This document shows positions 1 through 64,000 of a DNA stretch of 64,000 nucleotides, piece by piece. Within the stretch, counting starts at the first letter, position 1, and each line of letters opens with the position of its first letter. The stretch spans positions 1,426,001 through 1,490,000 of the forward strand of contig NZ_CP092370.1 of the NCBI RefSeq assembly GCF_028473145.1, given 5' to 3'. The stretch is from Flavobacterium sp. CBA20B-1 (GTDB lineage Bacteria > Bacteroidota > Bacteroidia > Flavobacteriales > Flavobacteriaceae). The notes beneath the pieces were generated by a model. That model searched no databases and was not told the DNA's origin. It saw nothing but the letters and a program-made list of their open reading frames with translations. Both the position numbers and the translations under genes were made by a program.

Positions 1-1644
1 GATTCCTGCTATTGCTTGATATTTTAAACTTTCAATGGTATATTTTGAAATGATTTCACTCGCAGAATCTTCTTTCTTCGGACTTAAATATTGATAACTT
101 ACGGAGTAACCTAATTTTTGATTGGTTGCAATCTGAATATCGTGATTGTATCGCACATTCAATCCACGCATGATTTGATTTCCTAAATTTTGTGGTTGGT
201 AAGGAACATCGGTTGATATCCGAGTCCAATCGATAAAATCAGAAATATTTCGCTCAAAAACACTCGCAACAAAACGTCTATTGGCTTTGGTATAGTTCAC
301 CCCAACTTCATATTGCCAAGCTGCTTCGGGTTTTAAATCAGGATTTCCAATATTTCCCGGTCTTTGATTCACATACAAATCTGTAAACGACGGAATACGC
401 TGACTACTGCCAATACTAGCCTGAACTTTCCAATCGTTATTCAACAAATAAGCTACATCGGCACCCGGATACCACTGAAAACCGTAATCGGTATTATAAT
501 TCCAGTAAGCACCTACATTCACTAATAATTTTTCGAAAAAAGTATTTTTATACTCGGCAAACCAACCATGATTTTTACGATCGTGCTCGCCAATGTTGGA
601 ACTATTTATGTCTTCTAATCGCAACTCATAACCTGCTCCAAAATCTCCAATATTTGTGGTATAAACTCCGTTCAATTCAAACATAAACGCATTGGAATAG
701 TGCAAGGAACGGGCTTTGCTTAAATCGTTTCGGTAAAAACGGTAATCGTCTTCGTTGTAGCGGTTGCTAATGCGCGGTTTAATGGTTAAATTATCGGTAA
801 TTCTATGATTACTACCCACACTCAATAGTAAAGTCTGCACCACTTCATACGATTCCTTATCATGCGGTGCAGCGTAATATCCGTTGGCTCCAAATTCGTT
901 ATCCAAATAACCACTCATCCAGTTTACCGAATTATTATCGTTCAAGGCAACATTTCCCTGATACATGGTTTTTAGATTTTTAGCAGCCGTATTGTAACGT
1001 TGTCCGTTGGTTTCTTCCTTGGCAATACTTAGTAAATGATGTACTTTTCCGGTATTGATACCAGCTGTTGCCTGCAAACCACCACCTGCATAAATTCCGT
1101 TGCCATCTCCTTCTTCTTTGCTTTTAAACGAACTACCACCATAAGCATGCAGTTGCACAAAATCATTGGTTTGGGTTTTTGTAACGATATTCACCGCTCC
1201 GGTTAAGGCATTGATACCGTAAATTCTGGCCGCTGGTCCTTTTAATACTTCAATGCGTTCAATCGCATCCAAAGGAATAGGCAAATTCATAGAGTGGTGT
1301 GCCGTTTGTGCATCGCCCATTTTAACGCCGTTCCAAAGTACCATTGTTTGTTCGAACGATCCACCGTCGATACTGATATCTGCTTGTGAACCAAACGGAC
1401 CGCGCTGACGAATATCCACTCCACTTACATAACTTAACACTTCATTTATCGATGAAACCGGCAGTTTTTTGATATCTTCTTTTGTTATAACCTGAATATT
1501 TCGGGTTGATTGTTGAAAAGGTATCTGCATGCGGTTTTCGTAAATAATCAGTTCATCTAATTCGTCAATAGTATCATTTGCAACTTGGGCTTTACCAATA
1601 AATGGAAAACTACAAAGTGCCAACAATAGGTATTTATTTTTCAT
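1..1644 (-). CDS. TonB-dependent outer membrane receptor (BtuB-like), 3' end outside window
   Basis: About 548 codons are present from the ATG at 1644 and the gene runs off the left edge. A signal peptide ends near residue 19 (KAQ). It is followed by a plug domain at about residues 30-150 with typical elements: a short TonB-box-like stretch (DELDELIIYEN), the segment VSGVDIRQRGPFGSQADI, and IERIEVLKGPAARIYGINAL at the end of the plug. After that come alternating aromatic beta-strands of the 22-stranded barrel. Proteins of this type import vitamin B12, siderophores or other chelates across the outer membrane using TonB energy. The plug is most like BtuB/FepA-class receptors, but the substrate cannot be read from sequence. 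A MocR-type regulator starts 75 bp away on the other strand and probably controls it. No cobalamin riboswitch fits in the short leader. Confidence 0.88.
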   Translation of the reverse strand, partial: MKNKYLLLALCSFPFIGKAQVANDTIDELDELIIYENRMQIPFQQSTRNIQVITKEDIKKLPVSSINEVLSYVSGVDIRQRGPFGSQADISIDGGSFEQTMVLWNGVKMGDAQTAHHSMNLPIPLDAIERIEVLKGPAARIYGINALTGAVNIVTKTQTNDFVQLHAYGGSSFKSKEEGDGNGIYAGGGLQATAGINTGKVHHLLSIAKEETNGQRYNTAAKNLKTMYQGNVALNDNNSVNWMSGYLDNEFGANGYYAAPHDKESYEVVQTLLLSVGSNHRITDNLTIKPRISNRYNEDDYRFYRNDLSKARSLHYSNAFMFELNGVYTTNIGDFGAGYELRLEDINSSNIGEHDRKNHGWFAEYKNTFFEKLLVNVGAYWNYNTDYGFQWYPGADVAYLLNNDWKVQASIGSSQRIPSFTDLYVNQRPGNIGNPDLKPEAAWQYEVGVNYTKANRRFVASVFERNISDFIDWTRISTDVPYQPQNLGNQIMRGLNVRYNHDIQIATNQKLGYSVSYQYLSPKKEDSASEIISKYTIESLKYQAIAGI

Positions 1645-1700
1645 TTGTATAGATTTAATAAAAAGTGGTGCAAAATTCGTAACTTGCCAGCCGACTGAAA

Positions 1701-1736
1701 TAGTCCGGTAGAAACACAATGAATAGTCCGGTAGAA
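1701..1736. promoter_or_regulatory. Pair of 13-bp direct repeats, candidate operator of the MocR-type regulator
   Basis: The sequence TAGTCCGGTAGAA occurs at 1701-1713 and again at 1724-1736, a period of 23 bp (about two helical turns). The second copy overlaps the first codons of the regulator gene (residues NSPVEE). MocR/GabR dimers are known to bind tandem direct half-sites next to their own divergent promoters, so this is the obvious operator for autoregulation and for the receptor at 1644. Binding itself is inferred. Confidence 0.5.
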
Positions 1737-3215
1737 GAAATAATACAAAAAGCAGTATCAATAGATAGAAAAGCATCGGTTGCGGTTTATATACAAATTG
1801 CCCAACACATTATTAATGCAGTGCAGCGTGGTTATTTTTCGGTTGGAACTTTATTACCCGGAACCAGAAGTTTAAGTAGGTTACTAAAAATTCACCGTAA
1901 TACAGCGGTTGCAGTTTATGACGAATTGGCTTCGCAAGGTTGGGTTGAAATTATTGCTAATAAGGGTACTTTTGTTTTAGAAAAAAAGCATTCACATCCC
2001 ACAAATCAGCTGAAAGCATTTGTGCAAAGCAAACAATATCCATCAGCAACAGGATTTAGCTTTACGAAAAGTCCGCATGTAATTTCTCCGTATGAAAAAG
2101 CAAATACCACTTACACATTTAACGACGGACAAACAGATATTCGCCTGCATACCGATGGTTTATACAATCGCTGGTACAACACAGTGTTGAGGCGAACTAC
2201 CCTTCATACCAAGTGGAATCGGTTTTTATTTGATAAAACTTCTTTTTTAGATGCGCAATTGAGTAACTATTTAAACCTTACTCGAAATTTACAAATTACA
2301 CCAAAAAATGTGTTGGTAACGCGCAATACCGAAATGAGTTTGCATTTAATAGCACAACTTTTATTGCAACCAAACGACTTGGTTTTGGTAGGAAATTTAA
2401 GCAATTTTACTGCGAATATGGTCTTTAGTCAAGCAAAAGCTACAATAAAAACCATACCTGTTGATGCATCTGGAATTGATGTGGAATATATCCGACAAAA
2501 TTTTACCAAAAACAGCATACGATTGCTTTATTGCACCCCTCAAAGACATTACCCAACCACAGTCAGCCTTACATCTGAAAGACGTACACAATTGCTGGCA
2601 TTGGCAAACGAATATAAATTTGCCATTATTGAAGATGATTATGATTATGATTTTCAGTATGATGCGCTTGCAACACCGCCAATGGCAAGTGCCGATACCA
2701 ACGGATTGATTATTTATTTGGGAAAAGTTGGTCAGGCGTTGTTTCCGGCTTTTGAAACCGGTTTTATCGTGGCGCCTGAAAATTTAACTACCGAAGTTAA
2801 AAATTATTACCGAATGATTGATCCGCAGGGAGATTTAATCAAAGAACAGATTTTGGCAGAAGTAATTTATGAGGGCGAAATGCATCGACAGGTAAAAAAG
2901 AAAATCTTGCTTTACAAAACGCGGCGCGATGCGATGTGCAATGCCTTAAAAAACACATTTGGCGATTTAATTAACTTTAACAAACCCAATGGCGGACTGG
3001 CTTTGTTTGTTCAATTCAAAAAGCCTATTTCGCTGGTAAAATTATCAGAACAAATTTCAAAATACAATGTTACCTTACCAAAACATCTGCTGTATCAAAC
3101 CAAAAACATTTGCGGCATTCGCTTGGGATTTGGTCATTTGAATACCGAAGAAATCAAGCACACCATCGAAATGTTGCGAAAAGCGTATGATGATCTGGTA
3201 ACTAGAAATGCATAG
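1719..3215 (+). CDS. MocR/PdxR-type regulator: GntR winged helix fused to aminotransferase fold, PLP lysine missing
   Basis: 498 residues, the usual length for the family. Residues about 15-90 form a GntR winged helix (PGTRSLSRLLKIHRNTAVAV, then a wing ending FVLEKK). Residues about 130-495 form a fold-type I aminotransferase domain with the family segments TPQRHYPTTVSLTSERR and EDDYDYDFQYD. In GabR-type proteins the PLP lysine lies in a TFSKxLxP segment. Here the aligned segment is GKVGQALFPAFETG: Gln339 replaces the lysine and Glu replaces the following arginine. PLP therefore cannot bind as an internal aldimine at the normal place; Lys336, three residues earlier, is the only nearby alternative. 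The gene is divergent from a TonB receptor, and a direct repeat overlaps its start. Likely role: ligand-responsive control of that receptor. Confidence 0.88.
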   Translation: MNSPVEEIIQKAVSIDRKASVAVYIQIAQHIINAVQRGYFSVGTLLPGTRSLSRLLKIHRNTAVAVYDELASQGWVEIIANKGTFVLEKKHSHPTNQLKAFVQSKQYPSATGFSFTKSPHVISPYEKANTTYTFNDGQTDIRLHTDGLYNRWYNTVLRRTTLHTKWNRFLFDKTSFLDAQLSNYLNLTRNLQITPKNVLVTRNTEMSLHLIAQLLLQPNDLVLVGNLSNFTANMVFSQAKATIKTIPVDASGIDVEYIRQNFTKNSIRLLYCTPQRHYPTTVSLTSERRTQLLALANEYKFAIIEDDYDYDFQYDALATPPMASADTNGLIIYLGKVGQALFPAFETGFIVAPENLTTEVKNYYRMIDPQGDLIKEQILAEVIYEGEMHRQVKKKILLYKTRRDAMCNALKNTFGDLINFNKPNGGLALFVQFKKPISLVKLSEQISKYNVTLPKHLLYQTKNICGIRLGFGHLNTEEIKHTIEMLRKAYDDLVTRNA

Positions 3216-3338
3216 CAAAAATGCGGTAAAACCGAATTACTTCCCACTAAAAAAATAAAAAACTATAAAAAATAGCTTCATAAATCTTTTACATACTTCT
3301 AAATCATTATCTTTAGTAAAGAATTTAAAAAAAAATTT

Positions 3339-4616
3339 ATGAGTTTATATGATCAAATTGCAACGGAAGGGTTGCGATTACCTTCAGAAATGGGCATTTT
3401 CGGAAGAAATAACCAAACCACACTTAGCTTTGAATACCTTCACAATCAACTAAAAAATACGAAAGATTTTGAGGTGGTTTCGTTTGAAGAAGAAACGGTG
3501 GAGAGTGATAATCCTGCCTTAAAAAAGCAATTTACACTAAACATTGTTTACAAACAACTGCCGTACGACATTAATTTGTTTGTGGTTGAAAGCAATGTTT
3601 TAGATTTAGACAATTACGCCCGCATTAATTATATCGATGAAAACGATGTGCAACTAGCAAAAAACGAATCGTTTTATTTAGAATCTTCTATGTATTTTTC
3701 CACCAATATTTTAGAAAGTTTTCATCTGCAACTAAAAGTGCTCACTGCTTTGGTTCCAAACCCTACTGTTTTGGTCGATTTCATGCCTGCTCGTTTGCTT
3801 TCAGGACAATGGGCAAAAGTTGCCTCGAAACTAATCACACCGCCTTCGCCCCATTATATTTACACCATTCACGGTGTGTATGATGAAATTGATGGCGAAA
3901 AAACATATTGGCTGCACACGCATGGCTTGCATCGCTGCGGTACGGTGGAACTGGAAATGATCGCTATTAAAAACGGAGTAAACGAGCTCAACGGTTTGTT
4001 AGACGCTATGGTTTCTAAGTTTATTTACGAACCCGCACCTGAAAACGAACCATTTAATATGGGATTTATTGGATATGATTTGAATTTTGTTTGGATGCGT
4101 TGGGAAGACGTTGTGACCAATTATCCGGCAGCAATACCAGGCGGTTTGCAAGAACGTACTCCGGAGGAAGGCAATTATGGACCATCGGGAGTGGTTTATT
4201 TGCACGAAAACAATGAGATTTACCCACCTGACGTTTTAACAGAAGATTTAAGAGAAAATCCGATTTATTTCATCAAAAACGAAGAAACCGAACGCATGTC
4301 TGCTTTGGCTTATGAACAATATCATTATTTTAAAAAAGCCTTTCAGCAACAATTTGGTCAGGAAAATTGGCGGTTTTTAATGAAACTGGGATTACCTATT
4401 GATGAAGGCGATGGCAACGAGCATTTGTGGTTTGATGTTACTGCTATTGATGAAGATGATACGCTGCAGGTAACTTTGCTCAACCAGCCGTACCAAATTG
4501 AAAAATACAATCAAAACGATGTATTAACGCTTCCCTTAAAACATTTAACCGATTGGGTGATTTATGCACCTGAGAAAAGCTTTACACCCGACAGTATTTA
4601 CGAATTATTCACGTAG
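3339..4616 (+). CDS. DUF4026 and DUF2314 domain protein
   Basis: 425 residues, no signal peptide and no membrane segment, so probably cytoplasmic. The N-terminal two thirds match the DUF4026 type (recognised from family memory). The C-terminal ~90 residues look like DUF2314: an EHLWFDVTAI strand, then NQPYQIEKYNQNDVLTLPLK, then LTDWVIYAP, which is the typical ending of that domain. No enzymatic motif is visible and no function is known for these families. A near-consensus -7 box (TATCTTTA, 3308-3315) lies 23 bp before the ATG. A metallo-beta-lactamase-fold gene follows after 24 bp and may be co-transcribed. Confidence 0.75.
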   Translation: MSLYDQIATEGLRLPSEMGIFGRNNQTTLSFEYLHNQLKNTKDFEVVSFEEETVESDNPALKKQFTLNIVYKQLPYDINLFVVESNVLDLDNYARINYIDENDVQLAKNESFYLESSMYFSTNILESFHLQLKVLTALVPNPTVLVDFMPARLLSGQWAKVASKLITPPSPHYIYTIHGVYDEIDGEKTYWLHTHGLHRCGTVELEMIAIKNGVNELNGLLDAMVSKFIYEPAPENEPFNMGFIGYDLNFVWMRWEDVVTNYPAAIPGGLQERTPEEGNYGPSGVVYLHENNEIYPPDVLTEDLRENPIYFIKNEETERMSALAYEQYHYFKKAFQQQFGQENWRFLMKLGLPIDEGDGNEHLWFDVTAIDEDDTLQVTLLNQPYQIEKYNQNDVLTLPLKHLTDWVIYAPEKSFTPDSIYELFT

Positions 4617-4640
4617 ATCTTTCAAAACAATAAAAAATAA

Positions 4641-5366
4641 ATGGAACTTACAGTAATTAAACAAGGGAATTTTAAAATTGCCAAGAATAAAAAATTCAAA
4701 CTCTTAGACCCGAACGATGTATCAAAGGGAATAAAACTGGCTGTTCAACCTTTTTTAATTACCACCTTAAACGACTGTATATTGTTAGATGTCGGGTTGG
4801 ATTTTTTAGAAGATAAACAACCCGCCATTTTAAAACAATTAGCAACGCATGGTGTGCATCCAGACAATATCACTAAAATTTTGATTTCTCATTTTCACAA
4901 AGACCATGTGGGCGGTTTGGGATATTTTAATACGGAAAATGAATGGGTTGCAAATTTTCCAAAAGCAACCATTTACTTAAACAAACAAGCTTTTGAACAC
5001 GCCTTAGAACAAAAAACAAACCCTTCCTATGATCATGAAATGTTGCAACAACTACAAAAAATGTCTGCTATTTTTTGGATAGATACTGCTGAGGGTTGGC
5101 TCACTCCCGAAATTGGTTTTTTAGTGACCAATGCACACGATGTTTTTCATCAAGTTTTTTGGATAACCGACAAAACCACTACTTTTTTCTATGGCGCAGA
5201 CGATTTGCCAACTACTGCTTATTTAAAGCGAGCTATTGCCTACAAAACAGATTACAACGGCGAAAAAGCAATGAAACTCCGTAAAATTTGGAAAGAAAAA
5301 GCCAAAGCCGAAAACTGGCACATTTTGTTGTACCATGATTTAAAAGATCCAGTGGTGCAATTCTAA
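4641..5366 (+). CDS. MBL-fold metallo-hydrolase
   Basis: 241 residues. The metallo-beta-lactamase signature is SHFHKDHVGG, giving His84, His86, Asp88 and His89 as metal ligands. NAHDVFH further on supplies the next histidine, and GADDLP the bridging acidic residue. The C-terminal HILLYHD supplies the last histidine. The protein is cytoplasmic with no export signal. The family hydrolyses esters, thioesters, lactones or phosphodiesters using two metal ions; the substrate here is not recognisable. The gene lies 24 bp after the DUF2314 gene on the same strand. Confidence 0.85.
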   Translation: MELTVIKQGNFKIAKNKKFKLLDPNDVSKGIKLAVQPFLITTLNDCILLDVGLDFLEDKQPAILKQLATHGVHPDNITKILISHFHKDHVGGLGYFNTENEWVANFPKATIYLNKQAFEHALEQKTNPSYDHEMLQQLQKMSAIFWIDTAEGWLTPEIGFLVTNAHDVFHQVFWITDKTTTFFYGADDLPTTAYLKRAIAYKTDYNGEKAMKLRKIWKEKAKAENWHILLYHDLKDPVVQF

Positions 5367-5376
5367 ATTGAGTTTC

Positions 5377-5494
5377 GTCAGTTCGAGTGTTTTTTGTGTA
5401 ATGAAATGAAACAAAAAATGTATCGAGAACAATTTCTTTCAACTTCTCGATACAATTTCCCTTCGTTTCTCTACGGAAAACCACTCGAAGTGAC
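5377..5494. repeat. Nested inverted-repeat intergenic element
   Basis: Two nested inverted repeats fill the gap between convergent genes. The outer arms are GTCAGTTCGAGTG (5377-5389) and CACTCGAAGTGAC (5482-5494), which pair with one mismatch. The inner arms TGTATCGAGAA (5419-5429) and TTCTCGATACA (5444-5454) pair perfectly. Flavobacterial genomes carry many dispersed elements with GTTCGAGTG/CTTCGAC cores, so this is probably one of that kind. It could also act as a bidirectional transcription stop for the genes at 5366 and 5524. Confidence 0.6.
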
Positions 5495-5523
5495 GCAAAT
5501 ACAACATACAGAAATTGAGAATT

Positions 5524-6069
5524 TTAGTTCGCAAGCACTTTTTTCGCTTGCACTACATGCCTTTTATTGTGATAAATAACAAACCGAAATGTATCGCCCA
5601 ACTTCAGTTTTATAAGTGTCGTTATACTGATGCTTGTTTTAACTTTATTAAGATTCACGGTTCTACTGGCATTTAACAAATCTAACAACTGTTTTTGCTG
5701 ATCTATAAAAACAGTAACCGTATTTTTTGATAAACTACTGTGAATAGGATTCATAGATTTAAACGCTTTCATTTTGTTCAGCTTGTCTTTTGGTAGCATA
5801 CTTTGCGCAAAATAATTACCCAACCAACCACTTTTAAATTCGGCTGTAGCTTTTGTTGTTGATGTTTCAATCCGATTTTTAATTTCGGGCAGATAAAAAT
5901 TTCCGTACAAATTCAAATGTTCCAAACATTCTAAAACGCTCCAGCTTTCGTTGGTTAATCTTTTGTTTAATTCTGCATCGGTTACTAAAAGTAAATTTTC
6001 AGCAAACGCTAAATGTTCGTGCATAAGATTGATCAATTCGTGTAGTAGGTTTTCGGTAGAAGTTTTCAT
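5524..6069 (-). CDS. DinB-like four-helix protein
   Basis: 181 residues from the ATG at 6069; an in-frame TTG six codons upstream is less likely. The pattern is that of the DinB/YfiT superfamily: an N-terminal helix LLHELINLMHEHLAF, then SWSVLECLEHLNLYG with the first histidine, and a C-terminal FRFVIYHNKRHVVQAKKV with the second and third. In the family three histidines bind a divalent metal. Some members are thiol-dependent transferases, but most have no known reaction. A Crp/Fnr-type regulator gene lies 55 bp upstream on the same strand. Confidence 0.78.
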   Translation of the reverse strand: MKTSTENLLHELINLMHEHLAFAENLLLVTDAELNKRLTNESWSVLECLEHLNLYGNFYLPEIKNRIETSTTKATAEFKSGWLGNYFAQSMLPKDKLNKMKAFKSMNPIHSSLSKNTVTVFIDQQKQLLDLLNASRTVNLNKVKTSISITTLIKLKLGDTFRFVIYHNKRHVVQAKKVLAN

Positions 6070-6124
6070 TGTTCTAATTTTAAGCAAATATCAAACTTTA
6101 CGGATCATTAAAAATTGATCGAAA

Positions 6125-6658
6125 TCAAGATTTTTTTAAGCGCGATAATGTTTCGGGTGTCATGCGCAAATAGTTTGCAATATGCTTGTTGGGAATTTCC
6201 TGAAAAAGCTGCGGACTGCGTTTTAAAATGCGTTCGTATCGCTCTTTTGGCAATGTAATTAACAAATCTTTTTCGCGTTCTATTTGTTGTAGAACCAAAT
6301 CTTCTAAAATTGCGATCCACAACTTTAAATAAATGGGATCAGAATTTAAAAACGCCATAATATCTGCTTTAGAAATTACTTTTACAATCGATTTTTTAAT
6401 TGCCTGAATATAAAAATCCGAAGGTTTTCCAGATAAAAAAGAATCCAGCGAAACAATGATGTTGTTTTGATATCCAAACCGTATAATTTGCTCTTCGCCG
6501 TTATTTATCACATAAACTTTCAAGCTTCCTTCTTTAATAAAATAAATATCGGTATCGATTGTTCCGCTGGTCGACAAATATTCGTTTCGATTTAAATGCA
6601 ACTCTTTAGTAAACAAATTATTTGTTTCGAATAAACTATAAAGGTCAGCAGTTTTCAT
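6125..6658 (-). CDS. Crp/Fnr-family transcriptional regulator
   Basis: 177 residues from the ATG at 6658 (MKTADLYSLFE). A longer reading to 6769 would overlap the neighbouring gene and adds a phenylalanine-rich stretch untypical of the family. Residues about 20-110 form a cyclic-nucleotide-binding-like beta barrel (IYFIKEGSLKVYVINNGEEQ). The usual arginine of the cAMP phosphate cassette is not seen, so cAMP is not a likely ligand. The C-terminal part has a winged helix whose recognition helix is IANYLRMTPETLSRLKK. There are no cysteines of the Fnr iron-sulphur type. Targets are unknown; the adjacent DinB-like gene may be one. Confidence 0.82.
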   Translation of the reverse strand: MKTADLYSLFETNNLFTKELHLNRNEYLSTSGTIDTDIYFIKEGSLKVYVINNGEEQIIRFGYQNNIIVSLDSFLSGKPSDFYIQAIKKSIVKVISKADIMAFLNSDPIYLKLWIAILEDLVLQQIEREKDLLITLPKERYERILKRSPQLFQEIPNKHIANYLRMTPETLSRLKKS

Positions 6659-6710
6659 GTAGTAATTTTGTAAAATAAAGATACTAAAATCTCTTGAATA
6701 ATCGCTTATA

Positions 6711-6742
6711 AAAAAACAAAACCCGCTTGAGAAGCGAGTTTT
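6711..6742 (-). terminator. Rho-independent terminator after the YiaA-like gene
   Basis: Read on the minus strand, a stem ACTCGCTT / AAGCGGGT with a three-base loop is followed by a T-rich run (TTTTGTTTTTTT). It begins 8 bp after the stop codon of the gene ending at 6750. Confidence 0.75.
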
Positions 6743-6749
6743 AAATAAA

Positions 6750-7205
6750 TTATTTGTAAAGATTATCAATTAATTTAGCGTCGCGGGTGTTTTTCTGTAC
6801 AGCAATTGCACCATAAACCGCCAATATAAACGATACGCCGTAAAAGCCTTTTTCGCTCAGCAATAAATCTGCATTCCACAAACCAATTACGAGCAATGTG
6901 ATTGATGCTATGGTTGCAAACCACGCCAATCCGTAGTAAAGTTCCGTCACTTCCAACCCCTCTGCTTTATCGCGCACTGTTTTTTGTACCGATATTACTG
7001 CGAACAAGCCAAAAAGTAAAATGGTAAAATAATAGCCCTTTTCGTTTAATTGCATTGTGGCGTTCCACAATCCAACACAATAGGAAATGGTTCCAATAAA
7101 AAGCACCATCCACGAAGCACCGATAAATGCAGGTGTTGGTTTTAAAGGATTTCTGTTGATTTCGTTTTTTTTATGCGTTTCAGTGTTTGTTTTAACTGTT
7201 TCCAT
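6750..7205 (-). CDS. YiaA/YiaB-family inner membrane protein
   Basis: 151 residues with four predicted transmembrane helices arranged as two similar halves. Residues about 28-78 (SWMVLFIGTISYCVGLWNAT ... EKGYYFTILLFGLFAVISVQKTVRD) and about 92-145 (LAWFATIASITLLVIGLWNAD ... EKGFYGVSFILAVYGAIAVQKNTRD) repeat the same pattern. The paired GLWNA and EKGYY/EKGFY signatures are those of YiaA/YiaB proteins. Function is unknown. The N-terminal 25 residues are polar and cytoplasmic. It is transcribed alone, with a terminator behind it. Confidence 0.85.
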   Translation of the reverse strand: METVKTNTETHKKNEINRNPLKPTPAFIGASWMVLFIGTISYCVGLWNATMQLNEKGYYFTILLFGLFAVISVQKTVRDKAEGLEVTELYYGLAWFATIASITLLVIGLWNADLLLSEKGFYGVSFILAVYGAIAVQKNTRDAKLIDNLYK

Positions 7206-7287
7206 ATTTTTTCAATTTTAGTGATTTTGATACAGCAAATCTGCAACATAATCCGAAATACAAAAAACTAAATTTTCACAAAAACCG

Positions 7288-7317
7288 TTGATATATTCCT
7301 TTTTAAAAGTATCTTTA
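7288..7317 (+). promoter_or_regulatory. Bacteroidota-type promoter, near consensus
   Basis: TTG at 7288-7290, a 19-bp spacer, then TATCTTTA at 7310-7317. The last base departs from the TAnnTTTG consensus. It lies 23 bp before the ATG at 7341. Confidence 0.4.
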
Positions 7318-7340
7318 TTTTAAATTCAAAAAGAACAAAA

Positions 7341-8798
7341 ATGGATGCGCTATCAGAACTAATTTCTATTTTAAACGAAGAAGAATCAAAGGATTTTAAA
7401 CACTATTTAAAGCTTCGCAATAAACGGAATGATACCAAGAATATTGAATTGTTTTCCATCTTAAAAACGGTCGATATAAATAAATTAAAAAAGTTGTATG
7501 GTTCCGATAAAAATAAAGATGCATACCATTCTTTAAGAAAACGTTTATATGAAAGTTTGCTTCTTTTTCTATCTAAAAAAACCTTTGAGAAAAACAATTC
7601 CGAAGCCCACGAAGCTTTACGTTTACTGGTTGTAAGTAAGTTTTTACTAGAGCACAATTTGCACAAAGCCGCCTTTAAATGTTTAAAAAAAGCAGAAATG
7701 GTGGCTGAAAAACTAGAACAATACAGTTTGTTGCACGAAATTCTACAAATCAAATTGCAGTATGCTTTTTTGAATGACAAAGAAAATCTAGAGTTACTTA
7801 ATGACAAAATCATTAAAAATCAGGATATTATAAATAAAGAAACTCGATTGAATATGGCATACGCCGTTTTAAGGCAAGCATTTCAAAACACGCAAGCACA
7901 TGGAAAAATAATCAATCTTAACGATTTTATTACAGAAATTGCCGCCAAGTATCAACTACAACCGACCGATTTTTTCAATTATAAATCTATTTATCAAATT
8001 TTGCATTTGGCAAATGAATACGCGCATATTCAACAGAATTTTTCCTTAATTGAAACCTACGCATCCAAAGCTGCAACTATTATTCATCAAAAATCGGCAA
8101 GTGGCAACCAACTTTATTACCATATCCACATATTGTATTATTTGGCGAATTTTTGTTTTAGAAACCAACTTTTTACCGATTCTGAAAAATATTTAAACCA
8201 AATGCATATACAAATGCAACAGCAAAACGGTCAATATTTCAATATATTTCAGCATAAATGGATTATTTTGCACAGTTTAAACCTGCATTTTTCAGGAAAT
8301 ACAGACGAAGCACTTCAAAAAACAACTACAGAATTAAGCAATTTACCCAAAAAATTTGCTGCTGACGATGTGATAGATTTGCAGCTTTGCGAATGTTTTT
8401 ATTTGGTAAAAAAGAAGGATCGACAGGCACTAAAAAGTTTTGCAAAATTGCAGCATTCCGACATTTGGTATGAGAAGAAAATGGGTGTTGTTTGGACAAT
8501 CCGCAAAAATTTAATCGAAATTCTATTACACGCACAATTTGCTAATTTTGAGTATGCGCTTACTCGGTTGCAGAGTTTTAAAAACAGATACAAAAAATAT
8601 TTAACGCAAGTAAATGAACAGCGAATTCTTGATTTTGTTAAGCTTATAGAGAAATATTTATTGAATCCTGATATTATTCACAGACAATCTTTCAGGGATA
8701 ACATAATTTTTATGCAGCATCAAAAAGAAAATCAAGACGTTTTTAGCTTAACTTTTATCAATTGGTTTATTGATTTGTGGCAGAACCAACAATTATAA
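7341..8798 (+). CDS. Large all-helical hypothetical protein, TPR-like
   Basis: 485 residues, no signal peptide and no membrane helix, rich in Lys, Leu and Gln. Almost the whole length reads as amphipathic helix pairs, for example LLEHNLHKAAFKCLKKAEMV, YYHIHILYYLANFCFRNQLF and DSEKYLNQMHIQMQQQ. This suggests a TPR-like helical solenoid, as in conserved Bacteroidota proteins of unknown role. No catalytic motif is visible. The last 6 bp overlap the convergent gene at 8793. A near-consensus promoter precedes it. Confidence 0.75.
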   Translation: MDALSELISILNEEESKDFKHYLKLRNKRNDTKNIELFSILKTVDINKLKKLYGSDKNKDAYHSLRKRLYESLLLFLSKKTFEKNNSEAHEALRLLVVSKFLLEHNLHKAAFKCLKKAEMVAEKLEQYSLLHEILQIKLQYAFLNDKENLELLNDKIIKNQDIINKETRLNMAYAVLRQAFQNTQAHGKIINLNDFITEIAAKYQLQPTDFFNYKSIYQILHLANEYAHIQQNFSLIETYASKAATIIHQKSASGNQLYYHIHILYYLANFCFRNQLFTDSEKYLNQMHIQMQQQNGQYFNIFQHKWIILHSLNLHFSGNTDEALQKTTTELSNLPKKFAADDVIDLQLCECFYLVKKKDRQALKSFAKLQHSDIWYEKKMGVVWTIRKNLIEILLHAQFANFEYALTRLQSFKNRYKKYLTQVNEQRILDFVKLIEKYLLNPDIIHRQSFRDNIIFMQHQKENQDVFSLTFINWFIDLWQNQQL

Positions 8799-9206
8799 GC
8801 CCTCAAAAACCACCAATTCATCGTTAGGTAAATCGTATTCGTATAAAATTTTATTTTCAGCATCGTAAAAAAGCCATTGCGCTTTGGTAACTCTGCCCTC
8901 GGTTACAGTTCCAATTCCTAAAACGGTATATTCCTTACCATTGCGCTGTTGTTGTTCAACCGAATATTCCAATCTGTCTTTACTGTCGATGATGTTTTTA
9001 AGCAATTCATTTTTAGAATTTGCAATGTAATATTCTGCAATTACATACAGCTCATCTAAAAACGCTAGCGTGTAATTAAAATCGCCGCTGTAATGATAAT
9101 AAATTTCTTTTCCGTAAGTATTTCTAAAATCGGACACTTTATTTTGAGCCGATATGGAAGAACTAAAGCCAAACATCAGCATGAAACCAAAAAGAATATT
9201 TTTCAT
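8793..9206 (-). CDS. Small secreted protein of unknown function
   Basis: 137 residues. The signal peptide MKNILFGFMLMFGFSSSISA is followed directly by QNKV, so cleavage after SISA is likely and the product is periplasmic. The mature part of about 117 residues has beta-type patterning (YYHYSGDFNYTLAFLDELYV, TVLGIGTVTEGRVTKAQWLF). No family is recognised. The stop overlaps the convergent gene by 6 bp, and the start lies 5 bp after the DUF4256 stop codon, so the two are probably one operon. Confidence 0.72.
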   Translation of the reverse strand: MKNILFGFMLMFGFSSSISAQNKVSDFRNTYGKEIYYHYSGDFNYTLAFLDELYVIAEYYIANSKNELLKNIIDSKDRLEYSVEQQQRNGKEYTVLGIGTVTEGRVTKAQWLFYDAENKILYEYDLPNDELVVFEGL

Positions 9207-9210
9207 TGCA

Positions 9211-9774
9211 CTAAATTTTTAACAAGCCACGAAAACCGCGTGCCGCATAATAAGAGGAAGCCCCATTGTGATAAAAAAACACGGTATCGTATCGAAAATC
9301 GCCAAATAAAACACCACCTAAATCTCGGATTTTTTGAGGCGTTTCAATCCAGGTCGATGTTTTTGTATCAAAAGTTTCTAAAGCCTGTAAAGCTCGGTAT
9401 TCTTCTTCATTCAACAATTTAATTCCAATTTCGTGCGCGGCATCAATAACACTGTTTGCTGGTTTGTGTTCTTTACGGGCATCCAAAGCGGGGCGGTCAT
9501 AACAAAAACTGCGACGCCCTTTTGGGCTTTCCTTTGAACAATCACAAAAAACAATTTCATTTGATTTCTCATCAAAAACCACCACATCAGGTTCGCCACC
9601 GGTTTCTTCCATTCTCAACAACACATCGATATTTGAAGGATTTTTTTGCAATTTTGTTTCCACATCATTCCAATCGATATTTTTATGTCGATGCCTGTTC
9701 TTTGCGAATCTTTTTTTTAAGGTATCTAATAAAATAGATTGTTCTTCTGCTGATAATTTGCTTTTCATTGTCAT
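9211..9774 (-). CDS. DUF4256 family protein
   Basis: 187 residues; a second in-frame ATG at 9768 is an equally good start. The DUF4256 pattern is clear: an N-terminal LLDTLKKRFAKN, then LLRMEETGGEPDVVVFDE, then the signature CDCSKESPKGRRSFCYDRPA, and a C-terminal GGVLFGDFRYDTVFFYHNGA. It is a cytoplasmic protein of unknown biochemical role, found as a stand-alone gene in many bacteria. The start of the next gene lies 5 bp beyond its stop. Confidence 0.85.
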   Translation of the reverse strand: MTMKSKLSAEEQSILLDTLKKRFAKNRHRHKNIDWNDVETKLQKNPSNIDVLLRMEETGGEPDVVVFDEKSNEIVFCDCSKESPKGRRSFCYDRPALDARKEHKPANSVIDAAHEIGIKLLNEEEYRALQALETFDTKTSTWIETPQKIRDLGGVLFGDFRYDTVFFYHNGASSYYAARGFRGLLKI

Positions 9775-9862
9775 GTTTTTTTTAGAGATATTTTGATAAC
9801 GAATTAAAAATAAATTATAAAGATAAATTTATATTTTTACATTTAAAAAAAATTAAATAGAT

Positions 9863-10771
9863 ATGGCATCAGGCTTTTTTGCAATTTTAGACGATATCGC
9901 TGCGTTAATGGACGATGTGGCAGTAACGAGTAAAATTGCAACACAAAAAACAGCAGGCATTTTAGGAGATGATTTAGCAGTGAATGCAGAAAAAGCAACC
10001 GGTTTTCTATCTTCGAGAGAAATTCCGGTACTCATGAAAATTATGAAAGGATCTTTCGTAAACAAACTGATTATAGTTCCTTTTGTTTTCCTTTTAGAAT
10101 GGCTGTATTCACCCGCAATCACTGTTATATTAATCATCGGTGGATTTTATTTGGCCTTTGAAGGCGTAGAAAAAATTGTGGAATTTTTGTTTCACAGAAA
10201 GAAAAAAGGAGTGGAAGTAATCGAGGAAGCTACTGAAGTTACCGAAGACGGCGAGGCGCTAGAAAAAGCAAAAATTAAATCGGCTATTACTACCGACTTT
10301 ATTCTATCATTAGAAATTGTGATTATTGCCTTAGCAGCTGCAAAATCGGGCTATGAATCGCTAAAATCTGAGTTCAACCCGCTTCTTGTTGAAATTGTAA
10401 CAGTTTCCATCGTTGCCATCATCGCAACAGTTGGGGTTTATGGAATTGTAGCTCTAATAGTGCGTATGGACGATGCCGGCTACAAACTGATAAAAAAATC
10501 AAAAAGTGAAACAGGTTTTCTGGCTACTTTAGGCAACTTTTTAATTAAAGCCCTTCCTTGGGTAATTAAAGGTTTAGCGGTTGTTGGAACATTGGCTTTA
10601 CTATTGGTTTCTGGCGGTATTTTTGATCATAACATAGCGTATCTGCATCATCTGCTGCCAAATGTACCCGAGATGCCAAAACAATTCTTATACGGTATTG
10701 TTGCCGGTTTAATTGTAGTTTTACTAGTTACAGCTTATAAAAAAATGTTTGGTAGAAAGACAAGTCATTAA
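9863..10771 (+). CDS. DUF808 (YedI-like) inner membrane protein
   Basis: 302 residues. The start MASGFFAILDDIAALMDDVA is the signature of the DUF808/YedI family, followed by the conserved KATGFLSSREIPVLMKI. There are about six hydrophobic segments, at roughly residues 70-105, 145-165, 180-205, 228-255 and 270-290. A charged cytoplasmic loop (FHRKKKGVEVIEEATE) is also present. The function is not established. It is a single-gene unit with a strong terminator behind it. Confidence 0.88.
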   Translation: MASGFFAILDDIAALMDDVAVTSKIATQKTAGILGDDLAVNAEKATGFLSSREIPVLMKIMKGSFVNKLIIVPFVFLLEWLYSPAITVILIIGGFYLAFEGVEKIVEFLFHRKKKGVEVIEEATEVTEDGEALEKAKIKSAITTDFILSLEIVIIALAAAKSGYESLKSEFNPLLVEIVTVSIVAIIATVGVYGIVALIVRMDDAGYKLIKKSKSETGFLATLGNFLIKALPWVIKGLAVVGTLALLLVSGGIFDHNIAYLHHLLPNVPEMPKQFLYGIVAGLIVVLLVTAYKKMFGRKTSH

Positions 10772-10773
10772 AT

Positions 10774-10803
10774 AAAAAAGGCATCTAAATGGATGCCTTT
10801 TTT
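10774..10803. terminator. Bidirectional hairpin terminator
   Basis: AAAAAAGGCATC and GATGCCTTTTTT form a stem closed by a short loop, with A-tract and T-tract on either side. It serves the DUF808 gene (plus) and the cytochrome c gene ending at 10805 (minus). Confidence 0.85.
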
Positions 10804-10804
10804 G

Positions 10805-11209
10805 TTACTCTAACGTACTCATCATATATGCTTCTAAAGCTTGCAGCTCTTCGTCGCTCATAGTTTTAAGAATAGCAAAATTGGTTTCCATCACGTTGTA
10901 TTGCGACGGGTCAACAATTGGGTCGGCTTTTTTACGCAAAAATGCTATCATGTCGCCATTTTGTTCTTTGTAAACCTTAGCAATTTCTTTAACGCTAGGC
11001 CCAATCACTTTTTTATCCACTTTATGACACGAAAAACAAGCTGCTTTGTTACTTTCAAACAACTCTTTTCCGTCTGCAACCAACTGATCTTCGGGACTTA
11101 ATTTTTCTGCAACATTTTCAGGATACAATGCTTCTTTTTTTTCTTCTTTTTTACCGCAGGATGTTGTCATACAAGCGGCCAACAATCCAAAAACTAAAGT
11201 ATTTTTCAT
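10805..11209 (-). CDS. Monohaem c-type cytochrome, membrane-anchored
   Basis: 134 residues. The hydrophobic start contains possible lipidation cysteines (Cys13 in LLAAC and Cys18 in TTSC), so it is an exported lipoprotein or cleaved periplasmic protein. The haem attachment site is CFSCH (Cys58, Cys61, His62). Met107 in NVMETN is the likely sixth ligand. The closing helix MSDEELQALEAYMMSTL is typical of class I cytochromes. It should be a small periplasmic electron carrier. It lies 22 bp after hemB at the end of the haem operon, a fitting place because its cofactor is made by that operon. Confidence 0.85.
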   Translation of the reverse strand: MKNTLVFGLLAACMTTSCGKKEEKKEALYPENVAEKLSPEDQLVADGKELFESNKAACFSCHKVDKKVIGPSVKEIAKVYKEQNGDMIAFLRKKADPIVDPSQYNVMETNFAILKTMSDEELQALEAYMMSTLE

Positions 11210-11231
11210 AATTAAAGGTAATTAATAGATG

Positions 11232-12233
11232 TTATTTTAAGTTGTTCAACAAAATCGCGGCTTCCTTGGCAAAATAAGTCGAAATCAAACTCGCTCCGGC
11301 GCGTTTAATGCACATGAGTTGTTCCATCATGATTTTGTCGTGATCGAGCCAACCTTTTTCGGCAGCAGCTTTTATCATGGCATATTCGCCCGAAACGTGA
11401 AAAACGGTAACGGGAATATTTACGGCATTTTTTACCTCACGAACGATGTCGAGGTAAGCAATTCCGGGTTTTACCATCACCATATCGGCGCCTTCTTCGG
11501 CGTCCCAAACGGCTTCTTTCACAGCTTCGATACGATTGGCGTAATCCATTTGGTAGGTTTTTTTGTCTTTTGGTATAACTTCTCCAGTTTCTTTTGGCGC
11601 AGAATCCAATGCATCACGAAATGGTCCGTAAAAAGCCGAAGCATATTTAGCCGAATAACTCATAATGCCCACATTTTGAAAACCTGCCGCATCTAATCCT
11701 TGACGCAAACGCAACACACGACCGTCCATCATATCGCTTGGTGCTACAAAATCGGCTCCGGCTTTGGCATGTGAAACCGCCATTTTTACGAGTGCTTCGT
11801 TGGTTTCGTCATTGGCGATATCACCGTTTTTTATGATTCCATCATGACCGTAAATTGAATAGGGGTCGAGCGCCACATCGGGCATTACAATCATTTCAGG
11901 ACAGGCGATTTTGATTTCGCGAATGGCACGTTGCATCAGTCCATTGTCGTTCCAAGCTTCTTTTCCGGTGTTGTCTTTTAACGATTCATCAACCTTTACA
12001 TAAATGTTTATAGCACGAATTCCTAAAGCAAATAATTCTTTCACTTCTTCCACCGTTAAATCTATCGAACGACGAAAAATTCCGGGCATTGAAGGGATTT
12101 CTACTTTTACGTTTTCGCCTTCGGCAATAAACATCGGAAACATAAAATCGCTCGGACTTAAAGTGGTTTCGCGAACCAAACTTCTCATAGATTCGTTTAC
12201 TCTTAAACGACGACCTCTGTGTAATGGAAACAT
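11232..12233 (-). CDS. hemB: Delta-aminolevulinic acid dehydratase (porphobilinogen synthase)
   Basis: 333 residues, full length. Joins two 5-aminolevulinate molecules into porphobilinogen in the cytoplasm. The start RRLRVNESMRSLVRET is typical. The two Schiff-base lysines are in SYSAKYASAFYGPFR and MVMVKPGIAYLDI. The metal segment is DVALDPYSIYGHDG: Ala, Asp and Asp take the places of the three zinc cysteines, as in plant and Pseudomonas enzymes. This predicts a magnesium-type rather than zinc-type enzyme. It is near the 3' end of the minus-strand hem cluster, 18 bp after the barrel-like gene at 12252. Confidence 0.97.
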   Translation of the reverse strand: MFPLHRGRRLRVNESMRSLVRETTLSPSDFMFPMFIAEGENVKVEIPSMPGIFRRSIDLTVEEVKELFALGIRAINIYVKVDESLKDNTGKEAWNDNGLMQRAIREIKIACPEMIVMPDVALDPYSIYGHDGIIKNGDIANDETNEALVKMAVSHAKAGADFVAPSDMMDGRVLRLRQGLDAAGFQNVGIMSYSAKYASAFYGPFRDALDSAPKETGEVIPKDKKTYQMDYANRIEAVKEAVWDAEEGADMVMVKPGIAYLDIVREVKNAVNIPVTVFHVSGEYAMIKAAAEKGWLDHDKIMMEQLMCIKRAGASLISTYFAKEAAILLNNLK

Positions 12234-12251
12234 AATTTTGTTGTTTTTAAA

Positions 12252-13190
12252 TTAAAACCCAAATTTTTGGATTATATCATCATAAGTTTTTTTCACTTTT
12301 TTTGGTGGATCAAATCGATAGCCAGCTGCTAATTTTAACTCGGCAAACGAATCAAATATTTCGCCTTGACTTTCTTTTTCAAAAAAATTAGTGCTATTAA
12401 TGCCTAAATAGGCAAAAAAATCATTGGTATTGTAGCCTAGTCTTATATTTGTTGATATTTCATATAAGGCTCTAGCTTTTTTTTCGGCAATATTTATGCC
12501 AGCTCCAACAAGTAATCCGCCCGAAATCAAAAACTTTTCGTGAATAACCCAATTGTAATAATACGATGGTGCTAATGAAAACGTGTATATATCGATATGT
12601 AAATGTTCGTTTGTGTCTTTTGATGTTAGGTTGGTATAATATACAGAAAAATTAGGCACAAAACTGCCCGCACTTTTTTGTTGCCATTGGTTTTGGTTAA
12701 AAATGGTTTTGTACGAAAATTTATCATTGAAGACATACGATGTGGTTCCGCCCAATTTTGTAGAGCGAAAACGTGGCATATAAAACCTTTCGTAGTTGTT
12801 GTAATCTACAAAAAAACCTTTTTGATTGATGAAAGTTAGAGATTGATACCATTTTTTGTAATTGAAGCGAAAGCCTAAATTAAAGTTGTTTGATTCTAAT
12901 TTTGACGCATCTGTTTTTAAAAAATTTGGTGTAAATCCGATAGAAAGGTCTATCAATTTATAACTTAATCCGACCACAAGTTTTTGCTGCGTGTTGGGTG
13001 TAAAATTGGCTTGATAATTACCTTCAATATCTTGATAATTTATTAAAAAACTATTAGAACTGTTTTGGTAAGTGATACTCGCCACCACTTTTTCGTCATA
13101 CGATACGGCGTAAGTATTCAGCGTGTCATTTTGAGCAACAACACGTAATGGAAAGAACGTAATGACGCAAAACCAAATTAATTTATCCAT
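12252..13190 (-). CDS. Putative outer-membrane beta-barrel protein within the hem operon
   Basis: 312 residues. A signal peptide (MDKLIWFCVITFFPLRVVAQ) is followed by repeated amphipathic strands with alternating aromatics, for example LVVGLSYKLIDLSIGFTPNF, FNLGFRFNYKKWYQSLTFIN and LKLAAGYRFDPP. It resembles DUF4421-type outer-membrane proteins of Bacteroidota, but I am not certain of the family. The ATG overlaps the last 13 bases of hemF, so translation is probably coupled to that enzyme. hemB follows 18 bp later. Nothing in it binds haem visibly; a role in porphyrin or haem traffic is only suggested by position. Confidence 0.72.
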   Translation of the reverse strand: MDKLIWFCVITFFPLRVVAQNDTLNTYAVSYDEKVVASITYQNSSNSFLINYQDIEGNYQANFTPNTQQKLVVGLSYKLIDLSIGFTPNFLKTDASKLESNNFNLGFRFNYKKWYQSLTFINQKGFFVDYNNYERFYMPRFRSTKLGGTTSYVFNDKFSYKTIFNQNQWQQKSAGSFVPNFSVYYTNLTSKDTNEHLHIDIYTFSLAPSYYYNWVIHEKFLISGGLLVGAGINIAEKKARALYEISTNIRLGYNTNDFFAYLGINSTNFFEKESQGEIFDSFAELKLAAGYRFDPPKKVKKTYDDIIQKFGF

Positions 13191-14083
13191 TCTTTAGGGT
13201 TTTCTAAAGTTTTGATTAACTTTTCTTCTTCACTTCCTGCTTCCGGATGATAATCATAAATCCACTGAACGTGCGGTGGTAAACTCATCAAAATACTTTC
13301 GATGCGTCCGTTGGTTTTTAGTCCGAAAAGTGTTCCTTTATCGTGAACCAAATTGAATTCTACATAACGCCCACGACGAATTTCTTGCCATGTTCGTTGA
13401 GCATCTGTATAAGGTAAATCTTTTCTTTTTTCGACAATTGGCACATAACATGCTAAAAAACTATTGCCAACTTCGGTTACAAAATTATACCAATCGTTCA
13501 TAGACATTTGGTCGTTTTCTTTCAAATAATCGAAAAACAAACCTCCAATACCACGTGCTTCAATGCGGTGAGCATTCCAAAAATAATCATCGCATTGTTT
13601 TTTATACTTTGGATAAAATTCAGGATTGTGCTTGTCGCAAGCGGTTTTACACGTTTGATGAAAATGTTTTGCATCTTCTTCAAACAGATAATAAGGTGTA
13701 AGATCTTGTCCGCCACCAAACCAACTATTAATTACATTTCCGCCATCGTCATACATTTCAAAATAACGCCAATTGGCATGAACCGTTGGCACCATCGGGC
13801 TTTTGGGATGAATGACCAAACTCAATCCGCAGGCAAAAAAATCGGCTTCGCCCACGTTGAACATTTTCTGCATACTTTCAGGTAATTTACCGTGAACCGC
13901 CGAAATATTTACACCGCCTTTTTCAAAAACATTGCCATTTTCAATCACGCGGGTTTGTCCGCCGCCGCCTTCGGGTCGTTCCCAGATGTCTTCACGGAAT
14001 TTTGCTTTACCATCTATCTCTTCTAATTTTGAAGTGATTTGGTTTTGAAGATTTTTGATGTAGGCTAAGAATTTTTCTTTCAT
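13178..14083 (-). CDS. hemF: Oxygen-dependent coproporphyrinogen III oxidase
   Basis: 301 residues, normal length. Converts coproporphyrinogen III to protoporphyrinogen IX using O2, in the cytoplasm. The family segments are all present: WERPEGGGGQTRVIENGNVF, VNISAVHGKLP, PMVPTVHANWRYFE with the conserved His, SWFGGGQDLTPYYLFEEDA, and RRGRYVEFNLVHDKGTLFGL. This aerobic enzyme fits an O2-respiring organism. The 3' end overlaps the start of the barrel-like gene, and a small unknown gene lies 31 bp upstream. Confidence 0.97.
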   Translation of the reverse strand: MKEKFLAYIKNLQNQITSKLEEIDGKAKFREDIWERPEGGGGQTRVIENGNVFEKGGVNISAVHGKLPESMQKMFNVGEADFFACGLSLVIHPKSPMVPTVHANWRYFEMYDDGGNVINSWFGGGQDLTPYYLFEEDAKHFHQTCKTACDKHNPEFYPKYKKQCDDYFWNAHRIEARGIGGLFFDYLKENDQMSMNDWYNFVTEVGNSFLACYVPIVEKRKDLPYTDAQRTWQEIRRGRYVEFNLVHDKGTLFGLKTNGRIESILMSLPPHVQWIYDYHPEAGSEEEKLIKTLENPKEWIN

Positions 14084-14114
14084 GGTTTGTGGTGTTTAGT
14101 CTTGCAAGGTCTAA

Positions 14115-14474
14115 TTATAATTTTCCCATCTTATTCATAATTTCAAACGAGAACATTTTACTTTCGTTTTGTATGAATTGATACAAATGTTTGGCGCGTT
14201 CTTTTAATAATTGATTGGGTTGTTTTGTGTCTAAACTCACTAAAATATCTGCCAATTTTTCCATCTGCTCCCAAGGAAATTGCAAATCGATCAATTGTTG
14301 AAAAAATAAATTTTCTTCTTTTTCCAACACATCGTTTTTAGACAACCCAGTCTCTCCTAAAGTAGTCCAAAACACAGCTTCGTTCCAATTTTCAGGTACA
14401 AATGTGATCCCTGATAGCTTTTGTAAAACAGAGATAATTCTTTGTTCGGTTTCGTCTTTTTTACTGGTGAGCAT
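14115..14474 (-). CDS. Small cytoplasmic hypothetical protein in the hem operon
   Basis: 119 residues, mostly helical, with no signal peptide, no membrane helix and no cysteines. Notable stretches are DETEQRIISVLQKLSGITF, ENWNEAVFWTTLGETGLSK and LLKERAKHLYQFIQNESKMF. I do not recognise a family. It lies between hemE (129 bp upstream) and hemF (31 bp downstream) on the same strand. It is thus probably transcribed with haem genes, though it need not act in haem synthesis. Confidence 0.65.
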   Translation of the reverse strand: MLTSKKDETEQRIISVLQKLSGITFVPENWNEAVFWTTLGETGLSKNDVLEKEENLFFQQLIDLQFPWEQMEKLADILVSLDTKQPNQLLKERAKHLYQFIQNESKMFSFEIMNKMGKL

Positions 14475-14603
14475 TTTTGTGGTTTTTAGGTTTGAGTTTT
14501 AGTTTAAAGTTGGCGTTATTTTCCGTTAAAAGATATGATTTTTGCTAAACCGTTTATTTTTTATTTCATACATAACTAAAAACTTACAACTTTTAACTTA
14601 TAA

Positions 14604-15629
14604 CTATTTTTTATACTCCTTCACCGCATCAATAAAAGCTTTGGCATTTTCTAAAGGAATGTCTGGTAAAATACCGTGCCCCAGATTAACGATGTATTTA
14701 TCTTTCCCGAATTGGTTAATCATATCGGTTACCATGATTTTGATTTTTTCTGGTGAAGAATACAAACGTGTGGGATCAAAATTTCCTTGCAACGTAATGT
14801 TTCCGCCAGTTAAGTAGCGTGCGTTTTTAGGCGAGCACGTCCAATCTACACCAAGCGCCGAAGCACCAGATTTTGCCATCACATCTAACGCAAACCAGCA
14901 ACCTTTTCCAAAAGCAATAACAGGCGCATCGTCTTTTAAAGCATCAATAATTTGTTGAATATATTTCCATGAAAATTCTTGATAATCTTCAGGCGATAAC
15001 ATTCCGCCCCAAGAATCGAACACTTGTACCGCATTGCAACCAGCTTTTACTTTTTCTTTTAAATAAGCAATGGTTGTATCTGTAATTTTTTGAAGCAATT
15101 GATGCGCTGCAACAGGATTTGTAAAACAGAATTTTTTGGCTTTATCAAAGTTTTTACTGCCTTGTCCTTGTACACAGTAACACAAGATTGTCCATGGCGA
15201 ACCAGCAAAACCAATTAACGGAATCTCGTCATTAAGCTTTTCTTTGGTTGCTTTTATCGCTTGGTACACATAGACTAAAGCTTCGGTAACATCGGGTACA
15301 ATTACGTTGTCTACATCTTTTTGTGTACGGATAGGATTTGGTAAATACGGACCAAAATTAGGTTTCATTTGTACCTCAATATTCATCGCTTGAGGAATCA
15401 CTAAAATATCACTAAATAAAATAGCCGCATCCATACCGTAACGACGTATAGGTTGTACGGTAATCTCACTTGCTAATTCTGGTGTTTGACAACGTGTAAA
15501 GAAATCGTATTTGTCTTTAATTTCCAAAAATTCTGGAAGGTAACGCCCCGCCTGACGCATCATCCACACTGGCGGACGCTCTACGGTTTCTCCTTTTAAT
15601 GCTCGTAAAAATAAATCGTTTTTTATCAT
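14604..15629 (-). CDS. hemE: Uroporphyrinogen decarboxylase
   Basis: 341 residues, complete. Removes four carboxyl groups from uroporphyrinogen III to give coproporphyrinogen III. Signatures: [19 protein letters not shown] near the N-terminus, [14 protein letters not shown] with the catalytic Asp region, [20 protein letters not shown], and the C-terminal [20 protein letters not shown]. It is the fourth gene of the hemA-hemC-hemD-hemE run, 33 bp after hemD. A T-run precedes the ATG. Confidence 0.97.
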
Positions 15630-15662
15630 TTTTTTTTAGCTTTAGGCTTAAAACTGTATGCT

Positions 15663-16358
15663 TTAAGCCAAATTGTTTATCTTATTTTGCTTATCGTTAT
15701 AGTAATTAATGCATTGAATAATCACATTTTCTACCGTTTGCTTTTTGGCAACTACAATGTTGTTCGTAATTCCGTTCAAAGCCGCCGCAGTTGTAGTGCC
15801 AATGCAGAAACAAGTTTGATTTTCAATGGTGTTTTGTTGCAAATAACTGTGAATACCAGACGGACTAAAAAATAGCAATGCATCGGTCTGTGCTTTGATT
15901 TCTATAGAGTTTGCAGTGTTTTGATACACCAAATATTCTTCAAAGTGAATATTGCTTTGTTGCAGGGCATTTGGTAAAACATCTCGTCTTAGATTTCCTG
16001 CGAAAAAGGCTATTTGTTCTACTGAATATTTTTGTTGAATGATGGGTGCTAAATCTGCTGCATACTCTTGAGTTTCCAATACTTCAAAACCGTTTTTTTG
16101 TAACAATTCTTTGGTTTTTGATCCTACACAAATTGCCGGAATTTCTTTCAAATTTTCGATATGTTCATACTGCAACACACTTTTTACGGCATTTTGCGAA
16201 GTGAACAACAATAAAGTCGGAATGGTTTTTAACAGAAACGGAACAAATGAAATTGTGATAAAATCTGCTTCGATAACCGAAAAACCAGCATTTAGCAAAA
16301 ATTGTTTTTGATTGCTTTGAAGTTTTTTGGTTGATAAAACACAGATTTTGGTTTTCAT
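15663..16358 (-). CDS. hemD: Uroporphyrinogen-III synthase
   Basis: 231 residues. Closes and inverts ring D of hydroxymethylbilane. The family is poorly conserved, but the fold pattern is visible: ICVLSTKKLQ at the start, FTSQNAVKSVLQYE, ICVGSKTKELLQKNGFEV, and a second lobe with LLFFSPSGIHSYLQQN and CFCIGTTTAAALN. Position settles the call: it starts 1 bp after the hemC stop and precedes hemE. The C-terminus is slightly extended with Asn/Lys-rich residues. Confidence 0.92.
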   Translation of the reverse strand: MKTKICVLSTKKLQSNQKQFLLNAGFSVIEADFITISFVPFLLKTIPTLLLFTSQNAVKSVLQYEHIENLKEIPAICVGSKTKELLQKNGFEVLETQEYAADLAPIIQQKYSVEQIAFFAGNLRRDVLPNALQQSNIHFEEYLVYQNTANSIEIKAQTDALLFFSPSGIHSYLQQNTIENQTCFCIGTTTAAALNGITNNIVVAKKQTVENVIIQCINYYNDKQNKINNLA

Positions 16359-16359
16359 T

Positions 16360-17283
16360 TTACTTTTTCAATTGTTCTCGAAGTTGTTTCATCAACTGCT
16401 CTCCGCCCTTTTCTAAAATTTCTTTAGCTGCAAAAAATCCTAGTTTTTTCCATTCGTTAATCGGAACATTCTTTTCAATTTCGAATTTTTGTTTTCCGTC
16501 TATCGACAATAAAATCCCTTTGAAATGAATCGTATCGTCAACTTCGTTGTATCTTGCCAAAGCGCCAATTGGGGCAGTACAGCCACCTTCTAACGTGCGC
16601 AAAAACTGCCGTTCGATGTGTGTACAAATTTCGGTTTCGATATCGTTCAATTGAGCCAAAGCATCTAGCACAAAATTATCGTTTGCCATAGCCACGACCA
16701 ACATAGCGCCTTGTGCGGGTGCGGGAATCATCCAATCCAAATCGATAAACTCAGAAGGTTTTAGATTGATTCGTTCCAAACCAGCCGCCGCAAAAATAGC
16801 TCCGTTCCAATCGTTGTCATGCAGTTTTTGCATGCGCGTATTCACATTTCCGCGCAAATCTTCCACTTGGTGTTGGGGATATTTGTTTAACCATTGTGCT
16901 TTTCTGCGCAAACTTCCAGTGGCAATAGTTCCGTTTTCGTTTAAAAAGTCTAGCGAACCTTTATGAACCAAAATATCTAAAATGTTTGCACGTTCTAGAA
17001 CAGCGGCTTGCACAATGCCTTGCGGCAAAGCAGTAGGCACATCTTTCATAGAATGCACCGCAATATCAACCTTACCAGCAATCATGGCAACGTCGAGGGT
17101 TTTGGTGAAAATTCCGGTAATTCCTAGCTCGTACAATGGTTTATCCAAAATAATATCGCCATCGGCTTTTACAGCGATAATTTCTGTTTTATAGCCTAAA
17201 TCGTTTAGCTTTTTTTGTACGGTATTGGCTTGCCACAGTGCCAATTCGCTGTCGCGGGTTCCAATTCGAATGGTTTTAGTCAT
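16360..17283 (-). CDS. hemC: Hydroxymethylbilane synthase (porphobilinogen deaminase)
   Basis: 307 residues, normal length. Polymerises four porphobilinogen units into the linear tetrapyrrole. It starts IRIGTRDSELALWQANTVQ. The active-site stretch VDIAVHSMKDVPTALP and the substrate-binding GSLRRKAQWLNKYPQHQVED are present. The dipyrromethane cofactor cysteine is Cys235 in EGGCTAPIGALA. The ATG overlaps the end of hemA by 8 bp, so the two are translationally coupled. Confidence 0.98.
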   Translation of the reverse strand: MTKTIRIGTRDSELALWQANTVQKKLNDLGYKTEIIAVKADGDIILDKPLYELGITGIFTKTLDVAMIAGKVDIAVHSMKDVPTALPQGIVQAAVLERANILDILVHKGSLDFLNENGTIATGSLRRKAQWLNKYPQHQVEDLRGNVNTRMQKLHDNDWNGAIFAAAGLERINLKPSEFIDLDWMIPAPAQGAMLVVAMANDNFVLDALAQLNDIETEICTHIERQFLRTLEGGCTAPIGALARYNEVDDTIHFKGILLSIDGKQKFEIEKNVPINEWKKLGFFAAKEILEKGGEQLMKQLREQLKK

Positions 17284-18535
17284 TTTGTAAAGATTCTAAT
17301 TGAAACACTTTTCCAATCCATTCGATGCTTTCGTCCACTTCGGTTTCATCATCTTTTAAATGATTGGCAAAATGTGTGGTGATTTTTTGAATAAGGCGGC
17401 TTGTAATCAATTCTGCCTGTTCTTCATCAAAATTATTTATTTTCTTTTTGTGGTATTTTAATTCGTTTTGCTTCATCTCTTCCAATTTGGCTTTCAAGGC
17501 GTGAATGGTCGGAGCAAACTTTCGGGCTTGTGTCCAAGTGATGAATTCGTGTTTCACTTCTTCAATGATTGCCATGGCTTGTGGCACATATTGCTTGCGT
17601 TTTTCCAAGGTGTCATCGGTCATTTGCGATAAAGTGTCTAGATGAATCAGTTCCACGCCGTTTGTTTCCAAAACATTTTCATTCACATTTTTTGGAATGG
17701 ATAAATCTAAAATCAACAACGGTTTTTTTAGATTAAGCAGTTCTTTGTCGATGGTAGGGTTTTGAGCACCAGTGGCAACAATCAACACGTCGGTATTTTG
17801 AATTTCGGCTTGCAAATCAGCATAATCTTTTACGATTAAGTTAAACTTGCCTGCAATTTTCTGTGCTTTGTCTTTGGTGCGATTAATCAACGTAATATGA
17901 CTGTTTTTGGTATGCTTTACAAGGTTTTCGCAGGTGTTTCTACCAATTTTTCCCGTTCCAAACAATAAAATATTTTTGTCTTTTATGTTGGAAACGTTCT
18001 TCAAAATATAGTGAACCGAAGCAAAAGATACCGAAGTGGCACCTGTGCTTATTTCGGTTTCGTTTTTAATGCGTTTGCTTGCCTGAATTACCGAATTTAC
18101 CAATCGTTCAAAATAGTTGTTGGTTAATCCTTTTTCTCGTGCAGCAATAAAACCGGTTTTAACTTGGCTTATAATTTCAAAATCGCCTAATATTTGGCTA
18201 TCCATACCAGTACCCACTTTGAAAAGATGCGAAACGGCTTCGTTGTTTTTGTGCACATACGCAACACGCTGAAAATCGTCAATAGTTCCACTGCTGTGTG
18301 CACACAATAATGAAATCAATTGAAAAGGATGTTCTGCAAAACCATACAATTCGGTTCTATTACAAGTAGAAATAGCCATAACCGACGAAATTCCCTGTAA
18401 GTGGGCATCTGCCAACAAATCTAATTTTGCTTGTTCGCTTAAGCTGAATTTGCCTCGCATTTCTGCATCGGCTTTTTTATAGCTTAACCCAACCACATAA
18501 AAATGCGACGGTTTTATATCGTTGTTGTTTTTCAT
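17276..18535 (-). CDS. hemA: Glutamyl-tRNA reductase
   Basis: 419 residues. Reduces glutamyl-tRNA to glutamate-1-semialdehyde, the first committed step of the C5 pathway. The catalytic Cys58 lies in MAISTCNRTELYGF. The binding loop HLFKVGTGMDSQILGD is intact, and the NADPH-binding domain carries LFGTGKIGRNTCENLVKHT. The dimerisation helix region is near the C-terminus. It is the first gene of the minus-strand hem operon. The partner hemL (aminomutase) is not in the window. A -7 promoter element lies 26 bp upstream. Confidence 0.97.
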   Translation of the reverse strand: MKNNNDIKPSHFYVVGLSYKKADAEMRGKFSLSEQAKLDLLADAHLQGISSVMAISTCNRTELYGFAEHPFQLISLLCAHSSGTIDDFQRVAYVHKNNEAVSHLFKVGTGMDSQILGDFEIISQVKTGFIAAREKGLTNNYFERLVNSVIQASKRIKNETEISTGATSVSFASVHYILKNVSNIKDKNILLFGTGKIGRNTCENLVKHTKNSHITLINRTKDKAQKIAGKFNLIVKDYADLQAEIQNTDVLIVATGAQNPTIDKELLNLKKPLLILDLSIPKNVNENVLETNGVELIHLDTLSQMTDDTLEKRKQYVPQAMAIIEEVKHEFITWTQARKFAPTIHALKAKLEEMKQNELKYHKKKINNFDEEQAELITSRLIQKITTHFANHLKDDETEVDESIEWIGKVFQLESLQND

Positions 18536-18560
18536 TCTTTACTTTTGTAATAAAGTGCTA

Positions 18561-18568
18561 CAAATTTA
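18561..18568 (-). promoter_or_regulatory. -7 element of the hemA operon promoter
   Basis: Read on the minus strand, TAAATTTG matches TAnnTTTG exactly, 26 bp before the hemA ATG. No clear TTG is found at -33, so an activator such as the divergent AraC-type protein may be needed. That last point is inference. Confidence 0.5.
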
Positions 18569-18638
18569 CAGGCTTCGTTTGAATTAAAATAACGCTAAAA
18601 GGACTAATTATAACCTTTGAGTTATTTTTACACTAACA

Positions 18639-18671
18639 TTGCGGTACTTTTCTTAAAAAGGCTTACATTTG
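18639..18671 (+). promoter_or_regulatory. Promoter of the AraC-type regulator gene
   Basis: TTG at 18639-18641 and TACATTTG (exact TAnnTTTG) at 18664-18671 with a 22-bp spacer. The leader before the ATG at 18767 is about 90 bases. The hemA -7 box lies about 100 bp away facing the other way, so both arms of the hem locus can be controlled from this gap. Confidence 0.55.
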
Positions 18672-18766
18672 CTGTGTTAAAACGATTATTTTGAATCTAT
18701 ATTTAGAACTATTCTAAATAAAATAATCTCGAGTTGTGTTTGTCTAATAAAAATAAAAATAACGCT

Positions 18767-19636
18767 ATGAGTACTCAAGAAGATGTTATTTTAGAAGATG
18801 ACTTTATCTGCATCCGTTTAAAGAACGAAAGCGATAATTTACAGATAGTTACGAAAGATGTGGGCAATGAAGTGTTGCAATTTCATTTTATGTTGAAAGG
18901 CAGCAGCAAGTTTATTTTTAACAATGGTTCTTATGCCATGCCGGTGAACGAAGAAAATAGTTTAACACTGTATAATCCCCAAAAAAATTTACCGATTTAC
19001 TTGGAACTTCAGCCTCATTCGTGGATTATTTCAATTATAATATCGATTAAAAAATTCCACAGTCTTTTTTCAACTGAAGCAGAATTTATTCCTTTTTTAA
19101 ATAAGGATACCATCAATAGAAAACATTATGCCCAAAATGGTATTACACCTTCTATGGCAGTGGTTTTGTATCAAATAATGAATTTTAACCTACATTCATC
19201 GGTAAAAAAACTGTACTATAAGGCTAAGGTTTACGAACTTTTAAGTTTGCTTTTCAACAAGCCCGAAGGGGAAGAAGATGAAAGCTGCCCGTTTAAAACC
19301 GATGAAGAGGAAATCATGAAGATTAAACAAGCAAAAGATATTCTCATTAAAAATATGGCCGAACCACCCACTCTGCAAAAGCTTGCCGATGAAATTGGAT
19401 TGAATATTAAAAAATTAAAACAAGGCTTTAAGCAAGTTTATGGCGATACCGTATATGGTTTTTTGTTTGATTATAAAATGGAATATGCCCGAAAATTATT
19501 AGATAGTGGCACCTATAATGTAAACGAAGTGGGCATTCGCATAGGCTACAGCACTGCCAGCCATTTTATTGCCGCTTTTAAGAAAAAATTTGGCACAACG
19601 CCTAAAAAATATTTAATGTCGTTAACCGCAAATTAA
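18767..19636 (+). CDS. AraC-family regulator with Cys-Pro motif, candidate haem regulator
   Basis: 289 residues from the ATG at 18767 (MSTQEDVILEDDF); a TTG start 11 codons earlier is unlikely. Residues 1-165 are a cupin-like sensory region (QFHFMLKGSSKFIFNN, LTLYNPQKNLPIYLELQP). Residues about 185-286 form the double helix-turn-helix AraC domain: PPTLQKLADEIGLNIKKLKQ and VNEVGIRIGYSTASHFIAAF, then GTTPKKYL. The linker between them is acidic and holds Cys174-Pro175 in DESCPFKTD. Cys-Pro is the core of haem regulatory motifs. The gene stands between the hemA operon (divergent) and hemH-hemJ (downstream, same strand). Control of the hem locus is likely; haem sensing is a hypothesis. Confidence 0.9.
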   Translation: MSTQEDVILEDDFICIRLKNESDNLQIVTKDVGNEVLQFHFMLKGSSKFIFNNGSYAMPVNEENSLTLYNPQKNLPIYLELQPHSWIISIIISIKKFHSLFSTEAEFIPFLNKDTINRKHYAQNGITPSMAVVLYQIMNFNLHSSVKKLYYKAKVYELLSLLFNKPEGEEDESCPFKTDEEEIMKIKQAKDILIKNMAEPPTLQKLADEIGLNIKKLKQGFKQVYGDTVYGFLFDYKMEYARKLLDSGTYNVNEVGIRIGYSTASHFIAAFKKKFGTTPKKYLMSLTAN

Positions 19637-19708
19637 TAAATTAAAAAATGTAAAAAAGCTTTGCCTAAGTTCTAAAATCTAACAAAGCTAAATGATAAAA
19701 ACAAAGAA

Positions 19709-20722
19709 ATGAAAGGAGTTTTATTAGTAAATTTAGGTTCGCCTGAAAGTCCAACACCAAAAGATGTAAAGCCATATTTAGACGAATTTTTAATGGATAA
19801 ATATGTAATCGATGTTCCGTATCTGTTGCGGGCTTTAATCGTTAGAGGTTTTATTTTAAGAAAGCGTCCTGAAAATTCGGCGCATGCTTATGCACAAATC
19901 TGGACCGATGAAGGTTCGCCTTTGATTGTTTTTTCTAAAAGAATGCATGAAAAGGTGAAAAAACAAGTGGACATTCCCGTTGCTTTAGCCATGCGATACG
20001 GCACCATGACTATTGAAAAAGGCTTGCAAGAACTAAAAGAACAAGGAGTGACCGATGTGATGCTTTTAGCTCTGTATCCGCAATACGCCATGGCATCAAC
20101 CACCACTATTTGGGCTTTGGCTGATGAATTGGTTGCTACCAAATTCCCGGAAATGAAATTGACCAAAGTTCCCGCTTTTTACAACAAACCCGATTTTATT
20201 CAAGCTTTGGCAAATTCCATTAAAAAACATTTGGAAGGATATGATTACGACCACTTATTGTTTTCGTACCACGGAATTCCAAAACGCCATATCCGCAAAA
20301 CTGATGTAACCAAATCGCATTGCAAAATTGATGGTTCTTGTTGCAATACTCCATCGCCTGCACACGAATTTTGCTACCGTCACCAATGTTTTGAAACCAC
20401 CAAACAAGTGGTTAAATTGCTGGGAATTCCTGAGGGCAAATACAGTGAAACTTTTCAATCCAGATTGGCTGGTGACAAATGGTTAACACCCTATACCGAT
20501 GTGGAAATTAACAAAATGCCTGCAAAAGGAATTAAAAAATTAGCGGTTGTAACGCCTGCTTTCGTGGCAGACTGTTTAGAAACTTTAGAAGAAATTGCCA
20601 TGCGCGCTAACGAAGATTTTAAGGCGCATGGAGGTGAAGAATTTTTTGCCGTTCCTTGTTTGAACGATGAAGACGAATGGTGTGGTGTAGTAGCCAATTG
20701 GATTAAAGATTTTAATAAATAA
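19709..20722 (+). CDS. hemH: Ferrochelatase
   Basis: 337 residues. Inserts iron into protoporphyrin IX to form haem. The start is GVLLVNLGSPESPTPKDVKP. The catalytic His188 is in SYHGIPKRHI, and Glu residues of the C-terminal lobe lie in DCLETLEEIA. Between residues 205 and 227 there are five cysteines (205, 211, 212, 222, 227) in the segment after the catalytic His. Internal cysteine clusters of this kind hold a [2Fe-2S] centre in some bacterial ferrochelatases. The gene starts 72 bp after the AraC gene, and a weak hairpin (AGCTTTG/CAAAGCT, 19658-19689) lies in the gap. hemJ follows after 69 bp. Confidence 0.97.
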   Translation: MKGVLLVNLGSPESPTPKDVKPYLDEFLMDKYVIDVPYLLRALIVRGFILRKRPENSAHAYAQIWTDEGSPLIVFSKRMHEKVKKQVDIPVALAMRYGTMTIEKGLQELKEQGVTDVMLLALYPQYAMASTTTIWALADELVATKFPEMKLTKVPAFYNKPDFIQALANSIKKHLEGYDYDHLLFSYHGIPKRHIRKTDVTKSHCKIDGSCCNTPSPAHEFCYRHQCFETTKQVVKLLGIPEGKYSETFQSRLAGDKWLTPYTDVEINKMPAKGIKKLAVVTPAFVADCLETLEEIAMRANEDFKAHGGEEFFAVPCLNDEDEWCGVVANWIKDFNK

Positions 20723-20791
20723 ATGGTTTTAGGTTTCAAGTTTAAAAAGCGGTAATAACCTGAAACCTGAACTTAAAACAAATTTTATTCT

Positions 20792-21325
20792 ATGTATCTG
20801 TATTTAAAGGCTTTACACATTATTTTTGTAGTTTGCTGGTTTGCCGGACTTTTTTACATTGTGCGCCTGTTTGTATATTATGCAGAAGCACAATTGAAAC
20901 CAACAGTTGAAAAGGAAATTCTTTCCAATCAATACCAAATAATGACTCACAGATTGTGGTACATCATCACGTTTCCATCTGCTATTTTAGCAACTATTTT
21001 TGGCGTGTGGATGCTTATCGAAAATGCATCGTTGTTGAAAATGCCTTGGATGCATGTAAAGCTACTTTTTGTTTTGTTGCTTTGGTTGTATCATTTTAAA
21101 TGTCAACAATTTGTAACTCAAATCAAAAATAAAAACCTAACCAAAACAAGTTCGTTTTTCAGAATTTGGAACGAAGGTGCCACTATAATCCTTTTTTCAG
21201 TAGTTTTTTTAGTAATTTTAAAAAGTGCAATTAATTGGATTTTTGGTGTAGTGGGCATTATTGGTTTATCATTACTGCTTATGCTGGGAATTAAATTTTA
21301 TAAAAAAATACGCACTAAAAGCTAG
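20792..21325 (+). CDS. hemJ: Protoporphyrinogen IX oxidase HemJ
   Basis: 177 residues with four or five transmembrane helices. The HemJ/UPF0093 signatures are YLKALHIIFVVCWFAGLFYI with the conserved His, RLFVYYAEAQ, RLWYIITFPSAILATIFGVW, and PWMHVKLLFVLLLWLYH with the second conserved His. HemJ oxidises protoporphyrinogen IX to protoporphyrin IX in the inner membrane and is itself a haem protein. It completes the pathway between HemF and HemH. A short C-terminal basic tail (KFYKKIRTKS) ends 8 bp before the histidine kinase gene. Confidence 0.92.
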   Translation: MYLYLKALHIIFVVCWFAGLFYIVRLFVYYAEAQLKPTVEKEILSNQYQIMTHRLWYIITFPSAILATIFGVWMLIENASLLKMPWMHVKLLFVLLLWLYHFKCQQFVTQIKNKNLTKTSSFFRIWNEGATIILFSVVFLVILKSAINWIFGVVGIIGLSLLLMLGIKFYKKIRTKS

Positions 21326-21333
21326 TTTGTTTC

Positions 21334-22806
21334 ATGGCGCATCCATTCAGTATAAAAAGAACGTCGTTGCAGGTAAGAATTTTCATAGCCATGATTTTTC
21401 TTACCATCATCTCGTCTGTTTTGATTGCAATGGTTACTATTTATCAATTTAAAAAAGAAGCGCGTAACTATCATCAAGATCGATTGCTGCGAAAAGAAGA
21501 CGCCGTAAACGAACATGTGAACTTTATTCTACAAACCACTCCTCTACCCGTTTGTACCGAAAATTTACCTTTAATTTTTAAGGATAAAATATTTGAACTT
21601 TCTACCATTCATAACATACAAATTAATATTTATGATTTAAAAGGAAAGCTTTTAATGACATCGAAAGGAAATTTTGTGGTTGATAAAGTGAATAATGAAA
21701 AAATTTCGCCGACTGTTTTAAAAATTATTGAAACCACCAGCACCAAACGCTTTACCGATTTGCGAATTATTGATGGAATCACCTATCGTTCTGCATATAA
21801 TTATATAAAAGACCGTCGTTTTAAACCTTTGGGAATTATCAGCATGCCGGTTGCCGAAGAAACTTCGTATTATGAAAAACAACTAAACAGCTTTTTAATT
21901 CTGTTTGGTCAAATTTATATTTTTGTTATTATTTTGGCGATATTTCTTGCCTACATTCTATCGAATTACATCACCAAATCCATTCAATTAATCAGCGAAC
22001 GCATCCAAAAAACCAACATCAATCGAAAAAATGAAAAGATTAAAGTACAAAACACTTCCTACGAAATTGAAACCTTAATCAATTCCTACAATGAAATGGT
22101 GGACAAATTGGAAGAATCGGCTGAAAAATTGGCACAAAGTCAACGCGAAATGGCGTGGAGAGAAATGGCAAAACAAGTAGCTCACGAAATTAAAAATCCA
22201 TTGACACCTATGAAATTATCGGTGCAAAGTTTTCAACGAAAATTTAATCCCGATGACGAAAAAGTAAACGAAAAAATAAAAGATTTTTGCGATACCATGG
22301 TTCAGCAAATTGATACAATGAGTGCAGTAGCATCCGCATTTTCTAATTTTGCATCGATGCCGGCCCAGCAAAACACCCAAATAAATGTGGTGAAAGTGGT
22401 GCAATTGGCTTTGGATATTTTTAACGAAGATTTTATTAAATTTCAATCTACCGAAGATGAAATCATAGCGGTTTTTGATCAATCGCAAATTATTCGCATT
22501 ATTAATAACTTAGTTAAAAATGCCATTCAAGCCATTCCATCATACGAACCGTTTCCTCGCATTTTGGTGAAAGTTGCGCGCAAAAACGATGCGGTTTTAA
22601 TAAGCATTTCTGACAACGGAACCGGAATTGCAAACGATATAAAAGATAAAATTTTTGAACCAAAATTCACCACCAAAACAAGCGGCATGGGGCTTGGCTT
22701 AGCAATGATTAAAAACATGATCGAAGCTTACGGTGGTACTATTCACTTTGAAACCATGATTGATAAAGGCACCACGTTTTATGTGCAATTACCCATTACT
22801 AATTAA
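21334..22806 (+). CDS. Sensor histidine kinase, orphan
   Basis: 490 residues. A first membrane helix lies at about residues 15-38, a periplasmic sensor region of about 150 residues follows, and a second helix sits at about 187-210. Then come a HAMP-like linker and a coiled region. The HisKA box is HEIKNPLTPMKLSVQSF with phospho-acceptor His284. The ATPase part has the N box NLVKNAIQAIPSYE, the G1 box DNGTGIANDIKDKIFEPKF and the G2 box GMGLGLAMIKN. This is the NtrY/NtrB-like subtype. No response regulator is nearby. It starts 8 bp after hemJ, so it is probably expressed with the haem genes, and its signal is unknown. Confidence 0.9.
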   Translation: MAHPFSIKRTSLQVRIFIAMIFLTIISSVLIAMVTIYQFKKEARNYHQDRLLRKEDAVNEHVNFILQTTPLPVCTENLPLIFKDKIFELSTIHNIQINIYDLKGKLLMTSKGNFVVDKVNNEKISPTVLKIIETTSTKRFTDLRIIDGITYRSAYNYIKDRRFKPLGIISMPVAEETSYYEKQLNSFLILFGQIYIFVIILAIFLAYILSNYITKSIQLISERIQKTNINRKNEKIKVQNTSYEIETLINSYNEMVDKLEESAEKLAQSQREMAWREMAKQVAHEIKNPLTPMKLSVQSFQRKFNPDDEKVNEKIKDFCDTMVQQIDTMSAVASAFSNFASMPAQQNTQINVVKVVQLALDIFNEDFIKFQSTEDEIIAVFDQSQIIRIINNLVKNAIQAIPSYEPFPRILVKVARKNDAVLISISDNGTGIANDIKDKIFEPKFTTKTSGMGLGLAMIKNMIEAYGGTIHFETMIDKGTTFYVQLPITN

Positions 22807-22819
22807 AAATGATACCATA

Positions 22820-23602
22820 ATGCTATTTGAAAACATTTTAACAGAGAAAAACAACGCTGTGGCGACCATTACCATAAATCGTCCCACAAAATTAAACGCT
22901 TTAAACAAAGCAACTATCGAAGAACTGCACCAAGCATTTAAAGAATTTGAAAGCGATAAAGAGGTGCGCGCAATCATTATTACCGGTTCGGGTGAAAAAG
23001 CATTTGTTGCAGGAGCAGATATTTCTGAATTTGCAAGTTTTAACACATCCGAAGGATCAGAATTGGCACGAAAAGGGCAAGAATTATTGTTCAATTTAGT
23101 GGAAAATCTTGAAACTCCTGTGATTGCTGCCGTGAACGGATTTGCTTTAGGAGGCGGATTAGAGCTGGCAATGGCTGCACATATTCGTATTGCATCAGAC
23201 AATGCTAAAATGGGCTTACCCGAAGTGACACTAGGTGTGATTCCAGGATATGGTGGCACCCAACGCTTACCACAGCTTATTGGTAAAGGCAGAGCCAACG
23301 AATTGATTATGACTGCACAAATGATTGATGCGCCCACAGCATTGTCTTTTGGATTGATAAACCACATGGTGGCACAACCTGAATTAATGGATAAAGCCCA
23401 AGAATTAGCCTTTAAAATTGCTAAAAACTCACCAACGGCAATCGCACAAGCAATTAAGGCAGTGAATGCAAACTTTAAAGATGGCGTAAATGGATTTAAC
23501 ACCGAAATTGATCGTTTTGGTTACTGTTTTGGAACAGCCGATTTTAAAGAAGGAACTACTGCTTTTTTAGAAAAACGCAAAGCCGAGTTTAAAGGAAATT
23601 AA
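22820..23602 (+). CDS. Enoyl-CoA hydratase / crotonase
   Basis: 260 residues from the ATG at 22820 (MLFENILTEKNNAVATITIN). A longer reading from 22760 overlaps the kinase gene and is not the family start. Adds water to 2-enoyl-CoA, in fatty-acid oxidation or butyrate-type metabolism. The oxyanion-hole segments are AFVAGADISEFASF and NGFALGGGLELAMAAHIRIA. The two glutamates expected in catalysis lie in the LGGGLELA and MGLPEVTLGVIPGYGGTQRL segments. It ends FKEGTTAFLEKRKAEFKG, as in the short-chain crotonases. It starts 13 bp after the histidine kinase gene, and a strong terminator follows. Confidence 0.93.
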   Translation: MLFENILTEKNNAVATITINRPTKLNALNKATIEELHQAFKEFESDKEVRAIIITGSGEKAFVAGADISEFASFNTSEGSELARKGQELLFNLVENLETPVIAAVNGFALGGGLELAMAAHIRIASDNAKMGLPEVTLGVIPGYGGTQRLPQLIGKGRANELIMTAQMIDAPTALSFGLINHMVAQPELMDKAQELAFKIAKNSPTAIAQAIKAVNANFKDGVNGFNTEIDRFGYCFGTADFKEGTTAFLEKRKAEFKGN

Positions 23603-23618
23603 AGTAAAAAAAACAAAA

Positions 23619-23653
23619 AAATCCTGTATCTTTTTACGATACAGGATTTTATA
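23619..23653. terminator. Bidirectional hairpin terminator
   Basis: AATCCTGTATC and GATACAGGATT pair around a seven-base loop, with A-rich sequence on one side and TTTT on the other. It lies between the convergent crotonase gene and lipoprotein gene. Confidence 0.85.
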
Positions 23654-23667
23654 TCTAAACCAATGAT

Positions 23668-24135
23668 TTAGTTTGTTTTCATTTTTTCTAAGGTTTTGTT
23701 GTAACCTTCTTCTACATCTTTACCTACTTCTTTTGCTTTTTGGCCTACTTTGTCGGCACCTTCTTCAACTTTGTTAGCGGCATTGTTTATACCGTCTTTC
23801 ATGTCGTTTGCAGCTTGGTTTACTCCTTCTTTTAGGTTTTGCCAAGAATTTTTAGCTTCGTCGCGCACTTTTATTGCAGCAGCCTCGGCTTTTTTGTCGC
23901 CTTTTTCAATAGCAGCTTGTACGTCTGCTTCGGCTTTTTCATACTTCATTTTTGCTTCGTCAAGCTCTGCTTGAACCTCTGGATCTACCACCATTGTTGT
24001 ATCTTCCGTAGTCACAGTAGTTTCGGTATTTAACGAATCAATTGTGGTTTCGGTTGTAGTGGTGGTTTCTTTTTTACATGATGCAAATGCTACCAATCCG
24101 GCTACAACAGCTGTTAATAAAATGCTCTTTTTCAT
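23668..24135 (-). CDS. Helical lipoprotein with LEA-like repeats
   Basis: 155 residues. The lipobox is VAFASC with Cys20. A Thr/Glu-rich spacer of about 35 residues (KKETTTTTETT...) follows. From about residue 60 to the end there is a charged amphipathic helix rich in Ala, Lys and Glu, with 11-residue-like periodicity (KYEKAEADVQAAIEKGDKK, NNAANKVEEGADKVGQKAKE). This resembles LEA/YtxH-type stress proteins. It is a membrane-anchored periplasmic protein of unknown role. Confidence 0.8.
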   Translation of the reverse strand: MKKSILLTAVVAGLVAFASCKKETTTTTETTIDSLNTETTVTTEDTTMVVDPEVQAELDEAKMKYEKAEADVQAAIEKGDKKAEAAAIKVRDEAKNSWQNLKEGVNQAANDMKDGINNAANKVEEGADKVGQKAKEVGKDVEEGYNKTLEKMKTN

Positions 24136-24212
24136 ATTTTTTGATATTTTGAATTTATGTAAAGTTACAAAAAAATAAATACATCAAAATATCAACCGCT
24201 TTCTAAGCACTT

Positions 24213-24902
24213 TTAGTCGCCATTGTAATTAGGGTTATTATAGAAATTCATCTGCCTTTTAATGGCGTTTTTTCTACGCTCGATATATCGCGAACTGTTT
24301 TTTGCTTTGTAAACTCTTGGGTTGGGAAGAATTGCTGCAATAGCGGCGGCTTCGGCTTTGGTAAGATTTTTTGCCGATTTATTAAACCAATGTTGCGAAG
24401 CTGCTTCGATTCCGTAAATGCCATTGCCCATTTCAATAGAGTTCAAATACACTTCCATAATGCGTTCTTTTCCCCAAACAATTTCGATTAAAACCGTAAA
24501 ATAGGCTTCTAAACCTTTTCGCAAGTAACTTCTTCCCGGCCAAAGAAAAACATTTTTGGCGGTTTGCTGGCTTATGGTGCTTCCACCCTTAATTTTTTTT
24601 CCTTTTTGATTATTTTTATATGCTTTTTCAATCGCTTTTACATCAAAGCCATTGTGGGTGGTAAACTTACCGTCTTCGCTCGCAATTACGGCTTTTTGTA
24701 TAGGAATTCCCATTTCATCGATCGCAATCCAATCGTGCTTCCAAACCAAATCTTTATCGCCGCCCATTTGCTCAAAAGTGCGGATAAACATCAACGGTGT
24801 AAATGGCACAGGAACAAATTTAAAAAGCACCACTAAACCTATACTAATACCGAAAAAATATAAAAGTACTTTGCCTATGAATCTTAAAATTTTCTTAATC
24901 AT
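24213..24902 (-). CDS. mtgA: Monofunctional biosynthetic peptidoglycan transglycosylase
   Basis: 229 residues from the ATG at 24902; an upstream in-frame start adds three residues. One N-terminal membrane helix (ILRFIGKVLLYFFGISIGLVVLF) anchors the GT51 catalytic domain in the periplasm. The motifs are present: AVIASEDGKFTTHNGFD with the catalytic Glu, then KGGSTISQQTAKNVFLWPGR, then KERIMEVYLNSIEMGNGIYG. There is no transpeptidase domain, so it polymerises lipid II without cross-linking. DedA lies 33 bp upstream on the same strand. Confidence 0.95.
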   Translation of the reverse strand: MIKKILRFIGKVLLYFFGISIGLVVLFKFVPVPFTPLMFIRTFEQMGGDKDLVWKHDWIAIDEMGIPIQKAVIASEDGKFTTHNGFDVKAIEKAYKNNQKGKKIKGGSTISQQTAKNVFLWPGRSYLRKGLEAYFTVLIEIVWGKERIMEVYLNSIEMGNGIYGIEAASQHWFNKSAKNLTKAEAAAIAAILPNPRVYKAKNSSRYIERRKNAIKRQMNFYNNPNYNGD

Positions 24903-24934
24903 AATACACAAAAAAAGGGATGTAAATATACTCC

Positions 24935-25621
24935 CTATTTTTTATTTTTTGCTTTTTTATTGTTGATCAGTTTTACAACAAACGGAACAGTCGTTATTAT
25001 AATGATAATAAGAATGATGTATTCTATATAATGTGTTAGATCAAACCCATAGCTGTCTAATAGGAAGCGATACAAGTAATGTCCGGCAAAAATCAGTGAA
25101 AATGCCCATGCAATCGAACTAATGATATTGTAGAACAAGAACTTTTTAAATTCCATATTTGCCACACCCGCAATAATAGGTGTAAAGGTGCGAACAACGG
25201 GTAAAAATCGGGCAAAAATAATGGCACGACCTCCGTGTTTTTCAAAAAAAGCTTTCGATTCTAACAAATACTTCTTTTTAAACAAAAATCCATCTTCTTT
25301 CTGATACAAATAATTGCCACTTTTAGAGCCAAACCAATAGCCAAACAAATTACCAATGATTCCTGCCAAAGCAACTAACGAAGCCACTCCTAAAACATTT
25401 AAAAAATCACTCTCAATAACCACTACTTCGCTTAACAAAGCTTTGCTGTAAATTCCCGATAAAAAAAGCAAACTATCTCCCGGCAAAAAGAAACCTGCAA
25501 GCAAGCCCGTTTCTGCAAAAACAATAAACAAAACAACGTACAAGCCAATTTTGTGGCCCGCTATTTCTAAATTTATGTAGAATTCAGGATTGATTAAATC
25601 GCCCCAGTTAAAATCTTCCAT
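24935..25621 (-). CDS. DedA-family membrane protein
   Basis: 228 residues from the ATG at 25621 (MEDFNWGDLINPEFYINLEI); the 15 extra upstream codons are less likely. About five membrane segments are seen. The DedA signatures are FAETGLLAGFFLPGDSLLFL, GNLFGYWFGSKSGNYLYQ and ARFLPVVRTFTPIIAGVANM. DedA proteins are implicated in lipid flipping (undecaprenyl phosphate or phosphatidylethanolamine). It sits just before mtgA, consistent with a cell-envelope role. Confidence 0.92.
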   Translation of the reverse strand: MEDFNWGDLINPEFYINLEIAGHKIGLYVVLFIVFAETGLLAGFFLPGDSLLFLSGIYSKALLSEVVVIESDFLNVLGVASLVALAGIIGNLFGYWFGSKSGNYLYQKEDGFLFKKKYLLESKAFFEKHGGRAIIFARFLPVVRTFTPIIAGVANMEFKKFLFYNIISSIAWAFSLIFAGHYLYRFLLDSYGFDLTHYIEYIILIIIIITTVPFVVKLINNKKAKNKK

Positions 25622-25772
25622 TATGAATGAATTACGTAGTATTTTTTCGAGCGTGAAATTACTCAATATTTTTTAGTTTTTAGGGATAGCATTCACATAA
25701 AAACAAAACTTTAAGGAATTTTTATCATTTAGAATTTCGTAAATTTAGCGACAATTAAAAACAAATGTTTAC

Positions 25773-27674
25773 ATGAAACGAATTTTAGTAGCAACATTAT
25801 CGGTTATTGCTTTGAATATGAATGCACAAGAACAAGTTCTCACTAAAGAATTATTATGGCAATTAGGCAGAGTAAACCCAATTGGCATCACAGAAAAAGG
25901 CGATTTTTTAATTTATAAGGTGGGAATTCCCAATGTGGATAAAAACACAATGGAATATAAAATCTATCAAATTTCAATCGATGGAAAAAATGCAAAACTG
26001 CTTGAAAGTGCGGATGGTTTGATAAAAGACAGAAATCTTTCACCCGATGGTAAATTTCAATTATCTACCGAAGAAGTAAAGGTAAACAAGGTTTTAGGAA
26101 AAGACCGCTATCCGGAATTAAAAGAAGCGAATGTGTATGTGTACGACGGTTTGGATTACCGCCATTGGGACAAAAACAACGATGGATCTTTCAACCACGT
26201 TATTGTTACAAACTTGGAAACCAACGAAAAAATCGATTTGTTGCAAGATGAACCTTATTACAGTCCGCAAGCGCCTTTTGGTGGCGAAGAAGATTACATT
26301 TGGCATCCAAGCGGAAAATCGGTGATCTATGTATCCAAAAAGAAAGCCGGAACCGCCTATGCTACAAGCACCAATACCGATTTGTACGAGTATTATTTAG
26401 ACACCAAACAGACCGTTAATTTAACCGAAAAGAATTTAGGTTACGATACGCACCCCACTTTTTCTCCTAATGGCGATTTAACCTGGCTGCAAATGAAAAA
26501 CGATGGTTATGAAGCCGATAAAAACGATATTATTGTACGCCATAAAGGCATTGATATCAACTTAACCAGCGGTTGGGATGGCACTGTGAACAGTTATGTT
26601 TGGAGCAACGATGGTAAAAAAGTCTATTTTATTGCACCAGTTGATGGAACAAATCAGTTGTTTGAAGTAAACTTTCCAGGATTAACCAGAATTGCAGTTA
26701 CTGTAAAACAATTAACCAATGGGGTGTTTGATGTTGCAAGCATTGTAGGTTTTGCGAATGATAAAATAGTGGTAACCCGCACCGATTTTAACTCGGCAGC
26801 CGAATTGTATTCATTTGATTTAAAGAAAGCAACTTGGAATCAAATAACGCATGTGAACGATGCAACGTACAGTAAAATTGCAAAAAGCAAGATTGATAAA
26901 CGCTATGTAACAACAACCGACGGTAAAAAAATGTTGGTTTGGGTGATTCTTCCACCAAATTTTGATCCGAACAAAAAATATCCGACTTTATTATATTGCC
27001 AAGGTGGACCACAGTCTATGGTATCGCCTTTTTATTCGTTCCGTTGGAATTTTCAGTTAATGGCAGCAGAAGGATATGTGATTGTGGCACCCAACCGTCG
27101 CGGTTTACCCGGTTTTGGTGTGGAATGGAACGAAGCCATTTCAAAAGATTGGGGCGGACAAGCCATGGACGATTACCTTTCTGCAATCGATGCTCTTTCT
27201 AAAGAAAAATATGTTGATAGCAACCGTCTAGGAGCGGTTGGCGCAAGTTACGGCGGCTATTCGGTTTATTATTTAGCAGGCATACACGAAAACCGTTTTA
27301 AAACATTTATTGCGCATTGCGGTGTGTTCAATCTAGAGTCAATGTATGGCACAACCGAAGAAGTGTTCTTTACAAATTGGGATGCGGGTGGTGCATATTG
27401 GGAAAAAGACAATGCAGTAGCTCAAAAAACATATTCGCAATTTAACCCAAAAAACAATGTAGCAAAATGGAACACGCCTATCTTGATTTTCCACGGTGGT
27501 AAAGATTACCGCGTGCCGATTGGACAAGGGCAGGAAGCGTTTGCAGCAGCACAGTTGCAAGGTATTAAAAGCCGATTTGTTTATTTACCCGATGAAAACC
27601 ATTGGGTACTGAAACCGCAAAATGCACTAGTTTGGCAAACGGAGTTTTTTAAATGGTTAAAAGAAACTTTGTAG
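25773..27674 (+). CDS. S9-family serine peptidase (prolyl oligopeptidase / DPP type)
   Basis: 633 residues. A signal peptide (MKRILVATLSVIALNMNAQ) exports it to the periplasm. Residues about 25-360 form a beta-propeller of WD-like blades (YIWHPSGKSVIYVSKKK, THPTFSPNGDLTWL). Residues about 370-633 form the alpha/beta-hydrolase domain. The catalytic triad is Ser492 in GASYGGYS, Asp578 in HGGKDYRVP and His610 in DENHWV. It should cleave short peptides near the N-terminus. A transcription stop and a palindromic repeat follow. Confidence 0.93.
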   Translation: MKRILVATLSVIALNMNAQEQVLTKELLWQLGRVNPIGITEKGDFLIYKVGIPNVDKNTMEYKIYQISIDGKNAKLLESADGLIKDRNLSPDGKFQLSTEEVKVNKVLGKDRYPELKEANVYVYDGLDYRHWDKNNDGSFNHVIVTNLETNEKIDLLQDEPYYSPQAPFGGEEDYIWHPSGKSVIYVSKKKAGTAYATSTNTDLYEYYLDTKQTVNLTEKNLGYDTHPTFSPNGDLTWLQMKNDGYEADKNDIIVRHKGIDINLTSGWDGTVNSYVWSNDGKKVYFIAPVDGTNQLFEVNFPGLTRIAVTVKQLTNGVFDVASIVGFANDKIVVTRTDFNSAAELYSFDLKKATWNQITHVNDATYSKIAKSKIDKRYVTTTDGKKMLVWVILPPNFDPNKKYPTLLYCQGGPQSMVSPFYSFRWNFQLMAAEGYVIVAPNRRGLPGFGVEWNEAISKDWGGQAMDDYLSAIDALSKEKYVDSNRLGAVGASYGGYSVYYLAGIHENRFKTFIAHCGVFNLESMYGTTEEVFFTNWDAGGAYWEKDNAVAQKTYSQFNPKNNVAKWNTPILIFHGGKDYRVPIGQGQEAFAAAQLQGIKSRFVYLPDENHWVLKPQNALVWQTEFFKWLKETL

Positions 27675-27706
27675 GTTGTAGGTTGTAGGTTGTAAGTTAA
27701 ATAAAA

Positions 27707-27749
27707 ACTTTGTCAAAGTTTGAAACTTTGACAAAGTTGGTTACTATAA
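27707..27749. repeat. 43-bp palindromic repeat, left copy flanking the three-gene cassette
   Basis: The core is CTTTGTCAAAGTTT followed by AAACTTTGACAAAG, a long perfect inverted repeat with a two-base centre, and then GTTGGTTACTATAA. A copy in the same orientation with one difference lies at 29876-29918. Between the two copies are exactly the three paralogous secreted-protein genes. Confidence 0.75.
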
Positions 27750-27750
27750 C

Positions 27751-27785
27751 AATCCTTCAGGTTTAAACCTGAAGGATTTTTTTAT
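27751..27785. terminator. Bidirectional hairpin terminator
   Basis: ATCCTTCAGGTTT and AAACCTGAAGGAT form a nearly loop-free stem followed by a seven-T run. It stops transcription from the S9 peptidase gene and, from the other side, from the gene ending at 27788. Confidence 0.8.
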
Positions 27786-27787
27786 TA

Positions 27788-28240
27788 CTATTTTTTAGTA
27801 GAACGCATAGGGAACAAAGTTTCGTTTAAATCTTTGTTATGTAATTCTAAAAATTCTTCATAGCCATATTCGTTAGCCAACCGATTAAATTCGCCTGCAA
27901 TTCTATATTTTTCGGCATAGTTCCTTGCTCCAATTTCTTTGCGTTGATTATACAAGCTAATAGCTGCTTCCTTAGTTGAAAAGTTTGTTCTTGATAAATT
28001 TTGTTCAATCCATTCTTCAAAATCTCTTGTATAGGTTTCTCCTATAGTTTCACCCATTTTCTCACGAAATGTTTTAGACAATTCTAATTCTTCTTTATAT
28101 TCTTTAGAGCCATAAAACTTTATTGCATCTTCCCTAAACTTTATGTAAGTAGAATCATTTGCAATCTTTTCATTAATGTCTTGGGCATAAATATTGGTAC
28201 TTAAAAAGCCAATAAATATTATTAAAAAAAATTTTCTCAT
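27788..28240 (-). CDS. Secreted protein, short member of a three-paralogue family
   Basis: 150 residues from the ATG at 28240 (MRKFFLIIFIGFLSTNIYAQ, a cleavable signal peptide). The mature protein is charged and helical. It contains WIEQNLSRTNFSTKEAAISL, which matches WITSNIAYTDFSSIAEAINQ and WINNNISLTQFANIQEANDL in the two genes upstream. Unlike them it has no lipobox and no cysteines. No known family is recognised. It is the last gene of the cassette. Confidence 0.75.
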   Translation of the reverse strand: MRKFFLIIFIGFLSTNIYAQDINEKIANDSTYIKFREDAIKFYGSKEYKEELELSKTFREKMGETIGETYTRDFEEWIEQNLSRTNFSTKEAAISLYNQRKEIGARNYAEKYRIAGEFNRLANEYGYEEFLELHNKDLNETLFPMRSTKK

Positions 28241-28256
28241 AATAATTAAGTGTTTA

Positions 28257-28931
28257 TTATCCATTTCTATCTACACAATCTATATAGTAATTTGCACATC
28301 TCAAAATCCCCCTTTCAAAACGTTCATCTGCCATATTTAAATCATAATGTAAATCATTTCCTATCATACCATAAGCATTGTTTACATCTTTTATATATTG
28401 CCCCCAAACACTTGATTCACATGAATTCAACTGATCTTCACAGCTAACCATAGAGGTTGGAGTATGATTATCCCCTAACCATTTTTCTAATTTAATCAAA
28501 ACTAAATCTTTAGGTGCGTTCACTATAAAATCATAAATTAAGGGAGAATTTTGAACTTCTGTTCGTTTTAATTCACCTATATAAACTCTCTGATTAATCG
28601 CTTCTGCTATACTTGAAAAATCTGTGTAAGCAATATTACTTGTAATCCATGAAAGAAATTGATCATCATTCTCAATTGTCTCTAAATATTCCAAATCTTC
28701 AATTCTTTTAATTTTTGAAAAGAAACTTTTTCTTTCAGTCTTTAAAACTAAAAATACTGATGAATTTACATATTCAGCAAATATAGAATCAGCATATACT
28801 TCTGTGTAAACAGATGGTCTAGCTGTCATATTAGAAACACTTATAACCTCCTCACCTTGGATTATACCATCTTCATTTGAACATGATATTAACGCTATTG
28901 ATATAGCTAAAATACTAAAAATTTTTTTCAT
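28257..28931 (-). CDS. Lipoprotein, second member of the three-paralogue family
   Basis: 224 residues from the ATG at 28931 (MKKIFSILAISIALISC, lipobox ALISC with Cys17). The middle carries the shared segment WITSNIAYTDFSSIAEAINQ. The C-terminal third holds two C-x6-C pairs, CEDQLNSC and CANYYIDC, matching CSDKADDC and CKKEYDAC of the upstream paralogue. The last residues are CVDRNG, against CINRK in the paralogue. Two disulphide hairpins are likely in the periplasm or at the outer membrane. Function is unknown. It starts 8 bp after the end of the upstream gene. Confidence 0.75.
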   Translation of the reverse strand: MKKIFSILAISIALISCSNEDGIIQGEEVISVSNMTARPSVYTEVYADSIFAEYVNSSVFLVLKTERKSFFSKIKRIEDLEYLETIENDDQFLSWITSNIAYTDFSSIAEAINQRVYIGELKRTEVQNSPLIYDFIVNAPKDLVLIKLEKWLGDNHTPTSMVSCEDQLNSCESSVWGQYIKDVNNAYGMIGNDLHYDLNMADERFERGILRCANYYIDCVDRNG

Positions 28932-28938
28932 TATTATT

Positions 28939-29580
28939 TTATTTTCGGTTAATACATGCATCATATTCCTTTTTACAATTCATTTGATCTTGAACATACT
29001 TATCTTCAATAGCATTTTTTTCATCTTGATCAGCATCATCTGACAATCCTTTTACGCTTGCTATTAAAGTAGCTCTAGCTGCATCTCTACAATCATCAGC
29101 TTTATCTGAACAGGGTTCATCAAGAGTTTGTTTAAATAATGGTTCCCATTTATCAAAAGCTACCAACAATAATTCCACATCTGAAACTTTTATAGTTTGC
29201 AAAAAGCTAGAAAATCTTTCAAACTTTAAATTTTGCAACCTTTCTTTGTTGTTCCACAAATCATTAGCTTCCTGAATATTTGCGAACTGCGTTAATGAAA
29301 TATTATTATTAATCCAATCAAATAATTCAACCTTGCTTTTGCTATTCTTAATGGCATAAGAATTACTAACCTTAGAATTAAATAATACTATTGCTTCTTG
29401 AGCAACAAAATATTCTTGAGAATTGAAATATTCTGAAAAAACCTCGTCAATTTCATTTTCAATAATTGGGGCTGGTCTAGCAGGAGTTGACTTCTCAATA
29501 TTCTCTTGTGAACTAACTTCATTTTCATTTGAACATGAAAACATAAATGCAACAGCGCATAATACAATAATTTTTTTTAT
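28939..29580 (-). CDS. Lipoprotein, first member of the three-paralogue family, no standard start codon
   Basis: An ATG at 29544 gives 201 residues beginning MFSCSNENE, which is only the tail of a lipoprotein signal peptide. Reading on upstream in the same frame gives AAA AAA ATT ATT GTA TTA TGC GCT..., that is KKIIVLCAVAFMFSC, a full lipidation signal. The codon where ATG is expected is ATA (29580-29578), and a stop lies three codons further out. So either ATA is used or the start was lost by mutation. The mature protein has WINNNISLTQFANIQEANDL and two C-x6-C pairs (CSDKADDC, CKKEYDAC) shared with the next gene. Function is unknown. Confidence 0.65.
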   Translation of the reverse strand: MKKIIVLCAVAFMFSCSNENEVSSQENIEKSTPARPAPIIENEIDEVFSEYFNSQEYFVAQEAIVLFNSKVSNSYAIKNSKSKVELFDWINNNISLTQFANIQEANDLWNNKERLQNLKFERFSSFLQTIKVSDVELLLVAFDKWEPLFKQTLDEPCSDKADDCRDAARATLIASVKGLSDDADQDEKNAIEDKYVQDQMNCKKEYDACINRK

Positions 29581-29993
29581 TTTTATTTAATTTAAGATTT
29601 TAAAAGTATTACAACGTAAACCTAAAACTATAAAACAAAATATCTTGTAAAACAATCTACTCAGTTATTGTAAAACTTGTACTACAATTTAAAAAATAAT
29701 AAAATTATTTATCGTTTAATCATATACTTTTCTAAAACTATTATAATTTAATCAAAACCTATCAATAGCAATCTTTTCTCTAAAAAAACTACAAAATTCA
29801 TAATTACTTTCGTTAAATTCATAATGTTTTTCTACATTAATAAGACTTATTAATTATTAATCGTAAGACAAAAAGACTTTGTCAAAGTTTGGAACTTTGA
29901 CAAAGTTGGTTACTATAAATCAAAATTATCAATCAATATCTGTAACAAATTCCATAAATTCGTACTTACTATTAAAATATTCAAAATAACAAT
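29581..29993. other. 413-bp AT-rich intergenic region between divergent genes
   Basis: About 80 percent A+T with no open frame of interest. It contains the right copy of the palindromic repeat (29876-29918) and presumably the promoters of the lipoprotein cassette and of the C1 peptidase. I see no exact TAnnTTTG box. Confidence 0.6.
29876..29918. repeat. 43-bp palindromic repeat, right copy
   Basis: ACTTTGTCAAAGTTTG, then GAACTTTGACAAAG, then GTTGGTTACTATAA. It has the same orientation as the copy at 27707-27749 and differs from it by one base at the centre of the palindrome. Confidence 0.75.
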
Positions 29994-31187
29994 ATGTTTC
30001 GTTTAAAATTAAAACCATTTTTTGCGGCGGTATTAATTGCTTTAGCTGCAACTTCAAATGTATCGGCACAAGACGATTTAATGAATAAGGTAAAGGCAAA
30101 CCAAAGTGCCAACAGTAAAGCTCATTTTACGTTTACCGATGTAATTAATTTAGAAAACACTTCGGTTAAAGATCAAGGTTCGTCTGGTACTTGCTGGAGC
30201 TATTCAGGAAATTCGTTCATAGAATCGGAAATGATTCGTATGGGTAAAAAACCCGTAGAATTGGCTCAAATCTTCACAGCTCGTAATGCATATATCGAAA
30301 AAGGCAAAATGTATGTAAAAATGCACGGTGCAGTTACCTTGGGCGAAGGCGGTGCTTTTCACGATGTAATGAATATGTACAAAAAATACGGAACTGTTCC
30401 TCGTTCGGCATACACTGGATTGCAAGAAGGACAAACACGCAACAATTTCTCTGAAATGAGCAAAATGACTGAATCGGTTTTGGCATCGGTTGTTAAAAAC
30501 GATAAATTGTCAGAAAACTGGTTAAAAGCGTACACAGCAGTTATTGACAGCTATTTAGGGGAAGCTCCGAAAGAGTTTATGTATGAAGGAAAGAAATATA
30601 CGCCAAAAACCTTTGCCGATCAAGTAGTAGGAATCAACCCAGATGATTATGTAGAAATTTCTTCTTTTCAGGAATATCCTTGGTACACAAAATTCACTTT
30701 ATTAGTACCAGACAATTGGGCGTTTGACCAAGTTTGGAACGTGAAACAAGATGAATTGGTAGAAATTGTTGACCATGCTTTGAAAAACGGATATACAGTT
30801 GCTTGGGGTGGTGATGTTTCTGAAAAAGGATTCAGTTGGAAAAATGGTGTAGCCTATATTCCTGAAATTGATTATGCTCAAATGACTGCAGAACAAAAAG
30901 CAGATATGTTCAACGGACCAAAGCCAGAGAAAAAAGTAACCGATGCAGACCGCCAAAAAGCATTTGACAATTATGAAACCACTGATGATCACGGTATGCA
31001 CATTGTAGGTATTGCAAAAGATCAAAACGGGAAAGAGTATTATATTGTTAAAAACTCTTGGGGGTTATCAAACGACTATAAAGGCTATTTGTATATGACC
31101 AAAGAGTTTATGAAATACAAAGCCACCGATATCATGGTGCATAAAAGCGCATTACCAAAAGCCATTGCTAAGAAATTGGCTATCTAA
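29994..31187 (+). CDS. C1-family (papain-like) cysteine peptidase, aminopeptidase C type
   Basis: 397 residues. The basic start and hydrophobic stretch FFAAVLIALAATSNVSA form a signal peptide, so it acts outside the cytoplasm. The active site is Cys67 in DQGSSGTCWSYSGNSFIESE, with His336 in DDHGMHIVGI and Asn354 in VKNSWG. The long insertion between Cys and His (with GEGGAFHDVMNMYKKYG and YVEISSFQEYPWYTKF) and the overall size are those of bleomycin hydrolase/PepC. These proteins are usually cytoplasmic; exported forms are common in Bacteroidota. A terminator follows. Confidence 0.93.
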   Translation: MFRLKLKPFFAAVLIALAATSNVSAQDDLMNKVKANQSANSKAHFTFTDVINLENTSVKDQGSSGTCWSYSGNSFIESEMIRMGKKPVELAQIFTARNAYIEKGKMYVKMHGAVTLGEGGAFHDVMNMYKKYGTVPRSAYTGLQEGQTRNNFSEMSKMTESVLASVVKNDKLSENWLKAYTAVIDSYLGEAPKEFMYEGKKYTPKTFADQVVGINPDDYVEISSFQEYPWYTKFTLLVPDNWAFDQVWNVKQDELVEIVDHALKNGYTVAWGGDVSEKGFSWKNGVAYIPEIDYAQMTAEQKADMFNGPKPEKKVTDADRQKAFDNYETTDDHGMHIVGIAKDQNGKEYYIVKNSWGLSNDYKGYLYMTKEFMKYKATDIMVHKSALPKAIAKKLAI

Positions 31188-31206
31188 ATAAAAGTTAAAT
31201 CGAAAG

Positions 31207-31232
31207 AAAGAGATGTTTTCCGCATCTCTTTT
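31207..31232 (+). terminator. Rho-independent terminator
   Basis: AAAGAGATG and CATCTCTTT pair around TTTTCCG, followed by TTTTTATTTTT. It lies 20 bp after the C1 peptidase stop. Confidence 0.8.
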
Positions 31233-31259
31233 TTTATTTTTGTAAATAAAAAAAATGAA

Positions 31260-32210
31260 ATGAAAAAAGACACCATTATTCAAGCCACTAAAGATTCTTT
31301 GTCTTTGGCAGCAGAAGAAAAACAATTAGTAAACGATTTAAAACCTGAAACTATGAAAGATGGAATAACGTCTGTTGTAAACGATGCTTCGGTTTATATG
31401 GAAAAATTTATTGCAATGCTTATAGATGCAATTCCCGAAGTTGTAAAAGCAATACTTTTTCTTATTGTAGGTCTATTCATAATTAGAACCGTTTTAAAAA
31501 TTGTAAAAAACAGATTTGAAAAGCGCAATGTGGATGTTTCATTAAGAGGTTTTTTACTATCGATCATCAAATTTATTTTATATGCTTTATTGTTTTTATC
31601 GGTTGCCGCTAACTTAGGTTTCCAAACAACTGCTATTTTAGGAGCACTATCTGGTTTGGTTTTGGCAGTAGGTTTAGCGTTGCAAGGATCGTTATCAAAC
31701 TTTGCAGGCGGCGTGTTGATTTTATTATTCCGACCATTTGAAGTAGGTGATTATATAGAAAATTCAGCTGGAACAGACGGCACAGTAGATAAAATAGATT
31801 TATTGTACACTACCTTAACCACAGCACAAGGGATTAAAGTTTTTAGCCCGAACGGGGCGTTAGCAAACTCGGTGATTCGCAACTTTAGTAAAATAACCAA
31901 TCGCCGTTTTGAATATCTTGTGGGTATTAGTTACGAAGACAATATCCAAACCGCACAAAGAGTGATTTTAGATATTTTAAATAATGATCCACGCGTTATT
32001 AAAGAACCCGCACCCGATGTGTTTGTGAGCGAATTAGCAGATAGTTCCGTAAACTTAACCATTCGTGCATGGGCAAGCAAAGACGATTATTGGGCTGCAC
32101 GCAACAGTTTGCAACAAGAAATAAAAGTTGCTCTAGACAAAGCAGGTATCAATATTCCGTTCCCTCAGCAAGAAATGCGTATTATTGGCGAAAAACCGGA
32201 AATAAAATAA
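31260..32210 (+). CDS. MscS-family mechanosensitive channel
   Basis: 316 residues. An N-terminal cytoplasmic or amphipathic region of about 55 residues comes first. Then three membrane helices follow: AILFLIVGLFIIRTVLKIV, SIIKFILYALLFLSVAANL, and the pore helix AILGALSGLVLAVGLALQGS with the Gly/Ala pattern of MscS TM3. The beta domain starts LLFRPFEVGDYIE, then GTVDKIDLLYTTLTTAQGI and SPNGALANSVIRNFS. It ends with the alpha/beta domain (VALDKAGINIPFPQQEMRI). It opens under membrane tension to release solutes in osmotic down-shock. Confidence 0.95.
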   Translation: MKKDTIIQATKDSLSLAAEEKQLVNDLKPETMKDGITSVVNDASVYMEKFIAMLIDAIPEVVKAILFLIVGLFIIRTVLKIVKNRFEKRNVDVSLRGFLLSIIKFILYALLFLSVAANLGFQTTAILGALSGLVLAVGLALQGSLSNFAGGVLILLFRPFEVGDYIENSAGTDGTVDKIDLLYTTLTTAQGIKVFSPNGALANSVIRNFSKITNRRFEYLVGISYEDNIQTAQRVILDILNNDPRVIKEPAPDVFVSELADSSVNLTIRAWASKDDYWAARNSLQQEIKVALDKAGINIPFPQQEMRIIGEKPEIK

Positions 32211-32272
32211 CCCCTTTCATAAACCTAAACTATTCTGTTATAAATTGGAGTTTTTAGGATGGTAATGAAGAA

Positions 32273-32312
32273 AAAACGCAAAGTTTACAACTTGTAAACT
32301 TTGCGTTTTTTT
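32273..32312. terminator. Bidirectional hairpin terminator
   Basis: AAAACGCAAAGTTTACAA and the reverse complement TTGTAAACTTTGCGTTTT form an 18-bp stem with almost no loop, followed by a T-run. It separates the convergent mscS gene and the gene ending at 32313. Confidence 0.85.
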
Positions 32313-33479
32313 TTAGAAAGAGTAGCCCACTTTAAAGTTCAATACCGTGTTTTTATTTATATATAAAGTATTAAACACAAAATCATAATCAACCTCAACC
32401 AAAATGGAATTGAACAATTTTACGCCCAAACCTGTATTAACACCACCGGCAAATCTATCCAAAACAATTAACCTTAACCTTCTAGCTTCTTCAGGGGAGT
32501 TGATTTTATGTTTAATGGGATTATTAATTCCAACACCAAACTTACCATAAAATTGAATATTTTCAGACGACATAAAATATTGCTTAGCACCTATTGAAAC
32601 ATATAAAGATTTATAATCAACGGTATGATACCAGTTCTCTCTTACATATTCTTCAACAAATTCACTTTTGAAAGTGTGTAATTTTGCGTTGACATAAAAA
32701 CTAGTTGGGTTTACAGCAAACCTGTTAAACATATACTCTAACTCTGGCATAACTGTGAAGCCATTATGAACCTTTTGATCAATATTTGATAAAAAGTTTA
32801 AATCCATAGTATGTATAGAATAGCCTACAAAAAAATTAAATAGAACCTTTTGTTTCTTTAACCTATTAAATGATATTCCATTGGCTTCTTTAAAATAGTC
32901 TTCTAAATTTTCTTGAGTGTATCTTAAAGTAAAATAATCATCTAACTTGTTGTATTTGCTATTCTTTACATTGTGCAATAATTGCACTTTAAAGTCATTA
33001 TTTTCATTTATAGTATAATTTTTACCACGATACTTTTTATATATTAAAGTAGTAATTTCGTTATCACCACTCTGATAAAAATAGCTTGCAACTCCTTTAT
33101 TAATATATCTATATAAAGTGTATTGACCATCTACTAAGCGTTGTAAAAAATCTTCAGTTTCGACTAAGTTTAAATTTTTATCAAAATCAAGATTTCCTAT
33201 TTCATATCGTACACTTGGATCAAACTTAAATCGCTTTTTTACATAATAAACAGATCCATAACTAATCTCGTTTACAAACTTAGTTTCAATTTTTGTTTGT
33301 TGATTTCCTTTTTTAATAAAAAATTCTGTTGGAAATTTATCGGCTCTGATTTCAGAAATTTCGCCTTCAATCTTATTACCAGATTGATCAATGTAATAGC
33401 CCAACTCATATTTAGTCTGACCTAATAAACTAGTTGATATCAGTATCAACAAAAAAGTAAAAATATTTTTCATCTTCAT
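32313..33479 (-). CDS. Putative outer-membrane protein of unknown function
   Basis: 388 residues. A signal peptide (MKMKNIFTFLLILISTSLLGQ) is followed by a soluble-looking half of about 180 residues. That half reads YELGYYIDQSGNKIEGEISE, then FPTEFFIKKGNQQTKIETKF, a pattern often annotated in Bacteroidota as an unknown domain before a barrel. From about residue 205 there are amphipathic strands typical of an outer-membrane barrel (FFVGYSIHTMDLNFLSN, LYVSIGAKQYFMSSENIQFY), ending VLNFKVGYSF. The final aromatic residue suits BAM insertion. It starts 5 bp after the thiL stop, so it may share its transcript. Confidence 0.75.
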   Translation of the reverse strand: MKMKNIFTFLLILISTSLLGQTKYELGYYIDQSGNKIEGEISEIRADKFPTEFFIKKGNQQTKIETKFVNEISYGSVYYVKKRFKFDPSVRYEIGNLDFDKNLNLVETEDFLQRLVDGQYTLYRYINKGVASYFYQSGDNEITTLIYKKYRGKNYTINENNDFKVQLLHNVKNSKYNKLDDYFTLRYTQENLEDYFKEANGISFNRLKKQKVLFNFFVGYSIHTMDLNFLSNIDQKVHNGFTVMPELEYMFNRFAVNPTSFYVNAKLHTFKSEFVEEYVRENWYHTVDYKSLYVSIGAKQYFMSSENIQFYGKFGVGINNPIKHKINSPEEARRLRLIVLDRFAGGVNTGLGVKLFNSILVEVDYDFVFNTLYINKNTVLNFKVGYSF

Positions 33480-33483
33480 GTTT

Positions 33484-34536
33484 TTATTTTTCTTGGTTTA
33501 ATGCGTTCCAACCACGGGCTTTTAGTGCCAATTTAGAATTCTCGCGGGTGATTAAATGTATTCCTTCTTTTTCGGCAGTCATGTGTCCGATGATTGATAA
33601 ATGCGGATTTCCTTTAATTTTTTCAAAATCGTTCATAGACACTGTGAACAATAATTCATAATCTTCGCCGCCGTTTATGGCAATGGTGGTGCTGTCTAAA
33701 TTAAATTCTTCGCAAACGTTGATTAACTGTGGATCAAGTGGTAGTTTGTCTTCGTATAAATTACAGCCTACATTCGATGCTTTACAAATATGCATGATTT
33801 CAGAGGAAATACCGTCTGAAACATCGATCATCGATGTTGGCTTCACATCTAATTTCTGTAAAAGCTCTTTAATGTCGGTACGGGCTTCGGGTTTTAACTG
33901 TCGCTCGATAATGTAAGAATAATCTTCTAAATTGGGTTGATTTTGAGGATTTACCAAAAAAACTTGTTTTTCACGTTCTAACACCTGCAAGCCCATATAT
34001 GCCGAACCAATATCACCGGTTACCACTAATAAATCGTTTTCTTTGGCACCTGAACGATACGTGATTTCATCTTCGTTTGCAGCTCCTAAAGCGGTGACAC
34101 TTAACAACAAACCTGTGGTACTTGATGTGGTATCACCACCAATTAAATCTACTTTATAAAAATCGCATGCCAAACGAATGCCCTCGTACAATTCTTCGAT
34201 TGCTTCTAACGGAAATCGGTTGGAAACTGCAATAGAAACCGTAATTTGTGTGGGCACAGCGTTCATCGCACAAATATCGGATAGGTTCACAACCACTGCT
34301 TTATATCCTAAATGCTTCAAAGGCATATAACTTAAATCAAAGTGAACGCCTTCTATTAATAAATCGGTTGAAACGACTGTTTTTTTCGATTTAAAATCTA
34401 AAACGGCAGCATCATCGCCTATTGATGTTAGGGTTGATTCTTGTTGAATGGAAAAATGCTTTGTAAGCTGATTGATTAAGCCAAATTCACCCAATTCTGC
34501 AAGTGGTGTTTTGTTTTGATCTTTATTTTCTAACAT
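33484..34536 (-). CDS. thiL: Thiamine-monophosphate kinase
   Basis: 350 residues. Phosphorylates thiamine monophosphate to thiamine diphosphate with ATP. The family segments are present: LGEFGLINQLTKHF, TSIGDDAAVLDFKSKK, STDLLIEGVHFDLSYM, VVVNLSDICAMNAVP, VDLIGGDTTSS, MIDVSDGISSEIMHI, and INGGEDYELLFTV. It is cytoplasmic. No other thi gene is near; the upstream neighbour is the DUF2723 gene, from which a hairpin separates it. Confidence 0.96.
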   Translation of the reverse strand: MLENKDQNKTPLAELGEFGLINQLTKHFSIQQESTLTSIGDDAAVLDFKSKKTVVSTDLLIEGVHFDLSYMPLKHLGYKAVVVNLSDICAMNAVPTQITVSIAVSNRFPLEAIEELYEGIRLACDFYKVDLIGGDTTSSTTGLLLSVTALGAANEDEITYRSGAKENDLLVVTGDIGSAYMGLQVLEREKQVFLVNPQNQPNLEDYSYIIERQLKPEARTDIKELLQKLDVKPTSMIDVSDGISSEIMHICKASNVGCNLYEDKLPLDPQLINVCEEFNLDSTTIAINGGEDYELLFTVSMNDFEKIKGNPHLSIIGHMTAEKEGIHLITRENSKLALKARGWNALNQEK

Positions 34537-34552
34537 TGCTTGTTTTAATTAG

Positions 34553-34577
34553 TAAAGACGGTATTTCTACCGTCTTT
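34553..34577 (-). terminator. Hairpin terminator after the DUF2723 gene
   Basis: TAAAGACGGTA and TACCGTCTTTA pair around a short loop between the stop at 34584 and the thiL start. There is only a short T-run, so read-through into thiL is possible. Confidence 0.6.
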
Positions 34578-34583
34578 TATGAT

Positions 34584-37500
34584 TTATTGTTTTACCGAAT
34601 CTACCGTTTGTGTGGCAGAATCTCTTAACATTTGTTGCTCTTGTTGCATCATCTCGGCTTCGGCTTCTTGTTGCTGTTTGTAAGCATTTAAATAGCGGTT
34701 GAAATGTTTTTCAAACGGTGCAATGCGCTTGGTGAGTGCCTCAACCGTAGCGGTATCTTTATGCAATTTGCAATTATCAATAATACGGTATGCGGTTTCA
34801 AATGCATTAATAATGTCCATTCCAAATTCGCGCTGTTCGTTTAATTTCATTCCTTTATAGAAATTCAAATTTTCTTCGGCTTTGGTAAACAATTTAGTTG
34901 CAAGTGTTGCCGCTTTTTGCTTTTCGCCCAACACGTAATACAAATCTGCAAATGGCTCCACAGCAAAATAGCTCGCTGTTCGGTCGTTTGGCAAGTAATA
35001 TTCTATCGGGAAATTTTGCATTGCTAAATCCACAATTTTCTTAGCTTTTTCCCTTTTACCTTCTTTTACCAACTGTGTAGCCAAACGCTCTAAGTTGATT
35101 CTAAAATTCATTGAATTTTTGCGGGTTTCCGGATCGTGATAAATATCTGGGCTTCCAAAATTGCCCCAATACCAGTTGGTTACCGTTTCATACATTTTAT
35201 CGGTATCAATAGAACCAATATACAATGGATGCATATCGTATGTACGTTCTGCTTTCATTGGAACCAATTTATATACCAGACCATTTAATTGTAAATAATC
35301 TTTCATCCACAAGAAATCTTCGTCTGTGATAGATCCTCCTGTAAAATAAACTGGGCGCTCCCAATTATTATTCGCAATGATATCGTACATAATAATGCGC
35401 ATACGATATAAAGCATTTGCTTTCACGTCAATAGGAATTTCATTTACAATTTCATCAGCATATTTTTGTGATATGGTTCCATTTTTCAAAACCTTTTCTT
35501 TGTCAACAGGCAAACTGAATTTATTGGTTGGAATACGGGTAAGGAATGTTCCTCGCTCGGTTTCCATTTTTCCTCTTGGATCGTCTGATGCAATGAATTC
35601 CAAAATAGTATTCAAATCAAAGCGTTCATCAACAGTTGGTGCAACTGCAGCATAATACATGTTTTCACCAGCATATTGCTTGTGATTGAATCGAATTTTC
35701 AAAGGTTCTGATTGATGTGCTTTCACTTTCATTTGGTCAATATACCATTCCGCTTGCAACAAAGTGGTACAAACCACGCGTACATCGGTACGGTAACCTT
35801 CTACTTCTTGCAAGTACCAAAGCGGAAAAGTATCGTTATCGCCAATAGTAAATATAATCGCATTTGGTTCTAACGAATCTAGATAAGCTCTACCCAATGC
35901 TAATGCAGTATATTTATCGGAACGGTCGTGATCGTCCCAATTTTCAGATGCCATTAATACCGGCGATGCCAAAAGCGTAACACCTAAAACCAACGGTAAG
36001 GCAATTTTTGCATTTATTTTAATGGATAAAAATTCGTAAATAGCATACACACCGTAACCTACCCACATAGCAAACACCATAAATGAGCCCACTACCGCAT
36101 AATCGCGTTCGCGAGGTTCAAAAGGGCGTTCATTTAAGAATATTTTTAATGCAAAACTTGTAAATAAGAACAAAGCTAACAGCACATAAAACGTTTTTGG
36201 ATCTTTGCGGTAGTGAAAGATAAATCCAACCAAGCCCAAAATAAAAGGCAACATATAATACACATTTCGCCCTTTATTGTTCAGCATATCGCTGGTTAAA
36301 TTTTCTTGCGAACCTAAACGAATTTCATCTAAAAACTTAATCCCCGAAATCCAGTTTCCATTCATTCGCTCATTATAACCTTGAATATCATTTTGTCGTC
36401 CTGCAAAATTCCACATTAAATAGCGTGTGTACATATATCCAAACTGATAATTGAACATAAAACTCATATTATCAAAGAAACTAGGCTTTTCAACTTCGAT
36501 ATATTCGCCCATTTGTTTCAAAATATCATCGTATTCACGCAACGACATTCTTCCAGATTGCACTTGAGCTTTTAACTGCGATGCCATTTCGATTAATTGA
36601 GGTTCTGAAGCAAACTCGGGTTTCAATTTAAAGTCAATCGGCTTTGTATAAGTCATGTAGTTCACAGCCATATCGGGCTCCCAAACACGCGGTAAAAATC
36701 CTTTAAAGCGGTTGGAATAGTTTGGTTCTGAACCTTTTCCATCGGTAACCATAATGTATTTGCCCGATGCTTCATCGCGTTCATAATTGGGTTTACCGTC
36801 TTTGTAAGGTTTTGAGGGATCTAATGCATCGCCAGCTCCGTATTTAATGGTAAAATAGGTATCGTAAAACAACGAGCGCGAACCGTATTGCTCTCTATTG
36901 TAATAAGCTAATAATTCGGCAGCATCCGACGGTTTGTTTTCATTAATTGGAATTTGTGTATTTGCACGAATGGGCAACATTAACCAACACGAAAACCCAA
37001 TAAAGATAAACATCACACTTAGTATCAAGGTGTTTGCAAACTGCTTTTGCTTTTGGCGGGTAAGTTTTAATCCAATAACAAATAACGAAACTACGATTGC
37101 AAATGCTATGATAGAACCTGCGTTGAACGGAAGTCCAATTGAGTTTACAAAAAAGATTTCAGACTTTCCGAAGAAAATCATGGTATATGGAAGTATAAAT
37201 CCAAAAACAACCAGCAAAATAGCTACTACTACAATATTTGCAATGATGAAATTTTTAACGGTAACTTTTGGATATTTTTTAAAGAAATACAAATAACCAA
37301 TGGAAGGTATTGCCAATAATGCCATAAAATGCACACCGAAAGACATTCCTATAACTAATGAAATCAACAACAACCATTTGTTGCCACGGGGCTGATCAAT
37401 CGCATCTATCCAACGCAAACCCAGCCACAGTAATAAAGCCAACATAAAAGTTGCCATGGCATACACTTCGGTTTCCACCGCGCTGAACCAAAAAGTATCA

Positions 37501-37907
37501 GAAAAAGTGAAGGTTAACGCACCAATTAAACAGCTGCCTAAAACTGCGATTACGGTATTGTTTGATAATTTTTCAGCACCTATTTTAACAACTTTCATTA
37601 AAATATTGGTTGCCGACCAAAACATGAACAACACAGCAAAGGCACTGGAAAGAGCCGAAACCATATTTACAGCCGCAGCAATTTTATCGGGAGAACTGGC
37701 AAACGTTGAAGCCAAAGCCCCCAGCATTTGAAAAAGCGGTGCACCAGGCGGGTGACCCACTTCTAATTTTGCAGAAGTAGCAATGTATTCGCCAGAGTCC
37801 CAAAAACTAACAGTGGGCTCTAAAGTAATGGTATAAACTGTAAGTGCAATTAAAAACGCAACCCATCCGATGATAGTATTCCATTTTTTAAAATTGATTG
37901 TCAACAT
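34584..37907 (-). CDS. DUF2723 multispanning membrane protein, putative protein O-glycosyltransferase (GT-C fold)
   Basis: 1107 residues. The N-terminal half (to about residue 660) has a dozen or so membrane helices. The first loop carries YTITLEPTVSFWDSGEYIAT and LEVGHPPGAPLFQMLGALAS, the DUF2723 signature, with the acidic residue expected of a GT-C glycosyltransferase. The rest is a large extracytoplasmic region (for example NAIIFTIGDNDTFPLWYLQE, FDLNTILEFIASDDPRG). It ends in a helical TPR-like tail, a Gln/Glu-rich stretch (QQQEAEAEMMQQEQQ) and SVKQ. Relatives in Bacteroidota are thought to O-mannosylate exported proteins. That role is family knowledge, not shown here. Confidence 0.88.
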   Translation of the reverse strand: MLTINFKKWNTIIGWVAFLIALTVYTITLEPTVSFWDSGEYIATSAKLEVGHPPGAPLFQMLGALASTFASSPDKIAAAVNMVSALSSAFAVLFMFWSATNILMKVVKIGAEKLSNNTVIAVLGSCLIGALTFTFSDTFWFSAVETEVYAMATFMLALLLWLGLRWIDAIDQPRGNKWLLLISLVIGMSFGVHFMALLAIPSIGYLYFFKKYPKVTVKNFIIANIVVVAILLVVFGFILPYTMIFFGKSEIFFVNSIGLPFNAGSIIAFAIVVSLFVIGLKLTRQKQKQFANTLILSVMFIFIGFSCWLMLPIRANTQIPINENKPSDAAELLAYYNREQYGSRSLFYDTYFTIKYGAGDALDPSKPYKDGKPNYERDEASGKYIMVTDGKGSEPNYSNRFKGFLPRVWEPDMAVNYMTYTKPIDFKLKPEFASEPQLIEMASQLKAQVQSGRMSLREYDDILKQMGEYIEVEKPSFFDNMSFMFNYQFGYMYTRYLMWNFAGRQNDIQGYNERMNGNWISGIKFLDEIRLGSQENLTSDMLNNKGRNVYYMLPFILGLVGFIFHYRKDPKTFYVLLALFLFTSFALKIFLNERPFEPRERDYAVVGSFMVFAMWVGYGVYAIYEFLSIKINAKIALPLVLGVTLLASPVLMASENWDDHDRSDKYTALALGRAYLDSLEPNAIIFTIGDNDTFPLWYLQEVEGYRTDVRVVCTTLLQAEWYIDQMKVKAHQSEPLKIRFNHKQYAGENMYYAAVAPTVDERFDLNTILEFIASDDPRGKMETERGTFLTRIPTNKFSLPVDKEKVLKNGTISQKYADEIVNEIPIDVKANALYRMRIIMYDIIANNNWERPVYFTGGSITDEDFLWMKDYLQLNGLVYKLVPMKAERTYDMHPLYIGSIDTDKMYETVTNWYWGNFGSPDIYHDPETRKNSMNFRINLERLATQLVKEGKREKAKKIVDLAMQNFPIEYYLPNDRTASYFAVEPFADLYYVLGEKQKAATLATKLFTKAEENLNFYKGMKLNEQREFGMDIINAFETAYRIIDNCKLHKDTATVEALTKRIAPFEKHFNRYLNAYKQQQEAEAEMMQQEQQMLRDSATQTVDSVKQ

Positions 37908-38010
37908 AATAGCTTTTTTTTGTACTTTTTTAGTAGGAACTACAAAGAAAACGTTTTTTTTTTATTGATGCGCTTTTTTAGATTTTTTTTAAAAAATTTC
38001 TACGATTTTG

Positions 38011-38040
38011 TTGCACTTTTCTTTTTTTGTACTACATTTG
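38011..38040 (+). promoter_or_regulatory. Promoter of the tRNA-Gln genes
   Basis: TTG at 38011-38013, a 19-bp spacer, then TACATTTG at 38033-38040, an exact match to TAnnTTTG, about 50 bp before the first tRNA. Confidence 0.7.
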
Positions 38041-38090
38041 CACTCGCAATATTTAACCAAATACGGTTTTTTATACTGCACAAGTTTTAT

Positions 38091-38161
38091 TGGCCTATGG
38101 TGTAATGGTAACACAGCTGATTTTGGTTCAGTCGTTCTAGGTTCGAGTCCTAGTAGGCCAA
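38091..38161 (+). tRNA. tRNA-Gln (anticodon TTG)
   Basis: 71 nt. The acceptor arms TGGCCTA and TAGGCCA pair perfectly, with discriminator A. The anticodon stem is CTGA/TCAG and the loop TTTTGGT has anticodon TTG. The T arm is CTAGG-TTCGAGT-CCTAG. No CCA is encoded. Confidence 0.97.
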
Positions 38162-38191
38162 CAAATAAAACTTCTTTACACAAAATACCAT

Positions 38192-38262
38192 TGGTCTATG
38201 GTGTAATGGTAACACAGCTGATTTTGGTTCAGTCGTTCTAGGTTCGAGTCCTAGTAGACCAA
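38192..38262 (+). tRNA. tRNA-Gln (anticodon TTG), second copy
   Basis: 71 nt. Identical to the copy 30 bp upstream except for one acceptor pair: TGGTCTA/TAGACCA replaces TGGCCTA/TAGGCCA, a compensated C-G to T-A change that keeps the stem. Same anticodon, TTG. Confidence 0.97.
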
Positions 38263-38263
38263 C

Positions 38264-38293
38264 AAAAAAACATCCTTGAAAGGATGTTTTTTT
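38264..38293 (+). terminator. Terminator of the tRNA-Gln unit
   Basis: AAAAAACATCCTT and AAGGATGTTTTTTT form a stem with a two-base loop and T-run directly after the second tRNA. Confidence 0.85.
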
Positions 38294-38356
38294 ATTTCTA
38301 ACCAAAATTTTTTAACATTTATTCCTATAATTATTTTCATTTAGAAAACTTTAAAC

Positions 38357-38364
38357 TACATTTG
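38357..38364 (+). promoter_or_regulatory. -7 element close to the start of the small secreted protein gene
   Basis: TACATTTG matches TAnnTTTG exactly and ends 6 bp before the ATG at 38371. If it is used, the transcript would begin at or beside the ATG, making a leaderless mRNA. No TTG is clear at -33. Confidence 0.4.
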
Positions 38365-38370
38365 CTAGAT

Positions 38371-38703
38371 ATGTTTAAGTTTTTCAATATTACCACATTA
38401 TTATTGTTTGTGTGCTTTTTATTTGCACCCACAATTTCTTATGCCTTAAACAGCGATGTGGACACTTATTCTTTGCTAGTGAATGAAGAAGAAGAAACAC
38501 ACTCTAAGAATAAACCGAAAAACAATAATAACAACCTTAACGAAGAAGAGGAAAAAGAAATAAAATACCACTTTTTTTGCAATGCAAAGGTTTTGTTTGG
38601 TTCAAAAAAAGCACCTAACAGCTCTTTATTTTTATACGGCCAACAGCTTCGTAACATATTAGTTTTTAAAATTCCTTCACCACCCCCTGAACCACAACTA
38701 TAA
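38371..38703 (+). CDS. Small secreted protein before the SulP-carbonic anhydrase genes
   Basis: 110 residues from the ATG at 38371 (the TTG three codons earlier is unlikely). The signal peptide MFKFFNITTLLLFVCFLFAP ends before TISYALNSD. An acidic and Asn-rich linker follows (NEEEETHSKNKPKNNNNN). The compact C-terminal half includes KYHFFCNAKVLFGSKKAPNS, and the end is the proline-rich PSPPPEPQL. No family name is recognised. It lies 68 bp before the SulP gene on the same strand and may be co-transcribed; a role with the transporter is speculation. Confidence 0.65.
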   Translation: MFKFFNITTLLLFVCFLFAPTISYALNSDVDTYSLLVNEEEETHSKNKPKNNNNNLNEEEEKEIKYHFFCNAKVLFGSKKAPNSSLFLYGQQLRNILVFKIPSPPPEPQL

Positions 38704-38771
38704 TGATCGCATTTAGTATTTTGCATAGCAACAAGATGCTAAAATTATACATGTAATTAATTATAGATTTT

Positions 38772-40394
38772 ATGAAAAAAAGTATTAAAGCAGAGTTGTC
38801 TCAGAACTTTGCACCTGGTTTGGTTGTTTTTTTAGTTGCCTTACCTCTTTGTTTGGGCATTGCATTGGCATCGGGCGCACCGCCGTTGTCTGGAATTATT
38901 GCCGGTATCATTGGCGGAATCGTTGTGGGATCAATAAGTAATTCTAATATCTCCGTATCCGGACCTGCAGCGGGTTTAACTGCGATTATATTAACAGCAA
39001 TTACGGATTTGGGAGGCGATATAAAAGCCTTTGAACTGTTTCTTTGTGCAGGATTAATCGCCGGAATTTTACAATTGGTTTTGGGTTTTATTCGTGCAGG
39101 AAGCATCTCTAATTATTTTCCAAATAATGTCATCGAAGGAATGCTTGCCGGTATTGGCATCATTATTATTTTAAAACAAATTCCGCATGCGTTGGGAATT
39201 GATACAGATTATGAGGGAAATCAAAAGCTTTTTAGCGGAGGATTAAACTTGGAATATTTCAAGGAATTAGTTCAATACTTTAAGTCATCAATTGAAGATA
39301 TTCACCCAGGAGCAGTTATTGTAACCCTTGTTTCTATTGGCATTTTGCTCACTTGGGAGCGTGTACCGGCATTAAAACGCATTAAAATGTTGCCCGGAGC
39401 ATTGGTGGCAGTAATTGCAGGTATTCTATTGAATCAATTCTTTTTGGCAACAAATAGTTTTTTGGCAATAAGCTCCGAACATTTAGTACCCCTTCCGGTT
39501 CCACAAACTGTTGAAGATTTTAAGAATTTAATAACACTGCCCAATTTTAGTGGTTTTACCAATCCAAAAGTCTGGATTATTGGCGCAACCATTGCTGTTG
39601 TGGCATCTATTGAAACCTTATTGTGCATTGAAGCTTCGGATCGATTAGATACCAAACGCCGCATCACCGATACCAATTTAGAGCTAAAAGCACAAGGAAT
39701 TGGCAACTTAGTGAGTTCGTTAATAGGTGGTTTACCAATGACATCGGTTGTAGTGCGCAGTTCTGCAAATGCCAACGCAGGTGCCACATCTAAGGCATCG
39801 GCTATTATTCATGGCGTATTGTTATTAGCTTGTGTGCTATCCATTCCTTTTTTATTAAATTTAATACCGTTGGCAACATTGGCTGCTGTATTAATTTTAG
39901 TGGGATACAAATTGGCAAAACCTGCAACTTTCAAACATTTCTGGCACAATGGTAAATATCAATTCATACCTTTTGTGGCTACTGTTTTAGCCGTAGTTTT
40001 CACTGATTTATTAAAAGGTGTAGGTATTGGTTTAGCCATTTCGGTTATTTATATTTTGCAAGGAAATATGAAAAGAGCGTACTACCTAAGCCGTGAAAAA
40101 CTGCATGATGCCGATGAAATCACCATTCAATTAGCCGAAGAGGTTTCGTTTTTAAACAAAGCGGCCATTAAAAAAACCCTTAAAAACATTCATTCCGATT
40201 CAAAAGTAATTATTGATGCCCGCAACACATCCTATATCACTACCGATGTTTTAGAAATGATTCAAGATTTTGCAAATGTTCGCGCAAAAGAAGAAAACAT
40301 ACAAGTAGAATTACTTGGTTTTAAAACATCTTATCGCGATTACGAAACCGACCAAGACTCGCATGTAGTAATCAATCACAAAAAAGCAATGTAA
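38772..40394 (+). CDS. SulP-family anion transporter, likely bicarbonate
   Basis: 540 residues. Up to about residue 430 there are 10-14 membrane segments with the SulP signature AGLVVFLVALPLCLGIALAS near the N-terminus. GPAAGLTAIILTAITDLG in the third segment and the conserved ALVAVIAGILLNQFF are also present. The C-terminal 110 residues form a shortened STAS-like domain (SFLNKAAIKKTLKNIHSDSK, VIIDARNTSYITTDVLEMI). SulP proteins move sulphate, bicarbonate or other anions. A carbonic anhydrase gene begins 20 bp downstream and another follows, which points to bicarbonate uptake, as in BicA-type systems. Confidence 0.92.
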   Translation: MKKSIKAELSQNFAPGLVVFLVALPLCLGIALASGAPPLSGIIAGIIGGIVVGSISNSNISVSGPAAGLTAIILTAITDLGGDIKAFELFLCAGLIAGILQLVLGFIRAGSISNYFPNNVIEGMLAGIGIIIILKQIPHALGIDTDYEGNQKLFSGGLNLEYFKELVQYFKSSIEDIHPGAVIVTLVSIGILLTWERVPALKRIKMLPGALVAVIAGILLNQFFLATNSFLAISSEHLVPLPVPQTVEDFKNLITLPNFSGFTNPKVWIIGATIAVVASIETLLCIEASDRLDTKRRITDTNLELKAQGIGNLVSSLIGGLPMTSVVVRSSANANAGATSKASAIIHGVLLLACVLSIPFLLNLIPLATLAAVLILVGYKLAKPATFKHFWHNGKYQFIPFVATVLAVVFTDLLKGVGIGLAISVIYILQGNMKRAYYLSREKLHDADEITIQLAEEVSFLNKAAIKKTLKNIHSDSKVIIDARNTSYITTDVLEMIQDFANVRAKEENIQVELLGFKTSYRDYETDQDSHVVINHKKAM

Positions 40395-40414
40395 AATTAA
40401 TATAAATATGAACT

Positions 40415-41050
40415 ATGAAAGCACATACTTCAGAAACACAAGCAACAATTACTCCTGAGAAAGCATTACAAATTTTAAAAGAAGGAAATCAGCGATTTGT
40501 AAATAATTTAAAAGCAAACCGCGATTTGCTGGCGCAAGTAAACGACACCCGTGCCGGACAATGGCCATTTGCTGTAATTTTAAGTTGTATTGACAGCCGT
40601 ACATCAGCAGAATTGATTTTCGACCAAGGCTTGGGAGATATTTTTAGCGTTCGAATTGCCGGAAACTTTGTAAACCAAGACATTCTTGGCTCCATGGAGT
40701 TTGGTTGCAAAGTAGCAGGTTCTAAATTAGTCGTGGTGTTAGGACACACTAAATGCGGTGCTTTAAAAGGCGGTTTAGATGCTGCTGCAATTGAGGGATT
40801 AGGCATGGACAATCTGAATCATTTAGTGGGGCATTTTGACCCAATCATTAAAAACATTATTAAAGACGGCGAAGAACGTTCCTCAAACAACACCGATCTT
40901 TTAGAACGATTAAATCATCACAATGTCTTGAATACTATTGAAAACATCCGTAAACAAAGTTCTACATTAAGAAAAATGGAACAAGAAGGTATCATCAAAA
41001 TAGTAGGTGCAAATTATGATGTGGAAACAGGTGTAGTTGATTTTCTTTAA
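40415..41050 (+). CDS. Beta-class carbonic anhydrase
   Basis: 211 residues. Interconverts CO2 and bicarbonate. The zinc ligands are Cys58, His111 and Cys114, with Asp60-Arg62 as the gating pair (SCIDSR; GHTKCGA). Other family segments are FSVRIAGNFVNQDILGSMEF and NVLNTIENIRKQSSTLRKM. There is no signal peptide, so it is cytoplasmic. It is 20 bp behind the SulP gene, forming a transport and hydration unit. Its sequence class differs from the second anhydrase downstream. Confidence 0.95.
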   Translation: MKAHTSETQATITPEKALQILKEGNQRFVNNLKANRDLLAQVNDTRAGQWPFAVILSCIDSRTSAELIFDQGLGDIFSVRIAGNFVNQDILGSMEFGCKVAGSKLVVVLGHTKCGALKGGLDAAAIEGLGMDNLNHLVGHFDPIIKNIIKDGEERSSNNTDLLERLNHHNVLNTIENIRKQSSTLRKMEQEGIIKIVGANYDVETGVVDFL

Positions 41051-41096
41051 GAAATAGCACTCGCATTTTCTCAAAATTGTTTTATAAATTTAGACC

Positions 41097-41130
41097 AAAA
41101 ATCGGCAGATTCTATTTGCCGATTTTTTTT
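41097..41130 (+). terminator. Rho-independent terminator
   Basis: AAAATCGGCA and TGCCGATTTT pair around a loop of about nine bases and are followed by a T-run. It closes the SulP-carbonic anhydrase unit, so the second anhydrase gene is transcribed separately or by read-through. Confidence 0.8.
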
Positions 41131-41162
41131 TAAATATTTAATTTAGTTTAAAAATAACTATT

Positions 41163-41807
41163 ATGTGTAACGATTTATATACAAGTTTTAGCAAAATCAT
41201 TCAAGGAAATAAAGAGTGGGTAGATTTTGTAAAGAACGATACATCAGGGCGTTTTCAGCAATTAGCAAAAGGACAAAACCCTGAAATATTATGGATTGGT
41301 TGTGCAGACAGCCGCGTACCTGCCAACGAAATTACAGGTACTAAACCCGGTGAAGTTTTTGTACACAGAAACATTGCCAACGTGTGTGTGCATTCAGACA
41401 TGAACATGCTTTCGGTATTAGATTATGCGGTAAACGTTTTAAAAGTAAAACATATTATTGTTGCCGGACACTATGGTTGTGGTGGAGTAGCTGCATCATT
41501 GAGCAGTTCACAATACGGAATTATGGACAACTGGCTGCAACATATTAAAGATGTGTATCGTTTAAATGCAACGGAAATAGACAGCATCACGGATTTGCAA
41601 CAAAAAACTGATCGTTTGGTAGAACTCAACGTGCAGGAACAAGTTACCAATTTGTGCCGAACATCAATTGTTCAAAATGCGTGGAAAAATGGGCAAGCAT
41701 TGGCAGTACATGGTATGGTGATTAATATTGGTTCGGGCGAATTAATCGATCAAAACTGCACCTATACAAGCAATGATGCTTTAAGCGATGTGTTTTCGTA
41801 TAAATAA
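41163..41807 (+). CDS. can: Beta-class carbonic anhydrase, Can type
   Basis: 214 residues. Zinc ligands Cys47, His103 and Cys106, with Asp49-Arg51 (GCADSRVPANEITG; AGHYGCGGVAASL). FVHRNIANVCVHSDMNMLSV is characteristic of the E. coli Can-like subgroup, unlike the first anhydrase. It is cytoplasmic and supplies bicarbonate for carboxylases such as the acetyl-CoA carboxylase encoded 4 kb downstream. Terminators stand before and after it. Confidence 0.95.
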   Translation: MCNDLYTSFSKIIQGNKEWVDFVKNDTSGRFQQLAKGQNPEILWIGCADSRVPANEITGTKPGEVFVHRNIANVCVHSDMNMLSVLDYAVNVLKVKHIIVAGHYGCGGVAASLSSSQYGIMDNWLQHIKDVYRLNATEIDSITDLQQKTDRLVELNVQEQVTNLCRTSIVQNAWKNGQALAVHGMVINIGSGELIDQNCTYTSNDALSDVFSYK

Positions 41808-41809
41808 GA

Positions 41810-41841
41810 AAAAAATCAGGCTAAAAACCTGATTTTTTTTT
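41810..41841. terminator. Bidirectional hairpin terminator
   Basis: AAAAAATCAGG and CCTGATTTTTT with a short A-rich loop lie between the convergent carbonic anhydrase and riboflavin synthase genes. They reach the ribE stop codon. Confidence 0.8.
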
Positions 41842-42434
41842 TACTTTAAACCAACCTGCATGAGCTTGGTTACATATTTTCCAATCACATCAAATTCCAG
41901 ATTTACTTTGGTTCCTATTTTATAGGTTTTAAAAAGCGTGTGTTCCAATGTATAAGGAATAATCGCCACGCTAAACGTATTAATTCCTGAATTCACAACT
42001 GTTAAACTGGTTCCATCAATCGTAATGGATCCTTTATCAATTGTTACATGTTTTGATTGTTCGTTGTATTCAAAACTAAAATAGGTACTTCCACCCACTT
42101 CTTCTATTTTTGTAAGCACTGCGGTGCCATCAACATGTCCTTGAACAATATGACCGTCTAAGCGTGCATTCATAGGCATTCCGCGTTCCAAATTTACCAA
42201 ATCGCCTTCTTTCCACAAGCCAATCGTGGTAACATCAACGGTTTCTTTAATAGCAGTAACTTTATACACATCACCAGCAATTTCAACCACCGTTAAACAC
42301 ACACCATTGTGTGCCACACTTTGATCAATTCGCAATTGTGAAGTAAAAACACTTTCTATATAAAGGTGTAGATTGGTTTGGTCGTGCGTTATTTTTTTGA
42401 TAACTCCAAGAGTTTCAATAATACCAGTAAACAT
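41841..42434 (-). CDS. ribE: Riboflavin synthase, alpha chain
   Basis: 197 residues. Disproportionates two molecules of 6,7-dimethyl-8-ribityllumazine to riboflavin. Two similar lumazine-binding halves are visible. The first begins MFTGIIETLGVI and contains VAHNGVCLTVVEI and MPMNARLDGHIVQGHVDGTA. The second contains TIDGTSLTVVNSGINTFSVA and IPYTLEHTLFKTYKIGTKVN. It is divergent from pdxA with a 55-bp gap. Confidence 0.96.
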   Translation of the reverse strand: MFTGIIETLGVIKKITHDQTNLHLYIESVFTSQLRIDQSVAHNGVCLTVVEIAGDVYKVTAIKETVDVTTIGLWKEGDLVNLERGMPMNARLDGHIVQGHVDGTAVLTKIEEVGGSTYFSFEYNEQSKHVTIDKGSITIDGTSLTVVNSGINTFSVAIIPYTLEHTLFKTYKIGTKVNLEFDVIGKYVTKLMQVGLK

Positions 42435-42451
42435 AAGTAGAATATTTTTAC

Positions 42452-42459
42452 TAAATTTG
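42452..42459 (+). promoter_or_regulatory. -7 element upstream of pdxA
   Basis: TAAATTTG matches TAnnTTTG exactly, 30 bp before the pdxA ATG. No clear -33 TTG; the upstream part lies inside the ribE start. Confidence 0.45.
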
Positions 42460-42489
42460 TTACAAAATTAGCAATAATTAGCACAACGC

Positions 42490-43533
42490 ATGTTTAAAAA
42501 AGACGAAAATATTATATTAGGTATTTCTATTGGCGATATGAACGGCGTTGGTCCTGAAGTAATCTTAAAAACTTTTGAAGACCAGCGCATGATGGAATTT
42601 TGTACGCCGGTTGTTTTTGGAAATGCCAAACTGTTATCTTTCATAAAGAAGGTAGTAAACTGCACCACAAATATTCATGGAATTGACGCATTAGATCAAA
42701 TCCAAAAAGGAAAATTTAATGTATTGAATGTTTGGAAAGAAGGGGTGAATTTAGATTTTGGAACTTTAGACGATACGGTGGGTCAATATGCCATAAAATC
42801 GTTTATAGCAGCAACCGATGCCTTAAAAAACGACGAAATCGATGCTTTGGTAACAGCACCAATCAATAAATACAACATTCAATCGAACGATTTTAAATTT
42901 CCGGGGCACACCGATTATTTAAACCAAGAATTAGAAGGCAATGCATTAATGTTCATGGTGAGCGATGCCATTAAAGTGGGGTTAGTAACCGATCATGTTC
43001 CTTTGCAAAACGTGTCGCAGCACATCACCCCCGATTTAATCAAGCAAAAAGTACGCACCATTAACCAATCGTTGATACAAGATTTTAATGTGATTAAACC
43101 ACGTATTGCTTTGCTTGGGCTTAACCCACACAGTGGTGACAACGGCATCATTGGTATGGAAGAGCAAAATTTCATTATCCAAACCGTGAAAGAATTGTTT
43201 GATGAAAATATTATTGTGTATGGGCCCTATTCTGCCGATGCCTTTTTTGGTTCGGAACAACACAAAAATTTTGATGCCGTAGTGGCATGTTACCACGATC
43301 AAGGATTAATTCCTTTTAAAACCCTTACCTTTGGGACAGGAGTAAACTATACGGCAGGTTTAAACAAAATTCGCACATCGCCTGATCACGGCACAGCGTA
43401 TGACATAGCGGGCAAAGGCATTGCCGATTGCACATCGTTTAAAAATGCAGTGTACACCGCTTTAGATATTTACAAAAACAAAAACGAGTATTTGCAAAGC
43501 ACAGCAAACCCTTTAAAAGTTTCAACTATTTAA
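42490..43533 (+). CDS. pdxA: 4-hydroxythreonine-4-phosphate dehydrogenase
   Basis: 347 residues. Oxidises 4-phosphohydroxy-L-threonine with NAD in the DXP-dependent pathway to pyridoxal phosphate. Family segments: GISIGDMNGVGPEVILKTFE, DALVTAPINKYNI, FPGHTDYLNQEL with the metal-binding His, ALLGLNPHSGDNGIIGMEE, CYHDQGLIPFKTL and TSPDHGTAYDIAGKG. It is the only vitamin B6 gene here and is not near the MocR-type regulator. Confidence 0.96.
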   Translation: MFKKDENIILGISIGDMNGVGPEVILKTFEDQRMMEFCTPVVFGNAKLLSFIKKVVNCTTNIHGIDALDQIQKGKFNVLNVWKEGVNLDFGTLDDTVGQYAIKSFIAATDALKNDEIDALVTAPINKYNIQSNDFKFPGHTDYLNQELEGNALMFMVSDAIKVGLVTDHVPLQNVSQHITPDLIKQKVRTINQSLIQDFNVIKPRIALLGLNPHSGDNGIIGMEEQNFIIQTVKELFDENIIVYGPYSADAFFGSEQHKNFDAVVACYHDQGLIPFKTLTFGTGVNYTAGLNKIRTSPDHGTAYDIAGKGIADCTSFKNAVYTALDIYKNKNEYLQSTANPLKVSTI

Positions 43534-43556
43534 CAACAAAAAAATAGTGATAACTG

Positions 43557-43585
43557 TTTGTAATTAAATTATTTTTATATCTTTG
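43557..43585 (+). promoter_or_regulatory. Promoter of the DUF177-rpmF-fab/acc cluster
   Basis: TTTG at 43557-43560, a 17-bp spacer, then TATCTTTG at 43578-43585, an exact TAnnTTTG match, 14 bp before the ATG at 43599. Confidence 0.65.
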
Positions 43586-43598
43586 CACGCTCAAATAG

Positions 43599-44198
43599 AT
43601 GGCTATGATAAATGAAAAAGATTTTTTAATTCAGTTTTCTGGATTAAAACAAGGAACACATCGATTTGAATACACTATTGAAAATGATTTTTTCAATCTA
43701 TTCAATTACAGTGAATTTAACAGCACTAACCTGCAGGTAACTGTAGAAATGCTAAAAAAGCAAACCATGTTAGAGCTCGATTTTTCACACAAAGGCACAG
43801 TAAATGTACCTTGCGACGTTACAAACGAAGATTTTGATTTACCTATTGAAGGAAATTTAAAAATTTTAGTGAAATTTGGCGATGAATTTAATGATGAAAA
43901 CGAAGATTTATTAATTTTGCCCCACGGAGAATTTCAGGTAAATGTTGCACAATATATTTACGAAATGATTGTACTATCGGTTCCGTACAAAAGAGTACAT
44001 CCCGATATTGCAACAAACGACGAAGAAGAGTTAGGCGACGATTTAGATTTTTTAGACAGTGATGATTTAGAAATGATAAACGAAGACGATTTTTCAGAAG
44101 ACGAAACAAACGAGAGCGAACCCGATGAAAATTCGGACAATAATAAAGAAACAGACCCGCGCTGGGATAAATTAAAAAAACTATTAACGGATAAATAA
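43599..44198 (+). CDS. DUF177 (YceD-like) protein
   Basis: 199 residues; an ATG two codons in (MINEKDF) is an alternative start. The DUF177 pattern includes FLIQFSGLKQGTHRFEYTIE, LELDFSHKGTVNVPCDVTNE and YEMIVLSVPYKRVHPD. The last ~55 residues are very acidic (EELGDDLDFLDSDDLEMINE). It lies 9 bp before rpmF, as in most bacteria, where YceD-type proteins are linked to rRNA processing. In plants and E. coli relatives affect 23S rRNA accumulation; the mechanism here is not known. Confidence 0.92.
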   Translation: MAMINEKDFLIQFSGLKQGTHRFEYTIENDFFNLFNYSEFNSTNLQVTVEMLKKQTMLELDFSHKGTVNVPCDVTNEDFDLPIEGNLKILVKFGDEFNDENEDLLILPHGEFQVNVAQYIYEMIVLSVPYKRVHPDIATNDEEELGDDLDFLDSDDLEMINEDDFSEDETNESEPDENSDNNKETDPRWDKLKKLLTDK

Positions 44199-44207
44199 TA
44201 TTGTAAG

Positions 44208-44402
44208 ATGGCACATCCTAAAAGAAAAACCTCGAAAACAAGAAGAGATAAAAGAAGAACACATTACAAAGCAGTGGCTCCAACAATTGGAACTTGCGCA
44301 GTAACTGGTGAAGCACACTTAATGCACAGAGCATACTGGCATGAAGGAAAATTATATTACAGAGGACAAGTTTTAGTAGATAAAACCGAAGCTGTAGCTT
44401 AA
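44208..44402 (+). CDS. rpmF: Ribosomal protein bL32
   Basis: 64 residues. It starts [20 protein letters not shown], the typical basic L32 N-terminus, and continues [20 protein letters not shown]. Only one cysteine is present, so it is the zinc-free form. It follows the DUF177 gene by 9 bp and is followed by a strong terminator. Confidence 0.97.
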
Positions 44403-44421
44403 TTTATATTAAAAATAGCAA

Positions 44422-44450
44422 AAAAAGCTCTCGCAATGCGAGAGCTTTTT
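44422..44450 (+). terminator. Rho-independent terminator after rpmF
   Basis: AAAAAAGCTCTCGCA and TGCGAGAGCTTTTT form a stem with almost no loop, ending in a T-run. Confidence 0.85.
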
Positions 44451-44573
44451 AGTTTAAAATCAATGCAAATTACACCCAAAAAAGCTTTTTTTGATTAAAA
44501 ATGATGCTATTTGCTATTTTTTTTGTAATTTTCACCACTTTTTCAACTTTTTTGAACATTAAGTTAGTCCCTT

Positions 44574-45575
44574 ATGACAAAGATTACAGCAGCCATAACA
44601 GCGGTTGGTAAATATGTACCAGAATACGTGTTGTCTAATGAAGTATTAGAAACAATGGTTGATACAAACGACGAATGGATCACATCGCGTACAGGTATCA
44701 AAGAACGCCGAATCTTAAAAGACAAAGATAAAGGCACCTCCTTTATGGCAATTAAAGCAGCAGAAAACTTAATTGCAAAAACCGGATTGGATCCTAAAGA
44801 TATCGATTTAATTGTAATGGCAACCACCACACCTGATATGCCCGTAGCATCAACCGGTGTGTATGTAGCTACACAAATTGGCGCAGTAAATGCCTTTTCA
44901 TACGATTTGCAAGCAGCCTGTTCTAGTTTTCTTTATGGTTTATCAACAGCAACAGCCTATGTGGAATCGGGCAGGTATAAAAAAGTGTTATTAATAGGTG
45001 CCGATAAAATGTCGTCTATTATTGATTATACCGATCGTGCCACTTGCATTATATTTGGCGATGGCGCCGGTGCAGTTTTATTAGAACCCAACACAGAAGG
45101 TCTTGGTTTTCAAGATGAAATATTAAGAAGCGACGGTATTGGTCGTGAATTTTTAAAGATTGAAGCCGGAGGTTCTTTATTACCGTCATCGGAAGAAACC
45201 GTAAAAAACAAACAACACTTTGTGCACCAAGACGGAAAAACCGTTTTTAAATATGCCGTTTCGGGCATGGCAGATGTGAGCGAGCAAATCATGCAACGCA
45301 ACAACCTAACCCACGACGATATCAACTGGTTAGTGCCACACCAAGCAAACAAACGCATTATTGATGCTACCGCACATAGAATGGGTTTAAATGAAGACAA
45401 AGTATTGGTGAACATTCACAAATACGGCAACACCACATCGGCAACTTTGCCCCTACTTTTAGCCGATTTTGAAAACGAACTAAAAAAAGGCGACAACTTA
45501 ATATTGGCGTCATTTGGCGGCGGATTCACTTGGGGTGCTATTTACCTTAAATGGGCTTACACAAATAATAATTAA
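44574..45575 (+). CDS. fabH: 3-oxoacyl-ACP synthase III (KAS III)
   Basis: 333 residues. Condenses acetyl- or branched acyl-CoA with malonyl-ACP to start fatty-acid synthesis. The catalytic triad is Cys116 in LQAACSSFLYG, His256 in WLVPHQANKRI and Asn286 in KYGNTTSATLP. The start carries SRTGIKERRI, as in FabH. It lies 28 bp before accB, giving a start-of-lipid-synthesis operon fabH-accB-accC. Confidence 0.97.
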   Translation: MTKITAAITAVGKYVPEYVLSNEVLETMVDTNDEWITSRTGIKERRILKDKDKGTSFMAIKAAENLIAKTGLDPKDIDLIVMATTTPDMPVASTGVYVATQIGAVNAFSYDLQAACSSFLYGLSTATAYVESGRYKKVLLIGADKMSSIIDYTDRATCIIFGDGAGAVLLEPNTEGLGFQDEILRSDGIGREFLKIEAGGSLLPSSEETVKNKQHFVHQDGKTVFKYAVSGMADVSEQIMQRNNLTHDDINWLVPHQANKRIIDATAHRMGLNEDKVLVNIHKYGNTTSATLPLLLADFENELKKGDNLILASFGGGFTWGAIYLKWAYTNNN

Positions 45576-45603
45576 ACATAAAGAACAACAAATTTAGAAT
45601 TAT

Positions 45604-46095
45604 ATGGATATCAAGGAAATTCAAAATCTAATCAAATTTGTAGCAAAATCAGGAGCTACTGAAGTAAAATTAGAAATGGACGATTTTAAAATCACCATTA
45701 AAACAACTACTGAAAACGATACAGCAGACAACGGAAACTATGTGCAACACATTCCGGTTTCTATGCCGCAAATCCAAGCTGCTGCACCCGTAGCAACACC
45801 AACGCCTGCTGAAGCACCTGCTGCACCTGCTGCAGAAGCAACAGATGATTCTAAATACATCACTGTGAAATCACCAATTATTGGAACATTCTACCGCAAA
45901 CCATCGCCAGACAAACCTGCGTTTGTAGAAGTGGGAGCTTCCATTAAAACAGGTGACGTATTGTGTGTAATTGAAGCTATGAAGCTTTTTAATGAAATTG
46001 AATCAGAAGTATCAGGAAAAATCGTAAAAGTTTTAGTTGACGACTCTTCTCCAGTAGAGTTTGACCAACCATTATTTTTAGTTGATCCAGCTTAA
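45604..46095 (+). CDS. accB: Biotin carboxyl carrier protein of acetyl-CoA carboxylase
   Basis: 163 residues. The N-terminal helix-strand (MDIKEIQNLIKFVAKSGATE) is the AccB dimer region. A Pro/Ala-rich flexible linker follows at about residues 58-82. The C-terminal biotinyl domain carries Lys127 in VIEAMKLFNEIE as the biotin site. It starts 28 bp after fabH and ends 47 bp before accC. Confidence 0.97.
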   Translation: MDIKEIQNLIKFVAKSGATEVKLEMDDFKITIKTTTENDTADNGNYVQHIPVSMPQIQAAAPVATPTPAEAPAAPAAEATDDSKYITVKSPIIGTFYRKPSPDKPAFVEVGASIKTGDVLCVIEAMKLFNEIESEVSGKIVKVLVDDSSPVEFDQPLFLVDPA

Positions 46096-46142
46096 TAAAC
46101 AAGGTTTCAAAAAACACATTGTTTCATTAAAACTAAAAACAA

Positions 46143-47495
46143 ATGTTTAAAAAAATATTAATTGCAAACCGCGGCGAAATCGCTTTGCGTGTGATTAGAA
46201 CTTGCAAAGAAATGGGTATTAAAACCGTTGCGGTTTACTCTACTGCCGATGCAGACAGTTTACACGTGCGTTTTGCAGACGAAGCAGTATGTATTGGACC
46301 TGCTCCAAGTGCGCAATCATACTTAAAAATGTCGAACATTATTGCAGCTGCCGAAATTACCAATGCAGACGCTATTCACCCGGGTTATGGTTTCTTATCT
46401 GAAAATGCAAAATTTTCAGATTTATGCCAAAAACACGGTATCAAATTCATCGGTGCATCGCCCGAAATGATTGATAAAATGGGAGACAAAGCCACTGCAA
46501 AAGAAACTATGAAAGCAGCGGGTGTACCAACGGTTCCCGGATCAGACGGTTTGTTAGAGTCTTTAGAACATGCTAAGAAAGTAGCTAAAGAAATTGGCTA
46601 TCCGGTTATGATGAAGGCTACTGCCGGAGGTGGTGGTAAAGGTATGCGCGAAATTTTTAAAGAAGACGAACTTCAAAAAGCGTGGGAAAGTGCACGCCAA
46701 GAAGCAGCGGCAGCTTTTGGAAACGATGGAATGTATATGGAAAAACTAATTGTTGATCCTCGCCATATCGAAATTCAAGTTGTAGGTGATTCGTATGGAA
46801 AAGCATGTCACTTGTCAGAACGCGATTGTTCCATTCAGCGTCGTCACCAAAAATTAACAGAAGAAACTCCATCGCCTTTCATGACAGATGAATTGCGTTT
46901 AAAAATGGGTGAAGCTGCTGTAAAAGCAGCTGAATACATTAAATATGAAGGTGCGGGAACTATTGAGTTTTTGGTGGATAAAGACCGTAATTTCTATTTT
47001 ATGGAAATGAATACACGTATTCAGGTAGAGCACCCTATCACCGAGCAGGTAATTGATTATGATTTAATCCGTGAGCAGATATTAGTAGCTGCAGGAGTGC
47101 CAATTTCGGGTAAAGATTATTTACCACAATTACACTCTATTGAATGCCGTATTAATGCCGAAGATCCATTCAACGATTTTCGTCCGTCACCAGGAAAAAT
47201 CACCACATTGCACGCTCCAGGAGGGCATGGTGTTCGTTTAGATACGCATGTGTATTCCGGATACACCATTCCGCCTAACTACGATTCAATGATTGCAAAG
47301 TTGATTACAACGGCGCAAACCCGTGAAGAAGCAATTAGCAAAATGAAACGTGCGTTAGACGAGTTTGTGATTGAAGGTATTAAAACCACTATTCCTTTCC
47401 ACCGACAGTTAATGGACAATCCGGACTATATCGCTGGAAACTATACCACAGCGTTTATGGAATCATTTAAAATTCAGAAACCTGTAGAAAACTAA
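46143..47495 (+). CDS. accC: Biotin carboxylase subunit of acetyl-CoA carboxylase
   Basis: 450 residues. Carboxylates biotin on AccB using bicarbonate and ATP. The ATP-grasp features are complete: [20 protein letters not shown] at the start, [40 protein letters not shown] with [15 protein letters not shown], and [19 protein letters not shown]. It is the last gene of the operon. The two upstream carbonic anhydrases may supply its bicarbonate. Confidence 0.98.
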
Positions 47496-47501
47496 TATTA
47501 C

Positions 47502-47531
47502 AAAAGCCGAGTGTATGATCGGCTTTTTTTA
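47502..47531 (+). terminator. Rho-independent terminator after accC
   Basis: AAAAGCCGA and TCGGCTTTT pair around an eight-base loop and are followed by a long T-run. It marks the left edge of the rearranged toxin region. Confidence 0.85.
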
Positions 47532-47976
47532 TTTTTTTTTATGTATTTTCCTTTTGTTATAAAAAACAGCCTCAATACGTATGTAAAGAGGCTGTTGGTT
47601 TTTATTGTTGCTCAAAGTCGGGAGACTTTGCGCAGCTGGGCCAGCTTAATAATTAAAAACAACCTTAAGAGTAGAAATATAGGAATGAATATTCTTGAAA
47701 AAACTAAAACAAAGGATAAGAAGTAAATGTAAGCAGTCATGTAAAATTATTTGGCTTTCATAAATATAAAAAAAAAGTGATAGTAAAAGAAATGATGTTT
47801 TTGAATGAAAACAAGCGAAACATTTAAACAATTGAATATTATTGTATTATTGAGTCTCTACCTTTAATAGGTTGCAGCACGTAAAGTTACTATTACCCGT
47901 TATACTTATTTTAGTTGATTTACAATACCTATTACACAGGCATTATAAATTCTATCAACACTTCTAAATATTATCC
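47532..47976. other. 445-bp non-coding region at the edge of the toxin island
   Basis: No credible gene; a 71-codon frame that begins inside the terminator is not convincing. It contains a hairpin ACAGCCTC / GAGGCTGT (47568-47593) followed by GTTGGTTTTTATTGTTGC. That sequence resembles GTTGGTT...TTATTGTTGC at 50303-50336, so this is remnant repeat material. A small inverted repeat AAAGTCGGGAGACTTT lies near 47615. Confidence 0.5.
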
Positions 47977-48426
47977 TTATTCTTTCAGTAAACCCTCTGA
48001 TTCAACTTGGTAAGAGTTTATTTTAATTGAGTCTGTTGCTTCTTTGAGAAGATAAAAGGTTTCTTTAGAATTATAGTTTTCTCTCTCAACCTCATATATA
48101 AATAAATATTCGGATTTAGGATTAGTTCCATCTACAATATTTGTTTCCCATTTTAGAAGTTTTTTGTCTTTAACTTTTCCTAATTTAATATCGACAATAC
48201 CACTTTGCCTTTTAAAATCTTCTTTAGATATTTTATCAAAAAAACTATTGCTAAATAATTTTAAATTATCATCTCTTTTATCAAATTTAAGATTCTCAAA
48301 ATAAAGATTTACTACTTTTTCAGCCTCAATTTTGTCCGTTATCGTATTTTTTCTTTGTATATTGAGTTTATTACAAGAATACAAAAATGATACGCTAACT
48401 AGTACTAATAATATTATTTTTGTCAT
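47977..48426 (-). CDS. Small lipoprotein, orphan immunity-like protein
   Basis: 149 residues. The lipobox VSFLYSC gives Cys18. The mature part has a helix (EKVVNLYFENLKFDKRDDNL) and strands (IVDIKLGKVKDKKLLKWETN, SEYLFIYEVEREN), as in small NTF2-like or DUF-type periplasmic proteins. The exact family is not recognised. It follows the next lipoprotein gene by 12 bp, and that one follows a toxin-like tail. An immunity role is inferred from position only. Confidence 0.65.
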   Translation of the reverse strand: MTKIILLVLVSVSFLYSCNKLNIQRKNTITDKIEAEKVVNLYFENLKFDKRDDNLKLFSNSFFDKISKEDFKRQSGIVDIKLGKVKDKKLLKWETNIVDGTNPKSEYLFIYEVERENYNSKETFYLLKEATDSIKINSYQVESEGLLKE

Positions 48427-48438
48427 TTACTTTTTATT

Positions 48439-48780
48439 TTATTTATAAACTTGCCCTTCACATTCCCAGTTATAAGAAAGGATTGTATCTTTTTTATGGA
48501 TATTAAAAGTTAGTTCCCCTTTTCTTTTAATGATTGTATCTCCCCTTTCTATCTGATCTCTGTATGTATACCACCATCTTTGATTTTCGTTTGAAACAGT
48601 ATATTTACCATTTACTATACTAATACCTTTTATTGACATTGTGGTGGTGGTATCCGACGATAACTCATCTACAATAATTAAACATTCTTCATTCCTATAG
48701 ACATTTGCAAGCCAATCACAATCTGTTTTGCAGGATATAAATATAAAAAGTGAACTAATAATAATGATTACTTTTTTCAT
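48439..48780 (-). CDS. Small lipoprotein next to a toxin remnant, immunity candidate
   Basis: 113 residues. The lipobox IFISC gives Cys17. The mature part has three further cysteines (CDWLANVYRNEECLI and NWECEGQVYK), which may form disulphides in the periplasm. No family is recognised. Its ATG lies 3 bp after the stop of the toxin-like fragment at 48784, the spacing expected of a toxin-immunity pair. The same spacing recurs at 50581/50585. Confidence 0.65.
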   Translation of the reverse strand: MKKVIIIISSLFIFISCKTDCDWLANVYRNEECLIIVDELSSDTTTTMSIKGISIVNGKYTVSNENQRWWYTYRDQIERGDTIIKRKGELTFNIHKKDTILSYNWECEGQVYK

Positions 48781-48783
48781 TGT

Positions 48784-49130
48784 TTAAAACATTTTTGGGG
48801 GAGTTATTGCTTGTAATACCGTGTTTTGGATTCTAGACATACCATTAGGAATATCATTTTTAAGATTACTTAATTTATAAGATTTTGTATTAGATTTTGA
48901 AACTCCTAATCCATAACCAAATCCTAATCCATAAGTTTGAGCTCCTTTTGCAGCATGTTTGGTTTTATTTCCTATAGTTCTAGAAGTAATTCCATAATTA
49001 GCTTTAACTACGTAACCTGCACTATATGTCAAATCTTCTCCTCCTAATTCATTTAATATATCTGTACTACCTCCAAATAAATTATGAGCATTAAGAGTAA
49101 CTCCACCACCAAATCCAGGCTTTATAAATT
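48784..49130 (-). pseudogene. Toxin C-terminal remnant joined to a REP element
   Basis: An open frame runs from 49164 to 48784, but its first 11 codons (MTTRKDSCGSG) come from the REP-like repeat at 49131. The remaining ~115 codons read EFIKPGFGGGVTLNAHNLFG, then LNELGGEDLTYSAGYVVKAN, then AKGAQTYGLGFGYGLGVSKS. This Gly-rich pattern looks like the end of an RHS-type polymorphic toxin, though no family is certain. The parent gene is gone and the break falls exactly at the REP, so it is probably not translated as a toxin. A lipoprotein gene starts 3 bp downstream. Confidence 0.55.
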
Positions 49131-49466
49131 CCCCGCTGCCGCACGAATCCTTTCGTGTGGTCATTCTTTAAAAACTCGATGTCGCGGATTTGCAATCCGT
49201 GACTTTATCTTTACAATTTTACTGTTGTTATGGTTATAAAATATGCACCGTTACTATCTGATGCTTTGTATTTTGTTGACCTACTACTCTTTTACTTCCC
49301 CCGCTGCCGCACGAATCCTTTCGTGTGGTCATTCTTTAAAAACTCGATGTCGCGGATTTGCAATCCGTGACTTTATCTTTACAATTTTACTGTTGTTATG
49401 GTTATAAAATATGCACCGTTACTATCTGATGCTTTGTATTTTGTTGACCTACTACACTTTTACTTC
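49131..49466. repeat. Tandem duplication, two 168-bp units, each led by a REP-like palindrome
   Basis: Units 49131-49298 and 49299-49466 differ at about one base (CTACTACTCT against CTACTACACT). Each starts with the REP-like element CCGCTGCCGCACGAATCC...TTCGTGTGGTC, then CATTCTTTAAAAAC, then a small palindrome GCGGATTTGCAATCCGTG. The first 45 bp are shared with 50924-50968, where they form the 3' end of the RAYT element. The near identity implies a recent duplication. Confidence 0.85.
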
Positions 49467-49488
49467 ACTGAACTTCTTTATTTATTTA

Positions 49489-49541
49489 GCGCACGGATTG
49501 CACTCGAGGCTTTAGCCGACTGAACGAAGTTAAATCCGCGC
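49489..49541. repeat. Imperfect inverted repeat element
   Basis: GCGCACGGATT at 49489-49499 faces AATCCGCGC at 49533-49541, enclosing CACTCGAGGCTTTAGCCGAC. It is unrelated to the REP sequence and looks like another small dispersed palindrome, placed just before a membrane-protein gene's 3' end. Confidence 0.5.
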
Positions 49542-49548
49542 CATCAGA

Positions 49549-49911
49549 TTATATTTTATTTGTAAATACTAAAGCAATAGGTATTATAAATGCTATAAAC
49601 CAAAATAAAGCATTGAATACTCCGTCAATCATTAAAGTTTTATCCATACTCCAAAAGGTATCTTTTGGTTCTCTCTTATAAAATTTCACAAAAGTAAAAT
49701 AAAATATTCTATATATACCCCATTGTAAAAGAGGTATTTTTAATGCTTCTCCACCTTTGACATTTGCATTTTGCAGAATATACCCTAAAACAAATAGAAC
49801 TATACACGTAAACAAGAAAAAAAATTGATACTTTTTATCAACTAATAATTTTCTGTTAAACAAAAAGATATACAAGATAATTTGCCCACTAAATATTAAA
49901 AAGAAATCCAT
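49549..49911 (-). CDS. Small membrane protein of unknown function in the toxin island
   Basis: 120 residues with four hydrophobic segments: DFFLIFSGQIILYIFLFN, FFFLFTCIVLFVLGYIL, LLQWGIYRIFYFTFVKFY and GVFNALFWFIAFIIPIALVF. No family is recognised. Multispanning small proteins often serve as immunity to pore-forming or lipid-targeting toxins, and the surroundings suggest that. Upstream (49912-49990) a short frame reading KVALLTFDPVYNSFD ends 12 bp before its ATG and could be the tail of a lost toxin, but the evidence is thin. Confidence 0.6.
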   Translation of the reverse strand: MDFFLIFSGQIILYIFLFNRKLLVDKKYQFFFLFTCIVLFVLGYILQNANVKGGEALKIPLLQWGIYRIFYFTFVKFYKREPKDTFWSMDKTLMIDGVFNALFWFIAFIIPIALVFTNKI

Positions 49912-50145
49912 AAAAATAATTTAATCAAAAGAATTATATACGGGATCAAATGTCAAAAGCGCAACCTTCTAGCTCGTACCAAATAAATCCAATACAATTT
50001 TTAAACTGCTTTATTGCATTTTAAATAATTTCTTACATTATTCTACTCCAAATCTATGGAATTAATAGCAAACTGTGATTGTAAAGTTATACAATAATAC
50101 CGCCTCAACACATTTGTAATGAAGCGGTTTCTTTAGTTCCTACAA
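49912..50145. other. Gene-free stretch with degenerate coding and repeat traces
   Basis: No open frame. It includes a possible decayed toxin tail near 49920-49990 and a hairpin-like ACCGCCTC...GAAGCGGT at 50099-50128, comparable to the hairpin at 47568. It then enters the REP copy at 50146. Confidence 0.4.
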
Positions 50146-50290
50146 CCACACGAAAGATTCGTGCGGTAGCGGAGGGAACTTGTAATTTCTGCTCATCTTT
50201 ATGTTTTTTATAAAGATAAATAAAATTGCAATTTTAGAAAACTTTGTCACAAGAAAAAGCCACACGAAGGGATTCGTGCGGAAGCGTGGG
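50146..50290. repeat. REP pair with 5' remnant of a RAYT element
   Basis: Two REP-like palindromes in the same orientation, CCACACGAAAGATTCGTGCGG (50146) and CCACACGAAGGGATTCGTGC (50260), enclose a leader sequence. Positions 50175-50290 are a 116-bp copy of 51501-51616 with about one mismatch. That segment contains the RAYT start codon and its leader, so this is an internally deleted RAYT unit, similar to a BIME or MITE. A short CTGTTGGTT tail follows. Confidence 0.8.
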
Positions 50291-50335
50291 GTTTGTAAAG
50301 AGTCTGTTGGTTATATAAATTGTTATTATTGTTGC

Positions 50336-50581
50336 CTAAAAGCTAACTTTTTTATTATAGTAATATCCTAGTTCACTATCTTCATGATTTTTAACAATTA
50401 GTATTATTCCAAAACACAAAAAAGAACTATCATCTCTAAAATCAACAAGATAATCACCTACATTAAATCCTCTTTGATATTTCCATTCTTGATTTTTTAT
50501 AAATTTGTTGCTGTTTAAATATATTAAAACACCAAAAATTGATATAATGAATATTATAAATATTCTTAATTTACGTTTCAT
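50336..50581 (-). CDS. Small membrane-anchored protein, immunity candidate
   Basis: 81 residues. One N-terminal membrane helix (IFIIFIISIFGVLIYL), then a short extracytoplasmic part with DYLVDFRDDSSFLCFGIILI. The family is not recognised. Its ATG lies 3 bp after the stop codon of a broken toxin tail (50585), the same arrangement as the lipoprotein at 48780. Confidence 0.55.
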   Translation of the reverse strand: MKRKLRIFIIFIISIFGVLIYLNSNKFIKNQEWKYQRGFNVGDYLVDFRDDSSFLCFGIILIVKNHEDSELGYYYNKKVSF

Positions 50582-50584
50582 AAT

Positions 50585-50923
50585 TTAATCTAATTTTCTT
50601 GTTCCTTTAGGAATTATTGATTTTATAACTTTACCATTTTTACTAACAATCATTGGTTTCTCTGGAGTTGTAGTCCACCTTCCAGTTAAACCTAGAGGAT
50701 CTGCTGAAACCATATGAGTTCATTGGTGATTAAATTTACCTTACCTCATTTCTTCATTAGTTTCTCGCACATTAGTGAATCTCGAAGGATATGAAGAAGA
50801 AGGTTGACCAGCTACACTTACATCTTGAAAATTTGATAAATTTGATAATGAACTTGTAAATGATTTACCACTTCTAACATCATTCCCAGAATTACATCAT
50901 CTAACGCATTGTAACTATACCCC
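50585..50923 (-). pseudogene. Broken RHS-type toxin tail
   Basis: Reading the minus strand from 50920, one frame gives DVRSGKSFTSSLSNLSNFQD, then GQPSSSYPSRFTNVRETNEE, then MR and a TAA stop. The same frame then gives GKFNHQ, a TGA stop, and THMVSADPLGLTGRWTTTPE, finishing IPKGTRKLD and a stop at 50585. Two in-frame stops within one continuous coding pattern show a decayed gene. The style (SADPLG) is that of an RHS-associated toxin C-terminus. The upstream end is cut off at the REP at 50924. A membrane-protein gene follows 3 bp later. Confidence 0.6.
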
Positions 50924-51617
50924 CCCCGCTGCCGCACGAATCCTTTCGTGTGGTCATTCTTTAAAAACCAAACATTCTGAAAACAGCAATATCATCAAGC
51001 AGACCTTTTTCATCAGAATAATCTACCGCACTACTGTATCGGTAGTCTTCTGCACGAAAAAAAGACCTGCTTCTACAGGGTTTTGATGAACATAATTGAT
51101 CTTTTGATTGATCATATGGTTACTCCAAAGTTCAATAGGTTTGTTATCATGTCTCCAGAATTGATATTGTTTCACATTTGAACTTTGTAAACCTTCTTTA
51201 AGAAAAAAATCCAATAGAAATTCTCTTCTGCTTTCTTTAGGATTTTCTTTGATGGCTAATAAAATTACCCGGCTTGTAAATCTCTTTAAATCACCAATCA
51301 AAAGTTCAGGTTTTTGCCCGTTTATACTTCTGAAAACTAAATGCACATGACTGGACATAATACACCATGCATGAATTTCCAAACCTTTATTCTTTTGGCA
51401 GGATCTTACATTTTCCAGAAAAATTTCTTTGTATTCATTTCGGATAAATACAGCCAGCCTACAACTGCAAAACTTATGAAATATAATCCTTCAGGATTGT
51501 GGAACTTGTAATTTCTGCTCATCTTTATGTTTTTTATAAAGATAAATAAAATTGCAATTTTAGAAAACTTTGTCACAAGAAAAAGCCACACGAAGGGATT
51601 CGTGCGGCAGCGTGGGA
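50924..51617 (-). mobile_element. REP-flanked RAYT unit (REPtron-like)
   Basis: A REP-like palindrome at 50924-50955 (CCGCTGCCGCACGAATCC...) and an inverted copy at 51586-51617 bracket a RAYT gene. This is the arrangement by which RAYT transposases are thought to spread REP pairs. Further REP copies lie at 49131, 49299, 50146 and 50260. The element sits between a toxin remnant and a truncated IS1-type gene; the break of the IS1 gene is exactly at its right REP, so it probably inserted there. Confidence 0.75.
51023..51522 (-). pseudogene. REP-associated tyrosine transposase (RAYT, Y1/HUH type), frameshifted
   Basis: The gene starts at 51522 (MSRNYKFHNPEGLYFISFAV) and the coding pattern continues to 51023 after a one-base deletion near 51453. 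After VGW the correct frame is VFIRNEYKEIFLENVRSCQK. The HUH motif is HVHLVF in CIMSSHVHLVFRS, and the catalytic tyrosine is in NYVHQNPVEAG. FWRHDNKPIELW is also typical. With the deleted base restored the protein would have about 167 residues, a normal RAYT length. Y1 transposases cut and rejoin single-stranded DNA at REP hairpins. Only the frameshift appears to inactivate it. Confidence 0.8.
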
Positions 51618-51891
51618 TCCTTTTTAATAATGTTCCAGCCGATATTTTTAAAACTCTTGCAATACTGCGAATTCCTAAGCCTTCTACAAGTAAAAGCTTA
51701 ATTTGATCGTTTATATAAGAAAAGTATGCATTATAAGAGTATTTCTCAACTACAGACTTTTTGCAATTCTTACATTTATAGCGTTGTTTCTTAGCTTTTG
51801 TAAAACCGTTTTTAACCAATTTCGCTGAACAATAAATACATGCATTAATTCCGTCAACACATTTGATACACGAGGTGTTGCTATTTACCAT
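51618..51891 (-). pseudogene. IS1-family transposase N-terminal part, truncated
   Basis: It starts at 51891 (MVNSNTSCIKCVDGINACIY). A zinc ribbon has two CxxC pairs (CIYC and CKNC in RYKCKNCKKSVVEKYSYNAY). A helix-turn-helix follows (LLLVEGLGIRSIARVLKISA), as in InsA. After LLKRI the reading frame enters the REP palindrome of the RAYT unit, so the second half (InsB, with the DDE residues) is missing. No remainder is seen on the other side of the RAYT element. It is non-functional. Confidence 0.75.
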
Positions 51892-51976
51892 TTTTAGCTG
51901 TTTTAAGGCACTTAAATTAATAAAGACGAACAAATGTCCGTCTTTATTTTTATAAAATAATTCATTAATAGCTTAA

Positions 51977-52087
51977 AAAGCTACAGTTTACAAGGGTTTT
52001 AAATTTTATCAACACATTTGATACACTACCTATAAAGCTACATTTTACAAGGGTTTCAACTTTCATCAACACATTTGATACACTACC
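51977..52087. repeat. Two 54-bp direct repeats, probably IS1-family element ends
   Basis: 51977-52030 and 52034-52087 share AAAGCTACA(G/T)TTTACAAGGGTTT and ATCAACACATTTGATACACTACC with a few differences between. The core TCAACACATTTGATACAC also occurs at 51857 in the 5' coding part of the IS1-type gene. The outer edge GGTAGTGTATCAAATGTG, read inward, looks like an IS terminus. A doubled end suggests two insertions or a slipped duplication. Confidence 0.65.
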
Positions 52088-52089
52088 CC

Positions 52090-53001
52090 CTAATACTTCT
52101 CCAAATATTTTTGCCAACTATTTGGGTATTCTTCTTGAGCTTTTTTCTTGATATACTCGGGTATCGGTGTAGCTCGGTAATCTATTCCTTTGCTTTTCAA
52201 AAAATCAACTATTTTCATTTTGTATTTGTATTCGTCTGTATCTAAATCAAAAAAATCTTCTCTTAATACATCTACTAAAAACATTGGCTTTCCTTTCTCT
52301 TTTGGGGCTTGTTGATTTGAGGGTATTGAATAATCAGGTCTAAAAAAAATAGGCTGTTTGTAGTCTGATCCATTTTGAAGCAAGAAAAAGGATATTTTAT
52401 ATCTATCTATAATTACAGATTCACTTAATGCTGATTGTCCATACTCATTTTGATAATTTATATTTGCTCCATTTTTAACAAGTAATTCAACTAAATCTAA
52501 TTTACCTGTTTTGGATGCCTGAATTAAGGGAGTCTTTACTTTATTAGGTTCCTTTTTATCTGTTTGAACATCATTAACATTCGCCCCATATTGTAACAAT
52601 ATTTCAGCAAATTTTGTGTCATATTGTTTTGAAGAACTCGCCTCTATTAGAGCCGATGTGCCTTCATAACTATTATGAATATTTACATCAGCTTTATCTA
52701 TTAATAAAACTTTGAAAGGCTTAATTTGTTGATTCATTATGGTAAGCATCAAAAGTGTATTCCCAAATTTTGGATCTTGGTAATTTATTAGCTTAGGGTC
52801 TTTTGATACTATCTCATTTATCTTCTTTTCATCTTCATCTTGTACCGCTTTGGCTAATTCCCAAGCTGGTGTATTTTGAAAAAGACGATAATCATCACCT
52901 GTAAGTTCTGTTTTATCCACGGGTTTATCTCTGTTTATGTTTGAGCAAGAAAGCAACAAACCAGAAATTACTAATACTATTTGTATAATCATTGCTTTCA
53001 T
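52090..53001 (-). CDS. Ankyrin-repeat lipoprotein, immunity partner of the lipase toxin
   Basis: 303 residues. The lipobox SGLLLSC gives Cys19, so the protein is anchored in a membrane facing the periplasm. About four ankyrin repeats follow: GNTLLMLTIMNQQIKPFKVL, GTSALIEASSSKQYDTKFAE, KTPLIQASKTGKLDLVELLV with KNGANINYQNEYGQSALSES, and the next partial repeat. The C-terminal 80 residues are charged and unassigned. Its ATG shares one base with the stop codon of the lipase gene (TAATG), which implies translational coupling. Ankyrin proteins are known immunity partners of polymorphic toxins, so protection against the adjacent lipase is likely. Confidence 0.8.
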   Translation of the reverse strand: MKAMIIQIVLVISGLLLSCSNINRDKPVDKTELTGDDYRLFQNTPAWELAKAVQDEDEKKINEIVSKDPKLINYQDPKFGNTLLMLTIMNQQIKPFKVLLIDKADVNIHNSYEGTSALIEASSSKQYDTKFAEILLQYGANVNDVQTDKKEPNKVKTPLIQASKTGKLDLVELLVKNGANINYQNEYGQSALSESVIIDRYKISFFLLQNGSDYKQPIFFRPDYSIPSNQQAPKEKGKPMFLVDVLREDFFDLDTDEYKYKMKIVDFLKSKGIDYRATPIPEYIKKKAQEEYPNSWQKYLEKY

Positions 53002-53690
53002 TATTTCATATGTTCATCTGGATTAACTCCAAAATTCTTTAATACATTGTCCATACTATGCCCATTATATATGGATGACTTATCAGTTGGTGCTAAGTTA
53101 TGACGATTACCATTTACATCTGGTAAATTTGTATTGTTCTGAAGTAGATTCAATGGATCGGTCATCATTATATATGCGTCAATTTTACTTTCAGACTTAA
53201 ATGGTGTTTTCCAATTTCCTTCAACAATTTTTGTAATATCACTTACTCCTGCCGCATTAAATGTTATTGCTTTTCTATCAGTAATTATAGCATTTAAAGC
53301 CGCTTCTCCACCACCTAATGAATGACCTACATATGTTAATTCAGTTGACCCTAATTTTCCAGAGATTGTTTTAGCATTATCAACAGCTTTAGCATATTGC
53401 TTAGATAACCCTAAAGGTTGTTTCACATCTGCACCTACATCTTCCCAATTAGGTTCTGTTCCTGCTGTGGCATAAGTGTATTCGGTAACTTTTCCATTTA
53501 CAACCCTTTCATAAACTACTGATTTTAATCCTGTAGAATTATTCTTTAAGTCATTAGATGTTAAACCAAAATTTCTACTTGACACTTGCCAACCACCAGT
53601 TAAAATATTATCTTTTTTATCTCCGTAAACGTGAGCTGCCATTCTTGCCGCTTCTGCTGGTGTTGGTTCCATCCCTGTGGGATCAATCAA
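53001..53690 (-). CDS. RHS-associated C-terminal lipase-type toxin domain
   Basis: 229 codons from a TTG at 53690; an ATG lies at 53672. The frame opens with IDPTGMEPTPAEA, the end of the RHS core (SNPINLIDPTG lies just upstream), which is the usual fusion point of toxin tails. The tail is an alpha/beta-hydrolase of the class 3 lipase type: nucleophile Ser124 in YVGHSLGGGEAAL, likely Asp178 in MMTDPLNLL and His211 in YNGHSMDNV. It should attack lipids of a competitor's membrane. The parent RHS gene is missing, so this is an orphan cassette that may be silent. The ankyrin gene overlaps its stop by one base. Confidence 0.75.
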   Translation of the reverse strand: MIDPTGMEPTPAEAARMAAHVYGDKKDNILTGGWQVSSRNFGLTSNDLKNNSTGLKSVVYERVVNGKVTEYTYATAGTEPNWEDVGADVKQPLGLSKQYAKAVDNAKTISGKLGSTELTYVGHSLGGGEAALNAIITDRKAITFNAAGVSDITKIVEGNWKTPFKSESKIDAYIMMTDPLNLLQNNTNLPDVNGNRHNLAPTDKSSIYNGHSMDNVLKNFGVNPDEHMK

Positions 53691-53850
53691 ATTTATTGGA
53701 TTACTAAAACAATACTCATAAGGAGAACGTCCATTAAACTTCTCCGCGAGCGGATCTACACTTACAAATATACTAATTCTTGGGTTACTTCGACTGGCTC
53801 AGCATAAATTCCATAACGTGCGCCGTAATAATACATTTTGGGTTTAAAAT
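53691..53850 (-). pseudogene. Truncated RHS core with a 29-bp substitution
   Basis: On the minus strand the end of an RHS core can be read as FKPKMYYYGARY from 53847, then as PRISIFVSVDPLAEKFNGRS and PYEYCFSNPIN leading into the lipase gene. Where the family has YYDPR, 29 bases (53784-53812, containing TTCGACTGGCTCAGCATAAA) replace the six expected. This shifts the frame and brings a TGA. Upstream of 53850 nothing of the RHS gene remains; the terminator of ctaD begins at once. Confidence 0.7.
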
Positions 53851-53861
53851 GTAAAATAAAA

Positions 53862-53893
53862 AAAACTCCCGCAATATTGCGAGAGTTTTTGGA
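53862..53893 (-). terminator. Terminator of the respiratory operon
   Basis: AAAAACTC and GAGTTTTT with the inner stem CGCAATATTGCG form a strong hairpin between ctaD and the RHS remnant. It is followed by a T-run on the minus strand and separates the operon from the toxin island. Confidence 0.85.
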
Positions 53894-53898
53894 GTATT

Positions 53899-55704
53899 TT
53901 AATGATGTCCTCCATCTTTTTCGCCATCTCTTAACGGCACTGTTTGTGGAACAAAGTCTTCTTCATAGCCTGGTTTTGAATAATCATAAGGCCAACGGTG
54001 TACTTCTGGAATTGCTCCAGGCCAGTTTCCGTGCATGTGCTCAACTGGTGTAGTCCACTCTAAAGTTGTAGCTCTCCATGGGTTTCTTGGCGCTTTTTTA
54101 CCATAGAAAATACTATAGAAGAAGTTGAACAAGAATACCAATTGGAAGGCTGCACCTACTAATGCAAACATGGTAATTAAAATGTTTACATCTACCATAT
54201 CGTCGAACATTGGGAACGCAGAGTTGGTATAGTAACGGCGTGGTAAACCAGCCATACCTATGAAGTGCATTGGGAAGAAAACTCCATAAGCACAAACTAC
54301 TGTTACCCAAAAATGAATATAACCTAAGTTTTTATTCATCATACGTCCGTACATTTTAGGGAACCAATGGTAAATACCTGCAAACATTCCGTAAAGAGCT
54401 GAAATACCCATTACTAAGTGGAAGTGCGCAATTACGAAATAGGTATCGTGTACGTTGATATCCAAGGTTGAATCTCCTAAGATAATACCCGTTAAACCTC
54501 CGGTGATGAATGTTGAAACAAAACCAATACAGAACAACATAGAAGGGTTCATTTGCAGGTTACCTTTCCAAAGTGTAGTGATATAGTTAAACGCTTTTAC
54601 TGCAGATGGAATTGCAATTAGTAAGGTGGTAAAGGTAAATACCGACCCTAAGAATGGATTCATACCTGAAACGAACATGTGGTGACCCCAAACAATTGTT
54701 GATAAAAATGCAATTGCAAGGATAGATGTAATCATGGCGCGGTAACCAAAGATTGGCTTACGAGCATTTGCAGAGATTACTTCTGATGTAATTCCCATTG
54801 CTGGTAAAATTACGATATATACTTCAGGGTGTCCTAAGAACCAGAATAAATGTTCAAATAATACGGGCGATCCACCTTGATAGTGCAATACTTCACCTGC
54901 TAAATAGATATCAGACAGGAAGAATGATGTACCAAAGCTTCTATCCATAATCAACAATAATGCTGCTGATAATAACACTGGGAATGATACGATACCAATA
55001 ATAGCTGTTACCCACAAAGCCCAGATTGTTAATGGCAAACGCGTCATAGTCATTCCTTTTGTACGCAAGTTTAAAACGGTTACCACATAGTTTAATGATC
55101 CCATTAATGATTGTGCAATAAACAAAGCCATTGAAACCAACCAAAGTGTCATACCTGTTCCTGAACCTGGAATAGCTTCTGGAACGGCTGATAAAGGTGG
55201 ATAGATTGTCCAACCTGCTGATGCCGGTCCTGATTCTACAAACAACGAAGCAATCATTACGATACACGCAATGAAAAAGATCCAGTACGACAACATGTTC
55301 ATGAAACCTGATGCCATATCGCGAGCACCAATCTGTAAGGGTATTAATAAGTTAGAGAACGTACCTGATAAACCTGCTGTTAATACAAAGAATACCATGA
55401 TGGTTCCGTGAATGGTCACTAATGCAAGATAAATATCGTTTCGCATTACACCTCCCGGAGCAAAATCGTCTCCTAACAACCAAGAGAATACTTTGAATGA
55501 TTCTTCTGGCCAAGCGATTTGAATACGGAATAATAATGACATGGCAATACCAATGATTCCCATTACAATACCTGTTACCAAGAATTGCTTAGCAATCATT
55601 TTGTGGTCTTGACTAAAGATATACTTTGTTACGAAAGTTTCTTTATGGTGGTGATCATCGTGTGAATGATCGTGTGTTAATTCGTGTCCTACTACTGCTG
55701 ACAT
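53899..55704 (-). CDS. ctaD: Cytochrome c oxidase subunit I
   Basis: 601 residues with 12 or more membrane helices. Contains haem a, haem a3 and CuB and reduces O2 while pumping protons. Ligands are visible: LALVTIHGTIMVFFVL (haem a His), FWFLGHPEVYIVILP (CuB His and cross-linked Tyr), IVWGHHMFVSGMN (two CuB His) and YFVIAHFHLVMG (haem a3 and haem a His). The N-terminus is a His/Asp-rich stretch (HELTHDHSHDDHHHKE), as in other Bacteroidota. It is the last gene of the act-cta operon. Confidence 0.97.
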   Translation of the reverse strand: MSAVVGHELTHDHSHDDHHHKETFVTKYIFSQDHKMIAKQFLVTGIVMGIIGIAMSLLFRIQIAWPEESFKVFSWLLGDDFAPGGVMRNDIYLALVTIHGTIMVFFVLTAGLSGTFSNLLIPLQIGARDMASGFMNMLSYWIFFIACIVMIASLFVESGPASAGWTIYPPLSAVPEAIPGSGTGMTLWLVSMALFIAQSLMGSLNYVVTVLNLRTKGMTMTRLPLTIWALWVTAIIGIVSFPVLLSAALLLIMDRSFGTSFFLSDIYLAGEVLHYQGGSPVLFEHLFWFLGHPEVYIVILPAMGITSEVISANARKPIFGYRAMITSILAIAFLSTIVWGHHMFVSGMNPFLGSVFTFTTLLIAIPSAVKAFNYITTLWKGNLQMNPSMLFCIGFVSTFITGGLTGIILGDSTLDINVHDTYFVIAHFHLVMGISALYGMFAGIYHWFPKMYGRMMNKNLGYIHFWVTVVCAYGVFFPMHFIGMAGLPRRYYTNSAFPMFDDMVDVNILITMFALVGAAFQLVFLFNFFYSIFYGKKAPRNPWRATTLEWTTPVEHMHGNWPGAIPEVHRWPYDYSKPGYEEDFVPQTVPLRDGEKDGGHH

Positions 55705-55731
55705 ACTAATAGTTTTATATTGGTAAACAAA

Positions 55732-56925
55732 TTATTTAATTACTTGAGCAACTACTGCAGTAGTATCTACTACAATTTGCGGTTCTTCGGCTTGCTCAGT
55801 TGTTGGTGCTGGTTGTGCTTCCACTTTTGGTGCAGCTGCTGCAGCTTTTTCTTCAGCAACTTGTTTTCCTAATGTAGGTTGTTGGCTTAACCATTTTCTA
55901 AAATCATTTTCAGATTCTACCACAACTTTTGCTTGCATGTTGTAGTGTGAACGTCCACATATTTTGTTACACAACAAGATATAATCAAACACATAAGGCT
56001 CTAAACCTGGCTCGCCTTTTTCAACAAGCTTTTTGCTGTGTTTGTTGCGTGCTTCATTGATTTTATTAACACGATCTACAATTTCTTCACGATCTCTCAT
56101 GTCTGCTGTTGTAACCGTTGGTGTCATTGCAAATTGGGTAACCATTCCTGGAACACAGTTCATCTGTGCACGGAAATGTGGAAAGTATGCAGAGTGCAAC
56201 ACGTCTTGTGATCGCATTTTCAAAACTACTTTTTTACCCACTGGCAAGTGCAATTCTTTTGCCAATATATCGTCTTGTGCGTTTGGATCTGCCATATCAA
56301 CACCCACTGCGTTGATACCTTCAATAAATCGAACGTTTGCTTTTCCTAACACATTGTCATCACCAGAATAACGAATATCCCAACCGAATTGTTTTGCATA
56401 TACTTCTACATACAACACTTCTTCTTCTTCATCGTAGTGCATGATGTTGTTCCAAGCATATAATCCGTATAGAATCAATCCGGCTAAAACGATTACTGGA
56501 ATAATTGTCCAGATGAATTCTAATTTGTCGTTATCTGCAAAAAAGGTTGCTTTTCTATCTTTGTTTCCACGGTATTTGAATGCGAAATAGTGCAATAAAA
56601 ACTGCGTTACTATTTGAACAAAGAAGATTACTGCTAATGAAATCCACATTAGTTGATCTACGTCTTTTCCGTGTTCTGAAGCAGAATTGGCTAATAATGG
56701 CATGTATCCCCATTTTACACAGCTATAAATTGTGAAGATGTAAATGAATGCCAAAAAACCAAACATTAAATATCCGTTGATATTGTTGTCTTTGTCTGTA
56801 GCAACTTGCGACTTGTATTCTTCGCCAACAAATTGTTTGCTTTGGGTTAAGTCGAAAATCTTAGTTAATTGCCAAACTGCAATTCCTAATAAAGCTACAA
56901 TAACTAATATTAATAAACTCGTCAT
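55732..56925 (-). CDS. ctaC: Cytochrome c oxidase subunit II
   Basis: 397 residues, longer than usual because of an extra N-terminal helix and a C-terminal extension. There are about three membrane helices near residues 1-20, 50-72 and 90-170. The extracytoplasmic cupredoxin domain holds the CuA ligands: His in DVLHSAYFPHFRAQMNCVPG, and CNKICGRSHYNM with two Cys, His and Met. Position two of that motif differs from the common CSELCG. No haem c motif is present, so electrons come from a separate cytochrome such as ActE. The C-terminal 45 residues are Ala/Pro/Glu-rich. Confidence 0.95.
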   Translation of the reverse strand: MTSLLILVIVALLGIAVWQLTKIFDLTQSKQFVGEEYKSQVATDKDNNINGYLMFGFLAFIYIFTIYSCVKWGYMPLLANSASEHGKDVDQLMWISLAVIFFVQIVTQFLLHYFAFKYRGNKDRKATFFADNDKLEFIWTIIPVIVLAGLILYGLYAWNNIMHYDEEEEVLYVEVYAKQFGWDIRYSGDDNVLGKANVRFIEGINAVGVDMADPNAQDDILAKELHLPVGKKVVLKMRSQDVLHSAYFPHFRAQMNCVPGMVTQFAMTPTVTTADMRDREEIVDRVNKINEARNKHSKKLVEKGEPGLEPYVFDYILLCNKICGRSHYNMQAKVVVESENDFRKWLSQQPTLGKQVAEEKAAAAAPKVEAQPAPTTEQAEEPQIVVDTTAVVAQVIK

Positions 56926-56944
56926 TTGTTTATTACTTTAAATA

Positions 56945-58420
56945 TTAATAATGAAAATGTTTACTTTCTTCTACCATTGGATTATTCTTCACTAATAATG
57001 GTGCTTTTGCAATTGCTGAGAATCCAACAAAGATAAACAATCCACCAAAGAATAAAACAGATCCAATTTCGGCAGCACCAATAAACCATGATGCACCTAC
57101 TGTTCCTGGCATAATCATATTAAAGAAGTCTAAATAGTGACCTACAATGATACAAATTCCTGCCATTACGATAATCCAAGATAATCGTTTGAAATCTGTG
57201 TTGATCAACAACAATATCGGCAATAAGAAGTTTAATGCGAGCATTGCAAAGAACGGCAAGTTGTATTCTTCAATTCTGAAGATGAAATACGTTACCTCTT
57301 CTGGAATGTTTGCATACCACATTAACATAAACTGAGAGAACCATAAGTATGTCCAGAAGATTGATAAACCGAACATGAACTTAGCCAAATCGTGAATATG
57401 TGATGTGTTTACGTATTCTAATAATCCTTTATTTTTTAGGTATAATGTTGACAATGCAATGATGGTGATACCTGTTACGAAGAACGATGCAAATACATAC
57501 CATCCAAACAATGTAGAGTACCAGTGCGTATCAATTGACATGATCCAGTCCCAAGACATGATTGATTCTGTGATGATGAAGAATACTAAGTATCCGGCTG
57601 CCAATTTAAAGTTCTTTTTATAATAAGTTAAATCACCTGATTCGTCTAATGCTAATGAATTTCTGCGTGATAACATTCTGAAGATATTCCAACCAGCTAA
57701 GAAAATAACGGCGCGGATTAAAAAGAATGGTATATTCAAGAAACCTGTTTTTCCTTGTATGATTGGATCAGCTGCTACTGTAGCCTCATCCATCCATATA
57801 AATAGGTGGTTCATGTGAGTAGCACTTGCCAATAGCAATAAGAAAAACAATACAGAACCTGGTAATAAATAAGCCGATAAACCTTCCATTACACGGAACA
57901 ATACTGGTGACCAACCTGCAGAGGCTGCATATTGAATTTGGTTAAAGGTAAAAATACCCAATGCTATTAACATAAAGAAGATACATCCTACATAAACCGC
58001 AGCCCAAGGCTTGTTTTGTAATTGGTGCAATACGTGTTCTAAATGTTTTGTGTGTTCTGCGTGTGCGTCATGTGCATCTGCTTTTGCTGCGTGTGCATCG
58101 TGTGTTGGTGCTACTTCAGCGTGTGCCGTTTCTGTTGCAGTAGAATCGGTAGCGTGTGTGGTGCTATCGGTTGTTGCAGCAGTTGCGGTTGTTTCATGCG
58201 CATCATGGCTTGCAGTTGTTGCATGTGCTGTGTGTGTGTCATGTGCCGGTGCTACATGTGCATCGTGCGAACCATGACCTCCGTGATGTTGCTCGCTTAA
58301 AATTTTCTCAACCTCCCCGATTGTTTTTGGCGTTGTAAGAAATCCGTAAACGATTCCAACAATACCCAAAGCCATTAGAATGATAGAAAAGGTTTTTAAT
58401 TTGCCTGAAAATGTGTACAT
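56945..58420 (-). CDS. actF: Alternative complex III subunit ActF, with His-rich insertion
   Basis: 491 residues. One N-terminal helix (FSIILMALGIVGIVYGFLT) and about nine C-terminal helices (from KPWAAVYVGCIFFMLIALGI) form an NrfD-like quinol-oxidising module. Between them, at about residues 45-135, lies an unusual low-complexity stretch full of HDAH, HATT and AHAE units, with more than twenty histidines. In typical ActF this linker is short. It could bind metal ions at the membrane surface or be merely a tolerated repeat expansion. The gene lies between actE and ctaC in the respiratory operon. Confidence 0.92.
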   Translation of the reverse strand: MYTFSGKLKTFSIILMALGIVGIVYGFLTTPKTIGEVEKILSEQHHGGHGSHDAHVAPAHDTHTAHATTASHDAHETTATAATTDSTTHATDSTATETAHAEVAPTHDAHAAKADAHDAHAEHTKHLEHVLHQLQNKPWAAVYVGCIFFMLIALGIFTFNQIQYAASAGWSPVLFRVMEGLSAYLLPGSVLFFLLLLASATHMNHLFIWMDEATVAADPIIQGKTGFLNIPFFLIRAVIFLAGWNIFRMLSRRNSLALDESGDLTYYKKNFKLAAGYLVFFIITESIMSWDWIMSIDTHWYSTLFGWYVFASFFVTGITIIALSTLYLKNKGLLEYVNTSHIHDLAKFMFGLSIFWTYLWFSQFMLMWYANIPEEVTYFIFRIEEYNLPFFAMLALNFLLPILLLINTDFKRLSWIIVMAGICIIVGHYLDFFNMIMPGTVGASWFIGAAEIGSVLFFGGLFIFVGFSAIAKAPLLVKNNPMVEESKHFHY

Positions 58421-58447
58421 ATCTAAACTTTCAAATAAGTTTTACAA

Positions 58448-58996
58448 TTATAATTCCGATTTCAATTTTAACACATAAGCACTAACCAACCATCTTTCGT
58501 GTTGTGTTAATTGATTTTTATGTGATCCCATTGAGTTTAATCCGTAAGTTACTACGTGGTAAATACCACCTTCTGTTAACTCACGCTCAGCATAACTTGG
58601 TACTCCCAGGAATTTTTCTCTTTTAACTAAATTACCTTTTCCGTCTCCTGCATCACCGTGACATATTGCACAATAAATTGTGTATAATTGTTTTGCTTTT
58701 TGCATATCGCCTTCGCTGATTGAGTCTAAAGGCGATTTTAAGTTGGCTTTTGCCAAAGCTAAACCTTCGGGTGTATTTGCATACTCTTCAGGTGAAAATC
58801 CACGAGGAATTGATCCTTCTGCTGGTACTTGCCCTTCTTTTCCGTTTTTAAATGCGTTTGATTCAGAATACGTTTCGTATGCTACAGACTCGTACATATT
58901 AGGAAATAACTGATAATTTGGTTTTTCCTTATTAAAACAAGATGTAGCTAATGTTGAAACTGCTGCCAACGCAACTATTTTATATAAATTCTTCAT
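58448..58996 (-). CDS. actE: Alternative complex III subunit ActE, monohaem cytochrome c lipoprotein
   Basis: 182 residues. The lipobox LATSC gives Cys20. The haem site is CAICH in YTIYCAICHGDAGDGKGNLV, with a methionine ligand expected in YGLNSMGSHKNQL. The segment PRGFSPEEYANTPEGLAL before the haem domain is typical of ActE. It receives electrons from the ActB/ActC core and can pass them to the CuA site of subunit II. actD starts 9 bp upstream. Confidence 0.94.
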   Translation of the reverse strand: MKNLYKIVALAAVSTLATSCFNKEKPNYQLFPNMYESVAYETYSESNAFKNGKEGQVPAEGSIPRGFSPEEYANTPEGLALAKANLKSPLDSISEGDMQKAKQLYTIYCAICHGDAGDGKGNLVKREKFLGVPSYAERELTEGGIYHVVTYGLNSMGSHKNQLTQHERWLVSAYVLKLKSEL

Positions 58997-59004
58997 TTTT
59001 ACTA

Positions 59005-59529
59005 CTAATGTTTATCGATTACTTTAACTTCTACTGCACCAGTATTTTTAAAGAATTCAACAGCTTCTTCTTCGCTACCGTGTAGAGCAACTTCCATTAA
59101 GAAATGGTCGTCTGTTGTTCTTACGTCTGGGTTTTCAGCTTTCTTAAATGGCCATAATCTACTTCTAAGGAAGAAGGTAATTACCATTAAATGGGCTGCG
59201 AAGAAAACTGTTAATTCAAACATAATAGGCACAAATGAAGGCATATTTTGAATATAACTAAAACTAGGTTTTCCACCAATATCTTGCGGCCAATCTTGTA
59301 TCATGATGTAATTCATCATGTAAGTTGCGAAAGATAAACCACATAAACCATAGATAAATGCACAGATAGCTAAGCGGGTAGGTTTTAATCCCATGGCTTT
59401 ATCTAAACCGTGTACAGGAAAAGGTGTGTAAACCTCTTCGATATGATGATGTGCAGCTCTGGTTGTTTTAACTGCATCCATTAAAACATCATCATCATTG
59501 TATAATACGTGTAAAACTTTTGTACTCAT
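59005..59529 (-). CDS. actD: Alternative complex III subunit ActD (DUF3341)
   Basis: 174 residues. Two membrane helices (LAICAFIYGLCGLSFATYMM and VPIMFELTVFFAAHLMVITF) follow an N-terminal cytoplasmic part with DAVKTTRAAHHHIEEVYTPF, PVHGLDKAMG, the DUF3341 signature. The C-terminal part holds NPDVRTTDDHFLMEVALHGS. It is a structural subunit of the complex with no cofactor. It ends 9 bp before actE and starts 7 bp after actC. Confidence 0.95.
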   Translation of the reverse strand: MSTKVLHVLYNDDDVLMDAVKTTRAAHHHIEEVYTPFPVHGLDKAMGLKPTRLAICAFIYGLCGLSFATYMMNYIMIQDWPQDIGGKPSFSYIQNMPSFVPIMFELTVFFAAHLMVITFFLRSRLWPFKKAENPDVRTTDDHFLMEVALHGSEEEAVEFFKNTGAVEVKVIDKH

Positions 59530-59535
59530 AATTTA

Positions 59536-60939
59536 TTAATGATTATGTGAATGGTGTCCGTTCTCTCTATCTCTTTTGTGATTGTCTCCAGACGATTTTA
59601 AAATGGTTTTAACCTCTGCCTGTGCAATTACAGGGAAACTTCTAGAATATAATAAGAATAATACAAAGAAGAATCCTATGGTTCCGATATAAATACCTGC
59701 ATCTACAAATGTTGGTTGGAACATTGTCCAAGAAGATGGAAGGTAATCACGGTGTAACGATGTTACGATGATCACAAAACGCTCAAACCACATACCAATA
59801 TTTACTACAATCGATATAATGAACGACCCCATGATTGATGTACGAATTTTCTTGAACCACATTACTTGCGGTGAAATTACGTTGCACGTCATCATTAACC
59901 AATACGACCACCAGTAAGGACCGGTTGCACGGTTTAAGAACGCATATTGTTCATATTCAACTCCTGAATACCAAGCTACCCACAACTCTGTGATATATGC
60001 AATACCAACAACCGAACCTGTAATCATTACAATAATGTTCATTAATTCGATATGTTGAATGGTAATATATTCTTCTAGGCTCACCACTTTTCGCATAATG
60101 ATTAACAAGGTATTTACCATGGCAAATCCAGAGAAGATTGCACCCGCCACGAAATACGGTGGTAAAATGGTGGTGTGCCAACCTGGGATAACCGACGTAG
60201 CAAAGTCAAAAGATACAATGGTGTGTACCGAAAGTACCAATGGTGTTGCTAAACCTGCTAATACTAATGAAACTTCTTCAAAACGTTGCCAGTCTTTTGC
60301 ACGACCCGACCATCCGAATGATAAAGTAGAATAAATTCTTTTTGCAAATGGTGTTACGGCTCTATCACGTAACATAGCGAAGTCTGGTAATAAACCTGTC
60401 CACCAGAAAACCAATGATACAGATAAATAGGTAGAAATCGCAAATACGTCCCATAATAGCGGCGAGTTAAAGTTTACCCATAACGAACCAAATTGGTTGG
60501 GCATTGGCAATACCCAGTATGCTAACCATGGACGCCCCATGTGGATAATTGGGAATAAACCTGCTTGAACAACCGAGAAAATCGTCATTGCTTCTGCAGA
60601 ACGGTTAATCGCCATTCTCCATTTTTGACGGAATAATAATAATACAGCCGAGATCAACGTACCGGCGTGACCAATACCTACCCACCATACAAAGTTGGTG
60701 ATATCCCAAGCCCATCCTACGGTTTTATTTAATCCCCATGTACCAATACCTGTACTAATTGTATAAACCATACAACCAGCTCCCCAAAGGAATGCTATTA
60801 AAGCAATTGTGAAAACAGTCCACCATTGTTTATTGGCACGCCCCTCAACAGGTCTAGCAACATCTACCGTTACATCGTGATAAGTTTTATCACCAATAAC
60901 TAAAGGTTTTCTAATGGGTGCTTCGTAATGTGACGACAT
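59536..60939 (-). CDS. actC: Alternative complex III subunit ActC (NrfD-like)
   Basis: 467 residues with about ten membrane helices, an NrfD/PsrC-type quinol-binding subunit. Typical sequence: WWVGIGHAGTLISAVLLLFR, then INRSAEAMTIFSVVQAGLFP, then HMGRPWLAYWVLPMPNQFGS. Acidic and His residues in these helices form the suspected quinol site and proton path. The C-terminus is polar and His-rich (GDNHKRDRENGHHSHNH). It starts 36 bp after actB. Confidence 0.96.
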   Translation of the reverse strand: MSSHYEAPIRKPLVIGDKTYHDVTVDVARPVEGRANKQWWTVFTIALIAFLWGAGCMVYTISTGIGTWGLNKTVGWAWDITNFVWWVGIGHAGTLISAVLLLFRQKWRMAINRSAEAMTIFSVVQAGLFPIIHMGRPWLAYWVLPMPNQFGSLWVNFNSPLLWDVFAISTYLSVSLVFWWTGLLPDFAMLRDRAVTPFAKRIYSTLSFGWSGRAKDWQRFEEVSLVLAGLATPLVLSVHTIVSFDFATSVIPGWHTTILPPYFVAGAIFSGFAMVNTLLIIMRKVVSLEEYITIQHIELMNIIVMITGSVVGIAYITELWVAWYSGVEYEQYAFLNRATGPYWWSYWLMMTCNVISPQVMWFKKIRTSIMGSFIISIVVNIGMWFERFVIIVTSLHRDYLPSSWTMFQPTFVDAGIYIGTIGFFFVLFLLYSRSFPVIAQAEVKTILKSSGDNHKRDRENGHHSHNH

Positions 60940-60974
60940 AATCCTTTATTATAATGTTTCTAATTAATACTAAC

Positions 60975-63900
60975 TTATACGTTTCTAACTTTTACGTGGT
61001 AGAACACATTTGGTTTGGTTCCGATATGCTCTAACAAATGATATCTTCTTTCATCTTCATATAATTGGGCAACTTCAGACTCTTTATTGTTTAAATCACC
61101 AAATTTCATCGATCCAGAAGTACAAGCCGCCGAACAAGCCACTTCGAATTCTCCTGCTTCTACAGCACGTCCTTCACGTTTTGCTTTTAAAATGGTTGCT
61201 TGTGTCATTTGAATACACATTGAACATTTTTCCATTACCCCACGTGAACGCACATTTACATCTGGGTTTAACACCATACGTCCTAAATCATCGTTCATGT
61301 GATAATCGAACGCATTGTTTTGGTTGTATAAGAACCAGTTGAAACGACGTACTTTGTACGGACAGTTGTTTGCACAATAACGCGTACCCACACAACGGTT
61401 GTATGCCATATGGTTTTGTCCTTGACGACCGTGTGATGTTGCAGCAACCGGACAAACTGTTTCACAAGGTGCATGGTTACAGTGCTGACACATTACTGGT
61501 TGAAAAACTACCTGCGGATTATCTGCTGGGTGTTCTAATCCACCAAATGTTTCAATACTATTCATTAAACCATGTGCACTGTTTTTTGTATCAACATCTT
61601 GTGCAAATGTATCTTCAGAAGAATAATATCTATCGATACGCAACCAGTGCATATCGCGTGATCTTCTTACTTCGGATTTACCAACAACTGGCACGTTGTT
61701 TTCTGCATGACATGCAATAACACATGCGCCACAACCTGTACAAGAGTTCAAATCGATTGATAAATTGAAATGATGTCCAACAGAACGGTCAAAAGATTCC
61801 CAAATATCAACAGTTGATGCTTCAACCGATTGGTGGTCTAATGATACATGTGGTTTCACATTCCACTCTTTTACATCTTTTGTATTAAAGATTTCCAAGG
61901 TAGTGTCTTTAACAATATCACCACGTCCCATCAACGTTCTTTGTAACTGCACACAAGCAAATTCATGATCGCCTGTAGCCTTTTCAACAGAAACAATTTG
62001 TGTATTATTAAAATCTTTGTATAGTTTGTAAGCGTTAACACCTACTTGCATTTCTTCTTTTAAAGCAGATTTACGTCCATAACCAAACGCTAAACCTACA
62101 GTTCCTTTTGCCTGACCTGGTTGAATAAATGCTGGAACGTTTTCTAAAACAGCATCACCTACTTTTAAAGTAACATAAGAGCCGTTTAATCCTCCGTTTG
62201 CAACATTATAATTTTCTATTCCCCAAGCTTCTGCATCGGCTTTAGAAACGGTTAAATAGTTATCCCAAGACACGCGTGTGATTGGATCTGGAAACTCTTG
62301 CAACCATGGATTGTTTGCTTGCTGTCCGTCTCCCATTCCTGTTTTAGAATACAATACCAATTCCACACCAGCAGTTTTCTTAGTAGCAGCTAAAGCAGAT
62401 GCAGCCCCACCAAAATCTGCAGATGCGCTTACCGAACCTGTAACTTCAGTTGCAGAAAAACCATCGTGAACAATTTGATTCCACGTTTTTCCGTTGGTTA
62501 AACTTGCGCTTGATGCTTTTAAATAATCGTAGTATGATTCTGTTTTTCCTAACCAAGATAATAAACCTTCTTGGAATTGTTTGGTATTAAATAGCGGACG
62601 AATGGTTGGCTGTGTAATGGAATAATGGCCCTTACGCATTTGAACATCGCCCCATGATTCTAAATAATGTGGTGCAGCAGCAGCTATTGTAGTTAGTGAT
62701 GCGGTTTCGTCTTCACGCAATGTGAACGATGCAGAAAGTTTGACTTTTTTCAAACCTTCAGCAAAGGCAGCACCATTGAATAATGAATAAACAGGGTTTA
62801 CGCCACTCATAATTAAAGTGTGTACCGCACCTGCATTCATATCTTGCACTAACTGTGCTACTTCTTTATTGTTACCACCGCGGATGTATTTAGGTTGCGC
62901 TGGGTTAAATGCTGCTGAATTCAATGCTTGGTTGATTGCAAACACTAATAATTGTGCGTTTACATCATCTAAACCTGAAACCAATACACCAGCACTACCT
63001 GCGGCTTTTAATTGTTGAGCTGCTTTTGTAACTTCTGCATCGGCAGCGGTATTTGCAACTGAAACAGCGTTACCAGTAACAATGTTGTATATTTTAACTA
63101 AAGCTAATTTTTGTTCTGCAACTGTTAACGGAATTCGTTTGTCTGCATTTGCACCCGCCAAAGACATATTTGCTTCGATCTGGATGTGTTTAGACATTTT
63201 TCCGTTTTTAGGAACGCGGCCTTTAGCGTATTCGCTATCGTATCCGCCACCTTGCCAATCTCCTAAGAAATCTGCGCCAACAGAAACTATTACATCTGCT
63301 TTTCCAAAATTGTAATCAGCCAATGCACGTTCGCCATAAGCTTGTTGGTATGCATCTAAAGCAGCGTCAGATCCTACTGCATCATGCACAATATGCTTTG
63401 CTGTTGGATAAGCAGCTTTAAATTCTGCGATTAGTTTATCAGTAGAAGGCGAAGCCATTGTGTTTGTTAACAAAACAATCTGACCTGTTGCACTTGCTAA
63501 GCTTGCTTTTATTTTTTGATCAACCTCTGACCATGAAGCTTCTTTACCTTCAATTTTAGGTTGCTTTAAGCGTAAACTATCATATAAAGATAATACAGAT
63601 GCATGTACACGTGCGTTTGCACCTGTTAATGCGTTCTCCATAAAGTTGTTCTCTACCTTAATAGGACGACCTTCACGTGTTTTAATCAACACGTTAACGA
63701 AATCAAAACCATCAGCCACTGTAGTTGCATAGTAATCTGCAATTCCAGGAATAATTTCTTCTGGTTGGAATACATAAGGAATCGACTTTTTCACTGGTCC
63801 TTCACAAGCTGCTAAAGAAGCTGCAGCTGTAGAAAACCCAACATATTTCAAAAAGTCTCTACGAGATGTTGATGAAGAAGACAATGTATTTTTGTCACCA

Positions 63901-64000
63901 AGAAAATCCTCTGTTGGAATTTCTTCAACAAACTCATTGTTTCTTAGCGTCTCAACAATAGAACTGTTCTCGTTAAGCTCCTCAACACTTTTCCAGTATT
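60975..64000 (-). CDS. actB: Alternative complex III subunit ActB (molybdopterin-type plus 4Fe-4S domains), 5' end outside window
   Basis: The frame is open to the window edge. At least 1008 codons are present, and an apparent TTG start at 63884 is internal. The visible N-terminal part reads YWKSVEELNENSSIVETLRN. A Tat-like motif (TSRRDFLKYVGFSTAAASLA) ends in Cys, so export through Tat and possibly lipidation are likely. A long domain of the molybdopterin oxidoreductase fold follows, without clear cofactor ligands. The ferredoxin domain at the C-terminus has four cysteine groups: CTGCGACVIACHAENN, CQHCNHAPCETVCPVAA, CVGTRYCANNCPYKV and CSMCIQMTQ...CSAACTSG. It carries electrons from quinol to ActE. 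Confidence 0.95.
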   Translation of the reverse strand, partial: YWKSVEELNENSSIVETLRNNEFVEEIPTEDFLGDKNTLSSSSTSRRDFLKYVGFSTAAASLAACEGPVKKSIPYVFQPEEIIPGIADYYATTVADGFDFVNVLIKTREGRPIKVENNFMENALTGANARVHASVLSLYDSLRLKQPKIEGKEASWSEVDQKIKASLASATGQIVLLTNTMASPSTDKLIAEFKAAYPTAKHIVHDAVGSDAALDAYQQAYGERALADYNFGKADVIVSVGADFLGDWQGGGYDSEYAKGRVPKNGKMSKHIQIEANMSLAGANADKRIPLTVAEQKLALVKIYNIVTGNAVSVANTAADAEVTKAAQQLKAAGSAGVLVSGLDDVNAQLLVFAINQALNSAAFNPAQPKYIRGGNNKEVAQLVQDMNAGAVHTLIMSGVNPVYSLFNGAAFAEGLKKVKLSASFTLREDETASLTTIAAAAPHYLESWGDVQMRKGHYSITQPTIRPLFNTKQFQEGLLSWLGKTESYYDYLKASSASLTNGKTWNQIVHDGFSATEVTGSVSASADFGGAASALAATKKTAGVELVLYSKTGMGDGQQANNPWLQEFPDPITRVSWDNYLTVSKADAEAWGIENYNVANGGLNGSYVTLKVGDAVLENVPAFIQPGQAKGTVGLAFGYGRKSALKEEMQVGVNAYKLYKDFNNTQIVSVEKATGDHEFACVQLQRTLMGRGDIVKDTTLEIFNTKDVKEWNVKPHVSLDHQSVEASTVDIWESFDRSVGHHFNLSIDLNSCTGCGACVIACHAENNVPVVGKSEVRRSRDMHWLRIDRYYSSEDTFAQDVDTKNSAHGLMNSIETFGGLEHPADNPQVVFQPVMCQHCNHAPCETVCPVAATSHGRQGQNHMAYNRCVGTRYCANNCPYKVRRFNWFLYNQNNAFDYHMNDDLGRMVLNPDVNVRSRGVMEKCSMCIQMTQATILKAKREGRAVEAGEFEVACSAACTSGSMKFGDLNNKESEVAQLYEDERRYHLLEHIGTKPNVFYHVKVRNV

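Follow-up and report, generated by a model that had tools for sequence, protein, structure and literature searches.

The DNA considered here, a stretch of 64,000 nucleotides from Flavobacterium sp. CBA20B-1 (the window), holds a haem synthesis locus with the gene of an AraC-type regulator between its two arms, which raises the question of what this regulator senses and which genes it controls. Since its family mostly adjoins genes of haem synthesis or import and shares a histidine and a Cys-Pro dipeptide, the regulator probably measures haem, and it is fairly likely that, as a member of the AraC family, it adjusts haem supply in response to haem by the mechanism proposed below. The genes and codons concerned are the following.

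11232..18535, minus strand: divergent hem operon, hemA first (open reading frames and Pfam)
17276..18535, minus strand: hemA, glutamyl-tRNA reductase, first gene of this operon (Pfam GlutR)
18767..19636, plus strand: gene of the AraC-type regulator, 289 residues (open reading frame)
19058..19060, plus strand: His98 codon, invariant in the 188 family members
19286..19291, plus strand: Cys174-Pro175 codons, invariant in the 188 family members
19709..20722, plus strand: hemH, ferrochelatase (Pfam)
20792..21325, plus strand: hemJ (UPF0093), above the Pfam cut-off, with an NCBIfam HemJ score below its cut-off

Pfam confirmed the six neighbours scanned against it: hemA (GlutR), HemD, hemF (coproporphyrinogen oxidase), hemB (ALAD), hemH, and hemJ (UPF0093). 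These matches agree with the first-pass annotation of this DNA, which had placed the regulator gene with the divergent hemA operon on one side and hemH-hemJ on the other, and its description of a 289-residue AraC-type protein with Cys174-Pro175 in a linker is likewise borne out by the reading frame and by the HTH_18 match.

According to the predicted structure and Pfam, the regulator consists of a barrel (residues 2–93), helices up to residue 162, a flexible linker, and an HTH domain (180–288), with HTH_18 at residues 206–283 (1.2e-18). It holds the C-terminal double HTH domain and the N-terminal AraC-type effector/dimer domain of AraC/XylS proteins, and the model aligns across both halves with AraC-type structures, as expected of an ordinary AraC fold. 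Its only cysteines are at positions 15 and 174, and the sole Cys-Pro dipeptide is that of residues 174–175, within EGEEDESCPFKTDEEE; as in Cys-Pro haem regulatory motifs, it is conserved and lies in a flexible segment, since residues 166–177 have a pLDDT below 50 and Cys174 is modelled as disordered. His98 lies in a short helix (94–101) after the last barrel strand of the model. An alternative in-frame TTG start is possible 33 bp upstream of the ATG. NCBIfam offered no above-cut-off name for the protein, whose closest relatives are found in Paenimyroides (86–87% identity), and a second copy was not found in the 3.04-Mb genome, where there is one other weak match (E 8e-6).

In the first search for related loci, the best 80 of 576 relatives were kept, and all of these 80 hold CPF at the site and have hem genes nearby. 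The search then covered 296 genomes from the phylum, 291 from the order to which genome G186 belongs (which we take to be Cytophagales), and 296 from the window's order, and every in-family match was read. Membership was set at an HMM score of at least 200 bits, with L152 and L153 (154–156 bits) admitted for carrying CPF, whereas seven matches of 141–162 bits without CPF were put outside the family. This gives 188 members including the window (171 distinct, 74 at less than 80% identity), 17 of which repeat the core sequence of another, mostly where one genome was reached by two tools; the tree, the operator matrix, and the first counts rest on the 160 members read before the last 28 were added. 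All 50 genomes sampled from the family to which the window belongs have the regulator, the listed misses being all more distant, and the member of Flavobacterium johnsoniae, a laboratory species, is L039.

Position 98 is His and positions 174–175 are Cys-Pro in 188/188 members. These three columns and six in the HTH domain are the only invariant ones, so that nothing else outside the DNA-binding domain is kept throughout, in a family where pairwise identity over the N-terminal half, taken among 69 non-redundant members, has a median of 32% and goes down to 12%. As controls, 41 other AraC proteins were compared, namely 34 weaker profile matches (not all of them) and the seven excluded ones, with wide flanks read for 27. 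At the aligned places, none of the 41 has Cys-Pro, six have Cys, three have His98, and two have both His and Cys. The suggestion that Cys-Pro would be kept in hem-linked orthologues thus held in all 159 that were read (window included), and Cys-Pro as a common AraC feature was rejected, although L127 and L142 carry one far upstream. With the motif columns removed, a tree by a quick method placed 56 thinned members in a single clade against 16 outsiders (SH-aLRT 99); L152 and L153 fall inside it (starred values of 97 and 99) and the six excluded matches that were included, of the seven, fall outside. As a separate observation, Cys-Lys or Cys-Arg stands at the site in the AraC proteins L112, L113, L118, L119, L125, and L133, with His98 also present in L113 and L118; five loci of this group, when viewed, had no consistent haem linkage.

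When neighbours are counted within 7 kb, centre to centre, the 188 members lie beside haem synthesis genes in 159 cases, opposite a divergent HmuY-type uptake locus in 17, and in neither setting in 12 (142, 17, and 12 of the 171 distinct sequences). Chance adjacency to a haem operon was rejected, because the hem linkage holds across many genera. The hem context is mostly a divergent hemA, with 124 readable gaps of 60–700 bp, and in L192 and L288 the regulator comes after the hem genes on the same strand. HmuY-type loci are spread over three or more distinct regions of the tree; in the 15 that were checked, the nearest divergent gene always encodes either HmuY or the TonB receptor that goes with it, the frames being −38 to 182 nt apart, and in 13 of them one of the genes exceeds the Pfam HmuY cut-off, the call in the other two (L147 and L197) coming from a profile of our own alone. 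Of the 27 control loci whose wide flanks were read, hem genes occur in one (L255), at a distance of 3–8 kb, and HmuY within 7 kb (centre to centre) in none, that of L157 being 7.3 kb away by this measure and 6.4 kb edge to edge. All 12 members with neither context keep the motif.

Several neighbourhoods show further particularities. Extra genes lie between hemA and the regulator in some Flavobacterium (L031:4589-5176 and L099:3893-4483), among them one for a lipoprotein-like protein of 195–196 residues whose start, IYxRLGG, resembles by eye a truncated globin. L052 and L075 are typical Flavobacterium-like hem loci in records titled as Klebsiella pneumoniae and Chitinophaga pinensis MAGs, the bins of which are probably mislabelled or mixed.

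The gap of 231 bp between hemA and the regulator gene contains, besides the two promoters, a repeat and a palindrome that were absent from the first-pass annotation:

18561..18568, minus strand: −7 promoter box of hemA, TAAATTTG, exact TAnnTTTG
18586..18597, plus strand: O1, predicted operator half-site AAAATAACGCTA, in the place of a hemA −33 box
18607..18618, plus strand: O2, degenerate second half-site, 21 bp from O1, with 7 of 12 bases as in O1 (by eye)
18664..18671, plus strand: −7 promoter box of the regulator gene, TACATTTG, exact TAnnTTTG, with TTG at 18639–18641
18701..18719, no strand assigned: predicted Fur box ATTTAGAACTATTCTAAAT in the regulator leader
18756..18767, plus strand: O3, predicted half-site, exact copy of O1 170 bp away, overlapping the ATG of the regulator

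With a third exact TAnnTTTG box at 18540–18547 (plus strand), the gap holds three, against 0.33 predicted by the rate in the window, so the earlier report of such boxes for both directions stands. So does its remark that the hemA promoter has a −7 box and no clear −33 TTG: TTG is absent at −33 here, and likewise in 95 of the 108 related gaps having the hemA −7 box. The 12-bp repeat AAAATAACGCTA, for which shuffling of the whole window gives an expectation of 0.03, occurs exactly at O1 and O3 and at no other place in the 3.04-Mb genome. Allowing one mismatch adds 54 sites and brings the count to 56; a backwards control yields more, 94, so no further targets are claimed in this genome.

The geometry of these elements is conserved. 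CGCT marks O1 in 109 of the 124 gaps. Of these, 108 have an exact −7 box for hemA, which lies 24 nt from the CGCT in 98/108 (29/39 non-redundant). Pairs of CGCT at exactly 21 bp number 68 over the 124 gaps, the window's own second half-site being degenerate, so that the predicted operator has the form usual for AraC/XylS proteins, a direct repeat with a spacing of about 21 bp at the promoter to be controlled. The distance from O1 to O3, 170 bp in the window, is 166–168 bp in 77 of 94 gaps, or about 16 helical turns, also in 23 of 37 with dissimilar spacers, and the O1-O2-O3 layout can be recognized by eye in other families, as well as at several HmuY loci, O3 then falling within the opening codons of the regulator gene. 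A matrix was built from 13 distinct O1 sites of Flavobacteriaceae, and a pair was called significant when reached by at most one of 60 shuffles. By this measure, the 21-bp pair is found in 18/26 held-out hem loci, 8/15 HmuY loci, 1/10 scanned loci with neither context, and 6/27 controls; the last figure indicates that the half-site is partly common to wider AraC relatives, which the predicted operator is not specific enough to exclude. The putative operator is well supported for hem loci and moderately supported for HmuY loci. Control of the hem genes by the regulator, as proposed from the window alone, is thus backed both by linkage and by a predicted operator conserved in fixed geometry at the promoter.

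We infer haem as the effector, Cys174 and His98 as its ligands, and the sign of control. Haem would be held by Cys174 of the Cys-Pro haem regulatory motif, and His98 would probably serve as the other ligand. The haem-free regulator, bound to O1-O2, would recruit RNA polymerase to the hemA promoter, which has no −33 box, whereas the haem-bound form would leave the DNA or move to O1-O3 with formation of a DNA loop, so that expression of both hemA and the regulator's own gene would fall. The sign is chosen because synthesis and uptake should fall at high haem, and because of the missing −33 box; looping to O3 is suggested by the operator layout. The position of the regulator facing HmuY uptake in relatives would follow the same rule, that little haem in the cell calls for more supply. 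The first-pass annotation had read the protein as a possible haem sensor that would close a feedback loop on synthesis. This reading is partly supported: motif conservation stood, control of the hem genes is supported, and haem as the effector gains support from the uptake loci and from genomes devoid of hemA and hemB, whereas that picture lacked the invariant His98, which emerged from the family alignment, the looping-type operator layout, the Fur input, and a role wider than synthesis.

Iron enters the scheme through the palindrome in the regulator leader. Its presumed resemblance to an Irr-type (ICE) site was dropped, as a Riemerella Fur box fits. It lies near the start codon, and 18 of its 19 bases agree with the predicted Fur box of Riemerella (PMC5609570). 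The core TTAGA-N4-TTCTAA is strictly present in 81 of the 124 related gaps (24 of 52 non-redundant). Because the −7 box of the regulator gene has the Fur box on its downstream side, iron-loaded Fur should reduce the amount of regulator, and Fur would contribute the iron control of this gene. Iron and haem inputs may thus meet at 18701–18719.

The same box can be turned into an argument for a different effector. Iron, an iron chelate, or thiol redox may be what is sensed, with His98 and Cys174 binding iron, or with Cys174 acting as an oxidation switch, and haem genes being targeted because haem needs iron. Besides the Fur box, the ordinary AraC fold, which siderophore regulators share, and the suitability of an invariant cysteine for redox sensing speak for this explanation. 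However, iron control is probably supplied by Fur already, the identified targets are haem genes, and the proline would be unneeded for a redox switch. Moreover, no other cysteine is conserved and 20 of 69 non-redundant members have none, so that an intramolecular disulphide cannot be general, and the explanation appears unlikely. The invariant residues could also be kept for another reason, such as metal, thiol redox, or a domain contact. The Cys-Pro dipeptide might be a structural element of the linker, the effector, haem or another, binding only in the barrel near His98, as the location of this residue just after the last barrel strand and the family-specific Phe39, Phe49, Phe51, Tyr56, Phe101, and Tyr121, in the barrel sequence or just after it, would allow. 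Yet apart from Cys174-Pro175-Phe176 the linker varies, and the model shows it as disordered; why structure should demand a cysteine and no other residue is therefore not apparent, and this explanation is quite unlikely. Haem bound through Cys174, with His98 as a second ligand, is the reading retained here.

Haem-responsive one-component regulators are a known kind, for which the present family would add a candidate with AraC fold. Siderophore uptake is controlled by AraC-type regulators such as PchR, YbtA, and AlcR, which resemble the family in fold and in having an iron-related effector, and differ from it in that this effector is a siderophore, PchR reportedly requiring pyochelin; the Cys-Pro dipeptide was likewise missing from the related AraC proteins read. 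In E. coli, AraC binds the operators araI1-I2 and araO2. It responds to another effector, and the sign proposed here would be the opposite, the effector turning the target off, with looping suggested by layout only. Among haem regulators, one of the closest systems is Irr from Bradyrhizobium, which a review describes as having both a Cys-Pro haem regulatory motif and a second site with His, and as controlling a haem synthesis gene, hemB (PMC11442138). Irr has a Fur-family fold, in contrast to the AraC barrel and HTH domain found here, where Pfam detects only an AraC-type HTH, and it undergoes haem-dependent degradation, which is not a known property of the AraC-type regulator. The same review, from 2024, names Fur, MarR, TetR, LysR, and two-component types of bacterial haem regulators, and its main text contains neither "AraC" nor "Bacteroid" (PMC11442138). 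No haem-responsive AraC regulator was recognizable from title or start of abstract among the matches listed in the open PMC literature.

The uptake loci facing the regulator in 17 cases are of the type of HmuR/HmuY and HfpR/HfpY of Bacteroidota; HfpY binds haem and the hfp operon is described as iron-responsive, in a paper that does not use the word "AraC" (PMC9331221). Control of haem synthesis seems to be little described in this phylum. In F. psychrophilum, the enzymes of the pathway rise under oxygen limitation, according to a study the main text of which is equally without "AraC" (PMC9723704), so that haem synthesis enzymes are regulated in this group. The family supplies a candidate haem sensor for Bacteroidota, with two candidate ligands and a predicted operator of 12 bp, and the case for a haem-sensing AraC family, as built from comparison of sequences, is strong and specific.

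The setting that best tells haem from its precursors is that of genomes without synthesis, for which hemA was searched as PF05201 and hemB as PF00490. The two genes co-occur: among 33 chosen genomes, both are present in the same 12, and five further genomes have neither. Both are absent from 14 of the 17 HmuY-type genomes (G449, G510, and G663 having both) and from all 12 no-context genomes, 26/29 in all, several of the genomes lacking them being less than 90% complete and G186, G049, G146, and G417 being listed as 100% complete; the presence of hem genes in hem-linked genomes is true by definition and hence no proof. COX1 was found in 22 of 22 genomes tested, 20 of which have no hemA and hemB, so haem should be needed there. 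In the order of G186, hemB is found in 248 of 291 genomes and is missing in 8 of 11 that bear the regulator versus 35 of 280 others (Fisher p 1.5e-5, kinship ignored).

The regulator thus outlives haem synthesis, which argues against a synthesis intermediate as its effector and for haem itself. A regulator that controls hem genes in response to aminolevulinate, coproporphyrin, or protoporphyrin would suit the 159/188 members beside synthesis genes and the frequent position of hemH downstream, but it is very unlikely, as members of the clade, with all three invariant residues, are still found in 26 genomes where neither hemA nor hemB was detected. There, such a precursor cannot be made by known routes and would have to come from imported porphyrin. 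Haem would fit as effector in both the synthesis and the uptake settings, whereas a precursor hardly can where hemA and hemB are missing. Relatives devoid of these genes have retained the regulator, which in more than half of them faces an HmuY-type uptake locus. This retention, in 26 genomes, is clear evolutionary evidence that loss of a pathway need not part a regulator from its effector. The wider proposal is tentative, falling a little short of probable: a new family of haem sensors with an AraC fold, in which His98 and Cys174 would be the haem ligands, which would raise or lower the supply of haem by way of a DNA loop like that of AraC, and which, being kept after loss of synthesis and often facing import, would follow the metabolite rather than the pathway.

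Some of the genomes without hemA and hemB have other genes beside the regulator. A frame of 652–1068 residues with RNIGPxGxSGRVTxID adjoins it in L146, L186, L190, L191, and L193, with no HmuY nearby, and a cupredoxin-like gene together with a set that looks by eye like iron uptake (TonB receptor-like, imelysin-like) does so in L195 and L196. One of the COX1 matches (G691:C5:1862-3199) holds nine in-frame TGA codons and perhaps belongs to a foreign, mitochondrial contig in the bin.
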